The translations under genes and the position numbers were made by a program. Below, one piece after another: positions 1 to 64,000 of a DNA stretch of 64,000 bases. The number at the start of each line of letters is the position of its first letter. Position 1 is the first letter of the stretch. The stretch comes from Methanocaldococcus sp. FS406-22 (GTDB lineage Archaea > AGJL01 > Methanococci > Methanococcales > Methanocaldococcaceae). The DNA lies in contig NC_013887.1 in assembly GCF_000025525.1 (NCBI RefSeq), positions 1,658,871 through 1,722,870 on the forward strand. The letters run 5' to 3'. Below the pieces are notes generated by a model. The model was not told the origin of the DNA, did not search any database, and was given only the letters and a program-made list of their open reading frames with translations.

Positions 1-130
1 CTGCTTTCTGGCTACAAATCCGTTAGGATTTGTTTAATCGAAGCGTTAGCTTTGAGCAATGAAAACTTTTAAAAGGTTTTCATCTAACTTTCTTAAAGTT
101 TCGTTTAGAACGGTTATGGGAGTGTAAAAC
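1..130. repeat. Run of short hairpins (possible MITE-like remnant)
   Basis: Seen: several small inverted repeats follow one another: ACAAATCC-gtta-GGATTTGT near 15-34, AAGC-gtta-GCTT near 40-51, GAAAAC...GTTTTC near 61-82, and AACTTTCTTAAAGTTT near 87-102. No open frame or RBS is visible. A similar hairpin (GAAACTTTT...AAAAGTTTC) lies near the tRNA at about 7183-7204. It may be a small non-autonomous repeat; the left end may be outside the window. Confidence 0.4.
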
Positions 131-154
131 ATAATTCAAATTCTGGTGGATTAA

Positions 155-940
155 ATGAGATTTATATTATTTCTGCCTTTGCTCATATTTGTGGGATTTA
201 TTGTTGGAATTTTAGGCAGTTTGTTTGGTATTGGTGGAGGCTTCTTAGTAGCTCCAATTTTAACATTTATCTTTGACTATTTTGGCATTCCAGATGGTGT
301 TAAATTTGCAGTAGGGACATCGTTATTAGTTGTATTTATAAACTCAATAGTATCAATATTCAGACATGCAAAAATTAAAAACATAAACTGGAAGGCATCA
401 ATAATTATTGGTGTTATTAGCTTAGTTTTTTCTTATATCAGTGGGTTTTTGGTGGTTAATTTTATTGATTCAGCCATGTTAAAAAAGCTCTTTGGAATCT
501 TTTTAATATCAAATGCGATTTATATGGCTAAATCACACCACATTGATAAAATCTCTGATAGAGAAGATAATTTAGCCCATTTTATATTTTGTGGAGTCGT
601 TGCTGGGTTTTTATCTGGTTTATTTGGCATTGGAGGAGGAATAGTTATAATCCCAATATTAACATTTGCAAAGTATCCAGTAAAAAGGTCTGTGGCAATC
701 TCTGTTGGAGTTATCCCTCTAACCTCAATTGGTGGACTTATCTCCTATTTAACAGCCAATACAAATAGCTACATCTACAATATTGGCTATGTTTCAATCC
801 CAATAGCTTTAATTATGGCTATTCCTATAATCTACTCTTCAAAATTGGGTATAAAGATTAATCAAAAGATTTCTTCAAAGCATTTGAGGATTATGCTAAG
901 TGCTATATTGGGAACAATGGGATTGATTATGCTTCTTTAA
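155..940 (+). CDS. TauE/SafE-family membrane permease
   Basis: A 261-residue integral membrane protein with about eight hydrophobic segments. It has the two internally related glycine-rich motifs typical of the TauE/SafE family (sulfite/sulfonate or other small-anion exporters): GSLFGIGGG near residues 21-29 and SGLFGIGGG near 155-163, each beginning one half of the duplicated protein. Start ATG is preceded by GGTGG about 7 bases upstream. The substrate cannot be told from sequence. It converges on hypB: the stop codon overlaps the 3' end of hypB by 14 bases. No operon partner is visible on this strand. Confidence 0.85.
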   Translation: MRFILFLPLLIFVGFIVGILGSLFGIGGGFLVAPILTFIFDYFGIPDGVKFAVGTSLLVVFINSIVSIFRHAKIKNINWKASIIIGVISLVFSYISGFLVVNFIDSAMLKKLFGIFLISNAIYMAKSHHIDKISDREDNLAHFIFCGVVAGFLSGLFGIGGGIVIIPILTFAKYPVKRSVAISVGVIPLTSIGGLISYLTANTNSYIYNIGYVSIPIALIMAIPIIYSSKLGIKINQKISSKHLRIMLSAILGTMGLIMLL

Positions 941-1598
941 CCTCTTTAACACTCTTTTCAATAAATTCCAAAACCTTATCAAATCCTTCCATTGTCTTTA
1001 AACTTAATAAAACAACTTCTGCCTCTGGGTTTATTCTTTTGGCATCGTTTTCCATTTTTTTAACATCTGCTCCAACTGCCTCTGCCAAATCAATCTTATT
1101 TATTATTATCAAATCAGCCGTCTTCATAATTCCAGGGTGTTTTTCTATTGTATCATCTCCTTCGGTTGTTGATACAACAACAATCCTTTTATGAGTTCCT
1201 AAATCAAAGTCAGCAGGGCAGATTAAATTACCAACATTCTCTATAAATAATAAATCAATCTCCTTCAAATTTAAATCCTCCAAAGCATGCCCTACTAAAT
1301 GAGCATCTAAGTGGCATTCCTTACCAGTATTTAAAGGAACAACTTTAGCTCCATGCTTCTCCATTCTTTCAGCATCAAACTTTGCAATAACATCTCCTGC
1401 AATGCAGCCTATTTTATACTTATCCTTTAAATTGTCAATTAATTTTTCAATTAATAGAGTTTTCCCACTCCCTATAGCTCCCATGAAGTCAAAGGCAACA
1501 ACACCATGTTTATTTAACAGCTTTCTATTCTTATCTGCCAATCTTTTATTTGCCTTTAATATGTCTTTGGCAATGTCTAAAACTCCCACTAAATGCAT
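927..1598 (-). CDS. hypB: HypB, nickel-handling GTPase for [NiFe]-hydrogenase maturation
   Basis: SIMIBI-class GTPase that works with HypA in nickel delivery to [NiFe]-hydrogenases. Seen: P-loop GAIGSGKT at residues 40-47, the metal-binding Cys95-His96 in TGKECHLDAH, switch ENVGNLICP, and NKID for guanine recognition. The sequence is very close to the structurally characterised M. jannaschii HypB as I remember it. The start is ATG at 1598 (MHLVGVLDI), 4 bases after GGTGATGA; an ATG two codons earlier abuts the same RBS. The open frame runs further upstream into the KH gene but those starts lack an RBS. It ends 16 bp before the KH gene stop upstream, so it is probably cotranscribed with that operon. 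Confidence 0.95.
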   Translation of the reverse strand: MHLVGVLDIAKDILKANKRLADKNRKLLNKHGVVAFDFMGAIGSGKTLLIEKLIDNLKDKYKIGCIAGDVIAKFDAERMEKHGAKVVPLNTGKECHLDAHLVGHALEDLNLKEIDLLFIENVGNLICPADFDLGTHKRIVVVSTTEGDDTIEKHPGIMKTADLIIINKIDLAEAVGADVKKMENDAKRINPEAEVVLLSLKTMEGFDKVLEFIEKSVKEVKEA

Positions 1599-1614
1599 GT
1601 TCATCACCGATGTA

Positions 1615-2271
1615 TTATTCTTCATCTTCTTCAAATTCAACGTCATCATCATAGTTTGGATTCATCTTCTCATACAACTCATCAACATCACTCTTCTTCT
1701 TCCAAAGTTCAAATCTTGCCCTTTTAATCTTCTGTCTCTCTCTTTCTAAGAATTTATATGTTTTTGCATGTGAGGCTCCTCTTAAGAGCATTTCAACAGC
1801 CTCTTTAGCTATCTGAACCGGCTCATGCTCTCCAACTATTGCAACAGTGTTTCCATAGACAGAGACATTAGCCCCAGTTAAGCTCTCTATGTATCTTCTT
1901 GATTTTCCTTCCTTACCAATAACTCTCCCTTTTAATCTCCTTATGCTGTTTTCAGAGCTTGCATAGTCCTCAATATCTATAACCTCCAAAACATACTCAT
2001 CACTAACCAATTTTAATGCAATTTCTGGATTAAATCCTCTACCAATAGCCCTAACTATATCCTTTGCCTTCCAAACAGCCAATGGGTCTTTCTGCTTGTC
2101 AGTCCCATAAATGGTTACAGTTCCATCAGCATCAATCTCTAACTTAACTCCTAACTCTTTTTCAATAGTTTTTTTAACATTTCCTTTTTTTCCTATTAAA
2201 ACTCCTACTCTTTCTCTTGGAATCTTTAAAATTTCTATATTTTTATCTTGTCCAATATTTCCAAAAACCAT
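1615..2271 (-). CDS. KH-domain rRNA-processing protein (Pno1/Dim2-like)
   Basis: A 218-residue protein with two KH-type RNA-binding domains: the first carries VGVLIGKKGNVKKTIE near residues 22-37, the second GRVIGKEGKSRRYIE near 115-130. This is the archaeal relative of eukaryotic Pno1/Dim2, a small-subunit maturation factor. The C terminus is strongly acidic (NYDDDVEFEEDEE). ATG at 2271 follows GGTGATAAAA; an in-frame TTG four codons earlier was rejected. It follows rio1 and aIF1A on the same strand (gaps 29 and about 5 bp), an arrangement seen widely in archaea and consistent with a joint role in 30S maturation and initiation. Confidence 0.9.
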   Translation of the reverse strand: MVFGNIGQDKNIEILKIPRERVGVLIGKKGNVKKTIEKELGVKLEIDADGTVTIYGTDKQKDPLAVWKAKDIVRAIGRGFNPEIALKLVSDEYVLEVIDIEDYASSENSIRRLKGRVIGKEGKSRRYIESLTGANVSVYGNTVAIVGEHEPVQIAKEAVEMLLRGASHAKTYKFLERERQKIKRARFELWKKKSDVDELYEKMNPNYDDDVEFEEDEE

Positions 2272-2300
2272 TTTTATCACCAAATAAAATAAAAATAAAT

Positions 2301-3155
2301 TTATAATTGCTTAATCATTGCCTCATCAATTGGGTTTATCTCTTTTCCAGTTATATATTTGTATAAATCCTTATAGTTACAGTCAACTCTCTTCCTTCTA
2401 AAGAAATTGCATATATTTATACAATCTCTAATAAGTAAAGGATGAGCTAATGGATGTTGGGTAATAACACTCTGCGAGAAATCAATAAATACTGGCTCAT
2501 CATCTTTAACCAATATGTTGTATTCACTCAAATCTCCATGAACTAACTCTCCTTCTTCATAGAGCTTTTTCATACTCTCTTTTATGATTTTAAAATATCT
2601 CTCCCAATCTAAATCCTGCATATCTTTAAGTTTTGGAGCTGGAATTCCTCTATAACCAACAAAATCCATAACTAAGACGTTCTCTCTTCTCAACCTTGCC
2701 TTTGGTGCATTTATAATCTCAGAAGCTCTCCTTAAATTTCTAAATTCCTTCTCAACCCATGCATGGATTATCTGCCTTCTACTACTCTTTCTTAAGTGGA
2801 ATCTTGGGTCTCCTTGGATATATTTACTCATAGTTTTAAAATCGCATGTAGCAACTCTGTAAACTTTAACAGCTCTGTAAAACTTCCCCTTCCTTGCTTT
2901 AAATACCACTGCCTCTTTTCCAGAATTAACTATCCCTATATATTCAGTTAAATGCTTCCCAGCTAATAAACTAAATAAAGTCATTAAGGTTCTTTTATCA
3001 AAAACTTCATTGGCTGTCTTTAAATCCTCTAAAAACTTCCTTTCTTTCTCTAAAATTTCTTTTTGATATTCTCTATCCAATTGGAATTCTTCCTTCTCAG
3101 TTAATAGTTTATTTAATTCATAGAGCTCTTCATCAATGTTTTTAGCTATAGCCAT
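2301..3155 (-). CDS. rio1: Rio1 atypical serine protein kinase
   Basis: RIO-family kinase/ATPase implicated in late small ribosomal subunit maturation. Seen: nucleotide-binding loop IGIVNSGKEAVVF at about residues 73-85, the ATP-anchoring lysine in RAVKVYR near 97, catalytic loop VHGDLSEYNIL at 205-215 and metal-binding IDFSQ near 224-228. The first 60 residues are a charged helical region preceding the RIO core. Length 284 fits archaeal Rio1. ATG at 3155 overlaps AGGTG; GTG at 3158 is an alternative. It lies between aIF1A and the KH gene in an apparent operon. Confidence 0.93.
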   Translation of the reverse strand: MAIAKNIDEELYELNKLLTEKEEFQLDREYQKEILEKERKFLEDLKTANEVFDKRTLMTLFSLLAGKHLTEYIGIVNSGKEAVVFKARKGKFYRAVKVYRVATCDFKTMSKYIQGDPRFHLRKSSRRQIIHAWVEKEFRNLRRASEIINAPKARLRRENVLVMDFVGYRGIPAPKLKDMQDLDWERYFKIIKESMKKLYEEGELVHGDLSEYNILVKDDEPVFIDFSQSVITQHPLAHPLLIRDCINICNFFRRKRVDCNYKDLYKYITGKEINPIDEAMIKQL

Positions 3156-3160
3156 CACCT

Positions 3161-3469
3161 TTATAGCAACTCATCTAAGTAACCTTTTCTTTTAAGCCAT
3201 TCAACCTGTGTTTTTGTGTATCTCCAAATAATATCACACTTTTGATCTCCTTGGACTTCCCATGGTTTTACAATAACTATATCTCCTTCTCTAACCCAAA
3301 TTCTATTCTTTAATCTACCAGGAATTCTTCCTAATCTTGTTTTTCCATCTAAGCATCTGACTCTAACTCTACTTGCCCCTAACATTTGCTCTATAATACC
3401 TAAAATCTCATTCTCTTCTTTTTTTGGAATTCTTACTCTAATTTGTTGTTCTTGTTGCTGTTCTACCAT
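3161..3469 (-). CDS. eif1A: Translation initiation factor aIF1A
   Basis: S1-like OB-fold factor that binds the ribosomal A site during initiation. The 102-residue protein has the conserved core [17 protein letters not shown]-type strand region followed by [25 protein letters not shown], as in archaeal and eukaryotic eIF1A. The N terminus is unusually glutamine-rich (VEQQQEQQ). Two adjacent ATGs (3472, 3469) are possible; 3469 has the better spacing to GGTGAT. It is first in the aIF1A-rio1-KH(-hypB) operon. Confidence 0.95.
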
Positions 3470-3792
3470 CATATCACCTTTTTACTTTTTTAGTTTGTGT
3501 TTTGCTGATGCTAATAGTTTTATTATCCTATCAAAATCTCAAAATTGAGTGTTTTGATAAACCTTAGATTTTTGTGTCTATGGGTTTGTGATATTTAATA
3601 TTTATTTTATATACTCTATCAGTATATATATCTGTTGATTGCTAATAAAATTTTTAGTATGGGACTTTCGCAGTTTATATTATTTAATAAGGTATTTAGA
3701 TGCCTAAAGGCATCATTTTTTCCTTATAAGGGTTTATTCCTGCAAAAGTCCCATAATTATTCTAAGTTTTTCAAATATTAAAGGTGGATAGG
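3470..3792. other. Intergenic region with imperfect inverted repeat and MITE-like element
   Basis: Divergent promoter region between aIF1A (minus) and cofG (plus). It holds an imperfect inverted repeat TATCAAAATCTC...GAGTGTTTTGATA at about 3528-3560, AT-rich TATA-like runs (TATATATAT near 3624), and the 96-bp element annotated separately at 3659-3754. No gene seen. Confidence 0.6.
3659..3754. repeat. MITE-like element, family A, copy 1
   Basis: A 96-bp segment bounded by 15-bp terminal inverted repeats with one mismatch: ATGGGACTTTCGCAG at the left and CTGCAAAAGTCCCAT at the right. Inside is a short hairpin GATGCC-taaa-GGCATC. A related element lies in the opposite orientation at 15554-15648 with the same internal GATGCC/GGCATC hairpin and similar ends. 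It has no coding capacity. Confidence 0.7.
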
Positions 3793-4869
3793 ATGATAAG
3801 CAGAGAAGAGGCAATTAATTTCCTTAACTCAACATCTTCTAAAGATATATTAGATAAATTAGCTCAAATTAACAATACATTTAAGAGAGAATATATAACT
3901 TACTCAAAAAATGTCTTTATACCATTATCAAAGTGGTGTAGAAATAAGTGCGGATATTGTATTTTTAGAGAAGATAAACCAAGTCTAATGAAACCAAATG
4001 AAGTTAAAGAAATTTTATTAAAAGGGGATAAGTTAGGTTGTAGAGAGGCGTTATTTACATTTGGGGAACATGTAGATGAAAATAAAGAGATTAAAGAGCA
4101 ATTAAAATCTATGGGTTATGATAGCATATTGGAATATCTTTACGATTTAGAGGAATGGGCTTTAAATAACACCTCTCTTTTACCTCACACAAATTGTGGT
4201 ATCTTAAATTATGATGAGTTAAAGATGCTTAAAGAGGTTAATGCATCTATGGGTTTGATGTTGGAAAATGCTTCAGAGAGGTTAATGAATACAATAGCCC
4301 ATAAATATAGCCCAGGAAAACATCCAAAATTAAGGATAGAGATGATTGAAAATGCTGGGAAGTTAAAGATTCCATTCACAACTGGTTTGCTAATTGGTAT
4401 TGGGGAAACTAATGAAGAAATTGTTGATTCACTATTTAAAATAAAGGAAATTCATGAAAAGTATAAGCATATTCAAGAAGTTATAATCCAAAACTTTAGG
4501 GCTAAGAAAGGCATTCCAATGGAAAATTATAAGGAACCATCACCAATAAAGATGTTAAAGGTTATTATTTTAGCAAAGTTGATTTTAGAAGATATTTCAA
4601 TCCAAATTCCACCAAATTTAAATAGAGAGACAGGGCAGTTGTTTTTGTTGGCAGGGGTTGATGATTGGGGAGGAGTTTCTCCATTAACAAAGGATTACGT
4701 TAATCCAGAGGCAGAGTGGCCAGAGATAAGAGAGTTGAGAGAATGGACTGAAGAGTTAGGGTTAAAGTTAAAGATGAGACTACCTGTTTATGATAAATAC
4801 ATAAGTGAAGAGTGGTTAAGTGATAAAGTTTATAATAAGATTATTGAGATGGGATGGTTAAAGGAATAG
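3793..4869 (+). CDS. cofG: CofG, FO synthase subunit 1 (coenzyme F420 biosynthesis)
   Basis: Radical SAM enzyme that, with CofH, makes the deazaflavin chromophore FO of coenzyme F420. Seen: the cluster motif C49RNKC53GYC56, then family signatures [20 protein letters not shown], and a C-terminal QIPPNLNRE / [20 protein letters not shown] block characteristic of FO synthases. Length 358 is typical. ATG 3793 is placed 5 bases after GGTGG; a GTG three codons earlier overlaps that RBS. Its 3' end overlaps the convergent gene by 29 bp. Confidence 0.95.
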
Positions 4870-5326
4870 CGTTCTCTATTATTGATATTTGCTTTTTTAG
4901 AATATCCTCATATCTATTTTTTAATATTTGCAGAGCTTTATAGGCAGATTTTCCGTCCAAATATACAACCTCCTCTTTTCCCCTTTCCATATACTTAACG
5001 TAAGCCAGATTTTCATCAAAACTTATAGTTAAGGATATAAATTTATTTGAGCTTAGAATATCCTTTAACATCTCTTCATAAACATTATTTCCACAGAATA
5101 GATTTAATTTAGCAATTTCATTTATATCTTCATCCTCAATAAGTTGTTTTATCTTTTCATACTCAGAGATAATTATTTCTAAGTTATCAACCAATTCCTT
5201 AAAACTCTCAGCCCTTTCAATTAAACAAATAAATTTGATTTCAATTTTTCCTTTTCCTTTCCATCTCCACTCTCTATTTCTCCATTCATTGATTTTTTCT
5301 TTGATTTCTTTAATGTTGAAATTCAT
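4841..5326 (-). CDS. Hypothetical protein
   Basis: A 161-residue charged, helix-rich soluble protein that I do not recognise. The N-terminal third is rich in K, E and W ([18 protein letters not shown]), followed by predicted helices and a C-terminal lysine-rich helix. No Cys cluster, P-loop or membrane segment. ATG at 5326 follows GGTGAAATT. It is antiparallel to cofG, overlapping its 3' end by 29 bp, and diverges from the MBL-fold gene, so it appears to be a single-gene transcript. Confidence 0.7.
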
Positions 5327-5438
5327 AATTTCACCAAAAAACCATAAAGTATTTATCCCCAAATGCGGGAAAATAGTAATATTAACAATTATGCATTATA
5401 TCAACAAAACTATAAAATCGAATAAGAGTGGTGGCATC

Positions 5439-6209
5439 ATGATTAAAATATTGGTTGATAACACTGCATATAAAAAATTTTTTGCTCAGCATGGGTTTTC
5501 AGCTTTAATAGAAATAAATAATAAAAGAATTTTATTTGATGCTGGTCAAAATCCAATAACTTTGAGAGAAAACTTAAAATTATTTGATGAAAGGGAGGGA
5601 TTTGATTATATTGTCTTATCTCATGGGCATTACGACCATTGTGATGGATTAAAATATGTTATAGAGAATGATTTAATCAACGGGAAGGTTATAGCTCATA
5701 AAGATGCATTCTTAGATAAATATGCTGGCAGTAGATATATAGGAATTGACAAAGAAATAAAGGAATATCTGTTAAAAAAAGCTGATTTAGAGATTATTGA
5801 AAAGCCATATAAGATAGATAAAGATACTATTGTCTCTGGATATGTTCCGAGGGAGCATAAATATGAAATGGAAGAGTTTCAATGTATTAAAGATGGAAAG
5901 AGAATGAAAGATGAGGTAAATGATGACATGTTCTTAATAGCCAAGGGGATTTTGATAACTGGTTGCTCCCACAGTGGAATTATAAATGTAGTTGAATATG
6001 GGAAAAAGTTAAGCACAATTAAAGGAGTTTTAGGAGGTTTTCACTTAGTAGGGGTTTCAGATAACTATTTAAATAGGGTTGTTGATTATTTCAAATCCCA
6101 AGATTTTTGGTTTATGCCTATGCATTGCACTGGATTTAAGGCTTTAACAAAACTGTCTCAATTAAATAACTTTGTTTATGGGCATGTAGGTAAAATCATT
6201 GAGATTTAG
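5439..6209 (+). CDS. Metallo-beta-lactamase fold hydrolase (dihydropterin/RFA-P family)
   Basis: A 256-residue MBL-fold protein with the metal site LSHGHYDHCDG (H62, H64, D66, H67), a second-shell GCSHSG near residue 167 and GGFHLVG near 193. This subgroup resembles proteins annotated as 7,8-dihydropterin-6-methyl-4-(beta-D-ribofuranosyl)-aminobenzene 5'-phosphate synthase, linked to methanopterin biosynthesis; whether this paralogue has that activity is not shown by sequence. The open frame extends 5' but the start at 5439 (MIKILVDN) has an RBS (GTGGTGG). The cation pump gene follows 9 bp downstream, suggesting cotranscription. Confidence 0.8.
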   Translation: MIKILVDNTAYKKFFAQHGFSALIEINNKRILFDAGQNPITLRENLKLFDEREGFDYIVLSHGHYDHCDGLKYVIENDLINGKVIAHKDAFLDKYAGSRYIGIDKEIKEYLLKKADLEIIEKPYKIDKDTIVSGYVPREHKYEMEEFQCIKDGKRMKDEVNDDMFLIAKGILITGCSHSGIINVVEYGKKLSTIKGVLGGFHLVGVSDNYLNRVVDYFKSQDFWFMPMHCTGFKALTKLSQLNNFVYGHVGKIIEI

Positions 6210-6218
6210 GGGCTGATT

Positions 6219-7070
6219 ATGAGAGAAGTAGAAAAGCCATTAATTGTGAGCATTGTAGGAAATATATTATTAGGATTAATAAAAATTGTTATAGGGTATG
6301 TTTATTCAAGTATATCCCTAATTTCTGATGGAATTCACTCTTTATCTGATGTTATAACAAGTATTATTGGAATAATTGGTGTAAAAATTGCATCAAAACC
6401 ACCAGATGAATCTCATCCATACGGACATTCGAGATTTGAATGTCTTTTTTCTTTTTTTATAGGATTAGCTTTATTTTTTACAGCTTATGAGATAGGCAAA
6501 TATGCAGTAGAGAGAATTATATCTGGAGAAGTAATTGAAGTGAATATTATAATGGTAGCAGTGGCTATTTTATCAATAGTTGTTAAAGAGTTGATGACAA
6601 GATATTCTTTATTTATTGGAAAAAAATTAAATAGCCAAGTTTTAATTGCAGATGCTTACCATCATAGGAGTGATGCCCTAAGTAGTGTTGTAGTTTTAGT
6701 TGGGTTGTTGTTGCAAAAATTCGGCATTTATTATGGGGATGCCATAGCTGGGATAATAGTGGCTTTGATGATAGCAAAAGTAGCTTTTGATATATGTTTA
6801 ACAAACATTGATTATTTAACAGGAAGGTCCCCACCAAAAAAATTCTTTGAACTCGTTAAAAAAGAGGCATTGACTGTGGATAAAGTTATTGGAGTGCATG
6901 ACATAAAAGCTCACTATGTAGGGCCAAGAATCCATGTTGAACTACATGTGGAGGTTCCATCAAATATTTCAGCAAAAGAGATGCACGATATTGAAGTTGC
7001 AGTTAAAAATAGATTAGAAAGTTTGGATAACGTTGAGAGAGCTTATGTTCATGTAGATATCGTGGATTAG
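6219..7070 (+). CDS. Cation diffusion facilitator family transporter
   Basis: A 283-residue CDF metal/proton antiporter. Six membrane segments occupy about residues 8-200. Metal-site motifs are SDGIHSLSD in TM2 (D37, H40/D44) and ADAYHHRSDALSS in TM5 (about 143-155), plus the conserved GHSRFE between TM2 and TM3. The C-terminal cytoplasmic domain ends in HVELHVEVPSN and AYVHVDI with the expected His-rich strand pattern. The H/D make-up fits zinc, iron or cobalt efflux, but the ion is not determined. It begins 9 bp after the MBL gene. Confidence 0.9.
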   Translation: MREVEKPLIVSIVGNILLGLIKIVIGYVYSSISLISDGIHSLSDVITSIIGIIGVKIASKPPDESHPYGHSRFECLFSFFIGLALFFTAYEIGKYAVERIISGEVIEVNIIMVAVAILSIVVKELMTRYSLFIGKKLNSQVLIADAYHHRSDALSSVVVLVGLLLQKFGIYYGDAIAGIIVALMIAKVAFDICLTNIDYLTGRSPPKKFFELVKKEALTVDKVIGVHDIKAHYVGPRIHVELHVEVPSNISAKEMHDIEVAVKNRLESLDNVERAYVHVDIVD

Positions 7071-7154
7071 TTATAATTTTATACTTTTTTAAAATATTTT
7101 AAATTATATTAAAGTTGAATATTCAAAATAATAGATTAATCTTTCCAAAAATAA

Positions 7155-7258
7155 AATATATGGTGGGCTCAGGAGATACAAACGAAACTTTTAGAAAAAG
7201 TTTCATCAACATAATTAGAATTAGGATAGTCTAGAATATATGGTGGGCTCGGGGAGAT
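7155..7258. repeat. Direct repeat duplicating the tRNA-Val 3' end
   Basis: AATATATGGTGGGCTC followed by (A/G)GGAGAT-type sequence occurs at 7155-7177 and again at 7235-7258, the latter being the 3' acceptor end, CCA and downstream flank of tRNA-Val. The two copies are 80 bp apart and bracket a short AT-rich stretch with a GAAACTTTT/AAAAAGTTTC hairpin. This is what a small element or integrase-type recombination at a tRNA 3' end would leave. Confidence 0.65.
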
Positions 7259-7317
7259 TCGAACTCCCGACCACCGCCGTGTCAGGGCGGCATCATAGCC
7301 ATCTAGACCACGAGCCC
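7241..7317 (-). tRNA. tRNA-Val (anticodon GAC), CCA encoded
   Basis: Read on the minus strand the sequence folds as a tRNA: acceptor GGGCTCG pairing with CGAGCCC, anticodon stem CCGCC/GGCGG with loop CTGACAC (anticodon GAC, reading GUC/GUU valine codons), T-arm GGGAG-TTCGAAT-CTCCC, discriminator A and an encoded CCA. A TATA box lies 30-45 bp upstream. Confidence 0.95.
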
Positions 7318-7346
7318 TCAACCACAAGCGAAATTAAAGTATGCGT

Positions 7347-7362
7347 AACTTATATATAAAGT
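7347..7362 (-). promoter_or_regulatory. Box A (TATA) promoter of tRNA-Val
   Basis: On the minus strand, ACTTTATATATAAGTT lies about 30 bp before the tRNA 5' end, the expected distance for a methanococcal box A with initiation about 25 bp downstream. Confidence 0.75.
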
Positions 7363-7566
7363 TTTCGGTTATAACTAACTAGTAATGTCAAATATATAAA
7401 AATATTTAAAGAAGTATGTAATAAAAATTTACTGAAATGTTGATTTTCAGTAACTCTATTATATACTAAGGTATAAATACATCAAGAGATTAAAATGATT
7501 AAAGAGTTAGAATCTAAGAAAGTGTTTTAAAATTTTTAAAAATCTAACATAAATTGGGGAATTACA

Positions 7567-8127
7567 ATGGTGGGGGAGATTCCAGTCTTACTTATAATGA
7601 AAAAACCAATAGTGGTTAGTGGAGATGTTTCAGTATATGATGTTGCAAAACTGATGGTTGAACAAGATGTTCCTTGCGTTCTTGTAGTATGTGAAAGACC
7701 AAATCATGAGAGTATTGGAGTGGCTACAGATAAAGACATAATAAAAAGAGTACTGATTAAAAAGCTGTCTCCAGACAAAGTTAAGGTGGAGGATATCTCT
7801 TCAGGTAAGTTAGTTACTATTCCACCAAATACAACAATTGACGAAGCTTTGAAAATCATGAATAAATATAAAACCAACGAATTGTTTATTGTAGATGAAG
7901 GAAAAATTATTGGGGTAATAACACAGGAAGATTTAATAAAAATTGCTCCAGAGATTATTTCCACTTTAAAAGAGCTTGTAAATTATCTACTTCAGATTAT
8001 TGACGAGGTTACTAGTGAAGAAAGTAGCGACAAATCTAAAGAAACACGAAAAATAGACCAAAGTAAGGGTGATAAAAAAGATAGCAAACCTAATGTGAAA
8101 AAAAAGAAGATAATGTTAATAAAATAG
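7567..8127 (+). CDS. CBS-domain pair protein
   Basis: A 186-residue protein consisting of two CBS domains (about residues 10-70 and 75-132), the usual adenine-nucleotide or SAM sensing module. Seen: DVSVYDVAKLMVEQDVPCVLVV and TTIDEALKIMNKYKTNELFIVDEGKIIGVITQEDL. The last 45 residues are a highly charged Lys-rich tail (KKDSKPNVKKKK) that could bind nucleic acid or a partner. ATG at 7567 has an upstream GGGGAATTACA RBS. It lies 14 bp ahead of trpF and probably shares its transcript; the partner it regulates is unknown. Confidence 0.85.
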   Translation: MVGEIPVLLIMKKPIVVSGDVSVYDVAKLMVEQDVPCVLVVCERPNHESIGVATDKDIIKRVLIKKLSPDKVKVEDISSGKLVTIPPNTTIDEALKIMNKYKTNELFIVDEGKIIGVITQEDLIKIAPEIISTLKELVNYLLQIIDEVTSEESSDKSKETRKIDQSKGDKKDSKPNVKKKKIMLIK

Positions 8128-8141
8128 CGTAGGTGAAAAAA

Positions 8142-8810
8142 TTGGTTAAGATAAAAATCTGTGGAATAACTAACGAGGAAGATATGGCATATATATCAAA
8201 AAGAGTCCATGCAGTTGGAGTTATAGTAGACGTTCCCGTAAAAACTCCAAGAAAAATTTCTTTGGATAAAGCCACTGAATTAAAAAGCCACGTTGCTCCT
8301 TTCACATCATTAGTTGCTGTATTGATGCCAAACAGTATAAAGGAGGTTTTAGAAGTTTATAATGCCTTAAAACCAAATGCTATACAACTACATGGATTTG
8401 AGAGCTTAGAATTTGTTAAAGAATTAAGAGATTTAAAAAATAATGGAAATCTAAACGCTGATATAATTAAAGTCATCCATATACCTAAAGATGAGGAAAT
8501 TGATTTTAAAACTTTATTGAATACTGCAAAAGAGTATGAAAAGTATGCAGATGCAATCTTAGTTGATACAAAGATAGAGAACATAAAATTTGAAGGAAAA
8601 ACTCATGATTGGGCGGTATCTAAGAAGTTGAGAGAATCTCTAAAAAAGCCATTAATCTTAGCTGGTGGCTTGAATAGAGATAATGTCTTAGAGGCAATAA
8701 AAACGGTTAAACCTTATGCTATTGACGTGTCATCTTCATTAGAGGCTTATGGTGGAAAGAAAGACTTTAAAAAAGTAGATGAGTTTTTGGAAGTTGTTAA
8801 AAGGGCTTAA
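8142..8810 (+). CDS. trpF: TrpF, phosphoribosylanthranilate isomerase
   Basis: (beta/alpha)8-barrel enzyme of tryptophan biosynthesis converting N-(5-phosphoribosyl)anthranilate to CdRP. Seen: the N-terminal KICGITNEED with the catalytic Cys, IQLHG, the catalytic-Asp strand ILVDTK, and the phosphate-binding loops LAGGLNRDN and DVSSSLEAYGGKKD. TTG at 8142 is chosen because it sits 5 bases after AGGTGA; the GTG at 8133 lies within that RBS. The rest of the trp pathway is not in this window. About 222 residues, slightly longer than most TrpF. Confidence 0.92.
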   Translation: MVKIKICGITNEEDMAYISKRVHAVGVIVDVPVKTPRKISLDKATELKSHVAPFTSLVAVLMPNSIKEVLEVYNALKPNAIQLHGFESLEFVKELRDLKNNGNLNADIIKVIHIPKDEEIDFKTLLNTAKEYEKYADAILVDTKIENIKFEGKTHDWAVSKKLRESLKKPLILAGGLNRDNVLEAIKTVKPYAIDVSSSLEAYGGKKDFKKVDEFLEVVKRA

Positions 8811-8853
8811 AATATTTAAAGGTATAGGAAGATATTTAAAATTTGGGGGAATT

Positions 8854-9231
8854 ATGGCTATTGCCTATGCTAAGTTGTATGAGTTAGTTTATAAGTATGT
8901 GCAAGATAAGGAAAAGGCAGAGATTATATCTAAAGCAATTGAAGAGTTTATAAAAGAGAATGAACAAAGAATTGATAAAAGATTCGAAGAGAGTAAAATT
9001 ATTATAAAAAATGAGCTAAAAGATGAATTAAAAAATGAATTAGCTACAAAAGAGGATATCTTATTAACCAAAACAGAACTTAAAAATGAAATTGAGTTAG
9101 TTAGAGAAGAAATGAAGGCAATGAAAGAGGAAATATTAAGATACATTGATAATAAAATTAACCAAATAAAAATATTGATAATTATTGTCATATTTGCTAT
9201 AATTTTAACAATCAAAATGCTATTGAGGTAA
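8854..9231 (+). CDS. Small coiled-coil protein with C-terminal membrane anchor
   Basis: A 125-residue protein: an N-terminal amphipathic region (AKLYELVYKYVQDKEKAE), a long Glu/Lys-rich coiled coil (about residues 25-100) with heptad-like spacing, and one C-terminal hydrophobic helix (ILIIIVIFAIILTIKMLL). This layout resembles DUF1640/CCDC90-type tail-anchored proteins found in many thermophiles; function unknown. ATG 8854 follows GGGGG. The frame stays open upstream, overlapping trpF, but without an RBS. Confidence 0.75.
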   Translation: MAIAYAKLYELVYKYVQDKEKAEIISKAIEEFIKENEQRIDKRFEESKIIIKNELKDELKNELATKEDILLTKTELKNEIELVREEMKAMKEEILRYIDNKINQIKILIIIVIFAIILTIKMLLR

Positions 9232-9265
9232 TAAAACTTATATTCGGATTGAAATAAAAAAGAGT

Positions 9266-9709
9266 TTAAATAATATTTAAAATCTGTTTTATCCTATTTA
9301 CAATAGGTATTGGGTTGTGAAATGCTCTTGCAGTATAAACCTCTATGCCACTATTTTTCAATGTCTCAACGTAATCATTATTTATCTGCCTTCCAAAGAC
9401 AATTGCATAAGTGTCTTTACCATACTTAGCCTTATAGGTTGCAGTATAGCTAACTCCTCCGTCGTTATGGACAAAGGCAATTATTTTATCAATGCCTTCA
9501 ATGCCTCTAAGCCCCTCATCTATATCAACAGCCCCAACACCTTTTAAATAATATTTGTCATCATCAGCAACCTCTAACAGCTTTAATGCGGCTGGATTTG
9601 CGGCTATAACTACACCAAATCCTCTTTTCTTTAGCTGATTTATTAGATATAAGACAGAGGGAATTAAGGCAGGAGGTTCTGGACATCCAACTATAACTAA
9701 GACATTCAT
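9266..9709 (-). CDS. Conserved methanogen protein, DUF1890-type
   Basis: A 147-residue Rossmann-like protein with N-terminal VLVIVGCPEPPALIPSVLYL, a central VVIAANPAAL strand-turn and HNDGGVSYTATYKAKYG. I recognise it as the methanogen-specific family usually paired with the DUF1894 gene, which is indeed directly upstream with a 4-bp gap. Biochemical function is unknown to me; pairing suggests a complex. The second of two ATGs (9709) fits GGTGAAATG spacing. Confidence 0.75.
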   Translation of the reverse strand: MNVLVIVGCPEPPALIPSVLYLINQLKKRGFGVVIAANPAALKLLEVADDDKYYLKGVGAVDIDEGLRGIEGIDKIIAFVHNDGGVSYTATYKAKYGKDTYAIVFGRQINNDYVETLKNSGIEVYTARAFHNPIPIVNRIKQILNII

Positions 9710-9713
9710 CATT

Positions 9714-10037
9714 TCACCAGAATTTTAATCTTGATAATAGGCCTTTTTTACTTTTGTCTTTATCTTTCTTCTCCTCTTTCTTCTCTTTATTTATCTCGTC
9801 AAGATTTACTCTCAGAACAAACGTTCCATAGCATGGTTTTGTGTATGGGAAGATTACATAGTTGTCCTCATAGGCAACTGGTATTGGAGGGATTCCAATC
9901 AAAAAGATTCCCTCAAATATCTCATATCCAGCCTCCATTTCTTTGATATTTTTAAAATTTTTCCTTATATACTCTGCACACTCTTTATAACCTCCTTTAT
10001 ATAAAATCTCATAGTTTAGCTTATCAATGCATCCCAT
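9714..10037 (-). CDS. Conserved methanogen protein, DUF1894-type
   Basis: A 107-residue protein: Cys-containing start MGCIDKLNYEILYKGGYKECAEYI, an alpha/beta core ending in YVIFPYTKPCYGTFVLRV, then a Lys-rich tail (NKEKKEEKKDKDKSKK) before a basic end. It precedes the DUF1890-type gene and follows the mtnA-like gene by 5 bp, so the set 11613 to 9266 looks like one operon. The family is methanogen-restricted in my memory; function not assigned. Confidence 0.75.
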   Translation of the reverse strand: MGCIDKLNYEILYKGGYKECAEYIRKNFKNIKEMEAGYEIFEGIFLIGIPPIPVAYEDNYVIFPYTKPCYGTFVLRVNLDEINKEKKEEKKDKDKSKKGLLSRLKFW

Positions 10038-10042
10038 AATCT

Positions 10043-11032
10043 CTACCTAAAAAGCTTTAATATATCATCTTTATTTGGCTTTACAATGCCCTTTTCAGTT
10101 ATAATGGCAGTTATCAAATCTGGAGGAGTTTTGTCAAAGGCATAGTTATAACAGCCAACTCCTTCAGGCACTATCCTAACTCCATTTATATAAGCTACCT
10201 CATCCTCACTCCTCTCCTCTATAATAACATCCTCCTCCCTACTTTTTAAATCAAACGTTGATAGAGGAGCTGCAACATAAAATGGAATTCCATGATATTT
10301 AGCTAAAACTGCCAAGCTGTAAGTTCCAATCTTGTTATAGACTGTCCCATCTGCTAATATTCTATCTGCTCCAACTATAATCTTATCTATCTCTCCCTTC
10401 TGCATTAAAAATCCAGCAGTGTTGTCTGTTATAACCTTAACTGGAATACCTTCATAGCTAAGCTCAAAGGCTGTTAATTTAGCCCCTTGCAACCTTGGTC
10501 TTGTCTCATCTGCTATAACTTTAATCTTTTTGCCGTTGTAGAAGGCAAATCTAATAACACTCAAAGCAGTTCCATAGGCAGAGGTTGCCAAAGCCCCAGC
10601 ATTGCAGTGAGTTAATATTGTATCTCCATCATCTATAAGCTTCTCTCCAATCATCCCAATCTTTCTGCATGTCTCTATATCTTCCTCATGGATTTTTTTG
10701 GCCTCATCCAAGATTGATTTCCCTCCTTTATAAGCAGTTAAACATCTATCTAAAGCCCAGAATAGATTGACTGCAGTAGGTCTTGTATTTTTTAAAACTT
10801 CATAAGCTTTATAGATGTCATCTCCTCTAATTTCAGCTAAGGCTAAGCCGTAAGCTGCAGAGACACCAATAGCTGGAGCCCCTCTAACAACCATGTCTTT
10901 TATTGCATAGGCAACATCTTCATAGGTTTTGCAGATAAAATACTCTAATTTATTTGGAAGCTTTCTTTGGTCTATTAAAATTAACTCTTTCTTATCATCA
11001 TCCCATATTATTGGTCTTAAGTCGTTTGTCAT
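10043..11032 (-). CDS. mtnA: MtnA-like methylthioribose-1-phosphate isomerase
   Basis: Aldose-ketose isomerase of the eIF2B-like superfamily acting on 5-methylthioribose-1-phosphate or 5-deoxyribose-1-phosphate. Seen: MVVRGAPAIGVSAAYG near residues 47-61, catalytic Cys143 in THCNAGALAT and catalytic Asp223 in GADRILADGTVYNKIGT, both needed for isomerase rather than initiation-factor function. In Methanocaldococcus this enzyme has been tied to recycling methylthioadenosine/5'-deoxyadenosine toward DKFP for aromatic amino acids. 329 residues, normal length. Its ATG overlaps the stop codon of the upstream DUF1847-type gene by one base. Confidence 0.9.
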   Translation of the reverse strand: MTNDLRPIIWDDDKKELILIDQRKLPNKLEYFICKTYEDVAYAIKDMVVRGAPAIGVSAAYGLALAEIRGDDIYKAYEVLKNTRPTAVNLFWALDRCLTAYKGGKSILDEAKKIHEEDIETCRKIGMIGEKLIDDGDTILTHCNAGALATSAYGTALSVIRFAFYNGKKIKVIADETRPRLQGAKLTAFELSYEGIPVKVITDNTAGFLMQKGEIDKIIVGADRILADGTVYNKIGTYSLAVLAKYHGIPFYVAAPLSTFDLKSREEDVIIEERSEDEVAYINGVRIVPEGVGCYNYAFDKTPPDLITAIITEKGIVKPNKDDILKLFR

Positions 11033-11613
11033 TATTCCCCCTCTAACAGTTTTTTAAGATAGTATTTAGTATAAATAGCCCCAGCTGTGTTGTGGGATAA
11101 AACCCTATCCTTAACAATAAACGTAGTTGTTGGAGCTTTTGAATACTTTTGAAATAAAATGTCATGCCCAATACACAATCCAACAATAATATTTAAATCA
11201 GTTCCAATCTCATTTAAAATTTCCGCTTGCCCTATTGGATTACACATAGCCTCTTTTTCGTTATTATTAATTTTATTTAGCTCAAAAACATCCTTATCAA
11301 TTCCGCAAACCTTGCAGCACACAGAATAAACATCAAAATGCTTAGATAAGATTTTATCCAATATCTTAGCTTCATTCTCTAATCCTATGCAAAAGGCTAT
11401 GCCAATTTTTTTATAATCCATGAGTTTGCAGAACTCTATTATCTCCTCCAATCTCGTTTTTTTCATATAGTAGGTTGCTTCAATATAGGCAGAGACCTTA
11501 GCAATCTTTAAGTTGTCTTCTTTCTTATATTCTTCTATTATTTTTTCTGTTATGTCCTTTCTGCAGTTTTTTCCAGCATAGCAAAGCTTTTTATTGCATT
11601 GGGAGCATTTCAT
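11032..11613 (-). CDS. DUF1847-type cysteine-rich metal-binding protein
   Basis: A 193-residue protein with N-terminal CSQCNKKLCYAGKNC, a second cluster CCKVCGIDKD near residues 99-108, and isolated Cys in MCNPIGQAE and GLCIGHD. The pattern is that of the DUF1847 family, thought to bind zinc or iron; function unknown. Internal CIGLENEAKIL and FQKYSKAPTTTFIVKDRVLSHN are family hallmarks. It is translationally coupled (1-base overlap) to the mtnA-like gene. It diverges from the permease gene at 11638 across a 24-bp gap. Confidence 0.8.
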   Translation of the reverse strand: MKCSQCNKKLCYAGKNCRKDITEKIIEEYKKEDNLKIAKVSAYIEATYYMKKTRLEEIIEFCKLMDYKKIGIAFCIGLENEAKILDKILSKHFDVYSVCCKVCGIDKDVFELNKINNNEKEAMCNPIGQAEILNEIGTDLNIIVGLCIGHDILFQKYSKAPTTTFIVKDRVLSHNTAGAIYTKYYLKKLLEGE

Positions 11614-11637
11614 AATTAATCACCATAGAGGGAAAGT

Positions 11638-12693
11638 ATGAGAATTGATACATTTATATTCTTAATGTTTATTTGTATTGGGATGTTGCTTTTGCTATTT
11701 GGCATTATAAAGCCAATAGAGTTACTTCATATTGTCGAATGGAAAACAATTTTCTCCCTATTCTATTTAATGGTTATTGTAAATGTTATGAAAGATACGA
11801 AGTTTTTAGATTACATCTCATTAAAAATCTTAAAGAAATCAAAGAGGATTTTTATTGCTTTAATATTTTTAACTCTGTTTTTATCTCCTCTAATAACAAA
11901 TGATGTCTCTCTATTTGTTATCATTCCGCTAACACTGATAATTAACCAATACACAAACATGCCTTTAGAAGATTTGGAAAAGCTTATTATTTTTGAGGGT
12001 ATATCTGCAAATATTGGAAGTGCTTTAACACCAATAGGTAATCCTCAAAACCTCTTTTTGTATCATTTCTACAATATTGGAGCTTTGGAATTTATAATCA
12101 ACATGCTTCCATTTGAAGTTTTTGGGATATTAGTTATTTTGCCATTTTTAGAATTTAAAAGGTATGATGCTAAGGTAGATATTGATATCGAGTTTAAAAA
12201 AGAGTGGATTATCTATACTGCCATTTTTATCTTGGTTTTGTTGTGTGTTTTTGGATTTTTGGAGTTTTTTTTATACATATTGCCTTTAATATTAGCAGTT
12301 ATGATTTATAAAAGAGCTAAAGTGGATTACTTATTTTTATTAACTTTTATCTTCCTCTTTGTTGATATTGAGGGATTAAAGAGGATTGGAATTATTAATA
12401 TGTTTTCAATAAAATGTAATGAAATTATGTTGATGATTTATTCATCTTTGCTATCTCAAATAATCTCAAATGTGCCAGCTACTGTATTGCTCTCAAATAT
12501 ATACAATGAATGGCTTCCTATTGCCTATGGAGTTAATGTTGGTGGAAATGGAACTTTAATTGCTTCATTCGCAAATTTAATAACGTTAAGGTTGTCTGAT
12601 AAAAAAGTGGGTATCATAAGATTTTTATTAGTTGGGGGAGTAATATATCTAATGCACTTAACTGCTTTAGCTGTATATCTCACAATATTTTAA
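11638..12693 (+). CDS. ArsB/NhaD-superfamily anion permease
   Basis: A 351-residue polytopic membrane protein with about 9-10 hydrophobic segments. Family marks of the ion-transporter (IT) superfamily are seen: LFLSPLITNDVSLFVIIPL near residues 79-97, ISANIGSALTPIGNPQN near 122-138, and SQIISNVPATVLLS plus GGNGTLIASFANL in the C-terminal half. These correspond to the two helical hairpins of ArsB/CitM/NhaD-like carriers. Substrate unknown (arsenite, dicarboxylate or Na+/H+ possible). It is shorter than most ArsB (about 425). It appears monocistronic. Confidence 0.85.
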   Translation: MRIDTFIFLMFICIGMLLLLFGIIKPIELLHIVEWKTIFSLFYLMVIVNVMKDTKFLDYISLKILKKSKRIFIALIFLTLFLSPLITNDVSLFVIIPLTLIINQYTNMPLEDLEKLIIFEGISANIGSALTPIGNPQNLFLYHFYNIGALEFIINMLPFEVFGILVILPFLEFKRYDAKVDIDIEFKKEWIIYTAIFILVLLCVFGFLEFFLYILPLILAVMIYKRAKVDYLFLLTFIFLFVDIEGLKRIGIINMFSIKCNEIMLMIYSSLLSQIISNVPATVLLSNIYNEWLPIAYGVNVGGNGTLIASFANLITLRLSDKKVGIIRFLLVGGVIYLMHLTALAVYLTIF

Positions 12694-12757
12694 AGGTAAA
12701 AAAGGGAAGAAATAATTGAAATAATTTGAAGGAAGAAAAAAGGTTTAAAGGGCTAAA

Positions 12758-12796
12758 TTAGTTCTTTGGGTTTTTTGGTTTTCTTGGAGCTACCAT
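12758..12796 (-). CDS. Candidate micro-ORF (12 residues)
   Basis: On the minus strand ATG at 12796 opens a 12-codon frame, MVAPRKPKNPKN, closed by TAA. It is 5 bases after a strong GGGGGTGA RBS and about 28 bases after the start site expected from the TATA box at about 12840-12853. A T-rich run (CCTTTTTT) 15-20 bp after the stop could terminate a transcript of about 90 nt. The peptide is basic and proline-rich. A GTG three codons upstream is a possible alternative start. It could also be a non-coding RNA whose GGTGA is coincidental. Confidence 0.45.
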   Translation of the reverse strand: MVAPRKPKNPKN

Positions 12797-12838
12797 GGGC
12801 TTCACCCCCAGCAAATTTTACAATTAGTATACAATCAC

Positions 12839-12854
12839 TTTGGGTTATATATAG
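12839..12854 (-). promoter_or_regulatory. TATA box for the micro-ORF transcript
   Basis: On the minus strand CCTATATATAACCCA is a good box A. It points leftward, about 45-55 bp before the micro-ORF start; nothing else on that strand within 1 kb needs a promoter here. Confidence 0.5.
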
Positions 12855-12940
12855 GAATATTCAACAAAAATCTCAAGTGTTTTTGAATAATGCTTTTAAT
12901 ATTATCTATTATATGCACACCTAAAATTTTGGATGAAATT

Positions 12941-13351
12941 ATGCCAAAAAAGTTGCATAATAAATTAGAATTAATGGAAGAGGTTATAAATCTTGGAATT
13001 AAGGGGGAAGAAATTACTATCTATAATATAACCAGAAAAATTAATCAAAAAATGAAATATAGTGAGTTATCTGAAAAACATTACGTTGGAGAACAGACGA
13101 TAAGTGATATAATTAAAGAACTTGAAAAAATTGGATGTCTAAGATTAAAATCTAAAGAAAAAACAAAAATTGGAAAAGAAAAAAAGGTATATGAGTTAAC
13201 TAAAGATTCATTAAAAATTTTTAAAATTTATAGGGGGTACTATCAAATAATACATAAGATAATTAGGATGTTGAATGAGCTAAACCTCTGTGATGAAGAT
13301 AAAGAAGCATTTTTACAAATTCTATCAAACTGCATAAAATATAAGAGATGA
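12941..13351 (+). CDS. Winged-helix domain protein, putative regulator
   Basis: A 136-residue protein with a winged-helix pattern: TIYNITRKINQKMKYSELSEKHYVGEQTISDIIKELEKIGCLRLKSKEK, where YVGEQTISDIIKELEKIG looks like the recognition helix, followed by a Lys-rich wing and a C-terminal helical, possibly dimerising, part. ATG at 12941 follows GGATGAAATT; the longer frame from 12890 lacks an RBS. Its stop overlaps the region just before the M20 peptidase start, so they are probably cotranscribed. DNA target unknown. Confidence 0.65.
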   Translation: MPKKLHNKLELMEEVINLGIKGEEITIYNITRKINQKMKYSELSEKHYVGEQTISDIIKELEKIGCLRLKSKEKTKIGKEKKVYELTKDSLKIFKIYRGYYQIIHKIIRMLNELNLCDEDKEAFLQILSNCIKYKR

Positions 13352-13356
13352 TAATC

Positions 13357-14586
13357 ATGTTAAGAGAAGAAGCTATAAATTTAGAAAGTGATTTAATAAA
13401 AATCAATTCAGTCAATCCTTCTTTTGGAGGAAAAGGGGAGAAAGAAAAGGCAGAGTATGTTAAAAGCAAATTAATGGAATACGTTGAAAAGTATAAAATA
13501 AAGAACTATAGCTTAAAAGAATACAACGTTATAGATAAATGTGGTATTGAGAGACCAAATATTGTATTTAGAATAGATTTTGGTAAAGATAAAACGTTAC
13601 ATATCATCTCCCACTTAGACACAGTTCCAGAAGGGGATATTAGTTTATGGGAAACCAACCCCTATGAGCCAGTAGTTAAAGATGGAAAAATCTATGGAAG
13701 AGGGGCAGAAGACAATCATAAAGGGATTGTTTCTTCTTTACTGTTGTTAAAGATGATTTTTGAAAATAATATTGAGCCAAAATACAACTTATCATTAATT
13801 TTTGTCTCTGATGAAGAAGATGGAAGTGAATATGGCTTAAAATATCTATTGGATAACTTTGAAGATGAGATATTTAAAAAGGATGATTTAATCATAGTAC
13901 CTGACTTTGGCACACCAACTGGAGAGTTTATAGAGATTGGAGAGAAGGGAATTTTGTGGATAAAATTTAACATTAAAGGAAAACAATGTCATGGTAGCAC
14001 ACCAGAGAATGGGCTAAATGCCGATATAGTTGCATTTAACTTTGCCTATGAGCTATATAACAGCTTATATGAAAAATTTGATGAGGTTAACCCAATATTC
14101 CTGCCAGAATACTCAACCTTTGAGCCAACAATATTGAAAAATAAAGTTGAGAATCCAAATACAATCCCTGGACATGTTGAGGTTGTCTTTGACTGCAGAA
14201 TTTTGCCAACTTACAAAATAAAAGATGTTTTAAAGTTTATAGATGAGTTTATCAGAAACTTTGACTTTAAAAAGTATATTAAGCACTATGATAGTTTAAT
14301 TGAAGCAGAGATAACTTATGAGATATTGAAGGCAGAGAATCCAAATTACACAGATGAAGATGCAGAAATTATTAAAGAGCTAAAAAAAGCTATAAAAAAG
14401 GTTTTAAATAGGGATGCTAAGCTTTGTGGAATGGGAGGAGGAACTGTTGCAGCATTTTTGAGATATAAAGGTTATAGTGTAGCAGTTTGGGGGATTGGTG
14501 AGGAAACTGCTCACCAACCAAATGAGCATATTGAGATAGAGGATTTGGTTAAGATGGCTGAAGTGTTTTATGAAATTTTGAGATAG
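13357..14586 (+). CDS. M20-family metallopeptidase (DapE/ArgE-like)
   Basis: Zinc-dependent deacylase/peptidase of 409 residues. Seen: HLDTVPEGD (metal His and Asp, about residues 86-94), GRGAEDNHKG (bridging Asp region, about 112-121), DEEDGSEYGLKYLL (catalytic Glu-Glu, about 150-163), a dimerisation/lid domain, and C-terminal GGGTVAAFLRY with HQPNEHI. Usual annotations are succinyl-diaminopimelate desuccinylase or acetylornithine deacetylase. Because methanococci make diaminopimelate by the DapL aminotransferase route, a DapE role is doubtful and the substrate is open. Several ATGs compete; 13357 is used. Confidence 0.85.
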   Translation: MLREEAINLESDLIKINSVNPSFGGKGEKEKAEYVKSKLMEYVEKYKIKNYSLKEYNVIDKCGIERPNIVFRIDFGKDKTLHIISHLDTVPEGDISLWETNPYEPVVKDGKIYGRGAEDNHKGIVSSLLLLKMIFENNIEPKYNLSLIFVSDEEDGSEYGLKYLLDNFEDEIFKKDDLIIVPDFGTPTGEFIEIGEKGILWIKFNIKGKQCHGSTPENGLNADIVAFNFAYELYNSLYEKFDEVNPIFLPEYSTFEPTILKNKVENPNTIPGHVEVVFDCRILPTYKIKDVLKFIDEFIRNFDFKKYIKHYDSLIEAEITYEILKAENPNYTDEDAEIIKELKKAIKKVLNRDAKLCGMGGGTVAAFLRYKGYSVAVWGIGEETAHQPNEHIEIEDLVKMAEVFYEILR

Positions 14587-14593
14587 TGAGAAC

Positions 14594-15238
14594 ATGCATC
14601 TAATAAAAATCGGTGGCTCACTAACTTATGATGCAAAACCATTATTAAAAGCTTTGAAAAACTATGCAAAAGAGAATAATAAAAAGATAGTTATTATTCC
14701 AGGTGGAGGAGAGTTTGCAAATGTCGTTAGAAAGATAGATAAAACTCTAAACATTTCAAACTCACTATCTCACAAACTTGCTATAAAATGTATGGATTTG
14801 ATTGGAGAGGTTTATGCTGAAATTGGAAATATAAAAGCTTATGATACATTATTTGATTTAAAAAGAGAAATAGAAAAAGAAAAGATAGCTATATTATTAC
14901 CTTCAAAAATTTTACTATCAACAGATATTGCCGAGCATTCTTGGGCTATAACATCAGATTCATTAAGTTTATATATAGGAAAGTTATTAGATGTTAGGGA
15001 AGTTATAATAGCAACTGATGTTGATGGCATATATGACAAATTCCCAGGAGGGAAACTATTAAATATCATTAATGCAAATGACATTAAAGGTTTAACCTCT
15101 GTAGATGAGACCTTTCCAATTCTTTTAAAACAATTTAAAATGAACGCTTACATTGTTAATGGCAAATATCCAGAGCGAGTTATAGATATTTTAGAGGGAA
15201 AACACAACATATATACGAGAGTTATTGGAGTAGAATAG
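14594..15238 (+). CDS. mfnE: MfnE, furan methanol phosphate kinase of methanofuran biosynthesis
   Basis: Amino-acid-kinase-fold protein of 214 residues. MfnE phosphorylates 5-(aminomethyl)-3-furanmethanol phosphate to the pyrophosphate, the activated form joined to tyramine-glutamate in methanofuran synthesis. Seen: LIKIGGSLTYD at the N terminus (Lys and Gly-rich phosphate loop), VIIPGGGEFANVVRK near residues 34-48, SDSLSLYIGKLL, and ATDVDGIYDKFPGGKLL near 140-156. I assign it by recognising the M. jannaschii MJ0458-type sequence. The gene starts 7 bp after the peptidase, suggesting an operon. Confidence 0.85.
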   Translation: MHLIKIGGSLTYDAKPLLKALKNYAKENNKKIVIIPGGGEFANVVRKIDKTLNISNSLSHKLAIKCMDLIGEVYAEIGNIKAYDTLFDLKREIEKEKIAILLPSKILLSTDIAEHSWAITSDSLSLYIGKLLDVREVIIATDVDGIYDKFPGGKLLNIINANDIKGLTSVDETFPILLKQFKMNAYIVNGKYPERVIDILEGKHNIYTRVIGVE

Positions 15239-15315
15239 TAAAATACACAAACTTTCTTAAAAGTTCCATAAAAATAAAAAAATAAAAAATTATAAAAATT
15301 TGTCAGGTGGGAGAG

Positions 15316-15480
15316 ATGAAATACGTTTGCATAAGCTGTAATGCTGAGATAGCTCCAAGGGAAAAATCAACAAAATTCCCATGTCCAAACTGTGGAGAAG
15401 TAGAGATTGTAAGATGTGAAAGATGCAGAAAGTTGAATAACCCATACAAATGTCCAAAATGTGGGTTTGAAGGGCCATAA
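15316..15480 (+). CDS. Small zinc-ribbon protein
   Basis: A 54-residue protein with four CxxC knuckles: CISC, CPNC, CERC and CPKC, in the order [48 protein letters not shown]. This is the archaeal two-zinc-ribbon family found next to aEF1-beta in many genomes; a role in translation or RNA binding is likely but unproven. ATG follows CAGGTGG. The last codons and stop are imperfectly repeated at 15671-15692, beyond an inserted 197-bp segment; originally aEF1-beta would have followed directly. Confidence 0.88.
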
Positions 15481-15692
15481 AGTAGTTGGCGTAATCAATA
15501 ATTTAGGAGAGGCATTGATTAGCTTTAGCTAATCAATGCATCCTGGGTATACCCACAGGACTTTCACAGGAATAATTTTTTTAATTGAATATTGATGCCT
15601 TTGGCATCTAAATTCCTTAAATAATCCAAAACCGTGAAAGTCCTGTGCCAATAGGGTGTTAACCCTATGGATGTAGATTTGAAGGGCCATAA
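15466..15692. mobile_element. 197-bp insertion flanked by a 15-bp (22-bp imperfect) direct repeat
   Basis: TTTGAAGGGCCATAA occurs at 15466-15480, the end of the zinc-ribbon gene, and again at 15678-15692. Extending leftward the copies still match (ATGTGGG versus ATGTAGA). Between them lie three strong inverted repeats: GCATTGATTAGCT-tt-AGCTAATCAATGC (15515-15540), the family A MITE-like element (15554-15648), and ATAGGG...CCCTAT (15651-15668). It looks like an insertion that duplicated its target, placed so the upstream ORF keeps its stop codon. Confidence 0.65.
15554..15648. repeat. MITE-like element, family A, copy 2 (inverted)
   Basis: Terminal inverted repeats CACAGGACTTTCACAGG and CCGTGAAAGTCCTGTG bound a 95-bp AT-rich core containing GATGCC-ttt-GGCATC. 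Read on the other strand it aligns with the 3659-3754 element (GGACTTTC, then TTATTTAA, then TTTAGATGCC, then CCT at the end). No coding capacity. Confidence 0.7.
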
Positions 15693-15723
15693 CCTATTAT
15701 ACTAAAAACTTTGGAGGGAAAAA

Positions 15724-15993
15724 ATGGCAGCTGTATTAGCAAAAATAAAAATTATGCCTACAAGCCCAGAAGTTGATAAGGAGAAATTAAAAGAGAAGAT
15801 TAAAGAAGTATTAGAAAAGCAAGATGTTGCTATAAGAGGATTATTTGATGAGCCATTAGCTTTTGGTTTATACGCTATATATACAGTTATTGAAATGGAA
15901 GAAAGAGAGGGAGGAACAGAGCCAATAGAAAATGCTTTGGCTGAAATTGACGAGGTTGAGAGCGTTGAGACAGTAGAAGTTTCATTGGCATAA
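15724..15993 (+). CDS. ef1b: Translation elongation factor 1-beta (aEF1B)
   Basis: Guanine-nucleotide exchange factor for aEF1A. The 89-residue ferredoxin-like fold has AVLAKIKIMPTSPEVDKEKLKEKIKEVL, the conserved EPLAFGLYAIYTVIEMEE, and VESVETVEVSLA at the end, all typical of archaeal EF-1 beta. ATG at 15724 follows GGAGGGAAAAA. It is normally adjacent to the zinc-ribbon gene; here they are separated by the 197-bp insertion. Confidence 0.95.
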   Translation: MAAVLAKIKIMPTSPEVDKEKLKEKIKEVLEKQDVAIRGLFDEPLAFGLYAIYTVIEMEEREGGTEPIENALAEIDEVESVETVEVSLA

Positions 15994-16049
15994 ATTTTAA
16001 TACTTTTTTTGAATATTGGGCTGAAAATTATTTTTGTTTTGTTGCTACC

Positions 16050-16272
16050 TATTTATTCGTAAATTATATATAACACTTTAAAAATTTTATATTCTTACAT
16101 TCTAAAATCTCAACCGTCGCTGATGATAAATTCATAGTTTAAATTGCATAAACAGACTGCAAATAAATATGATAACATTTAAATAAAAAATAGAAACTCC
16201 CAGAATGCTCTACAATTTGATGTTGAAAAGCTGGCTATATCTATGAAACAATATATGTGGCATTCTGGGTTG
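16050..16272. repeat. Intergenic region with widely spaced perfect inverted repeat
   Basis: CCCAGAATGC at 16199-16208 is the perfect inverse of GCATTCTGGG at 16260-16269, enclosing 51 bases. Upstream, AATTATATATAAC near 16060 resembles a TATA box that could drive a small RNA through this region. No C/D or H/ACA boxes are convincing. It may be a small structured RNA, a MITE, or both. No ORF with an RBS is present. Confidence 0.45.
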
Positions 16273-16290
16273 TTATGAGTTGAACAATAA

Positions 16291-16305
16291 TAAAAGTATA
16301 TAAAC
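16291..16305 (+). promoter_or_regulatory. TATA box of the uL22 ribosomal operon
   Basis: AAAAGTATATAAAC lies about 45 bp before the uL22 start codon and about 30 bp before the RBS, fitting initiation near 16325 and a very short leader. Confidence 0.6.
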
Positions 16306-16344
16306 TTCTACAGTTAAACCATTTTAAGCTTAAGGGTGATAATG

Positions 16345-16806
16345 ATGGCTAAATTAAAATATAAGATACAAGTCAATCCTGAAAAAACAGCAAGGGCTAT
16401 GGGAAGAAACATTCCAATATCAAGAAAACATGCGAGAGAAATCTGCAAATCAATAAATGGAATGAAGTTGGATGAAGCAATAAAGTTCTTAGAGGATGTT
16501 ATTGCAATGAGAAGACCAGTTCTATTTAGAAGACACTGCAAGAAAGTAGGGCACAGAAAAGGTAAGCTTGGCTGGCATGCTGGTAGATACCCAGTTAAAG
16601 CAGCTAAAGCAATCTTAAAAATATTACAGCATGCAAAAGCAAATGCTGAATACAAAGGTTTAAACACTGAAAAGTTAAGAATAAAACATATCTCAACAAA
16701 CAAAGGAATAACAATCAAAAGATACATGCCAAGAGCATTTGGTAGAGCTACACCTAAGTTCCAAGAAACAGTTCATATACAAGTTATCTTAGAAGAATAC
16801 CACTAA
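16345..16806 (+). CDS. rpl22: Large subunit ribosomal protein uL22
   Basis: A 153-residue archaeal L22, lining the exit tunnel. Seen: ARAMGRNIPISRKHAREICKSINGM, RRPVLFRRHCKKVGHRKG and the tunnel-loop region KRYMPRAFGRATPKFQETVHI. ATG 16345 is 4 bases after GGTGAT; two in-frame ATGs just upstream are poorer. It is the first gene of the ribosomal run here; genes that often precede it (uL3, uL4, uL23, uL2, uS19) are not in the window upstream. Confidence 0.97.
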   Translation: MAKLKYKIQVNPEKTARAMGRNIPISRKHAREICKSINGMKLDEAIKFLEDVIAMRRPVLFRRHCKKVGHRKGKLGWHAGRYPVKAAKAILKILQHAKANAEYKGLNTEKLRIKHISTNKGITIKRYMPRAFGRATPKFQETVHIQVILEEYH

Positions 16807-16832
16807 AAAATGAGATATAAAGGTGGAAGTCC

Positions 16833-17456
16833 ATGATAGAAAGAACATTTGTTAAAGAAAATGTTAAGAGATTGTTAATTGATGAGTACTTCAAGAAGGA
16901 GTTAAGCAGAGCAGGATACAGCCACTGCGATATAAGAAAAACCCCTATAGGAACAAAAATCATTATATATGCTGAAAAACCAGGTTTTGTTATTGGTAGG
17001 AGAGGAAGTAGAATTAGAGAATTAACAGAGAAATTAGCTAAAGAGTTTGGTGTTGAAAAACCACAAATCGATGTTAAACCAGTAGAAAACCCAGACTTAG
17101 ATGCTCAAGTTGTTGCTCAAAAAGTAGCTCAGTCATTAGAGAGAGGATTGCACTTCAGAAGAGTTGGGCACACTGCAGTAAGAAGAGTTATGAATGCCGG
17201 AGCTAAGGGAGTTATAGTTATTATTTCAGGTAAATTAACTGGAGAGAGAGCAAGAACAGAGAAGTTCATGGCTGGATACATGAAACATTGTGGAGAGCCA
17301 GCTGAAGAGCTTGTTGATAAGGGAAGAGCAATAGCAAAAACAAAGCCAGGAATTATTGGAGTTACAGTAAAAATCATGAGACCAGATGTCTTATTACCAG
17401 ATGAAATTATAATTAAAGATACAGAAGTTAAACACGTGGTTGAAGAAGAGCAGTAA
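16833..17456 (+). CDS. rps3: Small subunit ribosomal protein uS3
   Basis: A 207-residue S3 at the mRNA entry. Contains the KH domain ([27 protein letters not shown], about residues 46-72) and the C-terminal S3 fold with [34 protein letters not shown] follows AGGTGGAAGTCC. Next gene, uL29, starts 11 bp later. Confidence 0.97.
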
Positions 17457-17467
17457 GGTGAGAAAAC

Positions 17468-17680
17468 ATGGCTATATTAAGAGCAGATGAGTTAAGAGGC
17501 ATGACAATGGAAGAATTAAAAGAAAAACTCGTAGAATTAAAAAGAGAATTGTTAAAAGAAAGAGCAAGCAAAGCTGTTGCTGGAGCTCCTTCAAATCCAG
17601 GTAGAATGAGAGAAATCAGAAGGACAATAGCGAGAATATTAACAATAATGAATGAAAAGAGGAGAATGGCATCACAATAA
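17468..17680 (+). CDS. rpl29: Large subunit ribosomal protein uL29
   Basis: A 70-residue helical-hairpin L29: [30 protein letters not shown] and the typical [21 protein letters not shown]. It sits near the tunnel exit in the ribosome. RBS AGGTGAGAAAAC. Followed after 112 bp by aIF1. Confidence 0.96.
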
Positions 17681-17792
17681 TAACAAAAATCAAATTAAAA
17701 TCTAAGGCAAAAATTTAAATACCTTATCCTAATATTATTTACTTATACTTAGTTACTTACTCAGATGGCATATAAAATACAGAGGTGCAGTG

Positions 17793-18101
17793 ATGCCAGA
17801 AATTTGTCCAAGATGTGGATTACCAAAAGAACTATGTGTTTGTGAAGAAATAGCTAAAGAAGAACAAAAAATAAAAATATACGTTACAAAAAGAAGATTT
17901 GGTAAATTAATGACTATAATTGAAGGTTTTGATACAAGCGTTATTGACTTAAAAGAGCTTGCTAAAAAATTAAAAGATATTTGTGCCTGTGGAGGGACCG
18001 TTAAAGGAGATACTATTGAACTCCAGGGAGACCATAGAAAAAAGGTTGCTGAAGAACTCGTTAAAATGGGTTTCTCAAGAGATTCAATTGAAATTAGGTA
18101 A
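17793..18101 (+). CDS. sui1: Translation initiation factor aIF1 (SUI1)
   Basis: A 102-residue factor that guards start-codon fidelity on the 30S subunit. An N-terminal zinc knuckle ([13 protein letters not shown]) precedes the SUI1 domain with [44 protein letters not shown] 17790 and ATG 17793 are both possible; ATG preferred after AGGTG. Inserted among ribosomal protein genes as in other methanococci. Confidence 0.95.
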
Positions 18102-18139
18102 ATTTGATATCTATTAAATTATTTTAAAAACTAATAAAA

Positions 18140-18177
18140 GGGGACGCGGATGCCCGAAAAGGGCACACCCCGTCCCC
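18140..18177 (+). other. GC-rich hairpin upstream of Rpp29
   Basis: In very AT-rich surroundings, GGGGACG (18140-18146) pairs with CGTCCCC (18171-18177); after an asymmetric internal loop (CGGA / CACCC), TGCCC (18151-18155) pairs with GGGCA (18161-18165) around a GAAAA loop. The stem is perfect and very stable. It could be an RNA thermostable structure, protein-binding site or terminator for the aIF1 transcript; no poly-T follows. It does not fit the SECIS consensus. Confidence 0.6.
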
Positions 18178-18181
18178 GTAA

Positions 18182-18533
18182 AACGGTTGGGGCATCATGA
18201 TAACTCCTCACAACATATTGAGGCATGAACTTATAGGGCTTAGAGTAGAGATTGTCGAAGCAAAGAACAAAGCGATGGTAGGGATTAAAGGGAGAGTAGT
18301 GGATGAAACAAGAAATACATTAGTGATAGAAAAAGAGGATGGGAAAGAAGTGAGAATCCCAAAGGATGTTGCAGTGTTTGTTTTTCAATTAAAGGGATGT
18401 AAAGTAAAGGTTGATGGGAGATTGTTAATAGGAAGGCCAGAAGAGAGATTAAAGAGAAAAATAAAGACACTCTATCCATATTAGCTGTAAGTGTATTAAG
18501 TTTTGAAAAGCACTTATTTTTGCCCCAACCGTT
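18182..18533. repeat. Perfect 13-bp inverted repeat bracketing the Rpp29 gene
   Basis: AACGGTTGGGGCA at 18182-18194 is the exact reverse complement of TGCCCCAACCGTT at 18521-18533. The arms sit 2 bases before the Rpp29 start codon and 36 bases after its stop, so an mRNA covering both could fold into a long-range helix with the RBS-start region enclosed next to the 5' arm. Confidence 0.75.
18197..18484 (+). CDS. rnp1: RNase P protein component 1 (Rpp29/Pop4)
   Basis: A 95-residue Sm-like RNase P subunit aiding tRNA 5' processing. Seen: LRHELIGLRVEIVEAKNKAMVGIKGRVVDETRNTLVIE and a C-terminal VDGRLLIGRPEERLKRKIK. Start ATG at 18197 follows GGTTGGGGCATC, part of the inverted repeat arm, so the RBS could be sequestered. 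It lies between aIF1 and uS17 as in other archaea. Pop5, another subunit, is at 42.6 kb. Confidence 0.93.
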   Translation: MITPHNILRHELIGLRVEIVEAKNKAMVGIKGRVVDETRNTLVIEKEDGKEVRIPKDVAVFVFQLKGCKVKVDGRLLIGRPEERLKRKIKTLYPY

Positions 18534-18662
18534 AAAGTAATATATGGGTTTTTATTCATTTAGTAGCCACCTTCTCTATAAACAATATTTTAGCCTTAAC
18601 TATCTATAACCCTATGTGTTATTGATAACAAAAACTAAAAACCTAAATTAGGAGGTAAAAAC

Positions 18663-19016
18663 ATGGCAGCAAGAAATATTGGAATTCCAGTTAAAGCTCC
18701 AGAAGTAGAATGTGACGATAAAAACTGTCCATTCCACGGAACTCTTCCAGTAAGAGGGCAGAGCTTTGTTGGAGTTGTAGTTAGTGATAAGCCACATAAA
18801 ACAGTCATAATTAAGAGAGAGATTATAAAATACATCAAGAAGTATGAGAGATATGAAAGAAGAACATCAAAATTAGCAGCTCACAACCCACCATGCATAA
18901 ACGCAAAGGTTGGAGATATTGTAAGAGTTATGGAGTGCAGACCAATAAGTAAAACAAAGGCATTCGTTGTAGTTGAGAAATTAGGAAGAGTTGATGAAAT
19001 TAAAGGAGAAGAATAA
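18663..19016 (+). CDS. rps17: Small subunit ribosomal protein uS17
   Basis: A 117-residue archaeal S17 with N-terminal extension [19 protein letters not shown] and the OB-fold core [17 protein letters not shown], then [48 protein letters not shown] 178-bp gap with the inverted repeat separates it from Rpp29, so it may have its own promoter. Confidence 0.97.
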
Positions 19017-19040
19017 AATCTAAAAAAAAGGTGAAAAACT

Positions 19041-19439
19041 ATGAAAGCAATTGGCTCAAAACCTGTTAGGGCTTTACCTGTTGGAGCAAGATGCATTTGT
19101 GCTGACAACACCGGAGCTAAGGAAGTTGAAATTATAGCTGTGAAAAACTACAAAGGGGTTGCAAGAAGGTTACCAACAGCAAGAGTAGGAGATATGGTAA
19201 TAGTTACAGTTAAAAAAGGAACTCCTGAAATGAGAAAACAGGTTTTGCCAGCAGTTGTTATTAGACAGAGAAAAGAAATTAGAAGACCAGATGGGACAAG
19301 AGTTAAGTTTGCAGACAATGCAGTTGTTATCGTAACACCAGATGGAAACCCAAAGGGTTCAGATATTAAGGGGCCGGTAGCTAAAGAAGCAGCTGAAAGA
19401 TGGCCAGGTATTGCAAGAATTGCCAAGATAATTATCTAA
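19041..19439 (+). CDS. rpl14: Large subunit ribosomal protein uL14
   Basis: A 132-residue five-stranded barrel protein at the subunit interface. Seen: [57 protein letters not shown] and the C-terminal [34 protein letters not shown]. Confidence 0.97.
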
Positions 19440-19473
19440 ATTTAAAAAATAATAAATAATTAAGGTGAAAATT

Positions 19474-19836
19474 ATGGCTTTTACAAAGTCAAAACAACCA
19501 AGAAAACAAAGAAAAGCATTATTTAATGCTCCTCTCCACTTGAGAAGAAAAGTTATGAGTGCAATGTTATCAAAGGAGTTGAAGGAAAAGTTGGGTAAAA
19601 ACGCCATCCCAGTTAGAAAGGGAGATGTTGTTAGAATAATGAGAGGAGACTTCAAAGGCTTAGAAGGAGAGGTTATCAAAGTTGATTTGAAAAGATACAG
19701 AATCTATGTTGAAGGAGCAAACAATAAAAAGCAGGATGGAAGGGAAGTTCCATACCCAATCCATCCATCAAATGTTATGATTATCAAGTTGTATGACAAA
19801 GATGAAAAAAGATTCAAACACATTAAAAATGAATAA
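19474..19836 (+). CDS. rpl24: Large subunit ribosomal protein uL24
   Basis: A 120-residue archaeal L24 (L26e type) with the KOW motif [25 protein letters not shown] at about residues 48-72 and an N-terminal [21 protein letters not shown] 19474 follows AAGGTGAAAATT; the GTG at 19465 is inside the RBS. The next gene starts 9 bp later. Confidence 0.97.
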
Positions 19837-19845
19837 GGTGAAAGG

Positions 19846-20580
19846 ATGGCAAAAAAAGGACCAAAAAGACATTTAAAAAGATTGGCAGCTCCAGTTAGAT
19901 GGGAGTTACCAAGAAAGATTCACAAATTTACAGTTAGACCATTACCAGGAGCACACCCAATGAGTGAGTCATTACCATTATTGCTGATTATTAGAGATGT
20001 TTTGAAGTATGCAGATAACGCAAGAGAAGCAAAGAAAATTATTAAGATGGGTAAAGTTTTAGTTGATGGAAGAGTCAGGAAGGAAGAAAAATTACCAGTT
20101 GGATTAATGGATGTTGTCTCATTACCAGAGGCAGACGAAAATTACAGAGTCCTCTTTGATAGAAAAGGAAGGATTAAATTAAAACCAACAGAAAACCCAG
20201 ATGTAAAATTATGTAAAATTAAGAACAAGACTGTTATTAAAGGTGGGCATATACAGCTCAATTTACACGATGGAAGAAACATTGTTATCAAAGTTTCAGA
20301 CCCTACAAAGGCAGAGGAAGATGTTTACAAAACAGGAGACACCTTATTAATCTCAATTCCAGAACAAGAAATTAAAGCACACATTCCATTTGAAGTTGGT
20401 AAATTAGCATACATTACAGGAGGAAAACACGTCGGTGATTTCGCTAAGATTGTTGAGATTGAGAGAAGAGGAATATATCCAGACATTGTCACATTAGAAA
20501 ACATGGATGGAGAGAAGTTTAAGACAGTTAAAGACTATGTCTTCGTTGTTGGAGACGAAGAACCAATAATTAAATTATAA
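19846..20580 (+). CDS. rps4e: Small subunit ribosomal protein eS4
   Basis: A 244-residue eS4 with N-terminal GPKRHLKRLAAPVRWELPRK, an S4-type RNA-binding segment (AKKIIKMGKVLVDGRVRKEEKLPVG), a central domain and a KOW-like YITGGKHVGDFAKIVEIE. Standard archaeal length. RBS AAGGTGAAAGG. Confidence 0.97.
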   Translation: MAKKGPKRHLKRLAAPVRWELPRKIHKFTVRPLPGAHPMSESLPLLLIIRDVLKYADNAREAKKIIKMGKVLVDGRVRKEEKLPVGLMDVVSLPEADENYRVLFDRKGRIKLKPTENPDVKLCKIKNKTVIKGGHIQLNLHDGRNIVIKVSDPTKAEEDVYKTGDTLLISIPEQEIKAHIPFEVGKLAYITGGKHVGDFAKIVEIERRGIYPDIVTLENMDGEKFKTVKDYVFVVGDEEPIIKL

Positions 20581-20602
20581 ATTGAATAGATGAGGGAGAA
20601 AC

Positions 20603-21175
20603 ATGAGCTTTGAAGAGTTATGGCAAAAGAATCCGATGTTAAAACCAAGAATTGAAAAAGTTGTTGTTAATTTTGGAGTAGGAGAGAGTGGAGATAGATT
20701 AACAAAAGGAGCTCAAGTTATTGAGGAACTAACAGGACAAAAACCAATAAGAACAAGAGCTAAGCAAACAAACCCATCATTTGGAATTAGAAAGAAGTTA
20801 CCAATTGGATTAAAAGTTACATTAAGAGGGAAAAAGGCAGAGGAATTTTTAAAGAATGCATTTGAAGCATTCCAAAAAGAAGGTAAAAAATTGTATGATT
20901 ATTCATTTGATGATTATGGAAACTTCTCATTTGGTATTCATGAACACATTGACTTCCCTGGGCAAAAATACGACCCAATGATTGGTATCTTTGGAATGGA
21001 CGTTTGTGTTACATTAGAGAGACCTGGATTTAGAGTTAAGAGAAGAAAGAGATGCAGAGCTAAGATTCCAAGAAGACACAGATTAACAAGAGAAGAAGCT
21101 ATTGAATTTATAGAAAAAACATTTGGAGTTAAAGTTGAGAGAGTATTGTTAGAAGAGGAAGAAGAAACACAATAA
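20603..21175 (+). CDS. rpl5: Large subunit ribosomal protein uL5
   Basis: A 190-residue L5 binding 5S rRNA. Seen: [50 protein letters not shown] and [37 protein letters not shown]. Ends in an acidic run EEEEETQ. Precedes uS14 by 13 bp. Confidence 0.97.
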
Positions 21176-21188
21176 AAAGGTGATGTAG

Positions 21189-21350
21189 ATGGCAAAAAAA
21201 CCATGGAAAAAGAAGTATGGTTATGGAATTAGACCATGTCAAAGATGTGGGCATGTAGGTCCAGGTTTAATTAGAAAGTATGGATTAAACCTTTGCAGAC
21301 AGTGTTTTAGAGAAATTGCTCACAAATTAGGATTTAAAAAATTAGATTAA
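21189..21350 (+). CDS. rps14: Small subunit ribosomal protein uS14 (zinc type)
   Basis: A 53-residue zinc-binding S14. Translation from ATG 21189: [18 protein letters not shown] followed by RCGHVG and LNLCRQCF, giving the four-Cys ribbon CxxC-x15-CxxC at residues 17, 20, 36 and 39. It ends HKLGFKKLD and TAA at 21350. RBS AAGGTGATGTAG. Located between uL5 and uS8 as in all spc operons. Confidence 0.97.
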
Positions 21351-21392
21351 ACCAAAACACTCTTTACTAAAAATTCTTAATGGAGGGAAAAC

Positions 21393-21785
21393 ATGAGTTT
21401 AATGGACCCACTAGCAAACGCATTAAACCATATCTCTAACTGTGAGAGAGTGGGTAAAAAGGTAGTGTATATAAAACCAGCGTCTAAATTAATTGGAAGG
21501 GTTTTAAAGGTTATGCAGGATAACGGCTACATAGGAGAGTTTGAATTTATAGAAGATGGTAGAGCTGGGATATTTAAGGTTGAGTTAATAGGGAAAATAA
21601 ACAAGTGTGGAGCTATAAAACCAAGATTCCCAGTTAAAAAATTTGGATACGAGAAGTTTGAAAAGAGATACTTGCCAGCAAGAGACTTTGGTATATTAAT
21701 TGTTTCAACAACACAGGGAGTTATGAGCCACGAAGAAGCTAAGAAAAGAGGATTAGGAGGAAGGTTGTTAGCTTATGTCTATTAA
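21393..21785 (+). CDS. rps8: Small subunit ribosomal protein uS8
   Basis: A 130-residue S8 binding the central domain of 16S rRNA. Seen: [39 protein letters not shown], and C-terminal [44 protein letters not shown]. Confidence 0.97.
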
Positions 21786-21823
21786 ACACGTTCTAAATTA
21801 AATTTAAATTTTGAGGTGAGTTT

Positions 21824-22372
21824 ATGCCAGTTGCCGCCTATATTGAGGAAAGGGTAAAAATCCCTGAAAATGTTCAAGTTGAGATAAACAACAATGAAGT
21901 TGTTGTAAAAAGTGAAGGAAAAGAGTTAAGAAGAAAATTTGAGCATCCAAAAATTGTAATTAAAAAAGAGGGAGATGAAGTAGTTATCTTCTGCGAATAT
22001 CCAAGAAGAAAAGACAAAGCTATGGTTGGAACTATAAGAGCTCATATAAACAACATGATTAAAGGAGTTACCGAAGGATTTACATACAAATTAAAGATTA
22101 GATATGCACACTTCCCAATGAAGGTTAGCGTTAAAGGTAATGAGGTTATCATTGAAAACTTCTTAGGAGAGAAACACCCAAGAAGAGCAAGAATTATGGA
22201 AGGAGTTACCGTTAAGATTAGTGGAGAGGATGTTATAGTCACAGGAATTGACAAGGAAAAAGTTGGGCAGACAGCTGCTAACATAGAGCAGGCAACAAGA
22301 ATTAAAGGAAGAGACCCAAGAGTCTTCCAGGATGGAATCTACATTGTAGAGAAAGCTGGAAAAGCTATCTAA
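21824..22372 (+). CDS. rpl6: Large subunit ribosomal protein uL6
   Basis: A 182-residue L6 with two related alpha/beta domains; seen: [47 protein letters not shown] and the C-terminal [47 protein letters not shown]. Confidence 0.97.
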
Positions 22373-22395
22373 AAAACAATAGCTGAGGGGAAATT

Positions 22396-22821
22396 ATGAA
22401 CAGGCTATTAAGATTAAGATTTAAATTAAAAATGAAAAAGCCTGACTTTATAAGACAGGAGGCTCATAGACATAAAAGACTAGGAGAGAAATGGAGAAGA
22501 CCAAAAGGAAGACACAGTAAGATGAGATTAAAGTGGAAAGAGAAACCTCCAGTTGTTGAGATTGGTTACAGAAGTCCTAAGGCAGTTAGGGGCTTACACC
22601 CAAGCGGATTAGAGGATGTTTTAGTTTACAATGTAAAAGATTTAGAAAAGTTAAATCCAGAAACACAGGGAGCAAGAATAGCTTCAACAGTTGGTAAAAG
22701 AAAGAAAATTGAAATTATTAAAAGAGCAAGAGAGTTGGGAATAAGAATATTAAACATATCAGAAGAGAAACAGGAAGAGTTATTAAAATTAGCTGAAAAA
22801 CAAAATGAAACTAACGAATAA
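22396..22821 (+). CDS. rpl32e: Large subunit ribosomal protein eL32
   Basis: A 141-residue eL32 with [31 protein letters not shown] and [29 protein letters not shown], plus C-terminal [43 protein letters not shown]. An internal Met (MKKPDF) is an alternative start. Confidence 0.96.
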
Positions 22822-22881
22822 ATTATAATTCTCAATTACCTGTTCTTTGATATAAATTTGATTTTGTCATAGGTGATAGTT

Positions 22882-23331
22882 ATGGATGTATCCGTTCAAA
22901 GGAGAATGGCAGCTGAGATATTGAAATGTGGTATAGACAGGGTTTGGATTGACCCAACTCAATTGGATAGAGTTAAAATGGCTATGTCAAAAGATGATAT
23001 AAGAGTTTTAATTAAAGAGGGAGTTATTAAGAAGAAACAGAAAAAAGGAATCAGCAGTGCAAGAGTTAAAAAGTTGAAGGAGCAGAGAAAAAAAGGTAGA
23101 AGAAGAGGACCAGGTTCAAGAAGAGGAGCTGCTGGAGCAAGAACACCACCAAAAGAAAAGTGGATGGCTACAATTAGAGCTTTAAGAAAAACACTCAAAC
23201 AATTAAGAGATACTGGAAAAATTGATAGAAAAGTCTATAGAAAACTTTACAGAATGGCTAAAGGAGGAGCATTTAGAAGTAGAAGCCACTTATTCCTTTA
23301 CATGAGAGAACACGACCTCTTAAAACAATAA
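22882..23331 (+). CDS. rpl19e: Large subunit ribosomal protein eL19
   Basis: A 149-residue eL19 with long helical extension. Seen: VSVQRRMAAEILKCGIDRVWIDP, the basic RKKGRRRGPGSRRGAAGARTPPKEKWM, and YRMAKGGAFRSRSHLFLYMREH. ATG 22882 follows GGTGATAGTT; GTG 22873 is part of that RBS. Confidence 0.97.
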   Translation: MDVSVQRRMAAEILKCGIDRVWIDPTQLDRVKMAMSKDDIRVLIKEGVIKKKQKKGISSARVKKLKEQRKKGRRRGPGSRRGAAGARTPPKEKWMATIRALRKTLKQLRDTGKIDRKVYRKLYRMAKGGAFRSRSHLFLYMREHDLLKQ

Positions 23332-23360
23332 AACAATTTTTAGCAGGAAGGTGAGAAATT

Positions 23361-23948
23361 ATGGCAACAGGTCCAACTTATAGAGTTAAATTTAGAAGAA
23401 GAAGAGAGGCAAAAACTGATTACAGAAAAAGATTAAGATTATTATTATCAAGAAAACCAAGATTGGTTGCGAGAAAAACTTTGAATCACTGCATTGCTCA
23501 AATTGTATTGTATGATGAAAAGGGAGATAAAACAGTTGTTTCAGCTCACTCAAGAGAGTTGATTAAGTTAGGTTATAAAGGACACACTGGAAACTTGCCA
23601 TCAGCATACTTAACAGGTTACTTGTTAGGTAAGAAAGCTTTAGCTAAAGGCTACACTGAGGCAGTTTTAGATATTGGATTGCACAGAGCTACAAAAGGAG
23701 CTGCTGTATTTGCAATATTAAAAGGAGCTTTAGATGCTGGAATGGAAATTCCACATGGGGAAGATATATTGCCATCAGAGGAGAGAATAAGAGGAGAACA
23801 CATAAAAGCCTACGCTGAAATGTTAAAAGAACAGGATGAAGAAAGATACAAGAAGCAGTTCTCAAAATATTTAGAGAAAGGATTAGAACCAGAAAAACTG
23901 CCAGAACACTTTGAAGAAATAAAGGCAAAAATAGACAGTATGTTTTAA
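23361..23948 (+). CDS. rpl18: Large subunit ribosomal protein uL18
   Basis: A 195-residue archaeal L18 (L5e-like) contacting 5S rRNA. Seen: [73 protein letters not shown] and [43 protein letters not shown]. uS5 follows after 6-9 bp. Confidence 0.97.
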
Positions 23949-23957
23949 GGTGAGATG

Positions 23958-24611
23958 ATGAGATTCAACATAGACGAGTGGGAACCAAAAACCACTATTG
24001 GAAGAATGGTTAAAGAAGGGCAGATAACTGATATTGATTACATCTTAGATAACAACTTACCAATTTTAGAGCCAGAGATTGTCGACGCCTTATTACCAGA
24101 TTTAGAAGAGAAGGTTTTAGATGTTAAGTTAGTTCAAAGAATGCACAAGTCAGGAAGAAGAGCAAGATTTAGAGCTACAGTTGTTGTAGGAAACAGAAAT
24201 GGTTATGTAGGTGTTGGAAAAGGTAAAGCTAAGGAAGTAGGGCCTGCAATTAGAAAGGCAATAGCTCAAGCAAAGAAAAACATTATTAGAGTTAAGAGAG
24301 GTTGCGGTTCTTGGGAGTGTGGTTGTGGAACACCGCACTCAATTCCATACAAAGGATATGGAAAGTGTGGAAGTACTGCAATAGAGATATTGCCAGCTCC
24401 AAAGGGAGTTGGTTTAGTTGCTGGAGATGTTGCTAAGGCAGTTTTGGGCTTAGCAGGAATTAAAGATGTTTGGACAAAGACATTTGGAGAGACAAGAACA
24501 ACATACAACTTTGCAATGGCTACATTTGAAGCATTAAAGAGCTTGAACTTTACAAGAGTTATGGAAAAACACAAAGAGAAATTGGGGATTGTTGAAGGAA
24601 GAGTTTTATAA
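23958..24611 (+). CDS. rps5: Small subunit ribosomal protein uS5
   Basis: A 217-residue S5. Seen: dsRBD-like [43 protein letters not shown] and the archaeal zinc-like insertion [16 protein letters not shown], then [29 protein letters not shown]. The second of two ATGs (23958) gives better spacing to AAGGTGAG. Confidence 0.97.
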
Positions 24612-24674
24612 GTTAATTTTCTCATTTTAAACTTTAAGCTATTTTAAAACTTTTATTTTGATAAGGTGATAGAT

Positions 24675-25139
24675 ATGGCTTATGCTGTCATTAGAATAAG
24701 AGGGAGAATCGGTGTAAGGAGAGATATAGCAGACACACTGAAAATGTTGAGATTGCACAAAGTAAATCACTGTGTAATAGTTCCAGAAACAGAAACATTT
24801 AAAGGGATGTTGCAGAAAGTTAAGGATTACGTAACATGGGGAGAAATTGATAAAGATACATTAGTTAAGTTAATTTTAAAGAGAGGAAGATTACCAGGAA
24901 ACAAGAAAGTTAATCCAGAAATCATAAAGGAATTAACAGGAATGGATGTTGAAGAATTAGCAGAAAAGATTATAAAAGGAGAAATTAAATTAAAAGAGAC
25001 TCCATTAAAACCTGTCTTTAGATTACACCCACCAAGAAAAGGATTTGAAAGAGGAGGAATCAAAAAACCATTCAGTGTTGGTGGAGCTTTAGGTTACAGA
25101 GGAGAGAAAATTAACGAGTTATTAGAAAAAATGATGTAA
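24675..25139 (+). CDS. rpl30: Large subunit ribosomal protein uL30
   Basis: A 154-residue archaeal L30 with the family start [38 protein letters not shown] and C-terminal [32 protein letters not shown] 24675 follows AAGGTGATAGAT. Confidence 0.97.
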
Positions 25140-25150
25140 GGTGATGATTT

Positions 25151-25582
25151 ATGATTAGAAAAAAGAAAAAAGTTAAAAAAATTAGAGGTTCAAGAACCTG
25201 TGGAGGAGGAAGCCATAAAAAGAGGAGAGGAGCTGGAAACAAGGGAGGAAGAGGAATGGCTGGTGGACATAAACACAAATGGACATGGATTATAAAATAC
25301 ATGCCTGACTACTTCGGAAAGTATGGATTCAAGAGACACCCAAGCTTAGTTAAACAGTTAGAAACAATAAATGTTGGAGAGCTTGAAGAGATTGTGTTGA
25401 AAAACCCAGACAAATTTGAAAAAGAAGAAGATAAATTTGTTGTTGATGTAATTGAGTTAGGTTATGAAAAGGTTTTAGGTAAAGGAAAAGTTACAATTCC
25501 AATGATTGTTAAAGCAGTAGAAGTTTCAGAGAAAGCAAGAGAGAAGATTGAGGCAGTAGGTGGAGAGGTTGTTGAACTATAA
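25151..25582 (+). CDS. rpl15: Large subunit ribosomal protein uL15
   Basis: A 143-residue L15 with the Gly/Arg-rich N-terminal KIRGSRTCGGGSHKKRRGAGNKGGRGMAGGHKHKW that threads into rRNA and a globular end VGELEEIVLKNPDKF...VPMIVKAVEVSEKAREKIEAVGGEVVEL-like. Last ribosomal gene in the run; secY follows after about 300 bp. Confidence 0.97.
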   Translation: MIRKKKKVKKIRGSRTCGGGSHKKRRGAGNKGGRGMAGGHKHKWTWIIKYMPDYFGKYGFKRHPSLVKQLETINVGELEEIVLKNPDKFEKEEDKFVVDVIELGYEKVLGKGKVTIPMIVKAVEVSEKAREKIEAVGGEVVEL

Positions 25583-25888
25583 ATTATTAATAATTTTCTT
25601 TTTATTTTTAATTTTTGATTTTGAAGTTAGGAGATTTTTAGATGAGAGGATAGTATCTCTTTTTTTACTAAAAAACAGAGATATTAAAAATTTAAAACTT
25701 GATTTAAAAAGAATTTACAAATTGTATTGGTGGGGTTTTTATATTCGTTTTTCTATGTTTTTCTATTTTCTCAACTTAATAAATTATAGGATTAAACTTC
25801 ACTAAAAATTTATACTCCCACTTACAAAAATTTATTGATAAAAAGAAAATTATTAATACTTAAAAAAGGTGGTAGCTTGGAAAACATT
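25583..25888 (+). other. uL15-secY intergenic region
   Basis: AT-rich, about 300 bp. A frame of 81 codons (25560-25805) overlaps the uL15 end and would encode a hydrophobic, Phe/Leu-rich peptide, but it lacks an RBS and looks compositional. GGTGGTAGC at 25868-25876 serves secY. Confidence 0.5.
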
Positions 25889-27199
25889 ATGAAAAAGTTA
25901 GTTCCGATATTGGAAAAGATTCCAGAGGTTGAATTGCCAGTTAGGGAGGTAACATTTAAAGAGAAACTTAAATGGACTGGAATAGTTCTGGTTCTTTATT
26001 TCATTATGGGGTGTATCGATATTTACACAGCAGGAGCTCAAATTCCAGCGATATTTGAGTTCTGGCAAACAATTACAGCATCAAAGATGGGGACTTTAAT
26101 TACCTTAGGGATTGGGCCTATAGTTACAGCTGGAATTATCATGCAGTTATTGGTTGGTTCAGGAATCATTCAGATGGACTTATCAATTCCAGAAAACAGG
26201 GCTTTGTTCCAAGGATGTCAGAAGCTTTTATCTATAATAATGTGTTTTGTTGAAGCAGTTCTATTCGTTGGAGCAGGAGCATTTGGAGCTTTAACTCCAA
26301 TGTTGGCATTTTTGATAGTTATTCAGATTGCCTTAGGTTCAATAATCTTAATTTATTTGGATGAAATTGTTTCAAAGTATGGTATTGGTTCAGGTATTGG
26401 GCTGTTTATTGCTGCTGGTGTTTCACAAACAATATTTGTTGGAACTTTTGGACCAGAAGGGTATTTATGGAAGTTTTTAAACTCATTGATTCAGGGAGTT
26501 CCAAATATAGAATACATTGCCCCAATACTTGGAACAATAATTGTCTTTCTTATAGTGGTGTATGCTGAATCAATGAGGGTTGAAATTCCATTAGCCCATG
26601 GAAGAATTAAAGGAGCTGTTGGGAAATATCCAATAAAATTCATCTATGTCTCAAACATACCCGTTATATTGGCAGCAGCATTACTTGCAAATGTTCAGCT
26701 TTGGGGTTTGGTATTGTATAGGATGGGGGTTCCAATACTTGGACATTATGAGGGAGGAAGACCAATAGATGGCATTGCCTATTATCTTTCAACTCCATAT
26801 GGGTTATTGAATGTTATTTCAGACCCTCTCCATGCAATAGTTTATCTAATAACAATGATAATCTTAAGTGTAATCTTTGGTATATTTTGGGTTGAAACTA
26901 CTGGCTTAGACCCAAAAAGTATGGCTAAGAGAATTGGCTCATTAAACATGGCAATTAAAGGATTTAGGAAGAGTGAGAAGGCAATTGAGCAGAGATTGAG
27001 AAGGTATATTCCACCATTAACAGTTATGAGTTCTGCATTTGTTGGATTCTTAGCGGCAGTTGCAAACTTCACTGGAGCTTTAGGAGGAGGAACCGGGGTT
27101 TTATTAACAGTCTCTATCGTATATAGAATGTATGAGCAACTCCTAAGAGAGAAGGTAAGTGAGTTACACCCAGTAATAGCAAAATTATTAAATAAGTAA
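25889..27199 (+). CDS. secY: SecY, protein translocase channel subunit
   Basis: A 436-residue, ten-helix channel of the Sec translocon, the same length as the crystallised M. jannaschii SecY and very similar throughout (MKKLVPILEKIPEVELPVRE start, plug region, GVGTG-like GGGTGVLLTVSIVYRMYEQLLREK end). Differences from the M. jannaschii sequence I remember show this is a related species or strain. ATG 25889 is used for family length; a TTG four codons earlier at 25877 sits better relative to GGTGG and may be the true start (MENIMKKLV). Confidence 0.97.
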   Translation: MKKLVPILEKIPEVELPVREVTFKEKLKWTGIVLVLYFIMGCIDIYTAGAQIPAIFEFWQTITASKMGTLITLGIGPIVTAGIIMQLLVGSGIIQMDLSIPENRALFQGCQKLLSIIMCFVEAVLFVGAGAFGALTPMLAFLIVIQIALGSIILIYLDEIVSKYGIGSGIGLFIAAGVSQTIFVGTFGPEGYLWKFLNSLIQGVPNIEYIAPILGTIIVFLIVVYAESMRVEIPLAHGRIKGAVGKYPIKFIYVSNIPVILAAALLANVQLWGLVLYRMGVPILGHYEGGRPIDGIAYYLSTPYGLLNVISDPLHAIVYLITMIILSVIFGIFWVETTGLDPKSMAKRIGSLNMAIKGFRKSEKAIEQRLRRYIPPLTVMSSAFVGFLAAVANFTGALGGGTGVLLTVSIVYRMYEQLLREKVSELHPVIAKLLNK

Positions 27200-27221
27200 A
27201 AGATTGACATTTATAGAGAGA

Positions 27222-27934
<713 letters not shown>

Positions 27935-27983
27935 TCCTTTATAGTTAATATTAAATTTTTAAATAACCAAATAAGGTGAGTTG

Positions 27984-28580
27984 ATGTTTGAATCTATAAC
28001 AAATATTTACTACACTACCTTGGATACAATTTTTATGCCCATAATAAAAGTTTTACATCCTGCCTTAGCAATTTTAATCATTGCAATAATTGTCTCTTCA
28101 ATTATAAATATAGCTACAAAACTTTTAGTTGACCAGAAGAGAGTTGCTGAATTAAAAAAAGAGATTCAAGAGTTTCAGGTTAAATTTAAAAAAATGTCTA
28201 AAAATCCTGAAATGATGGAAAAACTCCAAGAAGAGCAGCAGAGAATTATGCAACTCAATGCCGAGCTAATGAAGATGAGTTTTAAGCCGATGATATACAC
28301 ATGGGTTCCAATAATTTTAATATTTATTTATTTAAGGCACGTTTATGGATTTGGTGGAGTTTATCAGGAACTAAATCCAGGTTGGAATGGAGTTGTTGTG
28401 TATCTGCCTATAATATTATCTAAGGTTTTATTTATTGATTTCTGGCACTGGCTTGGTTCAATACTTTATAAAGGAGGATTTAAAATAGTTTCTAATACGG
28501 CTTTAGGTTGGCTGGGTTGGTATATTCTCTGTTCATTTGCAACATCAACCGTTCTGAGAAAAATACTTGGAATAAAGTAA
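27984..28580 (+). CDS. DUF106 membrane protein (YidC/Oxa1/EMC3 superfamily)
   Basis: A 198-residue membrane protein with an N-terminal segment, a TM near residues 20-45, a cytosolic coiled-coil hairpin ([41 protein letters not shown]), and two or more further TMs. This is the archaeal YidC-like core (DUF106), a membrane insertase related to EMC3 and TMCO1. Its place next to secY supports a role in membrane protein insertion. ATG 27984 follows AAGGTGAGTTG; a TTG one codon earlier is possible. Confidence 0.92.
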
Positions 28581-28601
28581 CTATTTAAATTTATGATTTT
28601 A

Positions 28602-29210
28602 TTAATTTTGAAAGACATTAATTTTTTCCTTTTCGTTACCTTTTTCTTTATCTTCTTCTTTATCTTTCTGCTTTTCTTCAACCTTTAAAAATTTGTTTTT
28701 CTTCTTTTTCTCTAGTTTTTCTCTATCTAATTGAAATTCCTCTCCAATTTTAATTACATAATCGGCAATATTCTGTAAAGCTGTAGAAAAACCTGGTTCA
28801 GCTCCTATGACTATAACTTTTTTTCCTCTCTCTTTTGCCTTTCTAATTGCTGGAAGAAAGTCGGCATCCCTCGTTACATAGGCAATAGTGTCAATGTTTG
28901 GATTAAAAACGAGCTCAGTGGCATCTACAGCCATTTCAACATCTACATCTCCAGCAGATATCTTTGGTTCAAAACCTTGATTTATAACTGCCTCTATTAA
29001 TTTATCTGATGCATACTGGTTTAGATAGACCCTACCAATAACAATGTCACCAAATTCACTTAGAACCTCCCTAATTTTATCTAAATCAATGTTAAATTCT
29101 TTTCTAAGCATGTTTGGGCCGTCAATTAACAATGCAATTCTATGCTCTCCTTTCCTTTTCCATGCTTTTTCATAAATTTTGCTGGTTAAGCTTTCTAATT
29201 TCTTCCACAT
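28602..29210 (-). CDS. NYN/PIN-like domain protein (LabA/DUF88 family)
   Basis: A 202-residue protein whose first 155 residues form an NYN domain, a predicted metal-dependent RNase fold. Seen: [14 protein letters not shown] (first acidic residue, D30), [14 protein letters not shown], and [43 protein letters not shown], with the expected Asp residues. The last 40 residues are a Lys/Glu-rich tail. ATG at 29210 follows GGTGAAATT. RNA substrate unknown. Convergent with the Oxa1-like gene. Confidence 0.85.
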
Positions 29211-29387
29211 AATTTCACCAACATTGATATAATAAAAAATGATTAACTAACACTGTTAAACGAAATGGGAATATATTTATAAGATGGTAATTATACTATT
29301 TAGTGTTTAATCTTAATTTAATAGTTATATCTTATAGTATAAATTACATGGGTTATAATTAAAATAATCAATAATCAGGGTGATTCT

Positions 29388-29684
29388 ATGTATATTTGCC
29401 CATACTGTGGAGGAGATTGTGTAAATGAAGATGCTGCAAATATGTATCTAAAAATGGTTGAAAAGTTCTTTAAATATCAAAATAAAGAGAGTGATATAAC
29501 CTTTGAAAAATATCCTACTGTTGGAGAGGTTGGAGAGTGTAAAGAAACAGGAGAGAGAATATATCTCTGTCCTTACTGCAAAAAACCGTTTAAAGCATAT
29601 TACGAGAAAGATAAGGTCGTTATAACATGTCCAAATTGTAATAAAACTTTATGCTTGCCAGCGACAAATAGGACATTTTGTTAA
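29388..29684 (+). CDS. Small zinc-finger protein
   Basis: A 98-residue protein with three CxxC-type knuckles: CPYCGGDC at the N terminus, CPYCKKPFKAYY near residues 64-75 and CPNCNKTLC near 84-92, separated by a helical segment. This suggests two zinc ribbons. I do not recognise the family. ATG follows AGGGTGATTCT. Its last 4 bases overlap the 3' end of the convergent dph2 gene. Confidence 0.75.
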   Translation: MYICPYCGGDCVNEDAANMYLKMVEKFFKYQNKESDITFEKYPTVGEVGECKETGERIYLCPYCKKPFKAYYEKDKVVITCPNCNKTLCLPATNRTFC

Positions 29685-30652
29685 AAATCCTCTTCTTTAA
29701 TTTCATCAAACTTATATTTAAAACTATTTTTCAAGAAAAGTTTAAATTCTTCTGGAGTGTAAATCGGTTTTTTATATAGTATATAGTCATCCAATACAAT
29801 CCTTGGGCATGCAACTATGATATAGCAATCAACATCATAAAATAAGATATCTGGGGATATAGTATCGGCTAATATTGGGAGATAGTAGATATTATTTTTT
29901 TCTAATAATTTTGTAATTTCATCAAAAACCTTTTTTCTATACTGTCCCTTTTTTGTTGATAAAACAACTCCAACCTTTTTTGGTCTGTTTAGCATTAATT
30001 TAGATATAGCTAAAATTCTCTTCTTTATAAACTTATTAATTTCTTCTTTGGATATCTTATCAAAGCATTTAGAGATTGGGTTGTATATAAAAACCTCTCT
30101 TTGATATTTGTAGGTAAGCATTAAAGGATGGAATCTCCCAGTTCCAACAAATAAAATTATATCTCCCTCTTTAATCTCTCCTCTACAACCTAAAATTATA
30201 CTTGGATTGAAATCCTTTAAAAGTTTTTTATATTGGATGGTTGTTGCTATAGCAACTTTTTTTCCTTCATTTTCATGTTTTTCTATAAAGTTTTTTATAT
30301 TATCTAAAATTTTCTCCTCTTCATCTTTATCAAATACGTGATATGCTGGAATAAAGAGAGTTTTAATCTCTGGATTTGCATAACTAAGTTTTTCATGTCC
30401 ATAGTGGATGATTAAATCAACATTTAAGTTTTTAACATGACTGTCTATTAAATCACAAGCCCCAAAACAGGTATTTCCCCATAAGTATATCTCAACATCT
30501 ATATTTTTTTGTTTAAAGTATTGCTTAATTTTTTCAATTTCCTTCTCAACAGATAATTTTAAACCTTCTGGAGCTTGAAAAACTACTTTTGGATTGTTTT
30601 TGTTTAGATTTTCAATCTCTTTTATAACCCTTTCAGTTTCTAAGTCAAACAA
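29681..30652 (-). CDS. dph2: Dph2, diphthamide synthase (3-amino-3-carboxypropyl transfer)
   Basis: Non-canonical radical SAM enzyme that makes the first intermediate of diphthamide on elongation factor 2. Seen: the three cysteine regions that hold the [4Fe-4S] cluster: NTCFGACD (residues 61-67), ILGCRGEI (about 163-170) and VACPRIV (about 288-294). Length 323 is normal for archaeal Dph2. ATG at 30652 follows GGTGAT. It appears to be a lone gene next to the small CRISPR array. Confidence 0.92.
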   Translation of the reverse strand: MFDLETERVIKEIENLNKNNPKVVFQAPEGLKLSVEKEIEKIKQYFKQKNIDVEIYLWGNTCFGACDLIDSHVKNLNVDLIIHYGHEKLSYANPEIKTLFIPAYHVFDKDEEEKILDNIKNFIEKHENEGKKVAIATTIQYKKLLKDFNPSIILGCRGEIKEGDIILFVGTGRFHPLMLTYKYQREVFIYNPISKCFDKISKEEINKFIKKRILAISKLMLNRPKKVGVVLSTKKGQYRKKVFDEITKLLEKNNIYYLPILADTISPDILFYDVDCYIIVACPRIVLDDYILYKKPIYTPEEFKLFLKNSFKYKFDEIKEEDF

Positions 30653-30780
30653 ATCATCACCTTTTTTGAAATTTTCAATAAAAATAGTTTTGTGAAATGA
30701 TATAAATATGCAATATAATTTGATAATCTAAATGTATAAATATAGAATTTATAAGAAAAAAGCAAATTTTAATTTTTAAC

Positions 30781-30967
30781 ATTTTTATCCTTATTTTAAT
30801 GGACTGGAGATTCAAACTGGCAGTAGAAATAATATTAACAGGAAAAGATGCTGAGTTTCCATCCTTGTTTTAATGGACTACCGACTCAAACAAAACAATT
30901 ATGTGGGGTGATATTACATGTTTAAAAAATGTTTCCATCCTTATTTTAATGGACTACTAATTCAAAC
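30781..30967 (-). CRISPR. Mini CRISPR array: 3 repeats, 2 spacers
   Basis: Three 37-nt repeats at 30781-30817, 30855-30891 and 30931-30967, separated by 37- and 39-nt unique spacers. Read on the minus strand the repeat begins GTTTGAAT(T)AGTAGTCC and ends TTAAAATAAGGATGGAAAC. The leftmost repeat is degenerate, so it is the leader-distal end. The AT-rich region to the right (30968-31400) is then the leader, giving minus-strand transcription; a TATA box at about 30999-31014 on that strand fits. Different repeat from the 34.4-kb array, but both end GGATGGAAAC. Confidence 0.85.
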
Positions 30968-31402
30968 CCTTACCCTCTGCCTTTATAATATGCTTAAACT
31001 CTTATATATATCTTTCTATTTTTACCCCAATGTTCTTACTACTTAATTATTAAATCGTTTATAAGATTAAGAAAGGTTGTGCATATAGGTATATAAATTA
31101 TAAGCACAACCATAAACAAAAATTTCGATAATTAACTAATTTTTACTATGAAATAAGTATTATCTAATACTAAAACCTATAAAACAAACTTAAACTACCA
31201 AAATCTAACAAAAACAAAACCTTAAAATTGAAAAAATCAGTATTACTCTCTATAAATTTTCTAATACAAAATTCCAACAGAGAGTATATAAAACCAAGAA
31301 CATAAAATTAAAAACTCTAATATAGACATTAAAAATTTTAATAAGCTAAATTAAATATAACTAAGTTTCAAATAAACTATAAAAAATGCCGAGTTGATGG
31401 AA
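30968..31402 (-). other. Putative leader of the mini CRISPR array
   Basis: About 430 bp with no ORF, extremely AT-rich, between the array and cobQ. On the minus strand AGATATATATAAGAG lies about 35-45 bp before the first repeat, a plausible box A. The right part also carries the cobQ promoter; no clear RBS is visible for cobQ beyond GATGGAAATG. Confidence 0.55.
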
Positions 31403-32881
31403 ATGGCAGAGTTTATAATGGTTGTTGGAACATCATCAAACAGTGGGAAAACAACAATAACTGCTGGATTATGTAGAATTTTAGCAAATAAGGGCTATAA
31501 AGTAGCCCCATTCAAATCTCAAAATATGAGTTTGAATTCAAGGGTTGCAAAGGAAGATGGAGAGATAGCTATAGCCCAATACACTCAAAGCTTAGCTTGC
31601 AGGGTAGAGCCATCAGTGCATTTTAACCCAATTTTATTGAAGCCAAAAGGTAATTTCATCTCTCAAGTTATAGTCCATGGAAGGCCATACAAGGATATGA
31701 ACTACAATGAATATAGAAAGAATAAAGATTTCTTTTTACAAAAAATTAAAGAGAGTTTGGAGATTTTGGATAAAGAGTATGATTATGTTGTTATGGAAGG
31801 AGCTGGGAGTTGTTGTGAGATAAATTTATTGAAGGATGATATAGCAAATTTAAGGATAGCTGAAATGGTTAATGCAAAAGCCATCTTAGTTGCAGATATT
31901 GATAGAGGGGGAGTTTTTGCCTCAATATATGGAACTATAAAGCTTCTTCCTGAAAATTGGAGGAAGCTTATTAAAGGAATTGTGATAAATAAATTTAGAG
32001 GAAATGCAGATGTTTTAAAAGAAGGGATTGAAAAAATTGAAGAGCTAACGGGAATTCCAGTTTTGGGCATAGTTCCTTATGATGAAAATCTTGTTCTACC
32101 AGAAGAGGATAGTCAAGTTTTGCAGAGCATGAGAAGTTTTGGAAATGCAAAAAGTGGAGTTGAGGTTAATGTAGTTAGGTTTTCAAAGATATCAAATTTT
32201 ACTGACTTAGACCCATTAAGATACGATGCATTTATAAAGTTTATTGACTTTGATGATGACATAACAGGAGATATCTTAGTGCTTCCAGGGACAAGGAGTT
32301 CAACAAAAGAGGCATATTATTTAAAACAACATAACTTTGATGAAAAAGTTTTGGAGTTTTTGAAAGATGGGGGAATTGTTATTGGTATCTGTGGAGGTTA
32401 TCAAGTTTTGGGGAAAGAGTTGATTGATAAAGAGAAGAAAGAATCAGATGTTGGAGATATTGAGGGCTTAAAAATCTTTGATGCAAAAACATACTTTGGA
32501 AATGATAAGGTAGTTAAAAACTCTTATGGATGCTTAGAAATAAATAACAAGATATTTAATGTTAAGGGCTATGAGATACACGAGGGAATAACGTATTCAA
32601 AAGAAAAACCACTTATAAAAATTGAGAGGGGCTTTGGAAACTGCGGAAATGGATTTGATGGCTCTATTAAGAAATTTAGTGATGGATTAGCTATAGGAAC
32701 TTATTTCCATGGAATATTTGAAAATTATGAGTTTAGAAATTACATTATTAATTTAATTAGAAAAAGGAAAGGTTTAAATGAGATTGAGGGAGATTCATAT
32801 AAAGATAGTATAGAAAAAAGTTTAAACTACTTTGCTGAAGTTGTAGAGAGAAATGTTAATTTAGAGCCGTTTGGTATTTAA
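31403..32881 (+). CDS. cobQ: CobQ, cobyric acid synthase
   Basis: Glutamine- and ATP-dependent amidase that amidates four carboxyls of adenosylcobyrinate a,c-diamide during cobamide synthesis, needed for methyltransferases of methanogenesis. Seen: N-terminal dethiobiotin synthetase-like [10 protein letters not shown] (about 8-17), [24 protein letters not shown], and a C-terminal glutaminase domain with [10 protein letters not shown] (nucleophile Cys near 330) and TYFHGIFEN (His near 435). About 492 residues, normal. The start is uncertain: ATG 31397 or TTG 31394 are alternatives. Confidence 0.93.
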
Positions 32882-32954
32882 ATGAAATCAAAAGTTATAT
32901 GAAAGTCACTACCTAAAAAGTTAAAAGTAACACAAAAAACAAGCTGGGATATTA

Positions 32955-33965
32955 ATGGTAGAGATTAATTTAAGAGAATTGAAGAAATATGCAAATCCAT
33001 TCTTTTTAACAATAAGAAAGGATAAGATTTTAGTTAATAACAAGAGAATGGCAAGATTATCAAGAACAAAGATGGATAAAATTGAAGAAGAGTTTGGAAT
33101 TCCAGTAGTGTATTCAAAAACTTATGAATATGTATCAACAAAGGTTGGGAGGTTTATTAATAAGCATAAAATCATAGCTCCGAGGGATGTTGTTATAGTT
33201 GGATTGAGTGGAGGAAAGGATAGCTTGTTGTTGTTGCATTTATTAGAGGTTTATAGAAGAAAATATGGGATAAAATTGATAGCTGTCACTGTAGATGTGA
33301 ATATTGGAGGAATTAGACCTTGGAGTGAGGATAAAGAGGGAGTTAAATTAATAAAACACCACTGTGAGATGTTGGATGTTCCTCACTTAATATTAAAAAA
33401 TGATTTGGATGTTGTTGAATTATCTGAAATATTAACAAAAAATTCCAAAGGAATGGAGTTTTCTCCATGTTTCTCTTGCTCTGTAATTAAAAGGCATTTA
33501 TTGGGGAAATTAGCTAAGGAAATTGCTGAGGAGGAAAATATTCCTTATGAAAAGGTTAAATTAGCTTATGGACATAATTTAGATGATAATTCAGACACAA
33601 TCTTAGCAAACATCTTTAAAGGAGAGAGATTAAAGTTTATGAGGCCATTAACGAGGTTTAAATACAACGAGGTTGATTATCAGAGCTTTAAAATTCCGTT
33701 GGAGGAGTGTATAATCATTAGACCTATGCTTCCAGTATTGGAGAGGGATATAATAAAAGCCCTTGAGGAGTGTGGAATAGAATATTATAAAGATAAGGAT
33801 ATGTGTCCATACAGTAGAGATAGAGGAGATAGTGTAAGGAGGAGATGCCACGAAATTTTAGAGAAGTTGGAGGAGGAGATTCCAAATATTAGGGAGATGG
33901 TAGTTAGTTCTGCTTTAAAAACAGTTGAGTATTATAGCAAAAATCCTTATGATTTAGAAGAATGA
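32955..33965 (+). CDS. PP-loop ATPase, tRNA thiolation type (TtuA/Ncs6/TtcA superfamily)
   Basis: A 336-residue adenylating enzyme with the PP-loop GLSGGKDSLLLLHLL at about residues 79-93, CFSCSVIKRHLLGKLA near 174-189 (CxxC for cluster or sulfur chemistry), GHNLDDNSDTILANIF near 202-217, and RPMLPVLERDI and MCPYSRDRGDSVRRR near the C terminus. These place it with tRNA 2-thiolation enzymes. The N terminus lacks the zinc-finger start of TtuA, so the exact tRNA position modified is uncertain. A weak RBS (GCTGGGATATTA) precedes ATG 32955. Confidence 0.8.
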   Translation: MVEINLRELKKYANPFFLTIRKDKILVNNKRMARLSRTKMDKIEEEFGIPVVYSKTYEYVSTKVGRFINKHKIIAPRDVVIVGLSGGKDSLLLLHLLEVYRRKYGIKLIAVTVDVNIGGIRPWSEDKEGVKLIKHHCEMLDVPHLILKNDLDVVELSEILTKNSKGMEFSPCFSCSVIKRHLLGKLAKEIAEEENIPYEKVKLAYGHNLDDNSDTILANIFKGERLKFMRPLTRFKYNEVDYQSFKIPLEECIIIRPMLPVLERDIIKALEECGIEYYKDKDMCPYSRDRGDSVRRRCHEILEKLEEEIPNIREMVVSSALKTVEYYSKNPYDLEE

Positions 33966-34410
33966 GTTAAAAAGAGCACAAAATATTTATATGGGTTTTT
34001 TGATATTTTTATTTGTTTGATTTAGTTGTTTATTGTAGTGTTGTGGTTGTCTCGTTGGATGTGTTTGAAATTTAATAAGGTTGTTAATTAGATAGTATTT
34101 ATCAATTTAGAGAATTTAAGTTCAATTTCTAAGGGTCTGTAAGTTTGATTATTTGGAATATTTATGTTTATTGAATTATTTAGATTTTTAAAAGTTAAGA
34201 GTGAATAGTAAGTAAAATGAGATTTCTCTAACTAATAAGTTAAATCTTCAAATTTAAAAGAATAAAAATCCTCTATTTTGTATATGAGAAAAAAACTTAT
34301 ATAGTGTTGGATTTATAAATGAAAGGGGTTATTTATACTTAGAAAAATATGGTTCCGAAAAGCTTAAATATTAGAAGAACTATTAAAATTATATTATCGA
34401 TGATTGCCTT
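33966..34410 (+). other. Leader of the large CRISPR array
   Basis: About 445 bp with no ORF, AT-rich, immediately before the first perfect repeat. A TATA-like ACTTATATAG at about 34296-34304 would start transcription near 34325. The intact repeats start at this side and the degenerate repeat is at the far end, so this is the leader. Confidence 0.65.
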
Positions 34411-35357
34411 GTTAAAATAAGACCTCTTGGAGGATGGAAACCACTGCCCCCGAAGGGTTTATATTAGCATAGGTATGGCTGTAGTTAAAATAAGACCTCT
34501 TGGAGGATGGAAACTCAATTGCATCAAGGCATACAAATATGTCTAGTTTTTTCATAAGTTAAAATAAGACCTCTTGGAGGATGGAAACTCTGCATCTTTT
34601 ACTTGTATTGCAGTAATTTTTGAAGTTAAAATAAGACCTCTTGGAGGATGGAAACATATTAACTAAACAACTGTATAAACATGCACGAAGTTGGTTAAAA
34701 TAAGACCTCTTGGAGGATGGAAACTATTTTGGTTCAAACAATTCTGAGAGTCTGAGAATCACATTGTTAAAATAAGACCTCTTGGAGGATGGAAACCAAC
34801 AGTTGGTTTTGGCAAGGCATTTTTCATGTGTAATATTGTTAAAATAAGACCTCTTGGAGGATGGAAACATTGGATGGATAGAGTGGGGAGGCAGAAGGAT
34901 AATTGTGTTAAAATAAGACCTCTTGGAGGATGGAAACTCATCTGTATGTTGCATTTCTAAAATAGCAAAAGAGACTAGTTAAAATAAGACCTCTTGGAGG
35001 ATGGAAACAGCCCAGTTTGCTCCATACTTGAGTATGTTTCCATGTTAAAATAAGACCTCTTGGAGGATGGAAACATAAGTTTTCTCCTAAATTCAAAAAA
35101 TAATTTTTTCTTTTTGTTAAAATAAGACCTCTTGGAGGATGGAAACATGTGACGTTCATCAGGATTATTTCACATTACAGGCAACAAGTTAAAATAAGAC
35201 CTCTTGGAGGATGGAAACACATAAAACCAAATCCACCACCACCAGCACTAAAACCTTTTGTTAAAATAAGACCTCTTGGAGGATGGAAATTATGTTATTT
35301 TTTCGGGAGTCAATAACGGAACTACTGTTAAAATCAGACCTCTTAGAGGTTTTATTC
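34411..35357 (+). CRISPR. CRISPR array: 14 repeats, 13 spacers
   Basis: 31-nt repeats beginning GTTAAAATAAGACCTCTTGG and ending AGGATGGAAAC start at 34411, 34484, 34558, 34625, 34694, 34766, 34838, 34907, 34978, 35044, 35116, 35188, 35260 and 35327. Spacers are 35-43 nt, all distinct. The thirteenth repeat ends in T rather than C, and the fourteenth is degenerate in its last third, marking the leader-distal end on the right; the leader is on the left. No cas genes are within the window, so the array depends on Cas proteins encoded elsewhere. One spacer (35219-35259) is notable for a CCACCACCACC run. Confidence 0.97.
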
Positions 35358-35551
35358 TCTTTTAAGGATTAAACCAAAAGTAAAAAAGCTATTTTTATCT
35401 CTTACTTAGTAATACTTATACATCTAAATATACAACAAACTATTTAAGTTAGTAATACTAAAAGAGAAAAAATCCCGAAAAAATTTTCCAACCAGTATTA
35501 AAAATTATTACAAATTTAGACTAAAAAATCCTGAACTCTTAGAGGATAAGG

Positions 35552-36508
35552 TTATTTAAAAAACCTTGCTCCCTGTTTAGTTCCTCTTTTTTTCAATATC
35601 TCACTCACTCTGTTCATAATCTTCAACCTACCAAGATACCATTCTGGAGATACCTTAATGTTTTCTGGAACTTTGTCTTTAGATACTCTTTGAATTAGCA
35701 CATAGGGAGATAGATGCTCTAAAAAATCACAAACTAAGTTTATATATTGTTTTTCATCTAACGTTCTGTATTCTCCCTTCCAATACATCTCCTCTAATTT
35801 TGTATCTTTAACAACAACTAAGGGGTAGATTTTAACTGCTTCAATATCCAATAAAGATAAAATCTTTGCAGTTTCTATCATCTCTTTCCATGTTTCTCCG
35901 GGTAATCCTAAGATTATATGCCCACAAACTTTTATTCCCCTTTTATGACAGTCCTTTATTGCTTTTATAGTATCTGAAACATTATGCCCTCTATTTAAAA
36001 TTTCAAGTGTTTTTTGATGCATACTTTGAATTCCTAAATCAATCCAAATATCATAGCCCCTCTCAACATATTCAGCCAATATATCAAGTTTTTCTTTTTC
36101 TAAGCAATCTGGTCTTGTTCCTATCGATAAACCAATGACATCTTCATAAGATAGAGAAAAATCCCAAATTTCTTTTAATTTCTCTGCTGGAGCATAGGTA
36201 TTGGTTCCAGGATAAAAATAGATGTAAAATTTTTTAAATCCTTTTTTTCTTTGATTTTCCATCTGTTTTTCAATCTGTTCTTTTAGTGGAATGTTAGCTC
36301 TGCAGTATTTAACAGATATCGGTCTTCCCATTTCTGGGCAAAAGATACAACCACCATTTTTTTTATGAGGACAGCCAAAACCAGCATCAACAGGGATTTT
36401 AAAAACTTTCTGTTTAAATTTTTTCTTTACGTATATTCCATATTGAGCAAATAAATAACCTTCCTTATAAATTTCATCAATTATTTTAATGTCTTCATCA
36501 TTAAGCAT
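35552..36508 (-). CDS. Radical SAM protein, YhcC-like (TIGR01212 type)
   Basis: A 318-residue radical SAM enzyme. The cluster motif is in an Elp3-like arrangement, FGCPHKKNGGCIFC (about residues 44-57), followed by FYPGTNTYAP, GLSIGTRPDCL, DLGIQSMHQKTLEILNRGH and HIILGLPGE, characteristic of the family called YhcC in bacteria. Substrate unknown to me. ATG at 36508; RBS GGGGGTTATT is modest. Isolated gene to the right of the CRISPR array. Confidence 0.85.
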   Translation of the reverse strand: MLNDEDIKIIDEIYKEGYLFAQYGIYVKKKFKQKVFKIPVDAGFGCPHKKNGGCIFCPEMGRPISVKYCRANIPLKEQIEKQMENQRKKGFKKFYIYFYPGTNTYAPAEKLKEIWDFSLSYEDVIGLSIGTRPDCLEKEKLDILAEYVERGYDIWIDLGIQSMHQKTLEILNRGHNVSDTIKAIKDCHKRGIKVCGHIILGLPGETWKEMIETAKILSLLDIEAVKIYPLVVVKDTKLEEMYWKGEYRTLDEKQYINLVCDFLEHLSPYVLIQRVSKDKVPENIKVSPEWYLGRLKIMNRVSEILKKRGTKQGARFFK

Positions 36509-37002
36509 AATAACCCCCGAATTAGATATTAGCCTAACAACTAATACTAATGGAGTATATTAATATAGGACTTGGTCTTAAATAATTTCTTAGATTTTTA
36601 ATAGGAGTTTCTCGTCTGTATATTTAATGAGTATTTAATGAGAGATTTTAATGCTAAGGGGAATATTTTACATCTATTAAAAGTTTTATCCCTACGAGGT
36701 TTTATTAAAGGTTGTCATTAGAATTTCCAATACCAAAAGTTTCTGTAAATAGATAAAAATGAGGTAGAATTCTTAAAATAGAAAATTAGTGTTTTTCAAA
36801 ATATGCTACAATACTTAAGGCACTGATGAACACCTTCTTTAAGAAGGTGTCCAAATATTCCTTTATTAATTTAATAAGTTTTGAAAAACACTATAGATGA
36901 AATTAATGAATTAGTTAAAAACATAGATTTAAAACATAGTTATCTATTTATTAAGGAAATGCTATTATAAAGATAATTTAGCAGTTTTATGTGGTGAGGA
37001 TT
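36509..37002. other. Intergenic region upstream of pheS
   Basis: About 490 bp without a supported gene. It contains the family B MITE-like element at 36787-36893 and AT-rich promoter-like runs. GTGGTGAGGATT at the right end is the pheS RBS. Confidence 0.5.
36787..36893. repeat. MITE-like element, family B, copy 2
   Basis: A 107-bp segment with perfect 15-bp terminal inverted repeats: TAGTGTTTTTCAAAA (36787-36801) and TTTTGAAAAACACTA (36879-36893). In the middle is a perfect hairpin ACACCTTCTT/AAGAAGGTGT (36829-36850). A degenerate copy lies at 27222-27325, and a lone end-like AGTGTCTTTCAAAA is at about 38913-38926. Confidence 0.75.
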
Positions 37003-38445
37003 ATGGAACTGCACATAGATGAGAAAAGACTGTTGAAGATTTTTCAAGATAATAATAGAGAGGAATTTGATTTAAATGAATTAGAGAAATTTATGCCAAA
37101 AGAAAAAATTTTGAGAGTTTCTTTATGGTTAAAAGGGAAAGGATTGGTAGAAACAGAGGAGAACGTAAAAAAGGTGGTAAAACTCATTAAAGAAGAAGAG
37201 TTTCCAGAGAGAAGGATAGCAAACTATTTAAAACAACACAATATAAAAGAAATTGAGATTAAAAACTTAAAGGATATCTTACCAAAAGAGGAGATTAATG
37301 CTGCCTTAGGTGCTATAAAAAGAAAAGGAATAGCTAAAATAGAAAAAGGAAAAATTATTTTCGATAATTTGGATTACAAGGATGTTGAAGAAGAATTATT
37401 GCAAAAACTCAAAGAAAATAAATACCTTAGTAACTTTAGTGAAGAAGAAAAAAAGGTTATTGAAATTTTAAAAAAGAGAGGGTATGTGGATTTTGATGAG
37501 GAGAAAGAGATAAAGATAAAACTAACAGATAAAGGGAAAGAATTATTAAAAGAACCAATTGAAATAGAGGAGGAAATAACTCAATTAACAAGAGACATCA
37601 TAATAACCGGAAAGTGGAAAAAAGCTTATATAAGACCTTACGATGTAAGAGTTCCTACAAAGCCAATATATCCAGCTAAAATCCACCCATTAACAAGAAT
37701 TATTAGAGAGGTTAAAGAGATTTTATTAGCTATGGGATTTAAAGAGGTTAAAAGCCCAATTGTAGAGACAGAGTTTTGGAACTTTGATATGCTCTTTGAG
37801 CCACAAGACCATCCAGCAAGGGAGATGCAAGATACCTTCTTTTTAAAGTATCCAACTGAAGGAGACATTCCAGAAGATTTGGTAGATAAGGTTAGAGAAG
37901 TCCATGAAAGATGCTGGAAATACAAATTTGATGAAAATATCTCAAGAAGATTAATTTTAAGAACCCATACAACTGCATCGTCTATAAGATATTTAGCCTC
38001 ACTATCAGAGGAAGAAAAAAACAAGCCGCATAAAGTATTTTGCATTGATAGGGTTTTTAGGAATGAAGCAATTGATTATAAGCATCTGCCAGAGTTTTAT
38101 CAGTGTGAAGGAATTATAATGGATGATAATGTTAATTTCAACAACTTAATTGGAGTATTAAAAGAATTCTTAAATAGGTTAGGATTTGAAAAGGTTAGAT
38201 TTAGACCAGCTTATTTCCCATTCACTGAACCATCCTTAGAGGCAGAGGTTTATTTAGAAGGTAAGGGATGGTTAGAAATCTTAGGGGCTGGAATATTTAG
38301 ACCTGAAGTTTTAGAGCCAATAGGTATTGAAAAGCCTGTCTTAGCATGGGGTATTGGATTTAGTAGATTAGCAATGCTTAGATATGGATTGACAGACATT
38401 AGAGATTTACATAAAAATGATTTAGATTGGCTTAAGAGGGTTTAA
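37003..38445 (+). CDS. pheS: Phenylalanyl-tRNA synthetase alpha subunit
   Basis: A 480-residue archaeal/eukaryal-type PheS. The first 190 residues form winged-helix-like domains; the catalytic core has the class II motifs: [21 protein letters not shown] (motif 1), [26 protein letters not shown] (motif 2, about residues 345-370) and [22 protein letters not shown] (motif 3 near the end). The [17 protein letters not shown] stretch lies in the Phe pocket. ATG 37003 follows GTGGTGAGGATT. hcgB starts 1 bp after its stop. Confidence 0.97.
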
Positions 38446-38446
38446 A

Positions 38447-38914
38447 ATGGAAGAAATTATTAAAAATGCCTTTATTGAATCAATTAACAATGTTAGAAGA
38501 GGAGATAAAGAAGAGGAATTGAAAAAAATTCAAGAAAAAATAATCAATGCAAAAAAAATTGTTGTTGCCACAAACAATCAAAAGAAATTTAAAGTAATAA
38601 GAGATATTATTTTAAGGGTTTGTAATGCAGAAATAAAAATGCTCGATATAGATACGAGGTTTGCTGATTTGACAAGAATGCCAGCTATAACCAAAGGATT
38701 ATTAGCTCTGGATATTGAAAAAGCCGACTTATATATTGCGAGGGGAAGATTGGGAGTTCCAGGCTCTGGTTCAATGCTCGTGATATTGGATGAGAAGGGG
38801 AGGATTTTAACTGCCTCTCTGTCGCCTTCATCAGTTGTTCATAAAGAAGATATAGAAAAAAGAATAGAAAAGGAAATGATTGAGGCATTAGGTAGAGTAG
38901 GGATAAAACTATAA
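38447..38914 (+). CDS. hcgB: HcgB, FeGP-cofactor guanylyltransferase
   Basis: A 155-residue protein of the DUF3236 family. HcgB joins GMP from GTP to the pyridinol in biosynthesis of the iron-guanylylpyridinol cofactor of [Fe]-hydrogenase Hmd. Recognised by similarity to M. jannaschii MJ0488: N-terminal helical region, KKIVVATNNQKKFKVIRDI (about 38-56), GRLGVPGSGSMLVILDEKGRILTASLSPSSVVH (about 99-131). Starts one base after pheS; hcgC follows. hmd itself is not in the window. Confidence 0.88.
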   Translation: MEEIIKNAFIESINNVRRGDKEEELKKIQEKIINAKKIVVATNNQKKFKVIRDIILRVCNAEIKMLDIDTRFADLTRMPAITKGLLALDIEKADLYIARGRLGVPGSGSMLVILDEKGRILTASLSPSSVVHKEDIEKRIEKEMIEALGRVGIKL

Positions 38915-39051
38915 GTGTCTTTCAAAATTAATAAATAAAAGAGCTTCGCTCCTTTGCGGATATTAGTATGTGTTTTCCATTTAGAAAAGGAAATTGCAAA
39001 TATTTGCTTAGATATCCCATGGGATGCGAAGCCCCTATGAGGTGTGGAATT
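38913..39051. repeat. Hairpin-rich hcgB-hcgC spacer
   Basis: About 137 bp with AGTGTCTTTCAAAA (matching the end of family B elements), GAGC-ttc-GCTC, GCAAATATTTGC (38996-39007) and ATCCCATGGGAT (around 39014-39025). The hcgC reading frame stays open across half of it, but no RBS supports an earlier start. It may be a decayed element inserted between two genes that would otherwise be closely spaced. Confidence 0.45.
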
Positions 39052-39843
39052 ATGAAGTATGGCATAACTGAGATGGTAAAAACTATTGACACAAAAACAA
39101 GAGTTATTGATGTAACAAATGAGATAGCAAAGAAAAAATATCAAGCAATTAGAGATTTCTTAGAAGGAGAAGAGTTTAAAGAAGTTGTAATATTTGGTGT
39201 TTATTTATGGGGGAATTACACTGCTCAAATGCTTTCAAAATATGCTGAAAAGGTTTATTTAGTTGATATACATGAATTTATGAAGGGATTTGTCCCAAAC
39301 AACAATAACATAAAATTCTTAAATTTAAATGAATTTAAACTAAAATTTATGAGGAATGAGGTAAATCCAGATTTAATTGTTGATTTAACTGGGTTGGGAG
39401 GAGTTGAGCCTGAATTTTTAGCTAAATTTAATCCAAAGGTTTTTATTGTTGAAGACCCTAAGGGAGTGTTTGATGTTGATATTTATGAAGCAGATAACAC
39501 TTACAAAAGAATAGCTCCATTTATCGAAAAGGCAAAAGTAGGGGTTTTAAAAACTTATAGAAAGGCAAGGGTTTCAAAGACCTCTGGAACTATGACATTA
39601 ACAATCGATACAATAGTTGATGCATCAAGAGAAATTGCATCCTTAGATGGGGTTTTATATGCTATTCCAAATCTAAGGTATTATGAAGGAATTATATTCC
39701 ATGAAAATGATATTCACAAATTTTTATCAGAGATTTCACAGCCAGCAATTACTATAAGCACATTAAATGATGTATTAGAGGAAGCTGAGGAAATACTTTC
39801 AAATAATATCAACCTAATCTATTCTTTTGTTGAGAAGCTTTAA
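39052..39843 (+). CDS. hcgC: HcgC, FeGP-cofactor pyridinol C3-methyltransferase
   Basis: A 263-residue Rossmann-like protein. HcgC is the SAM-dependent methyltransferase acting on the pyridinol precursor of the Hmd cofactor. Seen: VVIFGVYLWGNYTAQMLSKYAEKVYLVDIHEFMKGF (SAM-binding strand and loop), PDLIVDLTGLGG, and TSGTMTLTIDTIVDASREIASLDGVLYAIPNLRYYEGIIFHENDIH. Assigned from the family and from adjacency to hcgB. ATG 39052 follows GGTGTGGAATT. Confidence 0.85.
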   Translation: MKYGITEMVKTIDTKTRVIDVTNEIAKKKYQAIRDFLEGEEFKEVVIFGVYLWGNYTAQMLSKYAEKVYLVDIHEFMKGFVPNNNNIKFLNLNEFKLKFMRNEVNPDLIVDLTGLGGVEPEFLAKFNPKVFIVEDPKGVFDVDIYEADNTYKRIAPFIEKAKVGVLKTYRKARVSKTSGTMTLTIDTIVDASREIASLDGVLYAIPNLRYYEGIIFHENDIHKFLSEISQPAITISTLNDVLEEAEEILSNNINLIYSFVEKL

Positions 39844-39890
39844 ATTTTGTTCTATTAAACTCCTATTAAAATCTTTTTTGAGGGGAAATT

Positions 39891-40832
39891 ATGAAAGTTA
39901 CAATTATAGGAGCTTCTGGTAGAGTGGGGAGTGCAACAGCTTTATTATTAGCTAAAGAACCTTTTATGAAGGATTTAGTGTTAATTGGAAGAGAACACTC
40001 AATAAATAAATTAGAGGGGTTGAAGGAAGATATTTATGACGCCTTAGCTGGAACAAGGAGTGATGCAAACATATATGTTGGAAATGATGAAAATTTAAAG
40101 ATTATTGATGAAAGTGATGTTGTCATAATAACAAGCGGAGTTCCAAGAAAAGAAGGAATGAGTAGGATGGATTTAGCAAAAACAAATGCAAAAATTGTTG
40201 GGAAGTATGCTAAAAAAATAGCTGAGATATGTGATACAAAGATATTTGTTATAACAAATCCAGTAGATGTAATGACCTATAAAGCTTTAGTGGATTCAAA
40301 ATTTGAAAGAAATCAGGTTTTTGGATTAGGAACACACTTAGATTCTTTGAGGTTTAAGGTTGCTATTGCCAAGTTCTTTGGAGTTCATATTGATGAGGTT
40401 AGGACGAGGATTATTGGAGAACATGGAGACAGCATGGTTCCATTGTTAAGTGCTACTTCCATTGGAGGAATTCCAATTCAAAAATTTGAAAAATTTAAGG
40501 AATTGCCAATAGATGAAATTATAGAAGATGTTAAAACTAAAGGAGAGCAGATTATTAGATTAAAAGGTGGTTCTGAATTTGGCCCTGCAGCGGCTATTTT
40601 AAATGTCGTTAGATGCATTGTAAATAATGAGAAGAGACTGCTAACTCTATCTGCTTATGTGGATGGAGAGTTTGATGGAATTAGAGATGTTTGTATAGGA
40701 GTTCCAGTAAAGATTGGGAGAGATGGGATAGAGGAAGTTGTATCAATTGAGTTAGATAAGGATGAGATAATTGCCTTTAAAAAATCAGCTGAAATCATTA
40801 AAAAATACTGTGAGGAAGTTAAAAATCTATAA
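39891..40832 (+). CDS. mdh: L-malate/lactate dehydrogenase
   Basis: A 313-residue NAD(P)-dependent 2-hydroxyacid dehydrogenase of the LDH/MDH superfamily, resembling the structurally known M. jannaschii MJ0490. Seen: GASGRVGSATALLLAKE (dinucleotide loop), VVIITSGVPRKEGMSR, ITNPVDVMTY (substrate Asn region) and RIIGEHGDSMVP with the catalytic His near 180. Residues SGVPRKEGMSR with Arg favour malate. Role: oxaloacetate-malate step of the incomplete reductive TCA pathway or coenzyme biosynthesis. RBS GAGGGGAAATT. Confidence 0.92.
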   Translation: MKVTIIGASGRVGSATALLLAKEPFMKDLVLIGREHSINKLEGLKEDIYDALAGTRSDANIYVGNDENLKIIDESDVVIITSGVPRKEGMSRMDLAKTNAKIVGKYAKKIAEICDTKIFVITNPVDVMTYKALVDSKFERNQVFGLGTHLDSLRFKVAIAKFFGVHIDEVRTRIIGEHGDSMVPLLSATSIGGIPIQKFEKFKELPIDEIIEDVKTKGEQIIRLKGGSEFGPAAAILNVVRCIVNNEKRLLTLSAYVDGEFDGIRDVCIGVPVKIGRDGIEEVVSIELDKDEIIAFKKSAEIIKKYCEEVKNL

Positions 40833-40845
40833 AATTGGTGTTATT

Positions 40846-41280
40846 ATGTGGAAGGTTAATATAGGAAAATTGATGCACGCTTTAAATGCTTTTAAGGGTT
40901 CTAAGCCATTGTTTGAAACTGATGAAATGTTGATGGTTAAAGGAGTTTGTAGGGATGAAGAATTTGAGAAATATGATGATATTAAAAATTATTTAACTGA
41001 AAAATTGAAAAAAGAAGGTTTTGAGATTATAGAGGATGTCGAGGAAATAGATAAATTTGTCAGTAGAATAAACGAGATTTTAAATGAAAATCCTCTCTAC
41101 CCTGACACTTTTGGTTTTGAAAGGATGAAAGAGAGTTTTGAAATGATTGGATGTGAGTGCGACTATATTATAGCCAAAAAAAGAAACATAATGGTAGGAG
41201 TTTGTATGTATTTTGATAAAAAAATGAAAAATCCAAAATTTATTGAAGTTGTTGGTGTTTTATTTAATAATCTTTCCTAA
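40846..41280 (+). CDS. Hypothetical methanococcal protein
   Basis: A 144-residue soluble alpha/beta protein that I do not recognise: MWKVNIGKLMHALNAFKGSKPLF, then a charged helical region, ending CDYIIAKKRNIMVGVCMYFDKKMKNPKFIEVVGVLFNN. No cofactor motif. ATG 40846 follows GGTGTTATT, 13 bp after the mdh stop, so it is probably cotranscribed. Its 3' end overlaps the convergent small membrane-protein gene by 17 bp. Confidence 0.7.
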   Translation: MWKVNIGKLMHALNAFKGSKPLFETDEMLMVKGVCRDEEFEKYDDIKNYLTEKLKKEGFEIIEDVEEIDKFVSRINEILNENPLYPDTFGFERMKESFEMIGCECDYIIAKKRNIMVGVCMYFDKKMKNPKFIEVVGVLFNNLS

Positions 41281-41557
41281 ATTTGCTACAAATATCTGCT
41301 TCTGTAAAGTCATCTTTAAGGGCATTTTCTAAAAGTGTATTTCTACTATTCATTATATTTTTAATGATATCATCAGATGTTTTTGGGGATATGTCACCCT
41401 TTAAGCTTTTTAGCATTTTAATTTCATCATCTACTTTTTCCTTCTGAAGTTTTTTGTATTTCTTTATTGCCTGAGTTTTATCTCTGTTTAATATACAACA
41501 TACTCCAACCAATCCAGCAGATGTTAATAACAGTATGATAATAATAATTTCGTTCAT
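41264..41557 (-). CDS. Small N-anchored membrane protein, paralogue 1
   Basis: A 97-residue protein: one N-terminal hydrophobic helix (NEIIIIILLLTSAGLVGVCCIL) then a charged cytosolic tail. The tail segment TSDDIIKNIMNSRNTLLENAL closely matches SDEIIKKIMESENDMIKSIL in the small protein at 46065-46301, so the two are paralogues. Function unknown. ATG 41557 follows GGGTCATATT. Confidence 0.65.
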   Translation of the reverse strand: MNEIIIIILLLTSAGLVGVCCILNRDKTQAIKKYKKLQKEKVDDEIKMLKSLKGDISPKTSDDIIKNIMNSRNTLLENALKDDFTEADICSKFRKDY

Positions 41558-41641
41558 AATATGACCCAAATTTATGTTATTTATAATTTTTTATGATATA
41601 AATAATAATTATCATTATTTTTTATTTTTTATTATTTTTAT

Positions 41642-42496
41642 CTACTTAGCTGAAAATGTTATGTCCAAACTCATATCGACACTTTTCACTGAATGTGTTA
41701 AAGCACCCATAGATATAACATCAACATTATATTTTGCGTATTCTAAAATATTATCCTCTTTTATTCCACCACTAACTTCAATTATTGGCCTAAAATTGGT
41801 TTTTCTTTCAAATTCATCAATTATCTTTAAAGCTTTCTCTATATCTTCTAGTTTGAAGTTGTCCAGCATTATTATATCAGCTCTCTCTTCTAAAGCTTCT
41901 TTCAACTCCTCTAAATTGCTAACCTCAATCTCAATCTTTTTTGTAAAGCTAACACTCTCCTTAGCTTTTTTTATAGCTTCCCTTACACCAACTATCGCTA
42001 TGTGGTTGTCTTTGATTAAAACGCTATCGTCTAACCTAAATCTATGTGTATCTCCTCCACCAACATATACGGCATATTTTTGTAACGGAGATAATAGGGG
42101 AAGAGTTTTTCTTGTGCAGGCAATTCTAACATTTTTATTTACTGATTTAGCTTTTTTAACAACTCTATTTGTCATAGTGGCTATCCCAGAGAGGTGCATA
42201 AGTAGGTTTAAAGCAGTTCTTTCGACCATTAAGATAGTTCTCGCCTCTCCTTCAAACTCCAATATGTTTCCATAAGCTTCTTCCCCATCATTAAATAACT
42301 TTTTACATTTTATACCATATTCTTCAAAAAATGCAACAATAAAATCAATACCGCAAACTATACATGGCTCTTTAGCTTTAATAACTCCTTTAGCTTTTAC
42401 TCCTTTAGGGATTATAGAGTTTGTTGTAATATCTCCAAATCCTACATCATACTCTAATGATTTTTTTAATATTTTGAGAGCATAATCTTTGAGCAT
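41642..42496 (-). CDS. nadC: NadC, nicotinate-nucleotide pyrophosphorylase (decarboxylating)
   Basis: Converts quinolinate and PRPP to nicotinate mononucleotide in NAD synthesis. 284 residues, normal. Seen: DVGFGDITTNSIIP, VERTALNLLMHLSGIATMT, IACTRKTLPLLSPLQKYAVYVGGGDTHRFRLDDSVLIKDNH, IEVEVSNLEEL-like and IIEVSGGIKEDNILEYAKYNVDVISMGALTHS. ATG follows GAGGAGGATGTTTT. Single gene on this strand between two plus-strand genes. Confidence 0.96.
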   Translation of the reverse strand: MLKDYALKILKKSLEYDVGFGDITTNSIIPKGVKAKGVIKAKEPCIVCGIDFIVAFFEEYGIKCKKLFNDGEEAYGNILEFEGEARTILMVERTALNLLMHLSGIATMTNRVVKKAKSVNKNVRIACTRKTLPLLSPLQKYAVYVGGGDTHRFRLDDSVLIKDNHIAIVGVREAIKKAKESVSFTKKIEIEVSNLEELKEALEERADIIMLDNFKLEDIEKALKIIDEFERKTNFRPIIEVSGGIKEDNILEYAKYNVDVISMGALTHSVKSVDMSLDITFSAK

Positions 42497-42638
42497 AAAA
42501 CATCCTCCTCATTAAAGTGTTTATAACTATCTAATTTAATAAACCTTAAATAATAAAAACTTTTGTTAAAAAATATGAGTATGATAAAAAATTTTGAAAA
42601 GTTTCTAAATACAATTTACTATTTGCTGAGTGATAGAA

Positions 42639-43034
42639 ATGCTCAAAACACTGCCTCCAACTCTAAGAGAGAAAAAGAGATATATTGCCTTTAAAATATT
42701 ATATGATGAAGAGTTAAAAGAGGGAGAGATTGTTAATTTAATTAGAAAAGCTGTTTTAGAATATTATGGCTTTTGGGGGACATCCAAGGCAAATCCATGG
42801 CTTGTATATTATGACTTCCCTTACGGAATTTTGAGATGTCAGAGAGAAAATGTTGATTATGTAAAAGCCTCTTTAATATTGGTTAAGGAATTTAAAGAAA
42901 AGCCAATAAATATTATCTGTTTAGGGGTTTCTGGAACAATAAGAAAGGCAAAAATCAAATTTTTAGGAATAAAGAAACCAAAAAGATGGTTTGTAGTTAG
43001 GAGAGAAAAGTTGAAGGCTAAAAAAACAAAATAG
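42639..43034 (+). CDS. rnp2: RNase P protein component 2 (Pop5)
   Basis: A 131-residue RNase P subunit. Seen: LPPTLREKKRYIAFKILYDEEL at the N terminus, ILRCQRENVDYVKASLILVKEF and ICLGVSGTIRKAKIKFLG in the RNP-like fold, and a basic tail. It pairs with Rpp30 in the holoenzyme. ATG 42639; GTG 42630 is a less likely start. selB follows after 30 bp. Confidence 0.92.
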   Translation: MLKTLPPTLREKKRYIAFKILYDEELKEGEIVNLIRKAVLEYYGFWGTSKANPWLVYYDFPYGILRCQRENVDYVKASLILVKEFKEKPINIICLGVSGTIRKAKIKFLGIKKPKRWFVVRREKLKAKKTK

Positions 43035-43064
43035 ATAAATAATTAATAAATAATTGGTGGTCTT

Positions 43065-44462
43065 ATGGAGATGAAAAATGTAAATGTTGGATTGTTTGGA
43101 CATATCGACCATGGAAAAACACAATTAGCAAAACAGCTAACAGAAATAGCTTCAACTTCAGCCTTAGATAAACCAAAAGAATCCCAAAAGAGGGGAATAA
43201 CTATTGATTTAGGATTTTCCTCTTTTATTTTAGGGGAGTATAGAATTACTTTAGTTGATGCCCCTGGGCATTCTGAGTTGATAAGAACAGCTATCGGAGC
43301 TGGAAATATTATAGATGCTGCCTTATTAGTTGTGGATGCTAAAGAAGGGCCAAAAACACAGACGGGAGAGCATCTATTAGTTTTAGATTTATTAAATATT
43401 CCCACAATTGTTGTTATAAATAAGATAGATATTGCAAGTGATGAGGAGATTAAAAGAACTGAGGGATTTATGAAGCAAATATTGAACTCAACAATGAATT
43501 TAAAGAACTCTAAGATTATTAAAATCTCAGCAAAAACTGGGGAAGGGATAGAGGAATTAAAAAAGGAGCTTAAAAATTTATTGGACAGCTTAGACATTAA
43601 AAGAGGGATAAATAGCTATCTAAAAATGCCTATTGACCATGCATTTAAAATAAAAGGGGTTGGGACTGTTGTAACGGGAACAATCCATAAAGGGAAGGTA
43701 GAGGTTGGAGATACTTTGAGAATTTTGCCTATAAATCATGAAGTTAAGGTTAAAAGCATACAGTGCTTTAAACAGGATGTTAATATTGCCTATGCAGGAG
43801 ATAGAGTGGGAATATCTTTAATTGGAGTAGAGCCAGAGAGTTTGTTTAGAGGTTGTATATTAACTTCAGAAGATACAAAATTAAAGGTTGTAGATAAGTT
43901 TATAGCAAAGGTAAAGATTCTTGAGTTGTTTAAATACAACTTAGCTCCAAAGATGAAGGTTCATATAAATATAGGGCTTTTAACAGTTCCAGCCACGATA
44001 ATTCCATATAAAATAGAGAGGATTAATGATAGAGAAGAACCAATAGTATTGGAAGAAATTAAAGGAGGAGATTCTTGTTACTGTATCTTTAAGTTAGAGG
44101 AGAAGGTTGTTGTTGATGAAAAAGATAAAGTTTTGATAATGAGGTTGGATTTGCCACCAACAACTTTGAGGATTTGTGGCTTTGGAGAAGTTGTTGATTT
44201 TGGAGATGTAGAGATTAAAAAGATTGTCGTAAAAGAGGGGAAGGTTGTTAAAAAGAAAGACAAAATCTATATTGAAGGGTTGGCATCTTCTAAAACAGCT
44301 GGAGAAAAACTTATTGGAGAAAAAGTTTATGTCCCTGATAAGAACATATGGGGCATTATAAAGGGAACATTTGGGACTAAAGGGGCTTTAATTGCTGAGT
44401 TTGATGGAGAGGTTAGTGGAGGAGAAAAAGTTGTATTAAAAAGAGTAAGGAAATGGGGATAA
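43065..44462 (+). CDS. selB: SelB, selenocysteine-specific elongation factor
   Basis: GTPase that carries Sec-tRNA(Sec) to the ribosome at UGA codons with SECIS elements. 465 residues. Seen: [10 protein letters not shown] (G1, residues 12-21), VDAPGHSEL (G3), NKIDIAS (G4), ISAKTGEG (G5), then beta-barrel domains II and III ([43 protein letters not shown]) and a short C-terminal domain. Archaeal SelB lacks the long SECIS-binding winged-helix tail of bacteria, as here. RBS GGTGGTCTT. Its client in this window is fwdB. Confidence 0.95.
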
Positions 44463-44556
44463 ATCATCTGAATTTAAAACCGCATCTTTTATATACCCAA
44501 ACACAACAAAAATAAATTTTACTGTTAAATTTATTTTAACTGTCTTGGTGAGAGTT

Positions 44557-44970
44557 GTGTATGTTGTGAATCTGCCATATAAAAAGTTGGGTGTAGAATG
44601 TGATGGAAAACAGTTAATTTTAAAGATGAAATCAAAGGATGTTGAGGATAGCATAAAAATGAATTTTGAATCAGCTGCTTTATTAAAAATCTTGATGGAA
44701 CAGAGTGCAGTAATAGCTGAAAAAATAAATAAAGACTTTAAAAAAGATAAAATTAAAGTGCATAATATACATGATGTTGGGACAGTTTTTGGTGTTGATG
44801 GGAGGGTTTCAGTAGGAGTTCTGCCAGCTGATGAAAATAGAGTAGCTTCAATTCTCGTTGGATTTCATAAGGATGATAGGCATATATCAGTTGTAGTAAA
44901 ACCAAAAAAGATTGCATTGTTAAGTGTTATGATAACAAAAATTATAAGTGAAAATCTAAAATTGGATTAA
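44557..44970 (+). CDS. DUF2120-type conserved methanogen protein
   Basis: A 137-residue protein starting at GTG 44557, which follows GGTGAGAGTT; a longer frame begins at TTG 44545. Seen: [21 protein letters not shown] and [43 protein letters not shown] associate it with the DUF2120 family of methanogens; function unknown. Its 3' end overlaps the convergent hjc gene by 15 bp. Confidence 0.7.
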
Positions 44971-45363
44971 GTTGTCTATCTTTAACTGTCTTCCTCTACC
45001 AATAACTTCATAAAAATCAACAGCTACAGCTTTTATCTTTTCATCGATAACATAGTTTTTGCCATTGGTTGATAAGAGATAGGGGTTTATAAACAACATT
45101 TCTCCATTAAACTTTACTGCCAAATAAGGTTTTCCTCCAAATGTTTCAGAAAAGCTTATAAGTTTTTCAATATCTTCCTTATTTATATAAAATTTAGTTT
45201 TTGAGGAAGTTTTACACTCAAATATTAAAATTTCTCCTTTTTTCCCAGCTATTAAATCAACTCCTTTACTTCCAGCACTTCTGATTACAGCAAATCCCTC
45301 TTTCTCCAAAAGTTTTTTTAATTCTCTTTCAAAAGAGCTCCCTTTTCTATATTTATGCCTCAT
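44956..45363 (-). CDS. hjc: Hjc, Holliday junction resolvase
   Basis: A 135-residue archaeal resolvase cutting four-way DNA junctions. Nuclease motifs are present: [11 protein letters not shown] with E12, [11 protein letters not shown] with D36, and ILIFECKTS with E49 and K51. ATG at 45363 lies 11 bp inside the 3' end of the upstream methanogenesis-marker-type gene, indicating translational coupling. Confidence 0.95.
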
Positions 45364-45820
45364 TTCTGCCCCCTAACACCCTCTCAATAATATTTTTAAA
45401 CTCCTCTACAGGTATTTTGGTTTCTTTCTTTATTAACTCATTTTCTTTTGCTAAGATTTCCTCCATTGGTTTTACTCCCTCTCTGTCAATTTTATCCAAA
45501 GCTAAACCAATTTTATCCAACACTGACTGCTCAGCCTCTAACTGATGAAAACCTTCCCTCGGCCCTCCTCCTCTAAATGCCCTACACCTCCTTTTGTCCC
45601 ATATTGGATAACCCCTATCCTTACAAAATATTCTATTTCTTTCATAGTTTCTAATCTCTTGGGCTAATTCATCTACTAGATCTTCCTCTCCTTCAATGTA
45701 TGCACCAAAACATGTCTCCTTTACAATAATTGGCTGATTTAATGTATTTAAATATCTTACCAATTTACCTGGAGTTGTTAGGGCATTTTCAGCTAAGACA
45801 ATAACCTTCGTCTTTTTCAT
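45353..45820 (-). CDS. Methanogenesis-marker type protein (likely marker 6/DUF2102)
   Basis: A 155-residue protein with KTKVIVLAENALTTPGKLVRYLNTLNQPIIVKETCFGAYIEG, a basic NRIFCKDRGYPIWDKRRCRAFRGGGPREGFHQLEAEQ block with conserved Cys and Arg, and a helical C terminus. I believe this is the family labelled methanogenesis marker protein 6, found only in organisms with methyl-coenzyme M reductase; that label is from memory. ATG 45820 follows GGTGGAAATG. Coupled to hjc by an 11-bp overlap. Confidence 0.7.
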   Translation of the reverse strand: MKKTKVIVLAENALTTPGKLVRYLNTLNQPIIVKETCFGAYIEGEEDLVDELAQEIRNYERNRIFCKDRGYPIWDKRRCRAFRGGGPREGFHQLEAEQSVLDKIGLALDKIDREGVKPMEEILAKENELIKKETKIPVEEFKNIIERVLGGRNEA

Positions 45821-46064
45821 CATTTCCACCAGAATTTTTTTGTAATATGTATTGTTTATTTGGATTTCATTTTTATTATTTTTTGTTAAACATTTGAATA
45901 TATAAAATTAATAAATTACGGATTATACTTGGGTTTAAAGTAATTTAGTTTTGTAAATTATATTGCTACATCAAATTTAAAATAAAGAAAAAATGAAAAT
46001 TAAATAGAAATATATATATATGTTCAAAAAACAATAAAATTATGGCAATTTTGAAAGTGATACT

Positions 46065-46301
46065 ATGGATGCAGCAATAGGTGCATCATTATTTTTTATA
46101 ATTCCTACAGTTGCAATTATTATATGTAAAGTATATTATTGTAATAAAAAATGTAAAAAATTAAATTGTAGAACTGATGTATTCGAATGTATAAAACAGT
46201 GTGCTAACTCTTCAATGTCTGATGAAATTATTAAAAAAATAATGGAAAGTGAAAATGATATGATTAAAAGTATATTAAATGAAGAGAAAATTAGAAGATG
46301 A
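46065..46301 (+). CDS. Small N-anchored membrane protein, paralogue 2
   Basis: A 78-residue protein: N-terminal hydrophobic helix (AAIGASLFFIIPTVAIIICKVYY), a Cys/Lys-rich stretch (CNKKCKKLNCRTDVFECIKQC), and the tail SDEIIKKIMESENDMIKSIL shared with the protein at 41264-41557. Five Cys in the middle suggest a metal or disulfide. ATG follows GTGATACT. Function unknown. Confidence 0.6.
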   Translation: MDAAIGASLFFIIPTVAIIICKVYYCNKKCKKLNCRTDVFECIKQCANSSMSDEIIKKIMESENDMIKSILNEEKIRR

Positions 46302-46319
46302 AAGACATATTTTTTATTT

Positions 46320-47594
46320 TTATAAGTCCCTTGGGTCTACAAGCTCTCCCTTAACAGCACATGCAGCAGCAGTTATTGGTGAAGCAAGATAAATCTCTGC
46401 CTCCAATGAACCCTGCCTTCCTCTGAAGTTTCTGTTTGATGTTGAAACACAAACCTCTCCAGGGCCGAGAACTCCATATAATGAACCCATACAGGCAGAG
46501 CATGAAGGATTTGTAACTACACATCCATACTTCAAGAATTTCTCAATTATTCCTTCTTTTAGGGCTTTCAAATACTCTTCCCTTGAAGCTGGAGTTACAA
46601 CAACCCTAACATTATCTGCTATTCCTCCATGTTTCTCAATAATCTCAATGGCCATTCTTAAATCTTCTACTCTCCCGTTTGTACAACTGCCTATAAATAC
46701 TTGATCTATTGGTTTTCCAGCCACTTCTCTCGCCTGTTTAACATTATCTACATTGTGTGGGCATGCAAATACAGGCTCTATCTTATCTGCTTCAATCTCA
46801 TAAACCTCTGCAAATTCAGCATCTTCATCTCCTTTTATAACTTCAAATGGCCTCTCAGTTCCATGTTTCTTCATGGCCTCTTTTACATATTGGATAGTTT
46901 TTTCATCTGGCTCGATAATTCCAGTTTTTCCACCCATCTCAATAGCCATGTTTGTCATGGTCATTCTTGAAGCTATAGACATCTTTTTAACTGTTTCTCC
47001 ACCAAACTGGCAGGCTTTGTAAGTAGCTCCATCAACACCAACTTCTCCTATAATTGTTAAGATAACATCCTTTGAGGTAACGTAAGGTTGTAAATCTCCA
47101 GTGATGTTGAAATAAATTGTTTCTGGAACTTTAAACCATAGTTTTCCAGTTGCAAATACGTGAGCCATGTCTGTTGAGCCTATACCGGTAGCAAAAGCTC
47201 CAAAAGCTCCATGTGTGCATGTATGGCTGTCAGCACCAACAACAACCTCTCCAGGAGCTATATGTCCCTTCTCTGGCAATACTTGATGACAAACTCCCTC
47301 TCTAATATCGTAGAAATACTTTATACCTTGCTCTTTTACAAACTTCCTCATTAATATGTGGTTTTCAGCTGCTTTTATGCTGTCAGCTGGAACTTGGTGG
47401 TCGAATAGGATAACAATTTTCTCTGGATCCCAAACTTTCTCAATTCCATACTCTTTTAATGTATTGACAGTTAGAGGTCCGGTAATATCATGAACCATTG
47501 CTACATCTATGTTTGCCATCACTATATCGCCAGGGCTAACCTCCTTTTTTCCAGATGCCTTAGCTAATATCTTTTCTACAATTGTCATTCCCAT
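46320..47594 (-). CDS. leuC: LeuC-type isopropylmalate dehydratase large subunit
   Basis: A 424-residue aconitase-family hydro-lyase large subunit. [4Fe-4S] ligands are in SHTCTHG, GSCTNGR and NPSCSACMG; other marks are VFDHQVPAD-like [11 protein letters not shown] and [26 protein letters not shown]. Methanococci have two such proteins, one for leucine (and citramalate) and one for homoaconitase in coenzyme B synthesis; this one looks like the isopropylmalate type, by resemblance to MJ0499. The small subunit is not adjacent. ATG 47594 after GGTGAAACT. Confidence 0.9.
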
Positions 47595-47675
47595 AGTTTC
47601 ACCATCACATTAAATTTTAAAAATGAGGTGGATTATATTTTACAGTATGGTTATATAAAAAAGTTAATCAAACAG

Positions 47676-47737
47676 TCCCTCGATGATGAGTAATAAAAGC
47701 TGATTATGTGATGAGCCCTTTCGGGGTAGCTGAGGGG
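47676..47737 (+). ncRNA. C/D box sRNA (2'-O-methylation guide)
   Basis: All four boxes are present in order and spacing: C box GATGATGA (47682-47689), D' CTGA (47700-47703), C' GTGATGA (47708-47714) and D CTGA (47730-47733), with flanking CCCT and AGGGG pairing as a short terminal stem. About 60 nt, the usual archaeal size. Guide stretches are about GTAATAAAAG before D' and GCCCTTTCGGGGTAG before D. Targets were not determined. It lies in the gap between two minus-strand genes. Confidence 0.85.
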
Positions 47738-47746
47738 AATTAATTT

Positions 47747-48517
47747 TTATTCTATCTCTATTGTGTATTTTCTTGAAGCTCCTTTAAATAACATTGATGA
47801 GGATGCAAATTTTAAATACAAAAGGGCTTTATCAACATCTACAATCTTTGTTGATGCAATATGAGTTATTCCAAATCCTTTGAATAAATCTGGCAGAGAT
47901 TGAGCTGTAGGGCCGACTAAAATTTTTAGTTTGGCATTTTTAGCTCTCTCTAAAACAAAATCTAAGGTATCATTTAATAGGGTAGTTCCACTGATAAAGA
48001 CGGCATCCATCTCTGGTAATAGCCTATATTCAAAACTATCACTTAAGACTCCATCCATCAATAGTGAGGGGCTTCTCTCAAACACATAGATATCAAAGCT
48101 ACCAGATTTTTTAAGCATATTCACAACTGGCACCATATTTCCAACAAAGGCTATTTTTTTAATATCTTCTTTATTTAACACCAACTCAGCTGCATCTCTA
48201 CCATTTGCCTCAAAATTAAAATAGTATTGAGATACTGCATTTATTGCCGCTAATCCAAGAGTTCTTTCAACAATATCAAAGCTGTCTACCATATTAATAA
48301 AGTCCTCAACATCTCTACCTATTTTTAAATCCTTTTTATTCCCATGCCCCCTATACTCCTCCAATAATGTCATTGCTACTCCTAGGGCTTTTTTGCCGTT
48401 GCTTTCAACTACCACATAGCTGTAAGGCAAAGCAAATGAGAAATCAACAACTTTAAAATCGTCTTCTTTTTCATTTAATAGATTTAAAGCTCTCTCTTTT
48501 ATCTCCTCTATTATCAT
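47747..48517 (-). CDS. DUF364/DUF4213-type putative metal-chelation protein
   Basis: A 256-residue protein: N-terminal helical DUF4213-like part (IEEIKERALNLLNEK to YSYVVVESNGKKALGVAMT) and a Rossmann-like C-terminal half with VGNMVPVVNMLKKSG, DAVFISGTTLLNDTLDFVLERAKNAKLKILVGPTAQSLPDLF. This matches the family annotated as heavy-metal chelation; no activity is proven. ATG 48517 follows GGGTGATATT. It is next to a metal-cofactor (Mo/W) region but not in an operon with it. Confidence 0.75.
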   Translation of the reverse strand: MIIEEIKERALNLLNEKEDDFKVVDFSFALPYSYVVVESNGKKALGVAMTLLEEYRGHGNKKDLKIGRDVEDFINMVDSFDIVERTLGLAAINAVSQYYFNFEANGRDAAELVLNKEDIKKIAFVGNMVPVVNMLKKSGSFDIYVFERSPSLLMDGVLSDSFEYRLLPEMDAVFISGTTLLNDTLDFVLERAKNAKLKILVGPTAQSLPDLFKGFGITHIASTKIVDVDKALLYLKFASSSMLFKGASRKYTIEIE

Positions 48518-48641
48518 AATATCACCCAATCTAGAATTCATCTTTGTGTTATTTCTTTCTCATCAAAATTTTGGTGATAATTAATTTTAATTACTATTTA
48601 AGCGTTATGTTCATAAAAAACAATTATCACATCAAAAAATT

Positions 48642-49241
48642 TCAAAAAAGTGTTAGGTTGTATTTCTTTGAAAGAAACTCAGCTCTCTTTATATGTTCTG
48701 GATAAAACTCTTTTAATTTTTTAATGATTTCATTTCTTGTTGAATACTTTGCCCCAATTTTTAAGATTTTTAGAATCTCATCTTTAACATCATAAACCTT
48801 CCAACTTGGAATCTCGATAGTCATGCAAAAATCTTCTCTGCCAAATTTATTCCTTAAAATTGGAGATATTGATGCTATCAAAACATTATTCCCAATATCT
48901 ATGAGTGGAGGGACTTTCTGCCTATTGTTGCTTGTTAATTTTTTATAATTCTCTTTTTTGTAGGCATGGAGTTCAAAATAGATGTTTGGATTGTAATTTT
49001 CAATGATATTAATTAGAGCTTTTCCTTCATCAGTTTCATAATACTTTTCTGACAGTGTAGAGATGTATCTGCTATTCTCAACCAACTTTGGTATAACTAA
49101 TATATTTCCAGTGTAATTATCTTCCTTTAATAGATTTACAAAATCTTTAAGCACTATTTCTGTAAATTTTCCCTCATTTCCATGCAATCCTCCAATAAAT
49201 AGCTTTTTTATTCCATTACCTTTAAATTCAAAGATTTCCAT
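48642..49241 (-). CDS. DUF2119-type putative zinc carboxypeptidase-like protein
   Basis: A 199-residue protein with GGLHGNEGKFTEIVLKDF (HxxE zinc-binding pair, about residues 17-34), FELHAYKKEN (second metal His, about 106-115) and CMTIEIPSW near 150, an arrangement similar to succinylglutamate desuccinylase/M14 peptidases. I associate it with DUF2119 of methanogens. ATG 49241 after TGTGAAAATT; it overlaps the 3' end of the frameshifted methyltransferase gene by 14 bp. Confidence 0.75.
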   Translation of the reverse strand: MEIFEFKGNGIKKLFIGGLHGNEGKFTEIVLKDFVNLLKEDNYTGNILVIPKLVENSRYISTLSEKYYETDEGKALINIIENYNPNIYFELHAYKKENYKKLTSNNRQKVPPLIDIGNNVLIASISPILRNKFGREDFCMTIEIPSWKVYDVKDEILKILKIGAKYSTRNEIIKKLKEFYPEHIKRAEFLSKKYNLTLF

Positions 49242-49859
49242 AATTTTCACACTTTTTGATTAAAATCCACAACCCAGAATCATCATCTATTATCTTATAA
49301 TTCGGAATGCCAGCTCTGTTTAATATGTCTTCTAATAGTTCCTTATTATGATTTTTCATCCTTGATTTTACTTCATTATCCCAATTTGGATTTCTCCTTC
49401 TCATCTCTGCAAATATCTTCTCTCTCAACTCTTTATTTCCAAAACCTCCTCCAATATAAGCCATCCCATCTGGCTTTAGAACTCTGTAAATCTCTTTAAA
49501 AGCTTTTATTTTATCCTTCCAAAAGAACATTGAACCTCTGCTTATAATCAATTCAGCAAAGTTATCTTTAAATGGTAAGTTATGCACGTCTCCAAGAATT
49601 GGAATGATTTTACCTTCTAAGCCCTCTTCCTTAATATATTTCTCAGTAAGTTTGAGCATATCTTTAGATATATCTAAAGCATAAACCTTTAAATTGTTAT
49701 CTTTGCAATAGCTCTCGCCAAAGCTCCAGTTCCAGTCCCTAAGTCAATGCAAATACCTTCTTTTATACCTGTCCTATCTACAATCTGTTTAGCAATAACC
49801 GGATAAACTGGAGCAAAGACATTTCTAACGATTTCATCAAAATCTTTATAATTATTCAA
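49228..49859 (-). pseudogene. Class I SAM methyltransferase gene, frameshifted
   Basis: Minus-strand TTG at 49859, after GGTGGGAGG, encodes MNNYKDFDEIVRNVFAPV, then CIDLGTGTGALARAIAK (motif I), and stops after KITI. From the same place the +/-1 frame continues DNNLKVYALDISKDMLKLTEKY into the open C-terminal part (ILGDVHNLPFKD..SRGSMFFWKDKIKAFKEIYRVLKPDGMAYIGGG). One missing base near 49701-49704 (in an A-run on the coding strand) explains the break. It could be a real mutation, a sequencing error, or programmed frameshifting. It overlaps the upstream methyltransferase gene by 8 bp. Confidence 0.8.
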
Positions 49860-50685
49860 CCTCCCACCATAAAATAACAGCCTTATTTTTTGTTATAAAC
49901 TTTTCATTGTCTGATAGTTCTTTTAAATAGCTTTCTATCTTCTTTATAACCTCTTCATCTACCTCTTTAAACCTTCCAATAAAGCTTGCTACATATCTTA
50001 TCTCTTCCTCTAAGTTCCTTTCAATTGTGTAATCGAAATATCTAACATTCACTATCCTTCCCCATTCTCTTAAGATAACATAGGCAAAGTAATCTGCATC
50101 TGGCTCAAACTCTCCCATATATGGTTTATTTAGGATTTTTTCATAGATTTTCTTTACAATGCTGTCTCTTCCACATGGTTGAATTATTGAGCAGTATCTT
50201 TTTGATAAGCTTTCCATCTTCTCTAAATGCTTTTCTAAGTCATCAACCATCCAAAGAAAGTGAGAGCAAACAACCAAATCAAATTTATCATCAATATCTA
50301 TGCTATTCCAATCTGCATTAATGATTTCTACATTCTCTATGCCATTTTCTCTTAAATTCTCTTTTAAAAGCCTTATATTCATCTCTGATTTTTCAATAGC
50401 AATAACTTTTTTAACCTCCTTTGCTAATGGAATCGTTAATGTTCCAGCTCCAGTTCCAATCTCTAAAACAGTAAAATTGCTAAATCCTTCTAAATTTTCT
50501 TTTAAAATCTCAACAGCCTTTTTTCCATACCCATAGTTATTTCTTTTTATAATATTTGAGGAATCTATTGACAACTTCTTAAAAAACTCTTTGTCATAGG
50601 TTATTTTTGGCTTTCCTTTTCTTTCAGCTTTTATCTTATCCCAGGTGTCTTTTATATCTATCTTATATTTTAGTAGTCTCTTCAT
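49852..50685 (-). CDS. Class I SAM-dependent methyltransferase
   Basis: A 277-residue methyltransferase. Seen: VLEIGTGAGTLTIPLAKEVKKVIAIEKSEMNIRLLKENL (motifs I and II), VEIINADWNSIDIDDKFDLVVCSHFLWMVDD (motif III/IV) and a C-terminal domain. An N-terminal helical extension (about 60 residues) precedes the Rossmann core. ATG 50685 follows GGTGAGTAGT. It overlaps the next, frameshifted methyltransferase gene by 8 bp; two methyltransferases and the DUF2119-type gene appear to be one operon. Substrate unknown. Confidence 0.8.
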   Translation of the reverse strand: MKRLLKYKIDIKDTWDKIKAERKGKPKITYDKEFFKKLSIDSSNIIKRNNYGYGKKAVEILKENLEGFSNFTVLEIGTGAGTLTIPLAKEVKKVIAIEKSEMNIRLLKENLRENGIENVEIINADWNSIDIDDKFDLVVCSHFLWMVDDLEKHLEKMESLSKRYCSIIQPCGRDSIVKKIYEKILNKPYMGEFEPDADYFAYVILREWGRIVNVRYFDYTIERNLEEEIRYVASFIGRFKEVDEEVIKKIESYLKELSDNEKFITKNKAVILWWEVE

Positions 50686-50750
50686 ACTACTCACCAAATC
50701 AAAATAAAAAGAGGTATTTTTGCAATTTTCACATTACATCAAAATAAAAA

Positions 50751-50945
50751 CTATATTTGGCTTATACTTATTTTGTAAGCATTATATGCCCAACAATCTA
50801 AAATTTCTCTTATATTACTTTCATTTTTGCATCCTTTCATTCTTGCCATTCTTTTCAAGAGTTTGACAGTATTTCTCATCTCTTCCTCGCTCATGAATGG
50901 AGCATTTAAAAGTATTTCTATGGCTTTTTTGTCGATTTCGTCCAT
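50751..50945 (-). CDS. Small hypothetical protein
   Basis: A 64-residue charged helical protein, MDEIDKKAIEILLNAPFMSEEEMRNTVKLLKRMARMKG, with two Cys (KGCKNES, ILDCWAY). ATG 50945 follows GGGGATATT. Not recognised. It is 65 bp upstream of the methyltransferase start and on the same strand. Confidence 0.55.
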   Translation of the reverse strand: MDEIDKKAIEILLNAPFMSEEEMRNTVKLLKRMARMKGCKNESNIREILDCWAYNAYKISISQI

Positions 50946-51053
50946 AATATCCCCATAACTAAATATAGTTACTATTAATGTAATCTAATTACAGATATTA
51001 TTAGAGCTTACTATTTAAGCATTATGTTAACCAAAAATATTATGCATTATTTG

Positions 51054-51224
51054 CTAAAATTCTAATAATAATGAGGATATTGACTTTATTAATGTATTTT
51101 TATACTTAACTGCTAAGAAACTCATTATCATTAATCCAATAAAGATTGGTAATAAGTAGATATCAAAGCTTGGAGTTGGTGATGGCATCAATATAGCTGT
51201 TTCTACGACTCCAAAGTTACACAT
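51054..51224 (-). CDS. Small single-span membrane protein
   Basis: A 56-residue protein: short N-terminal part MCNFGVVETAILMPSPTPSFD, then a hydrophobic helix IYLLPIFIGLMIMSFLAVKY and a short basic end. ATG 51224 follows AGGTGAGTAAG and lies just 3 bp after the stop of the upstream lipoprotein gene, so they are probably cotranslated. Function unknown; it may anchor or partner the lipoprotein. Confidence 0.55.
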   Translation of the reverse strand: MCNFGVVETAILMPSPTPSFDIYLLPIFIGLMIMSFLAVKYKNTLIKSISSLLLEF

Positions 51225-51229
51225 CTTAC

Positions 51230-51943
51230 TCACCTCCATCCGTATTTTTCAAATTCTCCTTTATGAGACAATAGATAATCAACATACTTCCTCACAGCAT
51301 CGTTATCGTTTATTACAGCGATGTATAGCTGTAACTCATATCCTTTGATTGGAATTATTTTTATAGCATCATCTTTCTTAATAGTATCAAGCCAAACAAT
51401 TGTAGCATCTGCCTTTCCTTCTTTAACCACCTTTATCAAATTCTTTGAAGATGTGAAGATTAGAGTTGCATTTATTTTCTCCCTTTTGATAATTTCTATA
51501 CCTAAACATCCTCCTGGATGATGATATTTACTTTGATTTACTACAGCTATTCTTTTACCGTTTAAATCACTCAATGAGCTAATGTCACTACCTTTTCTGA
51601 CAACAATCACTGGAATCCTTTTAATAAATGGCTTGCAGTCCTTTATTAGTCCTTTTTTCTCAAGAATCTCTATTGTGCTGACATTGAATAGCTCATACTC
51701 TTTTGGAGCTATAACAACGTCTGCATTGGTTTTATTCACAAGCTTTGCCATCTGATAATAGCCTACAAAGGAGAAGTTAATTTCGACATTCTCTTTCTCA
51801 GAGAAGTCTTTGGATACAGCAATTAAAGGTTCTTTAATACCTTTTCCAGTCCATACATGGATAGATTTACCTTCTTCAACACAACCACAGATTGCTATTA
51901 TAGATGAAATTAATCCAAGTATAAGAATTTTTAATTTGTTCAT
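51230..51943 (-). CDS. Orphan periplasmic-binding-type lipoprotein (ModA-like)
   Basis: A 237-residue type II solute-binding protein. Signal with lipobox IAICGC near residues 16-21, then SIHVWTGKGIKEPLIAVSKDFSEKENVEINFSFVGYYQMAKLVNKTNADVVIAPKEYE, and IPVIVVRKGSDISSLSDLNGKRIAVV. The layout matches the modA-like protein at 60.1 kb. No permease or ATPase gene is next to it, so it may share the modBC transporter or have a sensing role. RBS region upstream is weak (GGGAAAAAT). Confidence 0.75.
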   Translation of the reverse strand: MNKLKILILGLISSIIAICGCVEEGKSIHVWTGKGIKEPLIAVSKDFSEKENVEINFSFVGYYQMAKLVNKTNADVVIAPKEYELFNVSTIEILEKKGLIKDCKPFIKRIPVIVVRKGSDISSLSDLNGKRIAVVNQSKYHHPGGCLGIEIIKREKINATLIFTSSKNLIKVVKEGKADATIVWLDTIKKDDAIKIIPIKGYELQLYIAVINDNDAVRKYVDYLLSHKGEFEKYGWR

Positions 51944-52052
51944 ATTTTTCCCTTCTGCGGGTTTCAGATATCTCTAAAGTATATTATGATATAAATATTT
52001 TTCGGAAGCCGGAAACTTATTTCTTTGTTATATATTTAAATAAAAAATAATG

Positions 52053-53183
52053 TTAATCAAATAACCAAACATCAATTATTTCACCTTCATGCTTCTCTAA
52101 CTCATGCTCTTTTATTATAGCCAAACCATCAGCATCCAAAATTGAAGTTAGTATGTTAGAGCCTTTAAATATTGGATATGCAATACCATTTTTCAGCTTA
52201 ACTGGCCTTAGATATAAAAACTCAGGCTCTGAAATGATTTTTTCTGATAATTCTGCTTTAATAATCCTCCTTTTATAAACTCTATGTGTCATTTTCATTA
52301 AAAAAGGTAGTAGAAATACATAACTGCAGATTAAGCATGAAACAACATTCCCCGGCATGCAAAATATGGGCTTATCATTCACCTTACCAAATAACATTGG
52401 CATTCCTGGTCTCATCTTAACCTTATGGAATAAAATCTCTCCCAAATCATCAACAACCCTTGGTAAAAAATCCCTTTTTCCAACGGAAACTCCTCCTGAA
52501 GTAACAATAATGTCACACTTCTCTGAGGCTTCAATAATTTTATTTTTTATATCATTAAACTCATCCTTTGCAATCCCTAAGAATTTTGGCACACATCCAG
52601 CTTTTTTAACAATTGATGAGATTGTCTTTGAGTTAATATCTTTAGTCATCTTAAATAACTCATTGCCAGTTGATACAATCCCGACCTTTGGGGTTTTATA
52701 GACTTTTATTTCCTCAATACCTAAACCAGCTAAAACTCCGATTGTTCTCTCATTTATTATACTTCCTTTCTTTAAAACTACCTCTCCCTTTTTTATATCA
52801 CTGCCCTTTTTTGAGATTCCCTCAATCCTATCAAAGCTTATAACAACTATCTTATTCTTAACTCTTACAGTATTTTCGATAGGGATTACATACTTCGCAT
52901 TTTTTGGAACTTTTCCACCAGTAGCAACTAAGACACATTCATTTTTGTTTATCTCCAAATCTCTATCATCTCCAGCAAAAATCTCATCAATTAAGATGTA
53001 TTCCTCAAAAATCTCTGCAACTGCATAGCCGTCAATATCACTTCTATCAAACCTTGGTATATCTACGTCACTTATAACATCTTCAGCTAAGACCCTTCCA
53101 TAAGCATCCTCTATTTTTATATATTCAGTTTTGTTGAAGCTAAATCTGTCTAAAATCTTTTCTGCCTCTCTAACTGAAATCAT
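52053..53183 (-). CDS. moeA: MoeA, molybdopterin molybdotransferase
   Basis: Inserts Mo or W into adenylated molybdopterin. 376 residues. Seen: IPRFDRSDIDGYAV near 39-52, LVATGGKVPKNAKYVIPIE, GIVSTGNELF, DIIVTSGGVSVGKRDFL (about 216-232), and FCMPGNVVSCL, with domain IV at the C terminus. Start ATG 53183 follows GGTGAAATT. Its gene is just downstream of fwdB on the same strand, after the SECIS; a Fwd enzyme needs this cofactor. Whether it is cotranscribed with fwdB is not decided: the 162-bp gap contains the SECIS and a possible promoter. Confidence 0.94.
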   Translation of the reverse strand: MISVREAEKILDRFSFNKTEYIKIEDAYGRVLAEDVISDVDIPRFDRSDIDGYAVAEIFEEYILIDEIFAGDDRDLEINKNECVLVATGGKVPKNAKYVIPIENTVRVKNKIVVISFDRIEGISKKGSDIKKGEVVLKKGSIINERTIGVLAGLGIEEIKVYKTPKVGIVSTGNELFKMTKDINSKTISSIVKKAGCVPKFLGIAKDEFNDIKNKIIEASEKCDIIVTSGGVSVGKRDFLPRVVDDLGEILFHKVKMRPGMPMLFGKVNDKPIFCMPGNVVSCLICSYVFLLPFLMKMTHRVYKRRIIKAELSEKIISEPEFLYLRPVKLKNGIAYPIFKGSNILTSILDADGLAIIKEHELEKHEGEIIDVWLFD

Positions 53184-53270
53184 AATTTCACCGTAATTAT
53201 AAATAGTTGATTTTCAACCAAAAATTAATTAAAATTAGTTACTAAGCTTTGTAAAAAAATAATATAATTG

Positions 53271-53301
53271 GATACGCCTCCCTTAACGGGTTCGGCGTAT
53301 C
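53271..53301 (-). promoter_or_regulatory. Archaeal SECIS element in the fwdB 3' UTR
   Basis: On the minus strand: 8-bp stem GATACGCC/GGCGTATC, then internal loop GAA on the 5' side and A on the 3' side, then CCC/GGG closing a GTTAA loop. This matches the archaeal SECIS consensus (long stem, GAA_A internal loop, three C-G pairs, small loop). It begins 45 bases after the fwdB stop codon. It would direct SelB to the UGA at codon 121. Confidence 0.93.
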
Positions 53302-53319
53302 TTTCTCCAACGTTTATGT

Positions 53320-53338
53320 GAGGCTGGACTTCCTGGCT
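53320..53338 (-). repeat. 3' UTR arm complementary to the fwdB coding region
   Basis: The mRNA here reads AGCCAGGAAGTCCAGCCTC and is the perfect 19-nt complement of the fwdB coding segment at 54269-54287. It starts 7 bases after the fwdB stop and ends 18 bases before the SECIS. See the finding on long-range pairing. Confidence 0.95.
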
Positions 53339-53345
53339 TAAAGAT

Positions 53346-54677
53346 TTAGTTTTTCTTTCCTTCTTTAATTTCTTTAACTTTTTTGAATATCTGTCTTAAA
53401 GTATCTTCATTACTCTTTGTGAATGGAAATGGAGATTTTGTGAATGGCTTTGCATACAAGGTTAAGCCGTCAAATCTATAGAACGTTGCTCCGCACTCCA
53501 TCCCATCAATAACTCCTGGCAACACAACATCTGAAGCATAAGGTGTAGGGCCGGGAGCTATATCGATACAAACCATTGGAATCTCATTTAGATACTTTGC
53601 ACAATCTTTTGGCGTATGCTCCACAATACCAGCTGCAACTACTAAGACGGCATCAATCTCCCTTTCTCTCAAGAGGTCGGCAAAGGTAAACTCTCCAGGA
53701 TTGTATCTTGGATAGCCCCTTGCAAAGTCTATTCCATACGGATAACCATACATGTATGATGCCACTTGGTTAAAGCCGTTAACGTTACAGTGTCCTCTTA
53801 AAGCTCCAATGGCACATTTTGTGTATTTGTTTAACTCTCTAACTAAAGTTAAAACGCATTCGATATTTCTATGCCCTCCTCTTGATGCTGGCAACCCTAA
53901 ACCTCCATAAATCTTTACAAACTTGGCATTCTTCATCCACTCAACCATCTCTTCCATTACTTCGATTGGAACGCCAGTTATCTTCTCAACACTGTGATGT
54001 GGCTTTTTGCCTCTTAGTATTGTGAGGAGGGCAGAGAACAACTCATAGTCTGTGTTTGGCTTTAACTGAACATGCAAATCAGCTAACTTTGCCGTGTCTG
54101 TCTTTCTTGGGTCAACAACTACAATTTTTCTATCCTTTCTTCCTCTTTCAGTCCAGTAACCTCTTGCAAAGACTGAGTATCTACTCATGTGTCTTGGGTG
54201 GGAGTGCATTGGGTTACAGCCCCAGAAGATGATTAAATCAGCTCTATTCTTTACCTCTCCAGCGGTGCAGCCAGGAAGTCCAGCCTCTTGAACCCCCATC
54301 AATGTAGGCCCGTGTCATATTGTCGAGTTTGAATCAACAACTCCCCCTAAGTATTCAGCCATATGCAATCCTACAATGTGGGCTTCGGCAGAAGTCTCAG
54401 CCCCCATAAAGAGGAGAGGTCTTTTGGCATTTGCTAAAATCTCTGCAGCCTTTTCTATAGCTTCTTCCCAGCTAACCTTAACAAATTCTCCATTCTTCTT
54501 AATCATTGGTTCTCTTATTCTGTGAGGGCTGACAATCTCCTTAAACTTTGGAGCTCCCTCTCTGCATGCGTTTTTTACAATTATCTCTTGCTTCTCCTCA
54601 TCATACCAAACCTCTATGTCATCACACGCCATCCCACAGACAGGGCACGTAATGCCCCTAAAAACCTTCATAGCCAT
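53346..54677 (-). CDS. fwdB: FwdB, formylmethanofuran dehydrogenase catalytic subunit, selenocysteine-containing
   Basis: Mo/W-bis-MGD subunit reducing CO2 to formate/formylmethanofuran. 443 residues if the in-frame UGA at 54315-54317 is read as selenocysteine (codon 121), in DSNSTI-U-HGPTLMG, the position of the metal-ligating Cys/Sec in other FwdB. The N-terminal [4Fe-4S] motif is CPVCGMACDDIEV..CREG; the rest is molybdopterin oxidoreductase-like (FWGCNPMHSHPRH, DPRKTDTA, ALRGHCNVNGFNQV). ATG 54677 follows GGGTGAGATTT, overlapping the fwdCD stop region. The SECIS in its 3' UTR supports recoding. Confidence 0.95.
54269..54287 (-). repeat. Coding-region arm complementary to the fwdB 3' UTR
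   Basis: The mRNA here reads GAGGCTGGACTTCCTGGCT (codons for E-A-G-L-P-G plus one base), starting 27 bases downstream of the Sec UGA. It is the perfect reverse complement of 53320-53338 in the 3' UTR. Confidence 0.95.
54315..54317 (-). other. UGA codon for selenocysteine in fwdB
   Basis: Minus-strand TGA (TCA on the plus strand) at codon 121, with uninterrupted FwdB homology on both sides (DSNSTI before, HGPTLMG after). Together with the SECIS and selB this is best read as selenocysteine, not as a stop or a pseudogene. Confidence 0.93.
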
Positions 54678-54682
54678 AAATC

Positions 54683-55921
54683 TCACCCATATATCTTTTT
54701 CATAATCTCTTCAGCAGTTAATATCTCAGCCTTTCCTTTAACTGGCTCAACATAAACATAGTTTCCTTTATAGAGTGGAGAACCCATGGACTCTGTGTAT
54801 GAACCAATAACAACATTAGCCCAGATGGATCTTGGGATAAATACAGTTCCCTCTTGCAAAGCATCATCAGGAATCGCCCTTAAAGTTATGCATGATTTTT
54901 TATCTTCACTCATTACAGTGACATACTCTGGCTTTCCAAGATAGGCATAATCCTTTGGATGAATGTAACAGACGGCACACTCTTTAACATATTTTTCAGT
55001 AAATTTCTTACCTCCTTTGATAATCTCTCCTTGGATAACAGTACTTCCAGTGTTTAGGAGAGCTTTAATACCTCCATCGTATCTATAATCGTCATAGCAT
55101 TCATACAACTCTGGCTCTATCAATCCAAGGTTTTTCTCTTTTAAAGCATACAAAACTCCTTTAGGTTTTCTGCTTATTGCATAATCTCCAGTGAATTTGA
55201 GGAATTCTCCATAAATTGGCATATCGTTGATGTTTAAATCCTTCTCCTCTCCAACAAACTCAAATCCAGGAGCAAAGAATCTTATCCTTCCACATACTGC
55301 TATTGTCCCTTTTGTCATCTCAACTCCAACTGCTCTTTCAGCGTTTCCTTCAATATATATAAATCCACCATTCTGCCTTATTCCGCAAAACTGCCTAACA
55401 TTTCCTTTTATAATAATCTCTCCACCAGATATTGCAGCTCCAACGTTGTTTCCAGCATCTCCTTCAACTATAATCTTTCCTCCTTTCATTCCATGCCAGC
55501 TCCCTCTATAGGCAGAACCAACGTAATCTCCAGCGTTTCCATTGATTTTTATTAGTCCTCCAGTCATCTCTCTACCAACCCAGTGCTTGGCATTTCCATT
55601 AACAACTATCTCTCCTCCTTTCATTTCAGAGCCAAGCTGAATTCCAACGTTTCCATTGATTATGATTTTACCAGAACTCATCTGATAGCCAATATACTTA
55701 ACTCTCTCAACATTCCCTTCAATGACGATTGTTACATCCTTTGAGTCATCATTGCTAACTTCTACATCAAAGAACTCTGAGAGAGGGAGTTTATTAGGTC
55801 CTTGCCAAACTAAGAGGGATTCAATTTCTTCCTTGCTCTTATTTGCAAATATATCTGGATTTATAACTTCTGCCTCTATTGGAATGTCTGGCTCTCCCTT
55901 TGGGGTTAAAATCACTTGCAT
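54683..55921 (-). CDS. fwdCD: FwdC-FwdD fusion subunit of formylmethanofuran dehydrogenase
   Basis: A 412-residue protein. Residues 1 to about 270 are FwdC-like: a right-handed beta-helix (GltS alpha-like) of repeats such as GGEIVVNGNAKHWVGREMTGGLIKINGNAGDYVG and GGKIIVEGDAGNNVGAAISGGEIII. Residues from about 285 are FwdD-like, the molybdopterin-dinucleotide-binding barrel (LNTGSTVIQGE..YIHPKDYAYLGKPEYVTVMS..GSPLYKGNYVYVEPV). In other methanogens these are separate genes, but an FmdC fusion of the same type is known in the molybdenum enzyme of Methanothermobacter. Stop overlaps the region before fwdB; fwdA ends 2 bp before its start. Confidence 0.93.
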   Translation of the reverse strand: MQVILTPKGEPDIPIEAEVINPDIFANKSKEEIESLLVWQGPNKLPLSEFFDVEVSNDDSKDVTIVIEGNVERVKYIGYQMSSGKIIINGNVGIQLGSEMKGGEIVVNGNAKHWVGREMTGGLIKINGNAGDYVGSAYRGSWHGMKGGKIIVEGDAGNNVGAAISGGEIIIKGNVRQFCGIRQNGGFIYIEGNAERAVGVEMTKGTIAVCGRIRFFAPGFEFVGEEKDLNINDMPIYGEFLKFTGDYAISRKPKGVLYALKEKNLGLIEPELYECYDDYRYDGGIKALLNTGSTVIQGEIIKGGKKFTEKYVKECAVCYIHPKDYAYLGKPEYVTVMSEDKKSCITLRAIPDDALQEGTVFIPRSIWANVVIGSYTESMGSPLYKGNYVYVEPVKGKAEILTAEEIMKKIYG

Positions 55922-55923
55922 AC

Positions 55924-57672
55924 TTATTCACCCACATTTATTGGCGTTGGTTTTGTTAGATAATGCTCTGTTGTAGGGTAGTTGGTGAAGTCAAAGGTGT
56001 AGTATTTAAACCACTCTTTCACATCCTTAATCATCTCATTGTAGATTTCTTCATCTGGGAATTTAGCATTGCAATAGTATGTTTTTCCGTCAGGAGTTGA
56101 TACAATCTCTCCTTTATGGGCAACAATTACTCCGCCGTTTATTGTGTATTCTGCGTAGGTAAAGGCTTTTTCTATAGCTTTGTAGTCGTTTGTGTTGAGG
56201 GTTTCTGGGTTTATGTCATAGATTGCTATGTCTGCATCAGCCCCAACACCCAAATGCCCCTTCATTGGTGCTAATCCAACGGCTTTAGCTGGTGTAGCCC
56301 TTGTAACTGTTGCTATCTCATATAGGGTGTATTCTCTATCCATATTTGGTAAATCTGTTCTCTCAGAAGCCCATTTGTGGCATTCTTTTAGCATATCCTC
56401 TCTTGCCTTTTTGCTCATCAACCATGAGATAACCTTTGGATAGTTTGTAAATGAACCTCCGTTAGGGCTGTCTGTTGTCATTATCACTTTCCAAGGGTCT
56501 TTAACTCCCAATAAAAGCTCTAACCCCATTGCCCATTGGACACTATGCACACCATTCTTCTTTTTGTATGCAAATGGCACGATACCAGAACCGCATTCTA
56601 ATTCAACATCTGCGTTAGACCATTTTCCTCCAGTTAAAACAGCTAAATCGTATAAATTAGGACCATCTCCAGTCATACAGATTGCTGGGCCAAATATAAC
56701 GCACCCGCTGTCTATAACAACGTGTTTTGATTTGTTTACATAATCTATAATCTCCTTTGTTCCAGATTCAAAATCCTTCCAAGAGGTTCCTCCAAAGGCA
56801 TTAAACTGGACGTGAGTTAGATAGATGCTCTGCTCTCTCTCATAAGGGACTTTTGTTTTTATTTCTTCATCAACTTTAACTTTTGGATTTGCCTTTATAT
56901 CTTCTGGAATTTTTAGAGTCTCTTTTGTTATCTCCCAATTTCCAGGATGTCCTAAGCCGTTGGCATGAACATGGATTGACATTGGGTAACCTAAAATCTC
57001 ATTAACTTCAGCTAAACCTCTGATAATCTCTCTTGGTGTAACCTCAAAATGAATGCACGGCTCATCTAAAGAATAGATATTCAATCCCCAACCCCAATTT
57101 TCTACACCAGCTGGATTAACAATCTTAATCCCATAAGTTTTGTGAATTCTATTCATCCACGCCACATAAGCGGCGGCTTTTTCAATATCTCCTTCTTTTA
57201 GGTATTTTAAAATAAACCAGTTGTTTCCAAACATCAAATAAGCACATTTATTTACAACAGGAACATGTTTTAACTCCTCATGAGTGTGTTTTGCAAGCAT
57301 TGGTGGTGTTGCTGCTTCGCAAATTGTTGTATAACCCATTAAAGCATATTTATAACCCATAACATAGCTTGAAGGCAAAACCTTTCCACTACCACTGTGA
57401 GTTATATCTGTCTTTTTTATCGGATGTTTGTATTGATACTCTGGACATAATAGCCTTCCATGTGTAACCTTAGGCCCAGCTACGTGGGTGTGGGAATCAA
57501 CACCTCCAGGCATTACAGTTTTGTTAGATGCATCAATAACTTTAGCATCTTTCATCTCATTTGAGGACAGTTCTTCAACAATCTTTCCATCTTTAACAAA
57601 GATATCCATCTTTTCTCCATCTATCCCATTCATTGGGTCAAAGACATAGCCATTTTTTATTATAAGGTTCAT
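55924..57672 (-). CDS. fwdA: FwdA, formylmethanofuran dehydrogenase subunit A (amidohydrolase)
   Basis: A 582-residue binuclear metal amidohydrolase that transfers formate, made at FwdB, onto methanofuran. Seen: VMPGGVDSHTHVAGPKVTHGR (metal His pair near 60-62), a lysine region near 175-180, MSIHVHANGLGHPGN (His near 230-232), LTHVQFNAFGG, TTDSPNGGSFTNYPKVI (catalytic Asp near 385) and GADADIAIYDIN. Length is typical. ATG at 57672 follows GGTGATACT. Second gene of the minus-strand fmdE-fwdA-fwdCD-fwdB operon; neighbours overlap or lie within 13 bp. Confidence 0.95.
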   Translation of the reverse strand: MNLIIKNGYVFDPMNGIDGEKMDIFVKDGKIVEELSSNEMKDAKVIDASNKTVMPGGVDSHTHVAGPKVTHGRLLCPEYQYKHPIKKTDITHSGSGKVLPSSYVMGYKYALMGYTTICEAATPPMLAKHTHEELKHVPVVNKCAYLMFGNNWFILKYLKEGDIEKAAAYVAWMNRIHKTYGIKIVNPAGVENWGWGLNIYSLDEPCIHFEVTPREIIRGLAEVNEILGYPMSIHVHANGLGHPGNWEITKETLKIPEDIKANPKVKVDEEIKTKVPYEREQSIYLTHVQFNAFGGTSWKDFESGTKEIIDYVNKSKHVVIDSGCVIFGPAICMTGDGPNLYDLAVLTGGKWSNADVELECGSGIVPFAYKKKNGVHSVQWAMGLELLLGVKDPWKVIMTTDSPNGGSFTNYPKVISWLMSKKAREDMLKECHKWASERTDLPNMDREYTLYEIATVTRATPAKAVGLAPMKGHLGVGADADIAIYDINPETLNTNDYKAIEKAFTYAEYTINGGVIVAHKGEIVSTPDGKTYYCNAKFPDEEIYNEMIKDVKEWFKYYTFDFTNYPTTEHYLTKPTPINVGE

Positions 57673-57684
57673 AGTATCACCAAA

Positions 57685-58257
57685 TCAGTTTTGGCATGAG
57701 AGGCAGATGGTTTCATTATCTTTTTGAATGAATGGCTCTTTGCAAATCTTGCAAAGCTTTATTGTCTTTTTTTGCTTAGTTGGAACAAGAATATCAACGA
57801 ATTCGTAAGAATAGACGGCATCTCCAGCATTAATGATGTCTAAGATAACCTCATCGTGAGGAACTTTCTCAATATTCAGATACCAGGCATGAAGCTTTGG
57901 ATATTTGGCAGTTTTTATATAATCAAGGATGATCCTAACTCCTTTGATGATTTCTCCTTCTCTACCCCATTTATTTACAGTAACTGCCATCTTTCCAGTG
58001 TCAATAACCTTTAGCCTCTTATTTCCAGTTGTGCATCTTCCAAGGATTTGAAATGCATCAGGAATGCAGTTATAGGTTTCACAAGTAACGTAGATTCTAT
58101 CATTTTCATCAATGTTGAGGATTCTTTTAGCCAAATCAAACATAAAAATTCCAATTAAAACTCCAGGGCTTAAACAGCCATGAAATTCTATAACTCTCTC
58201 TACATCTTCTTTTTTGATGCTGTTGAGTTTGCTAACTATGGAGTCTATGATGTCCAT
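57685..58257 (-). CDS. fmdE: FmdE-type protein of the formylmethanofuran dehydrogenase operon
   Basis: A 190-residue protein with the FmdE signature FHGCLSPGVLIGIFMFDLA near residues 24-43, TCETYNCIPDAFQILGRCTTGNKRLKV, and a C-terminal treble-clef zinc finger (CKICKEPF..ICLSC). FmdE is encoded in the fmd operon of Methanothermobacter but is not part of the purified catalytic core; its role is unclear. It is the first gene of the minus-strand operon; the divergent fwdF starts 245 bp away. Confidence 0.88.
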   Translation of the reverse strand: MDIIDSIVSKLNSIKKEDVERVIEFHGCLSPGVLIGIFMFDLAKRILNIDENDRIYVTCETYNCIPDAFQILGRCTTGNKRLKVIDTGKMAVTVNKWGREGEIIKGVRIILDYIKTAKYPKLHAWYLNIEKVPHDEVILDIINAGDAVYSYEFVDILVPTKQKKTIKLCKICKEPFIQKDNETICLSCQN

Positions 58258-58501
58258 GCAAAAACCACCATGTTCATTAAAATCAGTTACGTAATTATTT
58301 GTGATTACATAATTTACATACTTTAGTAACGTTCAAAGATTATATGATTGGATATTTTATATATATAAGTTACGACTTATGATTAAGACAAAAAATATTT
58401 ATTTGTGATAGTATTTACAATCAAATAATTAGTAACTGAAACAAAAAACATATAAAGATATAAATGTTTTAATTATTAGTGTTTCCTTGAGGGGTGGTAT
58501 C
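58258..58501. promoter_or_regulatory. Divergent fmdE/fwdF promoter region with repeated GTTAC motif
   Basis: About 244 bp. TATA-like stretches (TTTTATATATATAAG near 58353-58367) sit between the two genes. The motif GTTAC/GTAAC recurs: GTTACGTAA near 58287, GTAACGTT near 58325, GTTACGAC near 58367, AGTAACTG near 58431; TAAGTTACGACTTA is itself an inverted repeat. These are candidate operators for a Mo/W- or other regulator; no protein is known to bind here. Confidence 0.5.
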
Positions 58502-59566
58502 TTGCAGCAGATAAAAGAGGCTTATAATGGTGTTATCACAATTTTAAGGGATGGTGTTGAAAAAAGAGAATTAATGTGGAATGATTACCTATGTGTTGGT
58601 TGCGGTATCTGCTATGACATCTGCCCAACAAAAGCTATTACTATGGGGCCTTTAGGGGCAATAGCCAAGGGGATTGTTGATGCTCCAAAATTGGATATTG
58701 ATGAAAATAAGTGCGTTTTATGTGGATTGTGTGCTGCATCTTGCCCATTTGATGCTATGGATTTAAAAATTAACGGAAAGTCAATAAAAGAGGATGAAAG
58801 ATATCCAAAGATTAAGAGAAAGAGTATCAAAATCTATCAAGACAAATGCGTTTTATGTGAGCAGTGTGAAATGGTTTGTCCTCAAGGGGCTATAGAAGTT
58901 GAGAGGGACTTACCAGAAAGAAAGAAGTTTGTTATTGGAGAGATAAACATAAACAAAGAAAAATGTGTTCTCTGTGGAATCTGTGCTGAATACTGTCCAG
59001 CAGATGCTATAAACTTAAAATACAACTATCCAACACCAACAAATCCAAAACCAATAACCGATATTGAAGTTGATAAAGATGCATGTGTATTCTGTAAAGT
59101 TTGTGAATTCGTCTGTCCACACGATGCAATTGAAGTTATCTGTTACAAATGCCCATTCATAAAGAAGATTCCAACAGCTAAGTTGTATGATGACATTAAA
59201 GGGAAAGTTACCGTTAATGAAGAGCTATGCGTTGCTTGTGGATGGTGTGCTTATATCTGTCCGGCTGGAGCTATTGAAGTTGAGAAGCCATTCAAAGGAG
59301 AGGTTATTATTGATTTAGACGCATGCAACGGATGTGAGGCTTGCGTTGCTATCTGTCCGTGTAATGCCTTAGAATTCCCAAAATCAGAGAAAAAGGGAGA
59401 GAAAGTCCCAAGAATTATTGTTAATCAGAATTTGTGTGTGTTATGCGGAGCTTGTGCTAAAGCATGTCCAGTTAATGCCATAAAAGTTGTTAGAAGAGAG
59501 GTTAGCATAACAAAAACAAAACCAATAGCTTGGAAAAAGGCATTTGAAAACTTAGCAGCTGAGTAA
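58502..59566 (+). CDS. fwdF: FwdF, polyferredoxin of formylmethanofuran dehydrogenase
   Basis: A 354-residue polyferredoxin that relays electrons to FwdB. Eight CxxCxxCxxxCP motifs are visible: CVGCGICYDICP, CVLCGLCAASCP, CVLCEQCEMVCP, CVLCGICAEYCP, CVFCKVCEFVCP, CVACGWCAYICP, CNGCEACVAICP and CVLCGACAKACP, for eight [4Fe-4S] clusters. The RBS GGGGTGG points to TTG 58502 (MQQIKEAYN) rather than the upstream TTG at 58487. It is followed by fwdG after 12 bp. Confidence 0.92.
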   Translation: MQQIKEAYNGVITILRDGVEKRELMWNDYLCVGCGICYDICPTKAITMGPLGAIAKGIVDAPKLDIDENKCVLCGLCAASCPFDAMDLKINGKSIKEDERYPKIKRKSIKIYQDKCVLCEQCEMVCPQGAIEVERDLPERKKFVIGEININKEKCVLCGICAEYCPADAINLKYNYPTPTNPKPITDIEVDKDACVFCKVCEFVCPHDAIEVICYKCPFIKKIPTAKLYDDIKGKVTVNEELCVACGWCAYICPAGAIEVEKPFKGEVIIDLDACNGCEACVAICPCNALEFPKSEKKGEKVPRIIVNQNLCVLCGACAKACPVNAIKVVRREVSITKTKPIAWKKAFENLAAE

Positions 59567-59578
59567 TGAGGTGGTTAG

Positions 59579-59821
59579 ATGTATAAGTTGGTTGTTTATC
59601 CAGAGAGATGTCATGGTTGTGGGAATTGCGTTGTTTCTTGCCCAGTAAATGCAAAAGACCCAAGTGTTTGGGGAGGTAAGGGCCCAGAAACAGATAAAGT
59701 TGTTATGATTGTTGAGGAAGGTCTTGTTAAGGTAGTTAATCAAGAATTATGTGGTGGATGTGGAGCTTGCATAGAGGTGTGTCCAGTAAATGCTATAGAA
59801 TTAACTATAGTGAAAAATTAA
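59579..59821 (+). CDS. fwdG: FwdG, two-cluster ferredoxin subunit
   Basis: An 80-residue ferredoxin with two [4Fe-4S] sites: CHGCGNCVVSCPVNA and CGGCGACIEVCPVNA, with a short loop (KDPSVWGGKGPE) between. It matches FwdG, which bridges the FwdABCD core and FwdF. ATG at 59579 follows GAGGTGGTTAG. Operonic with fwdF. Confidence 0.93.
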   Translation: MYKLVVYPERCHGCGNCVVSCPVNAKDPSVWGGKGPETDKVVMIVEEGLVKVVNQELCGGCGACIEVCPVNAIELTIVKN

Positions 59822-60121
59822 AATAAATAAATCTTTTTTAAATTTTACAGTTCTTTTTTTAGTCTTTTAGTAGGTGATATTTAGGATATAATTGAAAGAG
59901 CCTATGATTTTATTGACATCAAAATTATTGATTTCTCTTTTATTTAATTTAAAACACTGTCTTTTTTGGATTGTTTAAAAATGCTCAAAAAGCATGTTAT
60001 TGGAGTTTAATTAAAAACTATTAACTCCAACAACATATTTGCAACTTTGTTCATCTATCTTAATTAACATAAAGGATAAATATAACTATTTTTAATTAAT
60101 GCTATGGTTGGAGGTGATAAT
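59822..60121 (+). other. fwdG-modA intergenic region
   Basis: About 300 bp without a supported gene. There is a T-rich stretch after fwdG (a possible terminator), a hairpin TTGGAGTT/AACTCCAA at 60000-60030, and GGAGGTGATAAT, the modA RBS, at the right end. Confidence 0.5.
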
Positions 60122-60955
60122 GTGAAAAATAGAATTTTAGGAAAATCTAAAATTATTTTAATTTCCTTTATTTCCATAATACTTATTTTTGGAGCTTTGT
60201 GTGGATGTTTAAATGAAAATAAAAATGTAAGCACTAAAAAACCCTATGAAGGAAAGACAATAACTGTTTTATGTGGAGCTGGGCTAATGAAGCCTATGAA
60301 TGAGCTTATACAAAACTTTGAAAACAAAACTGGGGCAAAGGTAGAGGTTCATTATGGAGGAAGTGCTGAATTGTTTGGTATTTTAACAACAACTGGAGGA
60401 GATGTCTTTATTCCTGGAGCTTATAAATATACTGCCGATGCAATGAAGAAGGGACTTATATTAAACGATACAGTCAAAAACATAACCTACCACATCCCAG
60501 TTATTGCAGTTCCAAAAGGAAATCCTAAGAACATTAAAGGCTTAGAGGATTTGGCAAAGCCGGGAGTTAGAGTTGTTATAGGAGACCCAAAGGCATGTGC
60601 AATTGGAAAAGTGGCAAAGAAGATTTTAGAGAAAAATCATCTATGGGAAAATGTTAGCAAGAATATTGTTGTTGAGACTCCAACAGTCAACCAACTCCTC
60701 ATCTACATAGCAACAAATCAAGCAGATGCGGCAATTATCTGGGGAGATATGGTTACTTGGGCAGAGAGTAAAGGAAAGATTGAGGTTGTTGAGATTCCAA
60801 AAGATAAAAACATTATAAAGACAATCCCAACTGCAGTAACTATCTACGCTAAAAAAGACAACAACTTAGAGGTTGCCAAGGCATTTAACGACTATATCTC
60901 AAGTGATGAGGCAAAGGAGATTTGGAAGAAGTGGGGCTTTATACCATGTAAATAG
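60122..60955 (+). CDS. modA: Molybdate/tungstate-binding lipoprotein (ModA-like)
   Basis: A 277-residue solute-binding lipoprotein. Hydrophobic signal with lipobox GALCGC near residues 24-29, then GKTITVLCGAGLMKPMNELIQNFENKTGAKVEVHYGGSAELFG, GGDVFIPGAYKYTADAM, PTVNQLLIYIATNQADAAIIWGDMVTW, KTIPTAVTIYAKK. Anion specificity (molybdate or tungstate) cannot be decided; tungstate is likely in this organism. GTG 60122 follows GGAGGTGATAAT; an ATG 6 codons upstream lacks RBS spacing. First gene of modABC. Confidence 0.88.
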   Translation: MKNRILGKSKIILISFISIILIFGALCGCLNENKNVSTKKPYEGKTITVLCGAGLMKPMNELIQNFENKTGAKVEVHYGGSAELFGILTTTGGDVFIPGAYKYTADAMKKGLILNDTVKNITYHIPVIAVPKGNPKNIKGLEDLAKPGVRVVIGDPKACAIGKVAKKILEKNHLWENVSKNIVVETPTVNQLLIYIATNQADAAIIWGDMVTWAESKGKIEVVEIPKDKNIIKTIPTAVTIYAKKDNNLEVAKAFNDYISSDEAKEIWKKWGFIPCK

Positions 60956-60963
60956 GTGAGATG

Positions 60964-61743
60964 ATGAGAGTTAGTTTTAAATCTTTTTGCATCTTTTTAT
61001 CATTTTTATTTACGTTTTTGTTGTTTTTAGCAATAGCATCGTTGTTTTTAGTCCCAAATCCTTCAGAGATTTTGAGTGCATTAAAAACAGAGGAGATGAT
61101 ATATTCTTTAAAGTTGTCTATCTTAACGTCATCAATCTCCACATTCCTTGTTATGCTGTTATCAATACCTATTGGCTATGCGTTATCAAGGCATTCATTT
61201 CCGGGGAAGAGTATTGTAAAATCAATCCTTGATTTACCAATGGCATTTCCAGAGTTGGTTTTGGGTTTAGCCCTACTTTTGTTGTTTGGACAGTCATTTA
61301 TAGGTAAATCATTGGAGAGCTTTGGAATAAAAATTGTTTTTACAAAACTTGGGATTGTTGTTGCCCAGTTCTTCACAGCTCTACCTTATGCTGTTAGGGT
61401 TATATACTCAACATTTGAGGAGATAAATCCAAGATATGAGCTTGTTTCAAGGTCTTTGGGTTATGGAGAGTTAGAGACATTCTTTAATGTATCCCTACCA
61501 TTGGCAAAGAATGGGTTGTTTGCCTCTACAATTATCACATTTGCAAGATGTATGGGAGCATTTGGAGCTGTGTTAATCCTTGCTGGAGGTTCTTATATGA
61601 ATACAGAGATTTTGCCAATTACCTTGTATCTTAATATATCCTACGGAAATCTTGGAATGGCTATAACAAGTGGAATACTGCTTATAGTGATTTCATTTAT
61701 AGCTATATTGGTATTTGAGAAGTTCGAGGGTAATAAAAGGTGA
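60964..61743 (+). CDS. modB: Molybdate/tungstate ABC transporter permease (ModB-like)
   Basis: A 259-residue inner-membrane permease with about six hydrophobic segments and the EAA loop EEINPRYELVSRSLGYGELETFFNVSLPLAKNG near residues 155-187 that contacts the ATPase. ATG 60964 is preferred over the adjacent 60961; RBS AGGTGAG. It starts 8 bp after modA and overlaps the modC RBS. Confidence 0.9.
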   Translation: MRVSFKSFCIFLSFLFTFLLFLAIASLFLVPNPSEILSALKTEEMIYSLKLSILTSSISTFLVMLLSIPIGYALSRHSFPGKSIVKSILDLPMAFPELVLGLALLLLFGQSFIGKSLESFGIKIVFTKLGIVVAQFFTALPYAVRVIYSTFEEINPRYELVSRSLGYGELETFFNVSLPLAKNGLFASTIITFARCMGAFGAVLILAGGSYMNTEILPITLYLNISYGNLGMAITSGILLIVISFIAILVFEKFEGNKR

Positions 61744-61748
61744 AAATA

Positions 61749-62804
61749 ATGGATTTCTTAGAGATAGAGGATTTAAGCATAGATTTAGGAGAGTTTAAAC
61801 TTGTTGATGTTAATTTAAAGGTAAAAAAAGGAGATTATTTGACCATTATAGGCCCTACTGGGAGTGGGAAGTCCATATTATTAGAGACAATTGCTGGTTT
61901 CTATAAACCAGAGAAGGGGAGAATTTATCTTGAGGGAGAGGATATAACTGACTTACCACCAGAAAAGAGAAACATGAGTATAGTTTATCAGGATTATGTC
62001 CTCTTCCCTCACAAAACAGTTTTTGATAACATTGCCTACGGCTTAAAGAAGAAGATTAAAGATAAGGATAAGATTAGGGAGGAGATAACTCAAATTACTG
62101 AGGTTTTAAATATATCCCATTTATTGCATAGAAAGCCAGACACTTTAAGTGGAGGAGAACAGCAAAGAGTGGCTTTAGCAAGAGCTTTAGTAGTTAAGCC
62201 AAAACTTTTATTGATGGATGAGCCATTCAGTGCCTTAGATGTAAAAACAAAAGAAAACTTAAGAAAGTTAGTTAAAAAGGCAATAAAGGAGTATGAAACA
62301 ACTGTCTTGCATGTAACTCATGATTTTGATGATGTTTGGAGTTTGGCAAATAGAGTAGCTGTTATGAAAAATGGTAGGATTTTACAAGAGGGAGAGGTTA
62401 ATGAGATATTTTACAAGCCTTCTATAAACTTTGTTGCTGAGTTTGTCGGAACTAATGTGTTAGAGGGAGAGGTTATTGATAAAGAGGATGGCTTAACAAA
62501 AATAAAGGTTGGAAGTTTGGAGTTGTTGAGTGTTGATGATGGAGATGGAGTAGTTAGATTATCTATAAGACCAGAGGATATAGTTATTTCAAAGCATCCA
62601 ATAGAAACATCTGCAAGGAATGAATTCAGATGCAAAGTTGATAGGATTAAAAGAATGGGGAACTTGGTTTATTTAGCTCTAAGTGTTGATGATATAAGGT
62701 TGAGGTGTATTTTAACACCAAATGCATTGTATAGCTTAAATATAAAAGAGGGAGATGTTGTTTATGCAGTAATAAAAGCTACAAATGTGAGGATTATTAG
62801 CTGA
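61749..62804 (+). CDS. modC: Molybdate/tungstate ABC transporter ATPase (ModC-like)
   Basis: A 351-residue ABC ATPase. Walker A GPTGSGKSILLE near residues 35-46, Q-loop YQDYVLFPHKTVFDN, signature LSGGEQQRVALARAL near 132-146, Walker B LLLMDEPFSALD, H-loop HVTHDFDD, and a C-terminal TOBE/MOP-like regulatory domain (about 230-351) that may bind the oxyanion for feedback. ATG 61749 follows AGGTGAAAATA and its RBS lies in the last codons of modB. Confidence 0.92.
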   Translation: MDFLEIEDLSIDLGEFKLVDVNLKVKKGDYLTIIGPTGSGKSILLETIAGFYKPEKGRIYLEGEDITDLPPEKRNMSIVYQDYVLFPHKTVFDNIAYGLKKKIKDKDKIREEITQITEVLNISHLLHRKPDTLSGGEQQRVALARALVVKPKLLLMDEPFSALDVKTKENLRKLVKKAIKEYETTVLHVTHDFDDVWSLANRVAVMKNGRILQEGEVNEIFYKPSINFVAEFVGTNVLEGEVIDKEDGLTKIKVGSLELLSVDDGDGVVRLSIRPEDIVISKHPIETSARNEFRCKVDRIKRMGNLVYLALSVDDIRLRCILTPNALYSLNIKEGDVVYAVIKATNVRIIS

Positions 62805-64000
62805 TTATTTCCTGCTCAATTTTCTTCTAACAGCTATATAGAGGTTACCTAATAAGATTAGAGATGTAACCCTTACAATTGGCTCTAATATCCATAGTGA
62901 TTTATCATCAGTGCCTATTTGTAAAAATAATCTTATTACCTCTAAAAATGAGACAAACCAAAATTTTATTATCTCTATAATATCCCATTCCATTTCTTTA
63001 AATCTTAACATTGATGCTAAAATGGTAAATACTATTATGCTATAAAATATCCATTTTCCAGTCTTTTCTATTGATTCTCCATAGTCAGATATTTCTTTGT
63101 AGGCTCTTATAATAAATCTTTCAAATCTGCTATCTGAAAACTCTTTTATTAGCTCCATTTCCATTGTGTATAGGTTAGATGCTTCAATGTAGGTTCTGTT
63201 ATTTTCAATGGATATTCTTAGGTTTCTGTATTCTGCGAGAATTGATTTATAATCTAAATGATTTTTTAGGATTTCATAAGCTTCTTTATATATTCCTTCA
63301 GCATTTTCTTTTAGTTTTAAAAGTTTGTGACTTAAAATTTCTTCTTTTTTGATGTCGCATAGTATCATCACTTCTCTAACATCTGTTTTTAAAAATGATG
63401 TTTTTGATAATGGAAAGTTTTCTATCTTTGTGTGTTTATTTAGAAATTGAGTGTTAAGGAATATTGCTAAGCATTTATCTTTAATCATATTAATTATTGT
63501 GTGTGTCCATTGTTTGTTTGGTTTCTTTAGGTTAATCCCATACTTTTCATACTTTTCAAACTTAATGCCTTTTCTAAATAATGCTAAATCTTCAAATGTG
63601 CTGTCAACAAATGATATTAGATTAAACCGGATATCTCTAAAATCTGCACGAAATTTAAAAGTTGAATTATGGAAATATATCTTATTGGCAGTTATATTTG
63701 AAAAATTGACCTCTCCATTAAATTCTGAATCAGTAAAATCTGCAAATTCTCTAAATTTTGAATATATAAATTTAATTTCTCCTACAAATATTGAACAAAA
63801 TGTAACTCTATTGAATTCTGATTGTAAAAAATAAATTGCTCCATTAAATTCTGAAAATATAAAACCAACGAATTCATTAAATTTTGTGGCATGAAAATTA
63901 ACATATCCAAAAAATTTTGTTTGCATAAAATTAACATCTCTATGAAATTCTGAGTTATAAAAACTAACATATCCGTTAAACAAAACATTACTAAAATCTG
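62805..64000 (-). CDS. Pentapeptide-like repeat protein with C-terminal membrane segments (partial, 5' end outside)
   Basis: The frame is open to the right window edge, so the N terminus is missing. About 150 residues of imperfect pentapeptide-type repeats, F-[hydrophilic]-F-N/E pattern such as GYVNFHATKF, VGFIFSEFN, AIYFLQSEFN, ADFTDSEFN, VNFSN, predict a beta-helix. A charged helical region follows, then two C-terminal hydrophobic helices (WIFYSIIVFTILASML and FWFVSFLEVIRLFLQIG / VTSLILLGNLYIAV). Function unknown; similar modules sit next to ion-channel-like segments. Convergent with modC. Confidence 0.7.
   Translation of the reverse strand, partial: DFSNVLFNGYVSFYNSEFHRDVNFMQTKFFGYVNFHATKFNEFVGFIFSEFNGAIYFLQSEFNRVTFCSIFVGEIKFIYSKFREFADFTDSEFNGEVNFSNITANKIYFHNSTFKFRADFRDIRFNLISFVDSTFEDLALFRKGIKFEKYEKYGINLKKPNKQWTHTIINMIKDKCLAIFLNTQFLNKHTKIENFPLSKTSFLKTDVREVMILCDIKKEEILSHKLLKLKENAEGIYKEAYEILKNHLDYKSILAEYRNLRISIENNRTYIEASNLYTMEMELIKEFSDSRFERFIIRAYKEISDYGESIEKTGKWIFYSIIVFTILASMLRFKEMEWDIIEIIKFWFVSFLEVIRLFLQIGTDDKSLWILEPIVRVTSLILLGNLYIAVRRKLSRK

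Follow-up and report, generated by a model that had tools for sequence, protein, structure and literature searches.

An archaeal selenoprotein mRNA very probably folds back to bring its distant SECIS to the recoded UGA

The window analysed here, a stretch of 64,000 nt from Methanocaldococcus sp. FS406-22, contains a fwdB gene with an in-frame UGA codon, a putative archaeal SECIS downstream of it, and two mutually complementary arms, one located in the coding sequence and the other in the 3′ UTR (Table 1). The SECIS begins 44 nt 3′ of the stop codon, and it has the GAA opposite A internal loop between G-C pairs by which archaeal SECIS elements are recognised (GCC-GAA-CCC...GGG-A-GGC). Since Rfam at gathering thresholds gave no SECIS in the 64-kb window, our own pattern and a covariance model were used for SECIS detection. 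Elsewhere in the window, a CRISPR array is located at 34411-35290, with 13 matches to the Rfam repeat CRISPR-DR39. The fwdB of the window represents a second copy of Sec type, and its identity to the fwuB common in the genus is about 45%. It occurs in 3 of 14 genomes of the same family, yet in both genomes of genus g5, and this patchy occurrence suggests horizontal transfer or loss.

Table 1. Positions of the fwdB features in the window
Feature	Position	Strand	Basis or description
fwdB, formylmethanofuran dehydrogenase subunit B, in-frame UGA	53346..54677	-	ORF with TGA read as Sec; TIGR03129, E 2.1e-185
Stop codon TAA of fwdB	53346-53348	-	
Sec UGA codon of fwdB (STI-U-HGP)	54315..54317	-	Sequence; Sec/Cys site aligned with homologues
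Coding arm of fwdB, GAGGCTGGACTTCCTGGCT	54269..54287	-	27 nt after the UGA; 19/19 complementary to the UTR arm
3′ UTR arm of fwdB, AGCCAGGAAGTCCAGCCTC	53320..53338	-	7 nt after the stop codon, 18 nt before the SECIS
Putative archaeal SECIS, GATACGCCGAACCCGTTAAGGGAGGCGTATC	53271..53301	-	8-bp basal stem, GAA/A internal loop, 3-bp apical stem, 5-nt loop

The initial annotation of this DNA had reported a perfect 19-nt complementarity between the two arms, and every coordinate given for it proved correct, with all 19 positions paired. It had also judged the match to be far beyond chance, which our searches confirmed: the arms, with 930 nt between them, form the best inverted repeat in the 3-kb region, and when up to 3 mismatches were allowed, the arm motif was found solely at the two arms, both in the window (expected number, 0.01) and across the entire 1.77-Mb genome. 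Moreover, when 1,071 nt were folded without constraints, the minimum free energy structure and the centroid structure both held the 19-bp helix together with the SECIS and its GAA/A internal loop. The 5′ flank of the SECIS alone pairs in this way; in scans of the SECIS flanks, no consistent partner for the 3′ flank was found in the ORF for the 3′ UTR cases.

Four orthologues with proteins 94-98% identical were available for comparison, two from the same family (G001 and G010) and two from the other family of the order (G034 and G035). Synonymous differences affect 26-39% of the shared codons among these fwdB genes, and of the 382 codons with an invariant amino acid, 242 in total show synonymous variation. 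The coding arm is identical in the 5 species and sits inside the longest stretch of the gene without any nucleotide change (25 nt at UGA+25); fully invariant 6-codon windows number 3 of 425, and 2 of these 3 lie in this stretch. The stretch from the stop codon to the SECIS has changed in both length and sequence, yet 16-19 nt of the UTR arm are kept in 4 of 4 orthologues, and its core GCCAGGAAGTCCAGCC is kept in all 5 species with changed flanks. Both arms are nearly invariant in this family, so that its covariation is uninformative, and the compensatory changes that the annotation proposed to look for were found instead in two other families, fwuB and sps. A single template-switching event can create a 19-nt inverted repeat, and the annotation had named as its alternative that coding sequence was recently duplicated in inverted orientation in a single strain, without any function. 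The retention of the arms in 5 species of two families with changed UTR flanks speaks against it, as do the covariation, the recurrence in four gene families and the arm-less control genes described below; on these grounds duplication or chance was ruled out, and we give it next to no credence.

We built a SECIS covariance model, ran it on 36 Methanococcales genomes and extracted the DNA around the matches; the sample covers 5 genera of one order and includes closely related species, so that the loci are not independent events. A first scan, in which SECIS flanks were compared with 3 kb for complementarity, gave long arms at several unrelated genes. For the helix search, the stretch from the stop codon to the SECIS was compared with the mRNA from UGA-100 to UGA+200 using an ungapped-helix score. 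RNAduplex applied to 60-90-nt stretches separated true genes from controls, but it over-extended the duplex and made the spacings unusable, and the ungapped-helix score was used instead.

Four families in which the SECIS is about 1 kb or more away carry the helix, namely fwdB, fwuB, hdrA and sps (Table 2). The tethering helix suggested in the annotation gains from this, as both arms are present in other Sec-type fwdB messages and the same predicted architecture recurs in three further selenoprotein families. When the four families are pooled, 56 of 74 loci have a helix of at least 14 bp. The distance from the UGA to the start of the helix is 6-50 nt, and that from the end of the UTR arm to the SECIS is mostly 10-20 nt. 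For almost all strong cases, the helix score exceeds those of other windows of the same gene and of UTR shuffles. In the mesophilic genus g2, the fwuB helix has 9-11 bp, which is non-significant for a single gene, and its position is constant; in the other genera it has 14-26 bp. The hdrA arm is weak in Methanocaldococcus sp. FS406-22 itself, with 12 pairs and a mismatch.

Table 2. Helices of the four families with distant SECIS elements
Family	Helix length and loci	Helix start	UTR arm end
fwdB (window type)	17-19 bp, 5/6 loci	27-29 nt after UGA	14-22 nt before SECIS
fwuB	9-26 bp, 26/26 loci	21-29 nt after UGA	10-19 nt before SECIS (34 in one divergent copy)
hdrA	15-35 bp, 16/22 loci	25-50 nt after UGA	usually 16-20 nt before SECIS
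sps	17-22 bp in 14/20 loci, 10-13 bp in six	6-10 nt after UGA	14-95 nt before SECIS

Arm sequences are unrelated between families, each family having its own. This bears on the idea of an action in trans, in which the UTR arm, processed into a 3′ UTR RNA, would target other messages or other gene copies. Small RNAs derived from 3′ UTRs exist in prokaryotes, which lends the idea some plausibility; however, a different arm in each family does not suit it, and for fwdB and for fwuB, with up to 3 mismatches allowed, the genome holds no complement to the UTR arm outside the gene itself. A trans target was ruled out by this last result, and we regard the explanation as very improbable.

Several loci depart from the common pattern. 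A more distant fwdB orthologue (L153 in genome G022, 73% identical) has its SECIS 164 nt after the stop codon, and no arm was found in it when the stop-to-SECIS stretch was compared with UGA-100 to UGA+200; in the same genome the sps gene (L155) has just a 10-bp arm, which is located before the stop codon. In seven Sec-type fwdB genes (L139, L140, L144, L146, L148, L159 and L177), no recognisable SECIS was found between 2.2 kb before the UGA and 1.5 kb after the stop codon, nor was a convincing arm seen in this set. The short sps helices of 10-13 bp belong to genera g3 and g4 (L152, L155, L157, L160, L173 and L183), and in several sps genes of these genera the 3′ arm is apparently part of the C-terminal coding sequence, outside the UTR.

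Covariation was determined with one row per distinct sequence, giving 14 rows and 18 pairs for sps, and 16 rows and 19 pairs for fwuB. In sps, both sides have changed at 7 pairs (23 such cells), and in fwuB the same is true of 7 pairs (21 such cells); registers were picked by best pairing, which biases these counts towards structure, though the coding side was anchored to the UGA. The cell counts and covariation scores of both families were matched by 0 of 500 shuffles, and pairing was lost when the registers were slid. One sps position is G-C, U-A or C-G depending on the species, and one fwuB position appears as U-A, C-G, G-C and A-U. In hdrA the paired site itself has moved: it lies 35 nt after the UGA in Methanocaldococcaceae, mostly 25 nt in genus g3, 29-31 nt in g5 and 50 nt in one genome, and despite the moved coding site, the UTR arm mostly stays 16-20 nt from the SECIS. 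What is conserved in hdrA is the predicted geometry, not the sequence, and since this geometry is kept while the site moves, protein constraint or a sequence-specific binding protein would be hard put to explain it.

Genes expected to lack the helix were scored in the same way. Among 529 ORFs without a Sec label, the mean helix score was 22.7 (s.d. 4.0; 99th percentile, 34). Two unlabelled ORFs scored above 36, and both are actually selenoprotein genes that the filter had missed, hdrA (L190) and fdhA (L131), the latter being the published case of a 5′ UTR SECIS. No UTR arm was found in the Cys paralogues of this genome (L030) and of two other genomes, which scored 20-26.5; at the arm site of these paralogues the peptide is unchanged and the synonymous codons differ. 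No arm was found in vhuU/fruA, where the SECIS is 66-87 nt from the UGA, or in most hesB-like genes, where it is about 180 nt away. One hesB-like gene, L134, is an exception, with a UGA-SECIS distance of 175 nt, a 13-bp arm ATTTGGGGAAGGG and a score of 35.5; the copies of other genomes are without the arm.

Our best reading, to which we assign a probability of roughly three-quarters, is that a long-range intramolecular helix would bring a remote SECIS to a distance of about 25-65 nt from its UGA. The end of the UTR arm nearer to the SECIS would pair with the end of the coding arm nearer to the UGA, an orientation in which the SECIS would emerge on the UGA side of the helix, and nearly all of the coding sequence downstream of the fwdB UGA would be looped out. 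Between the UGA and the SECIS of fwdB there would then remain about 45 nt of single strand (27 + 18 nt), against about 1,016 nt otherwise, and across the families a path of about 1,000-1,500 nt between UGA and SECIS would shrink to a single-stranded one of mostly 25-65 nt. As the ribosome reaches the UGA, the SECIS, its reading factor and SelB with Sec-tRNA would be presented locally; a ribosome past the UGA would open the helix, and the helix would hence re-form between passing ribosomes. From the capacity of the arms to pair, their conservation, the covariation in two families, the geometry and the absence in controls, we infer that the helix forms in the cell and aids Sec insertion, with positioning as the reason. 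In Methanococcales, this predicted tether is the usual arrangement for a SECIS separated from its UGA by about 1 kb or more. Placement is not tight everywhere, as the arm-to-SECIS distance of sps reaches 95 nt.

The predicted stabilities fit a dependence of helix length on temperature. For the 19-bp fwdB helix, the predicted value at 85 °C is -14.9 kcal/mol; for an 11-bp mesophile helix it is -16.7 at 37 °C and just -3.8 at 85 °C. Such values agree with longer helices being required at higher temperature, growth temperatures being taken here from the genus grouping.

The annotation had considered that the helix either delivers SelB or slows the ribosome, and our data favour positioning over slowing. 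As a roadblock, the helix would slow or stall the ribosome at the UGA and SelB would gain time against the release factor, the closeness of the SECIS being incidental. With its start 6-50 nt after the UGA, the helix would lie close to the point at which mRNA enters a ribosome standing at that codon, or past it, and the helix is predicted to be stable at high temperature, both of which suit such a role. For this purpose, however, a local hairpin would suffice, and there would be no need of a partner 1 kb away that adjoins the SECIS; moreover, in fdhA1 the partner flanks a SECIS in the 5′ UTR. The spacing to the UGA, from 6-10 nt in sps to 25-50 nt in hdrA, is too loose for a roadblock, and the close-SECIS genes vhuU/fruA do without the helix. 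Because the spacing is so variable and the close-SECIS genes lack the helix, a pausing role is less likely than positioning, and we consider it improbable.

Slightly less probable again is a role in mRNA stability or selenium-dependent turnover, with the duplex exposed when ribosomes stop at the UGA and opened on readthrough. The coding arm sits after the UGA, so its state would indeed depend on readthrough, and added arms cut reporter mRNA about 3-fold in Methanococcus maripaludis (PMC11881835). Such a role leaves unexplained, however, why the UTR arm is mostly 10-20 nt from the SECIS and why the helix is absent in close-SECIS genes.

Positioning of a SECIS by base pairing has itself already been proposed for fdhA1. 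According to Peiter et al. 2025 (PMC11881835), the 5′ UTR SECIS of fdhA1 has flanks of 7 and 10 nt (M. maripaludis) complementary to the ORF, the proposed repositioning would put the SECIS 43 nt after the UGA, and the complementary flanks are conserved in Methanococcales and longer in thermophiles. The present finding is a broader 3′ UTR version of that proposal. Here too, a SECIS flank is complementary to the ORF downstream of the UGA (19 bp in fwdB), the placement from SECIS to UGA is similar (about 45 nt here vs 43 nt there), and the pairing is conserved in Methanococcales and longer in thermophiles (fwuB; temperatures taken from the genus). Unlike fdhA1, the SECIS is in the 3′ UTR rather than the 5′ UTR, one arm of 9-35 bp on the 5′ side of the SECIS pairs where both flanks do in fdhA1, and four other gene families are concerned, with compensatory changes shown. 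The initial annotation had regarded the idea as undescribed in archaea, which does not hold for the 5′ UTR SECIS of fdhA1; for the other four families, the accessible parts of Peiter et al. 2025 (PMC11881835) contained no mention of such arms (fwdB, fwuB, hdrA or sps), and no mention of such pairing was found in the accessible parts of a 2026 review and an Asgard selenoproteome paper, in a search that covered mainly literature outside subscription.

Counter-evidence to the tether, and to a strict requirement for it, comes from two reporter results in a mesophile. A SECIS at a distance of 520-679 nt is functional in a reporter that has no designed tether (PMC9622424), and activity did not change when a 5′ SECIS was given artificial arms, a 2-fold increase being seen only when calculated per mRNA (PMC11881835).

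A comparable use of distant pairing is known from the tombusvirus PRTE-DRTE, where stop-codon readthrough needs long-distance RNA pairing (Cimino et al. 2011, PMC3234231). There, as here, a 3′-terminal RNA element pairs over a long distance (kilobases in the virus) with RNA just after the recoded stop; the system is otherwise different, being a virus with eukaryotic ribosomes, plain readthrough without SECIS or Sec-tRNA, and unrelated sequence, so that the analogy is one of working only. In bacteria, the SECIS hairpin is part of the coding sequence and is bound directly by SelB. The tether would give the archaeal SECIS a neighbourhood similar to that of a recoding signal immediately 3′ of the UGA, though the archaeal signal stays in the UTR. 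The eukaryotic SECIS, which is bound by the protein SBP2, shares with the archaeal one its 3′ UTR location and its action over about 1 kb, and we know of no general RNA tether of such kind for it. In archaea, unlike in eukaryotes, no SBP2 homologue is known, nor is a SECIS-binding factor, and binding of a SECIS by archaeal SelB was not observed (PMC11881835). A wider proposal would be that Sec recoding in archaea relies generally on an RNA tether, the mRNA supplying the proximity that an SBP2-like bridging protein gives in eukaryotes, with helix length tuned to growth temperature; we offer this tentatively and think it rather doubtful. If true, it would help to account for the failure to find a SECIS-bridging protein in archaea and for the inability of their SelB to bind the SECIS by itself.

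A conserved, covarying helix would offer a direct physical answer to the question of how an archaeal SECIS acts on a UGA a kilobase off, and through it one published oddity, fdhA1, would be turned into a general pattern that covers most of the distant SECIS elements in one order of archaea. The helix would also account for selenoprotein genes keeping codons after the UGA beyond the need of the protein. It gives a new feature for spotting selenoprotein genes and SECIS elements, its knowledge may help in designing recombinant archaeal selenoprotein genes, and the tether is testable with the existing Methanococcus reporter.

Two further observations concern vhuD and its neighbourhood. In vhuD, whose second UGA is about 237 nt from the SECIS, GAGAGGGTTAGGTTC can pair with GGACCTAACCCTCTC over 15-16 bp (L092, 3887-4500, and other loci), 45 nt past this UGA and just ahead of the SECIS. 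This pairing is present in genera g1 and g5 (hyperthermophile-type) and weaker or absent in others; it joins two coding stretches, and protein constraint may be its cause. In four Methanocaldococcaceae genomes, hdrA (L102, L114, L118 and L133) has an in-frame Sec UGA and no recognisable SECIS in its own 3′ UTR, where only a short hairpin remnant is seen. The nearest SECIS to these hdrA genes is that of vhuD, about 0.5 kb beyond, and hdrA and vhuD may share one SECIS in these four genomes.
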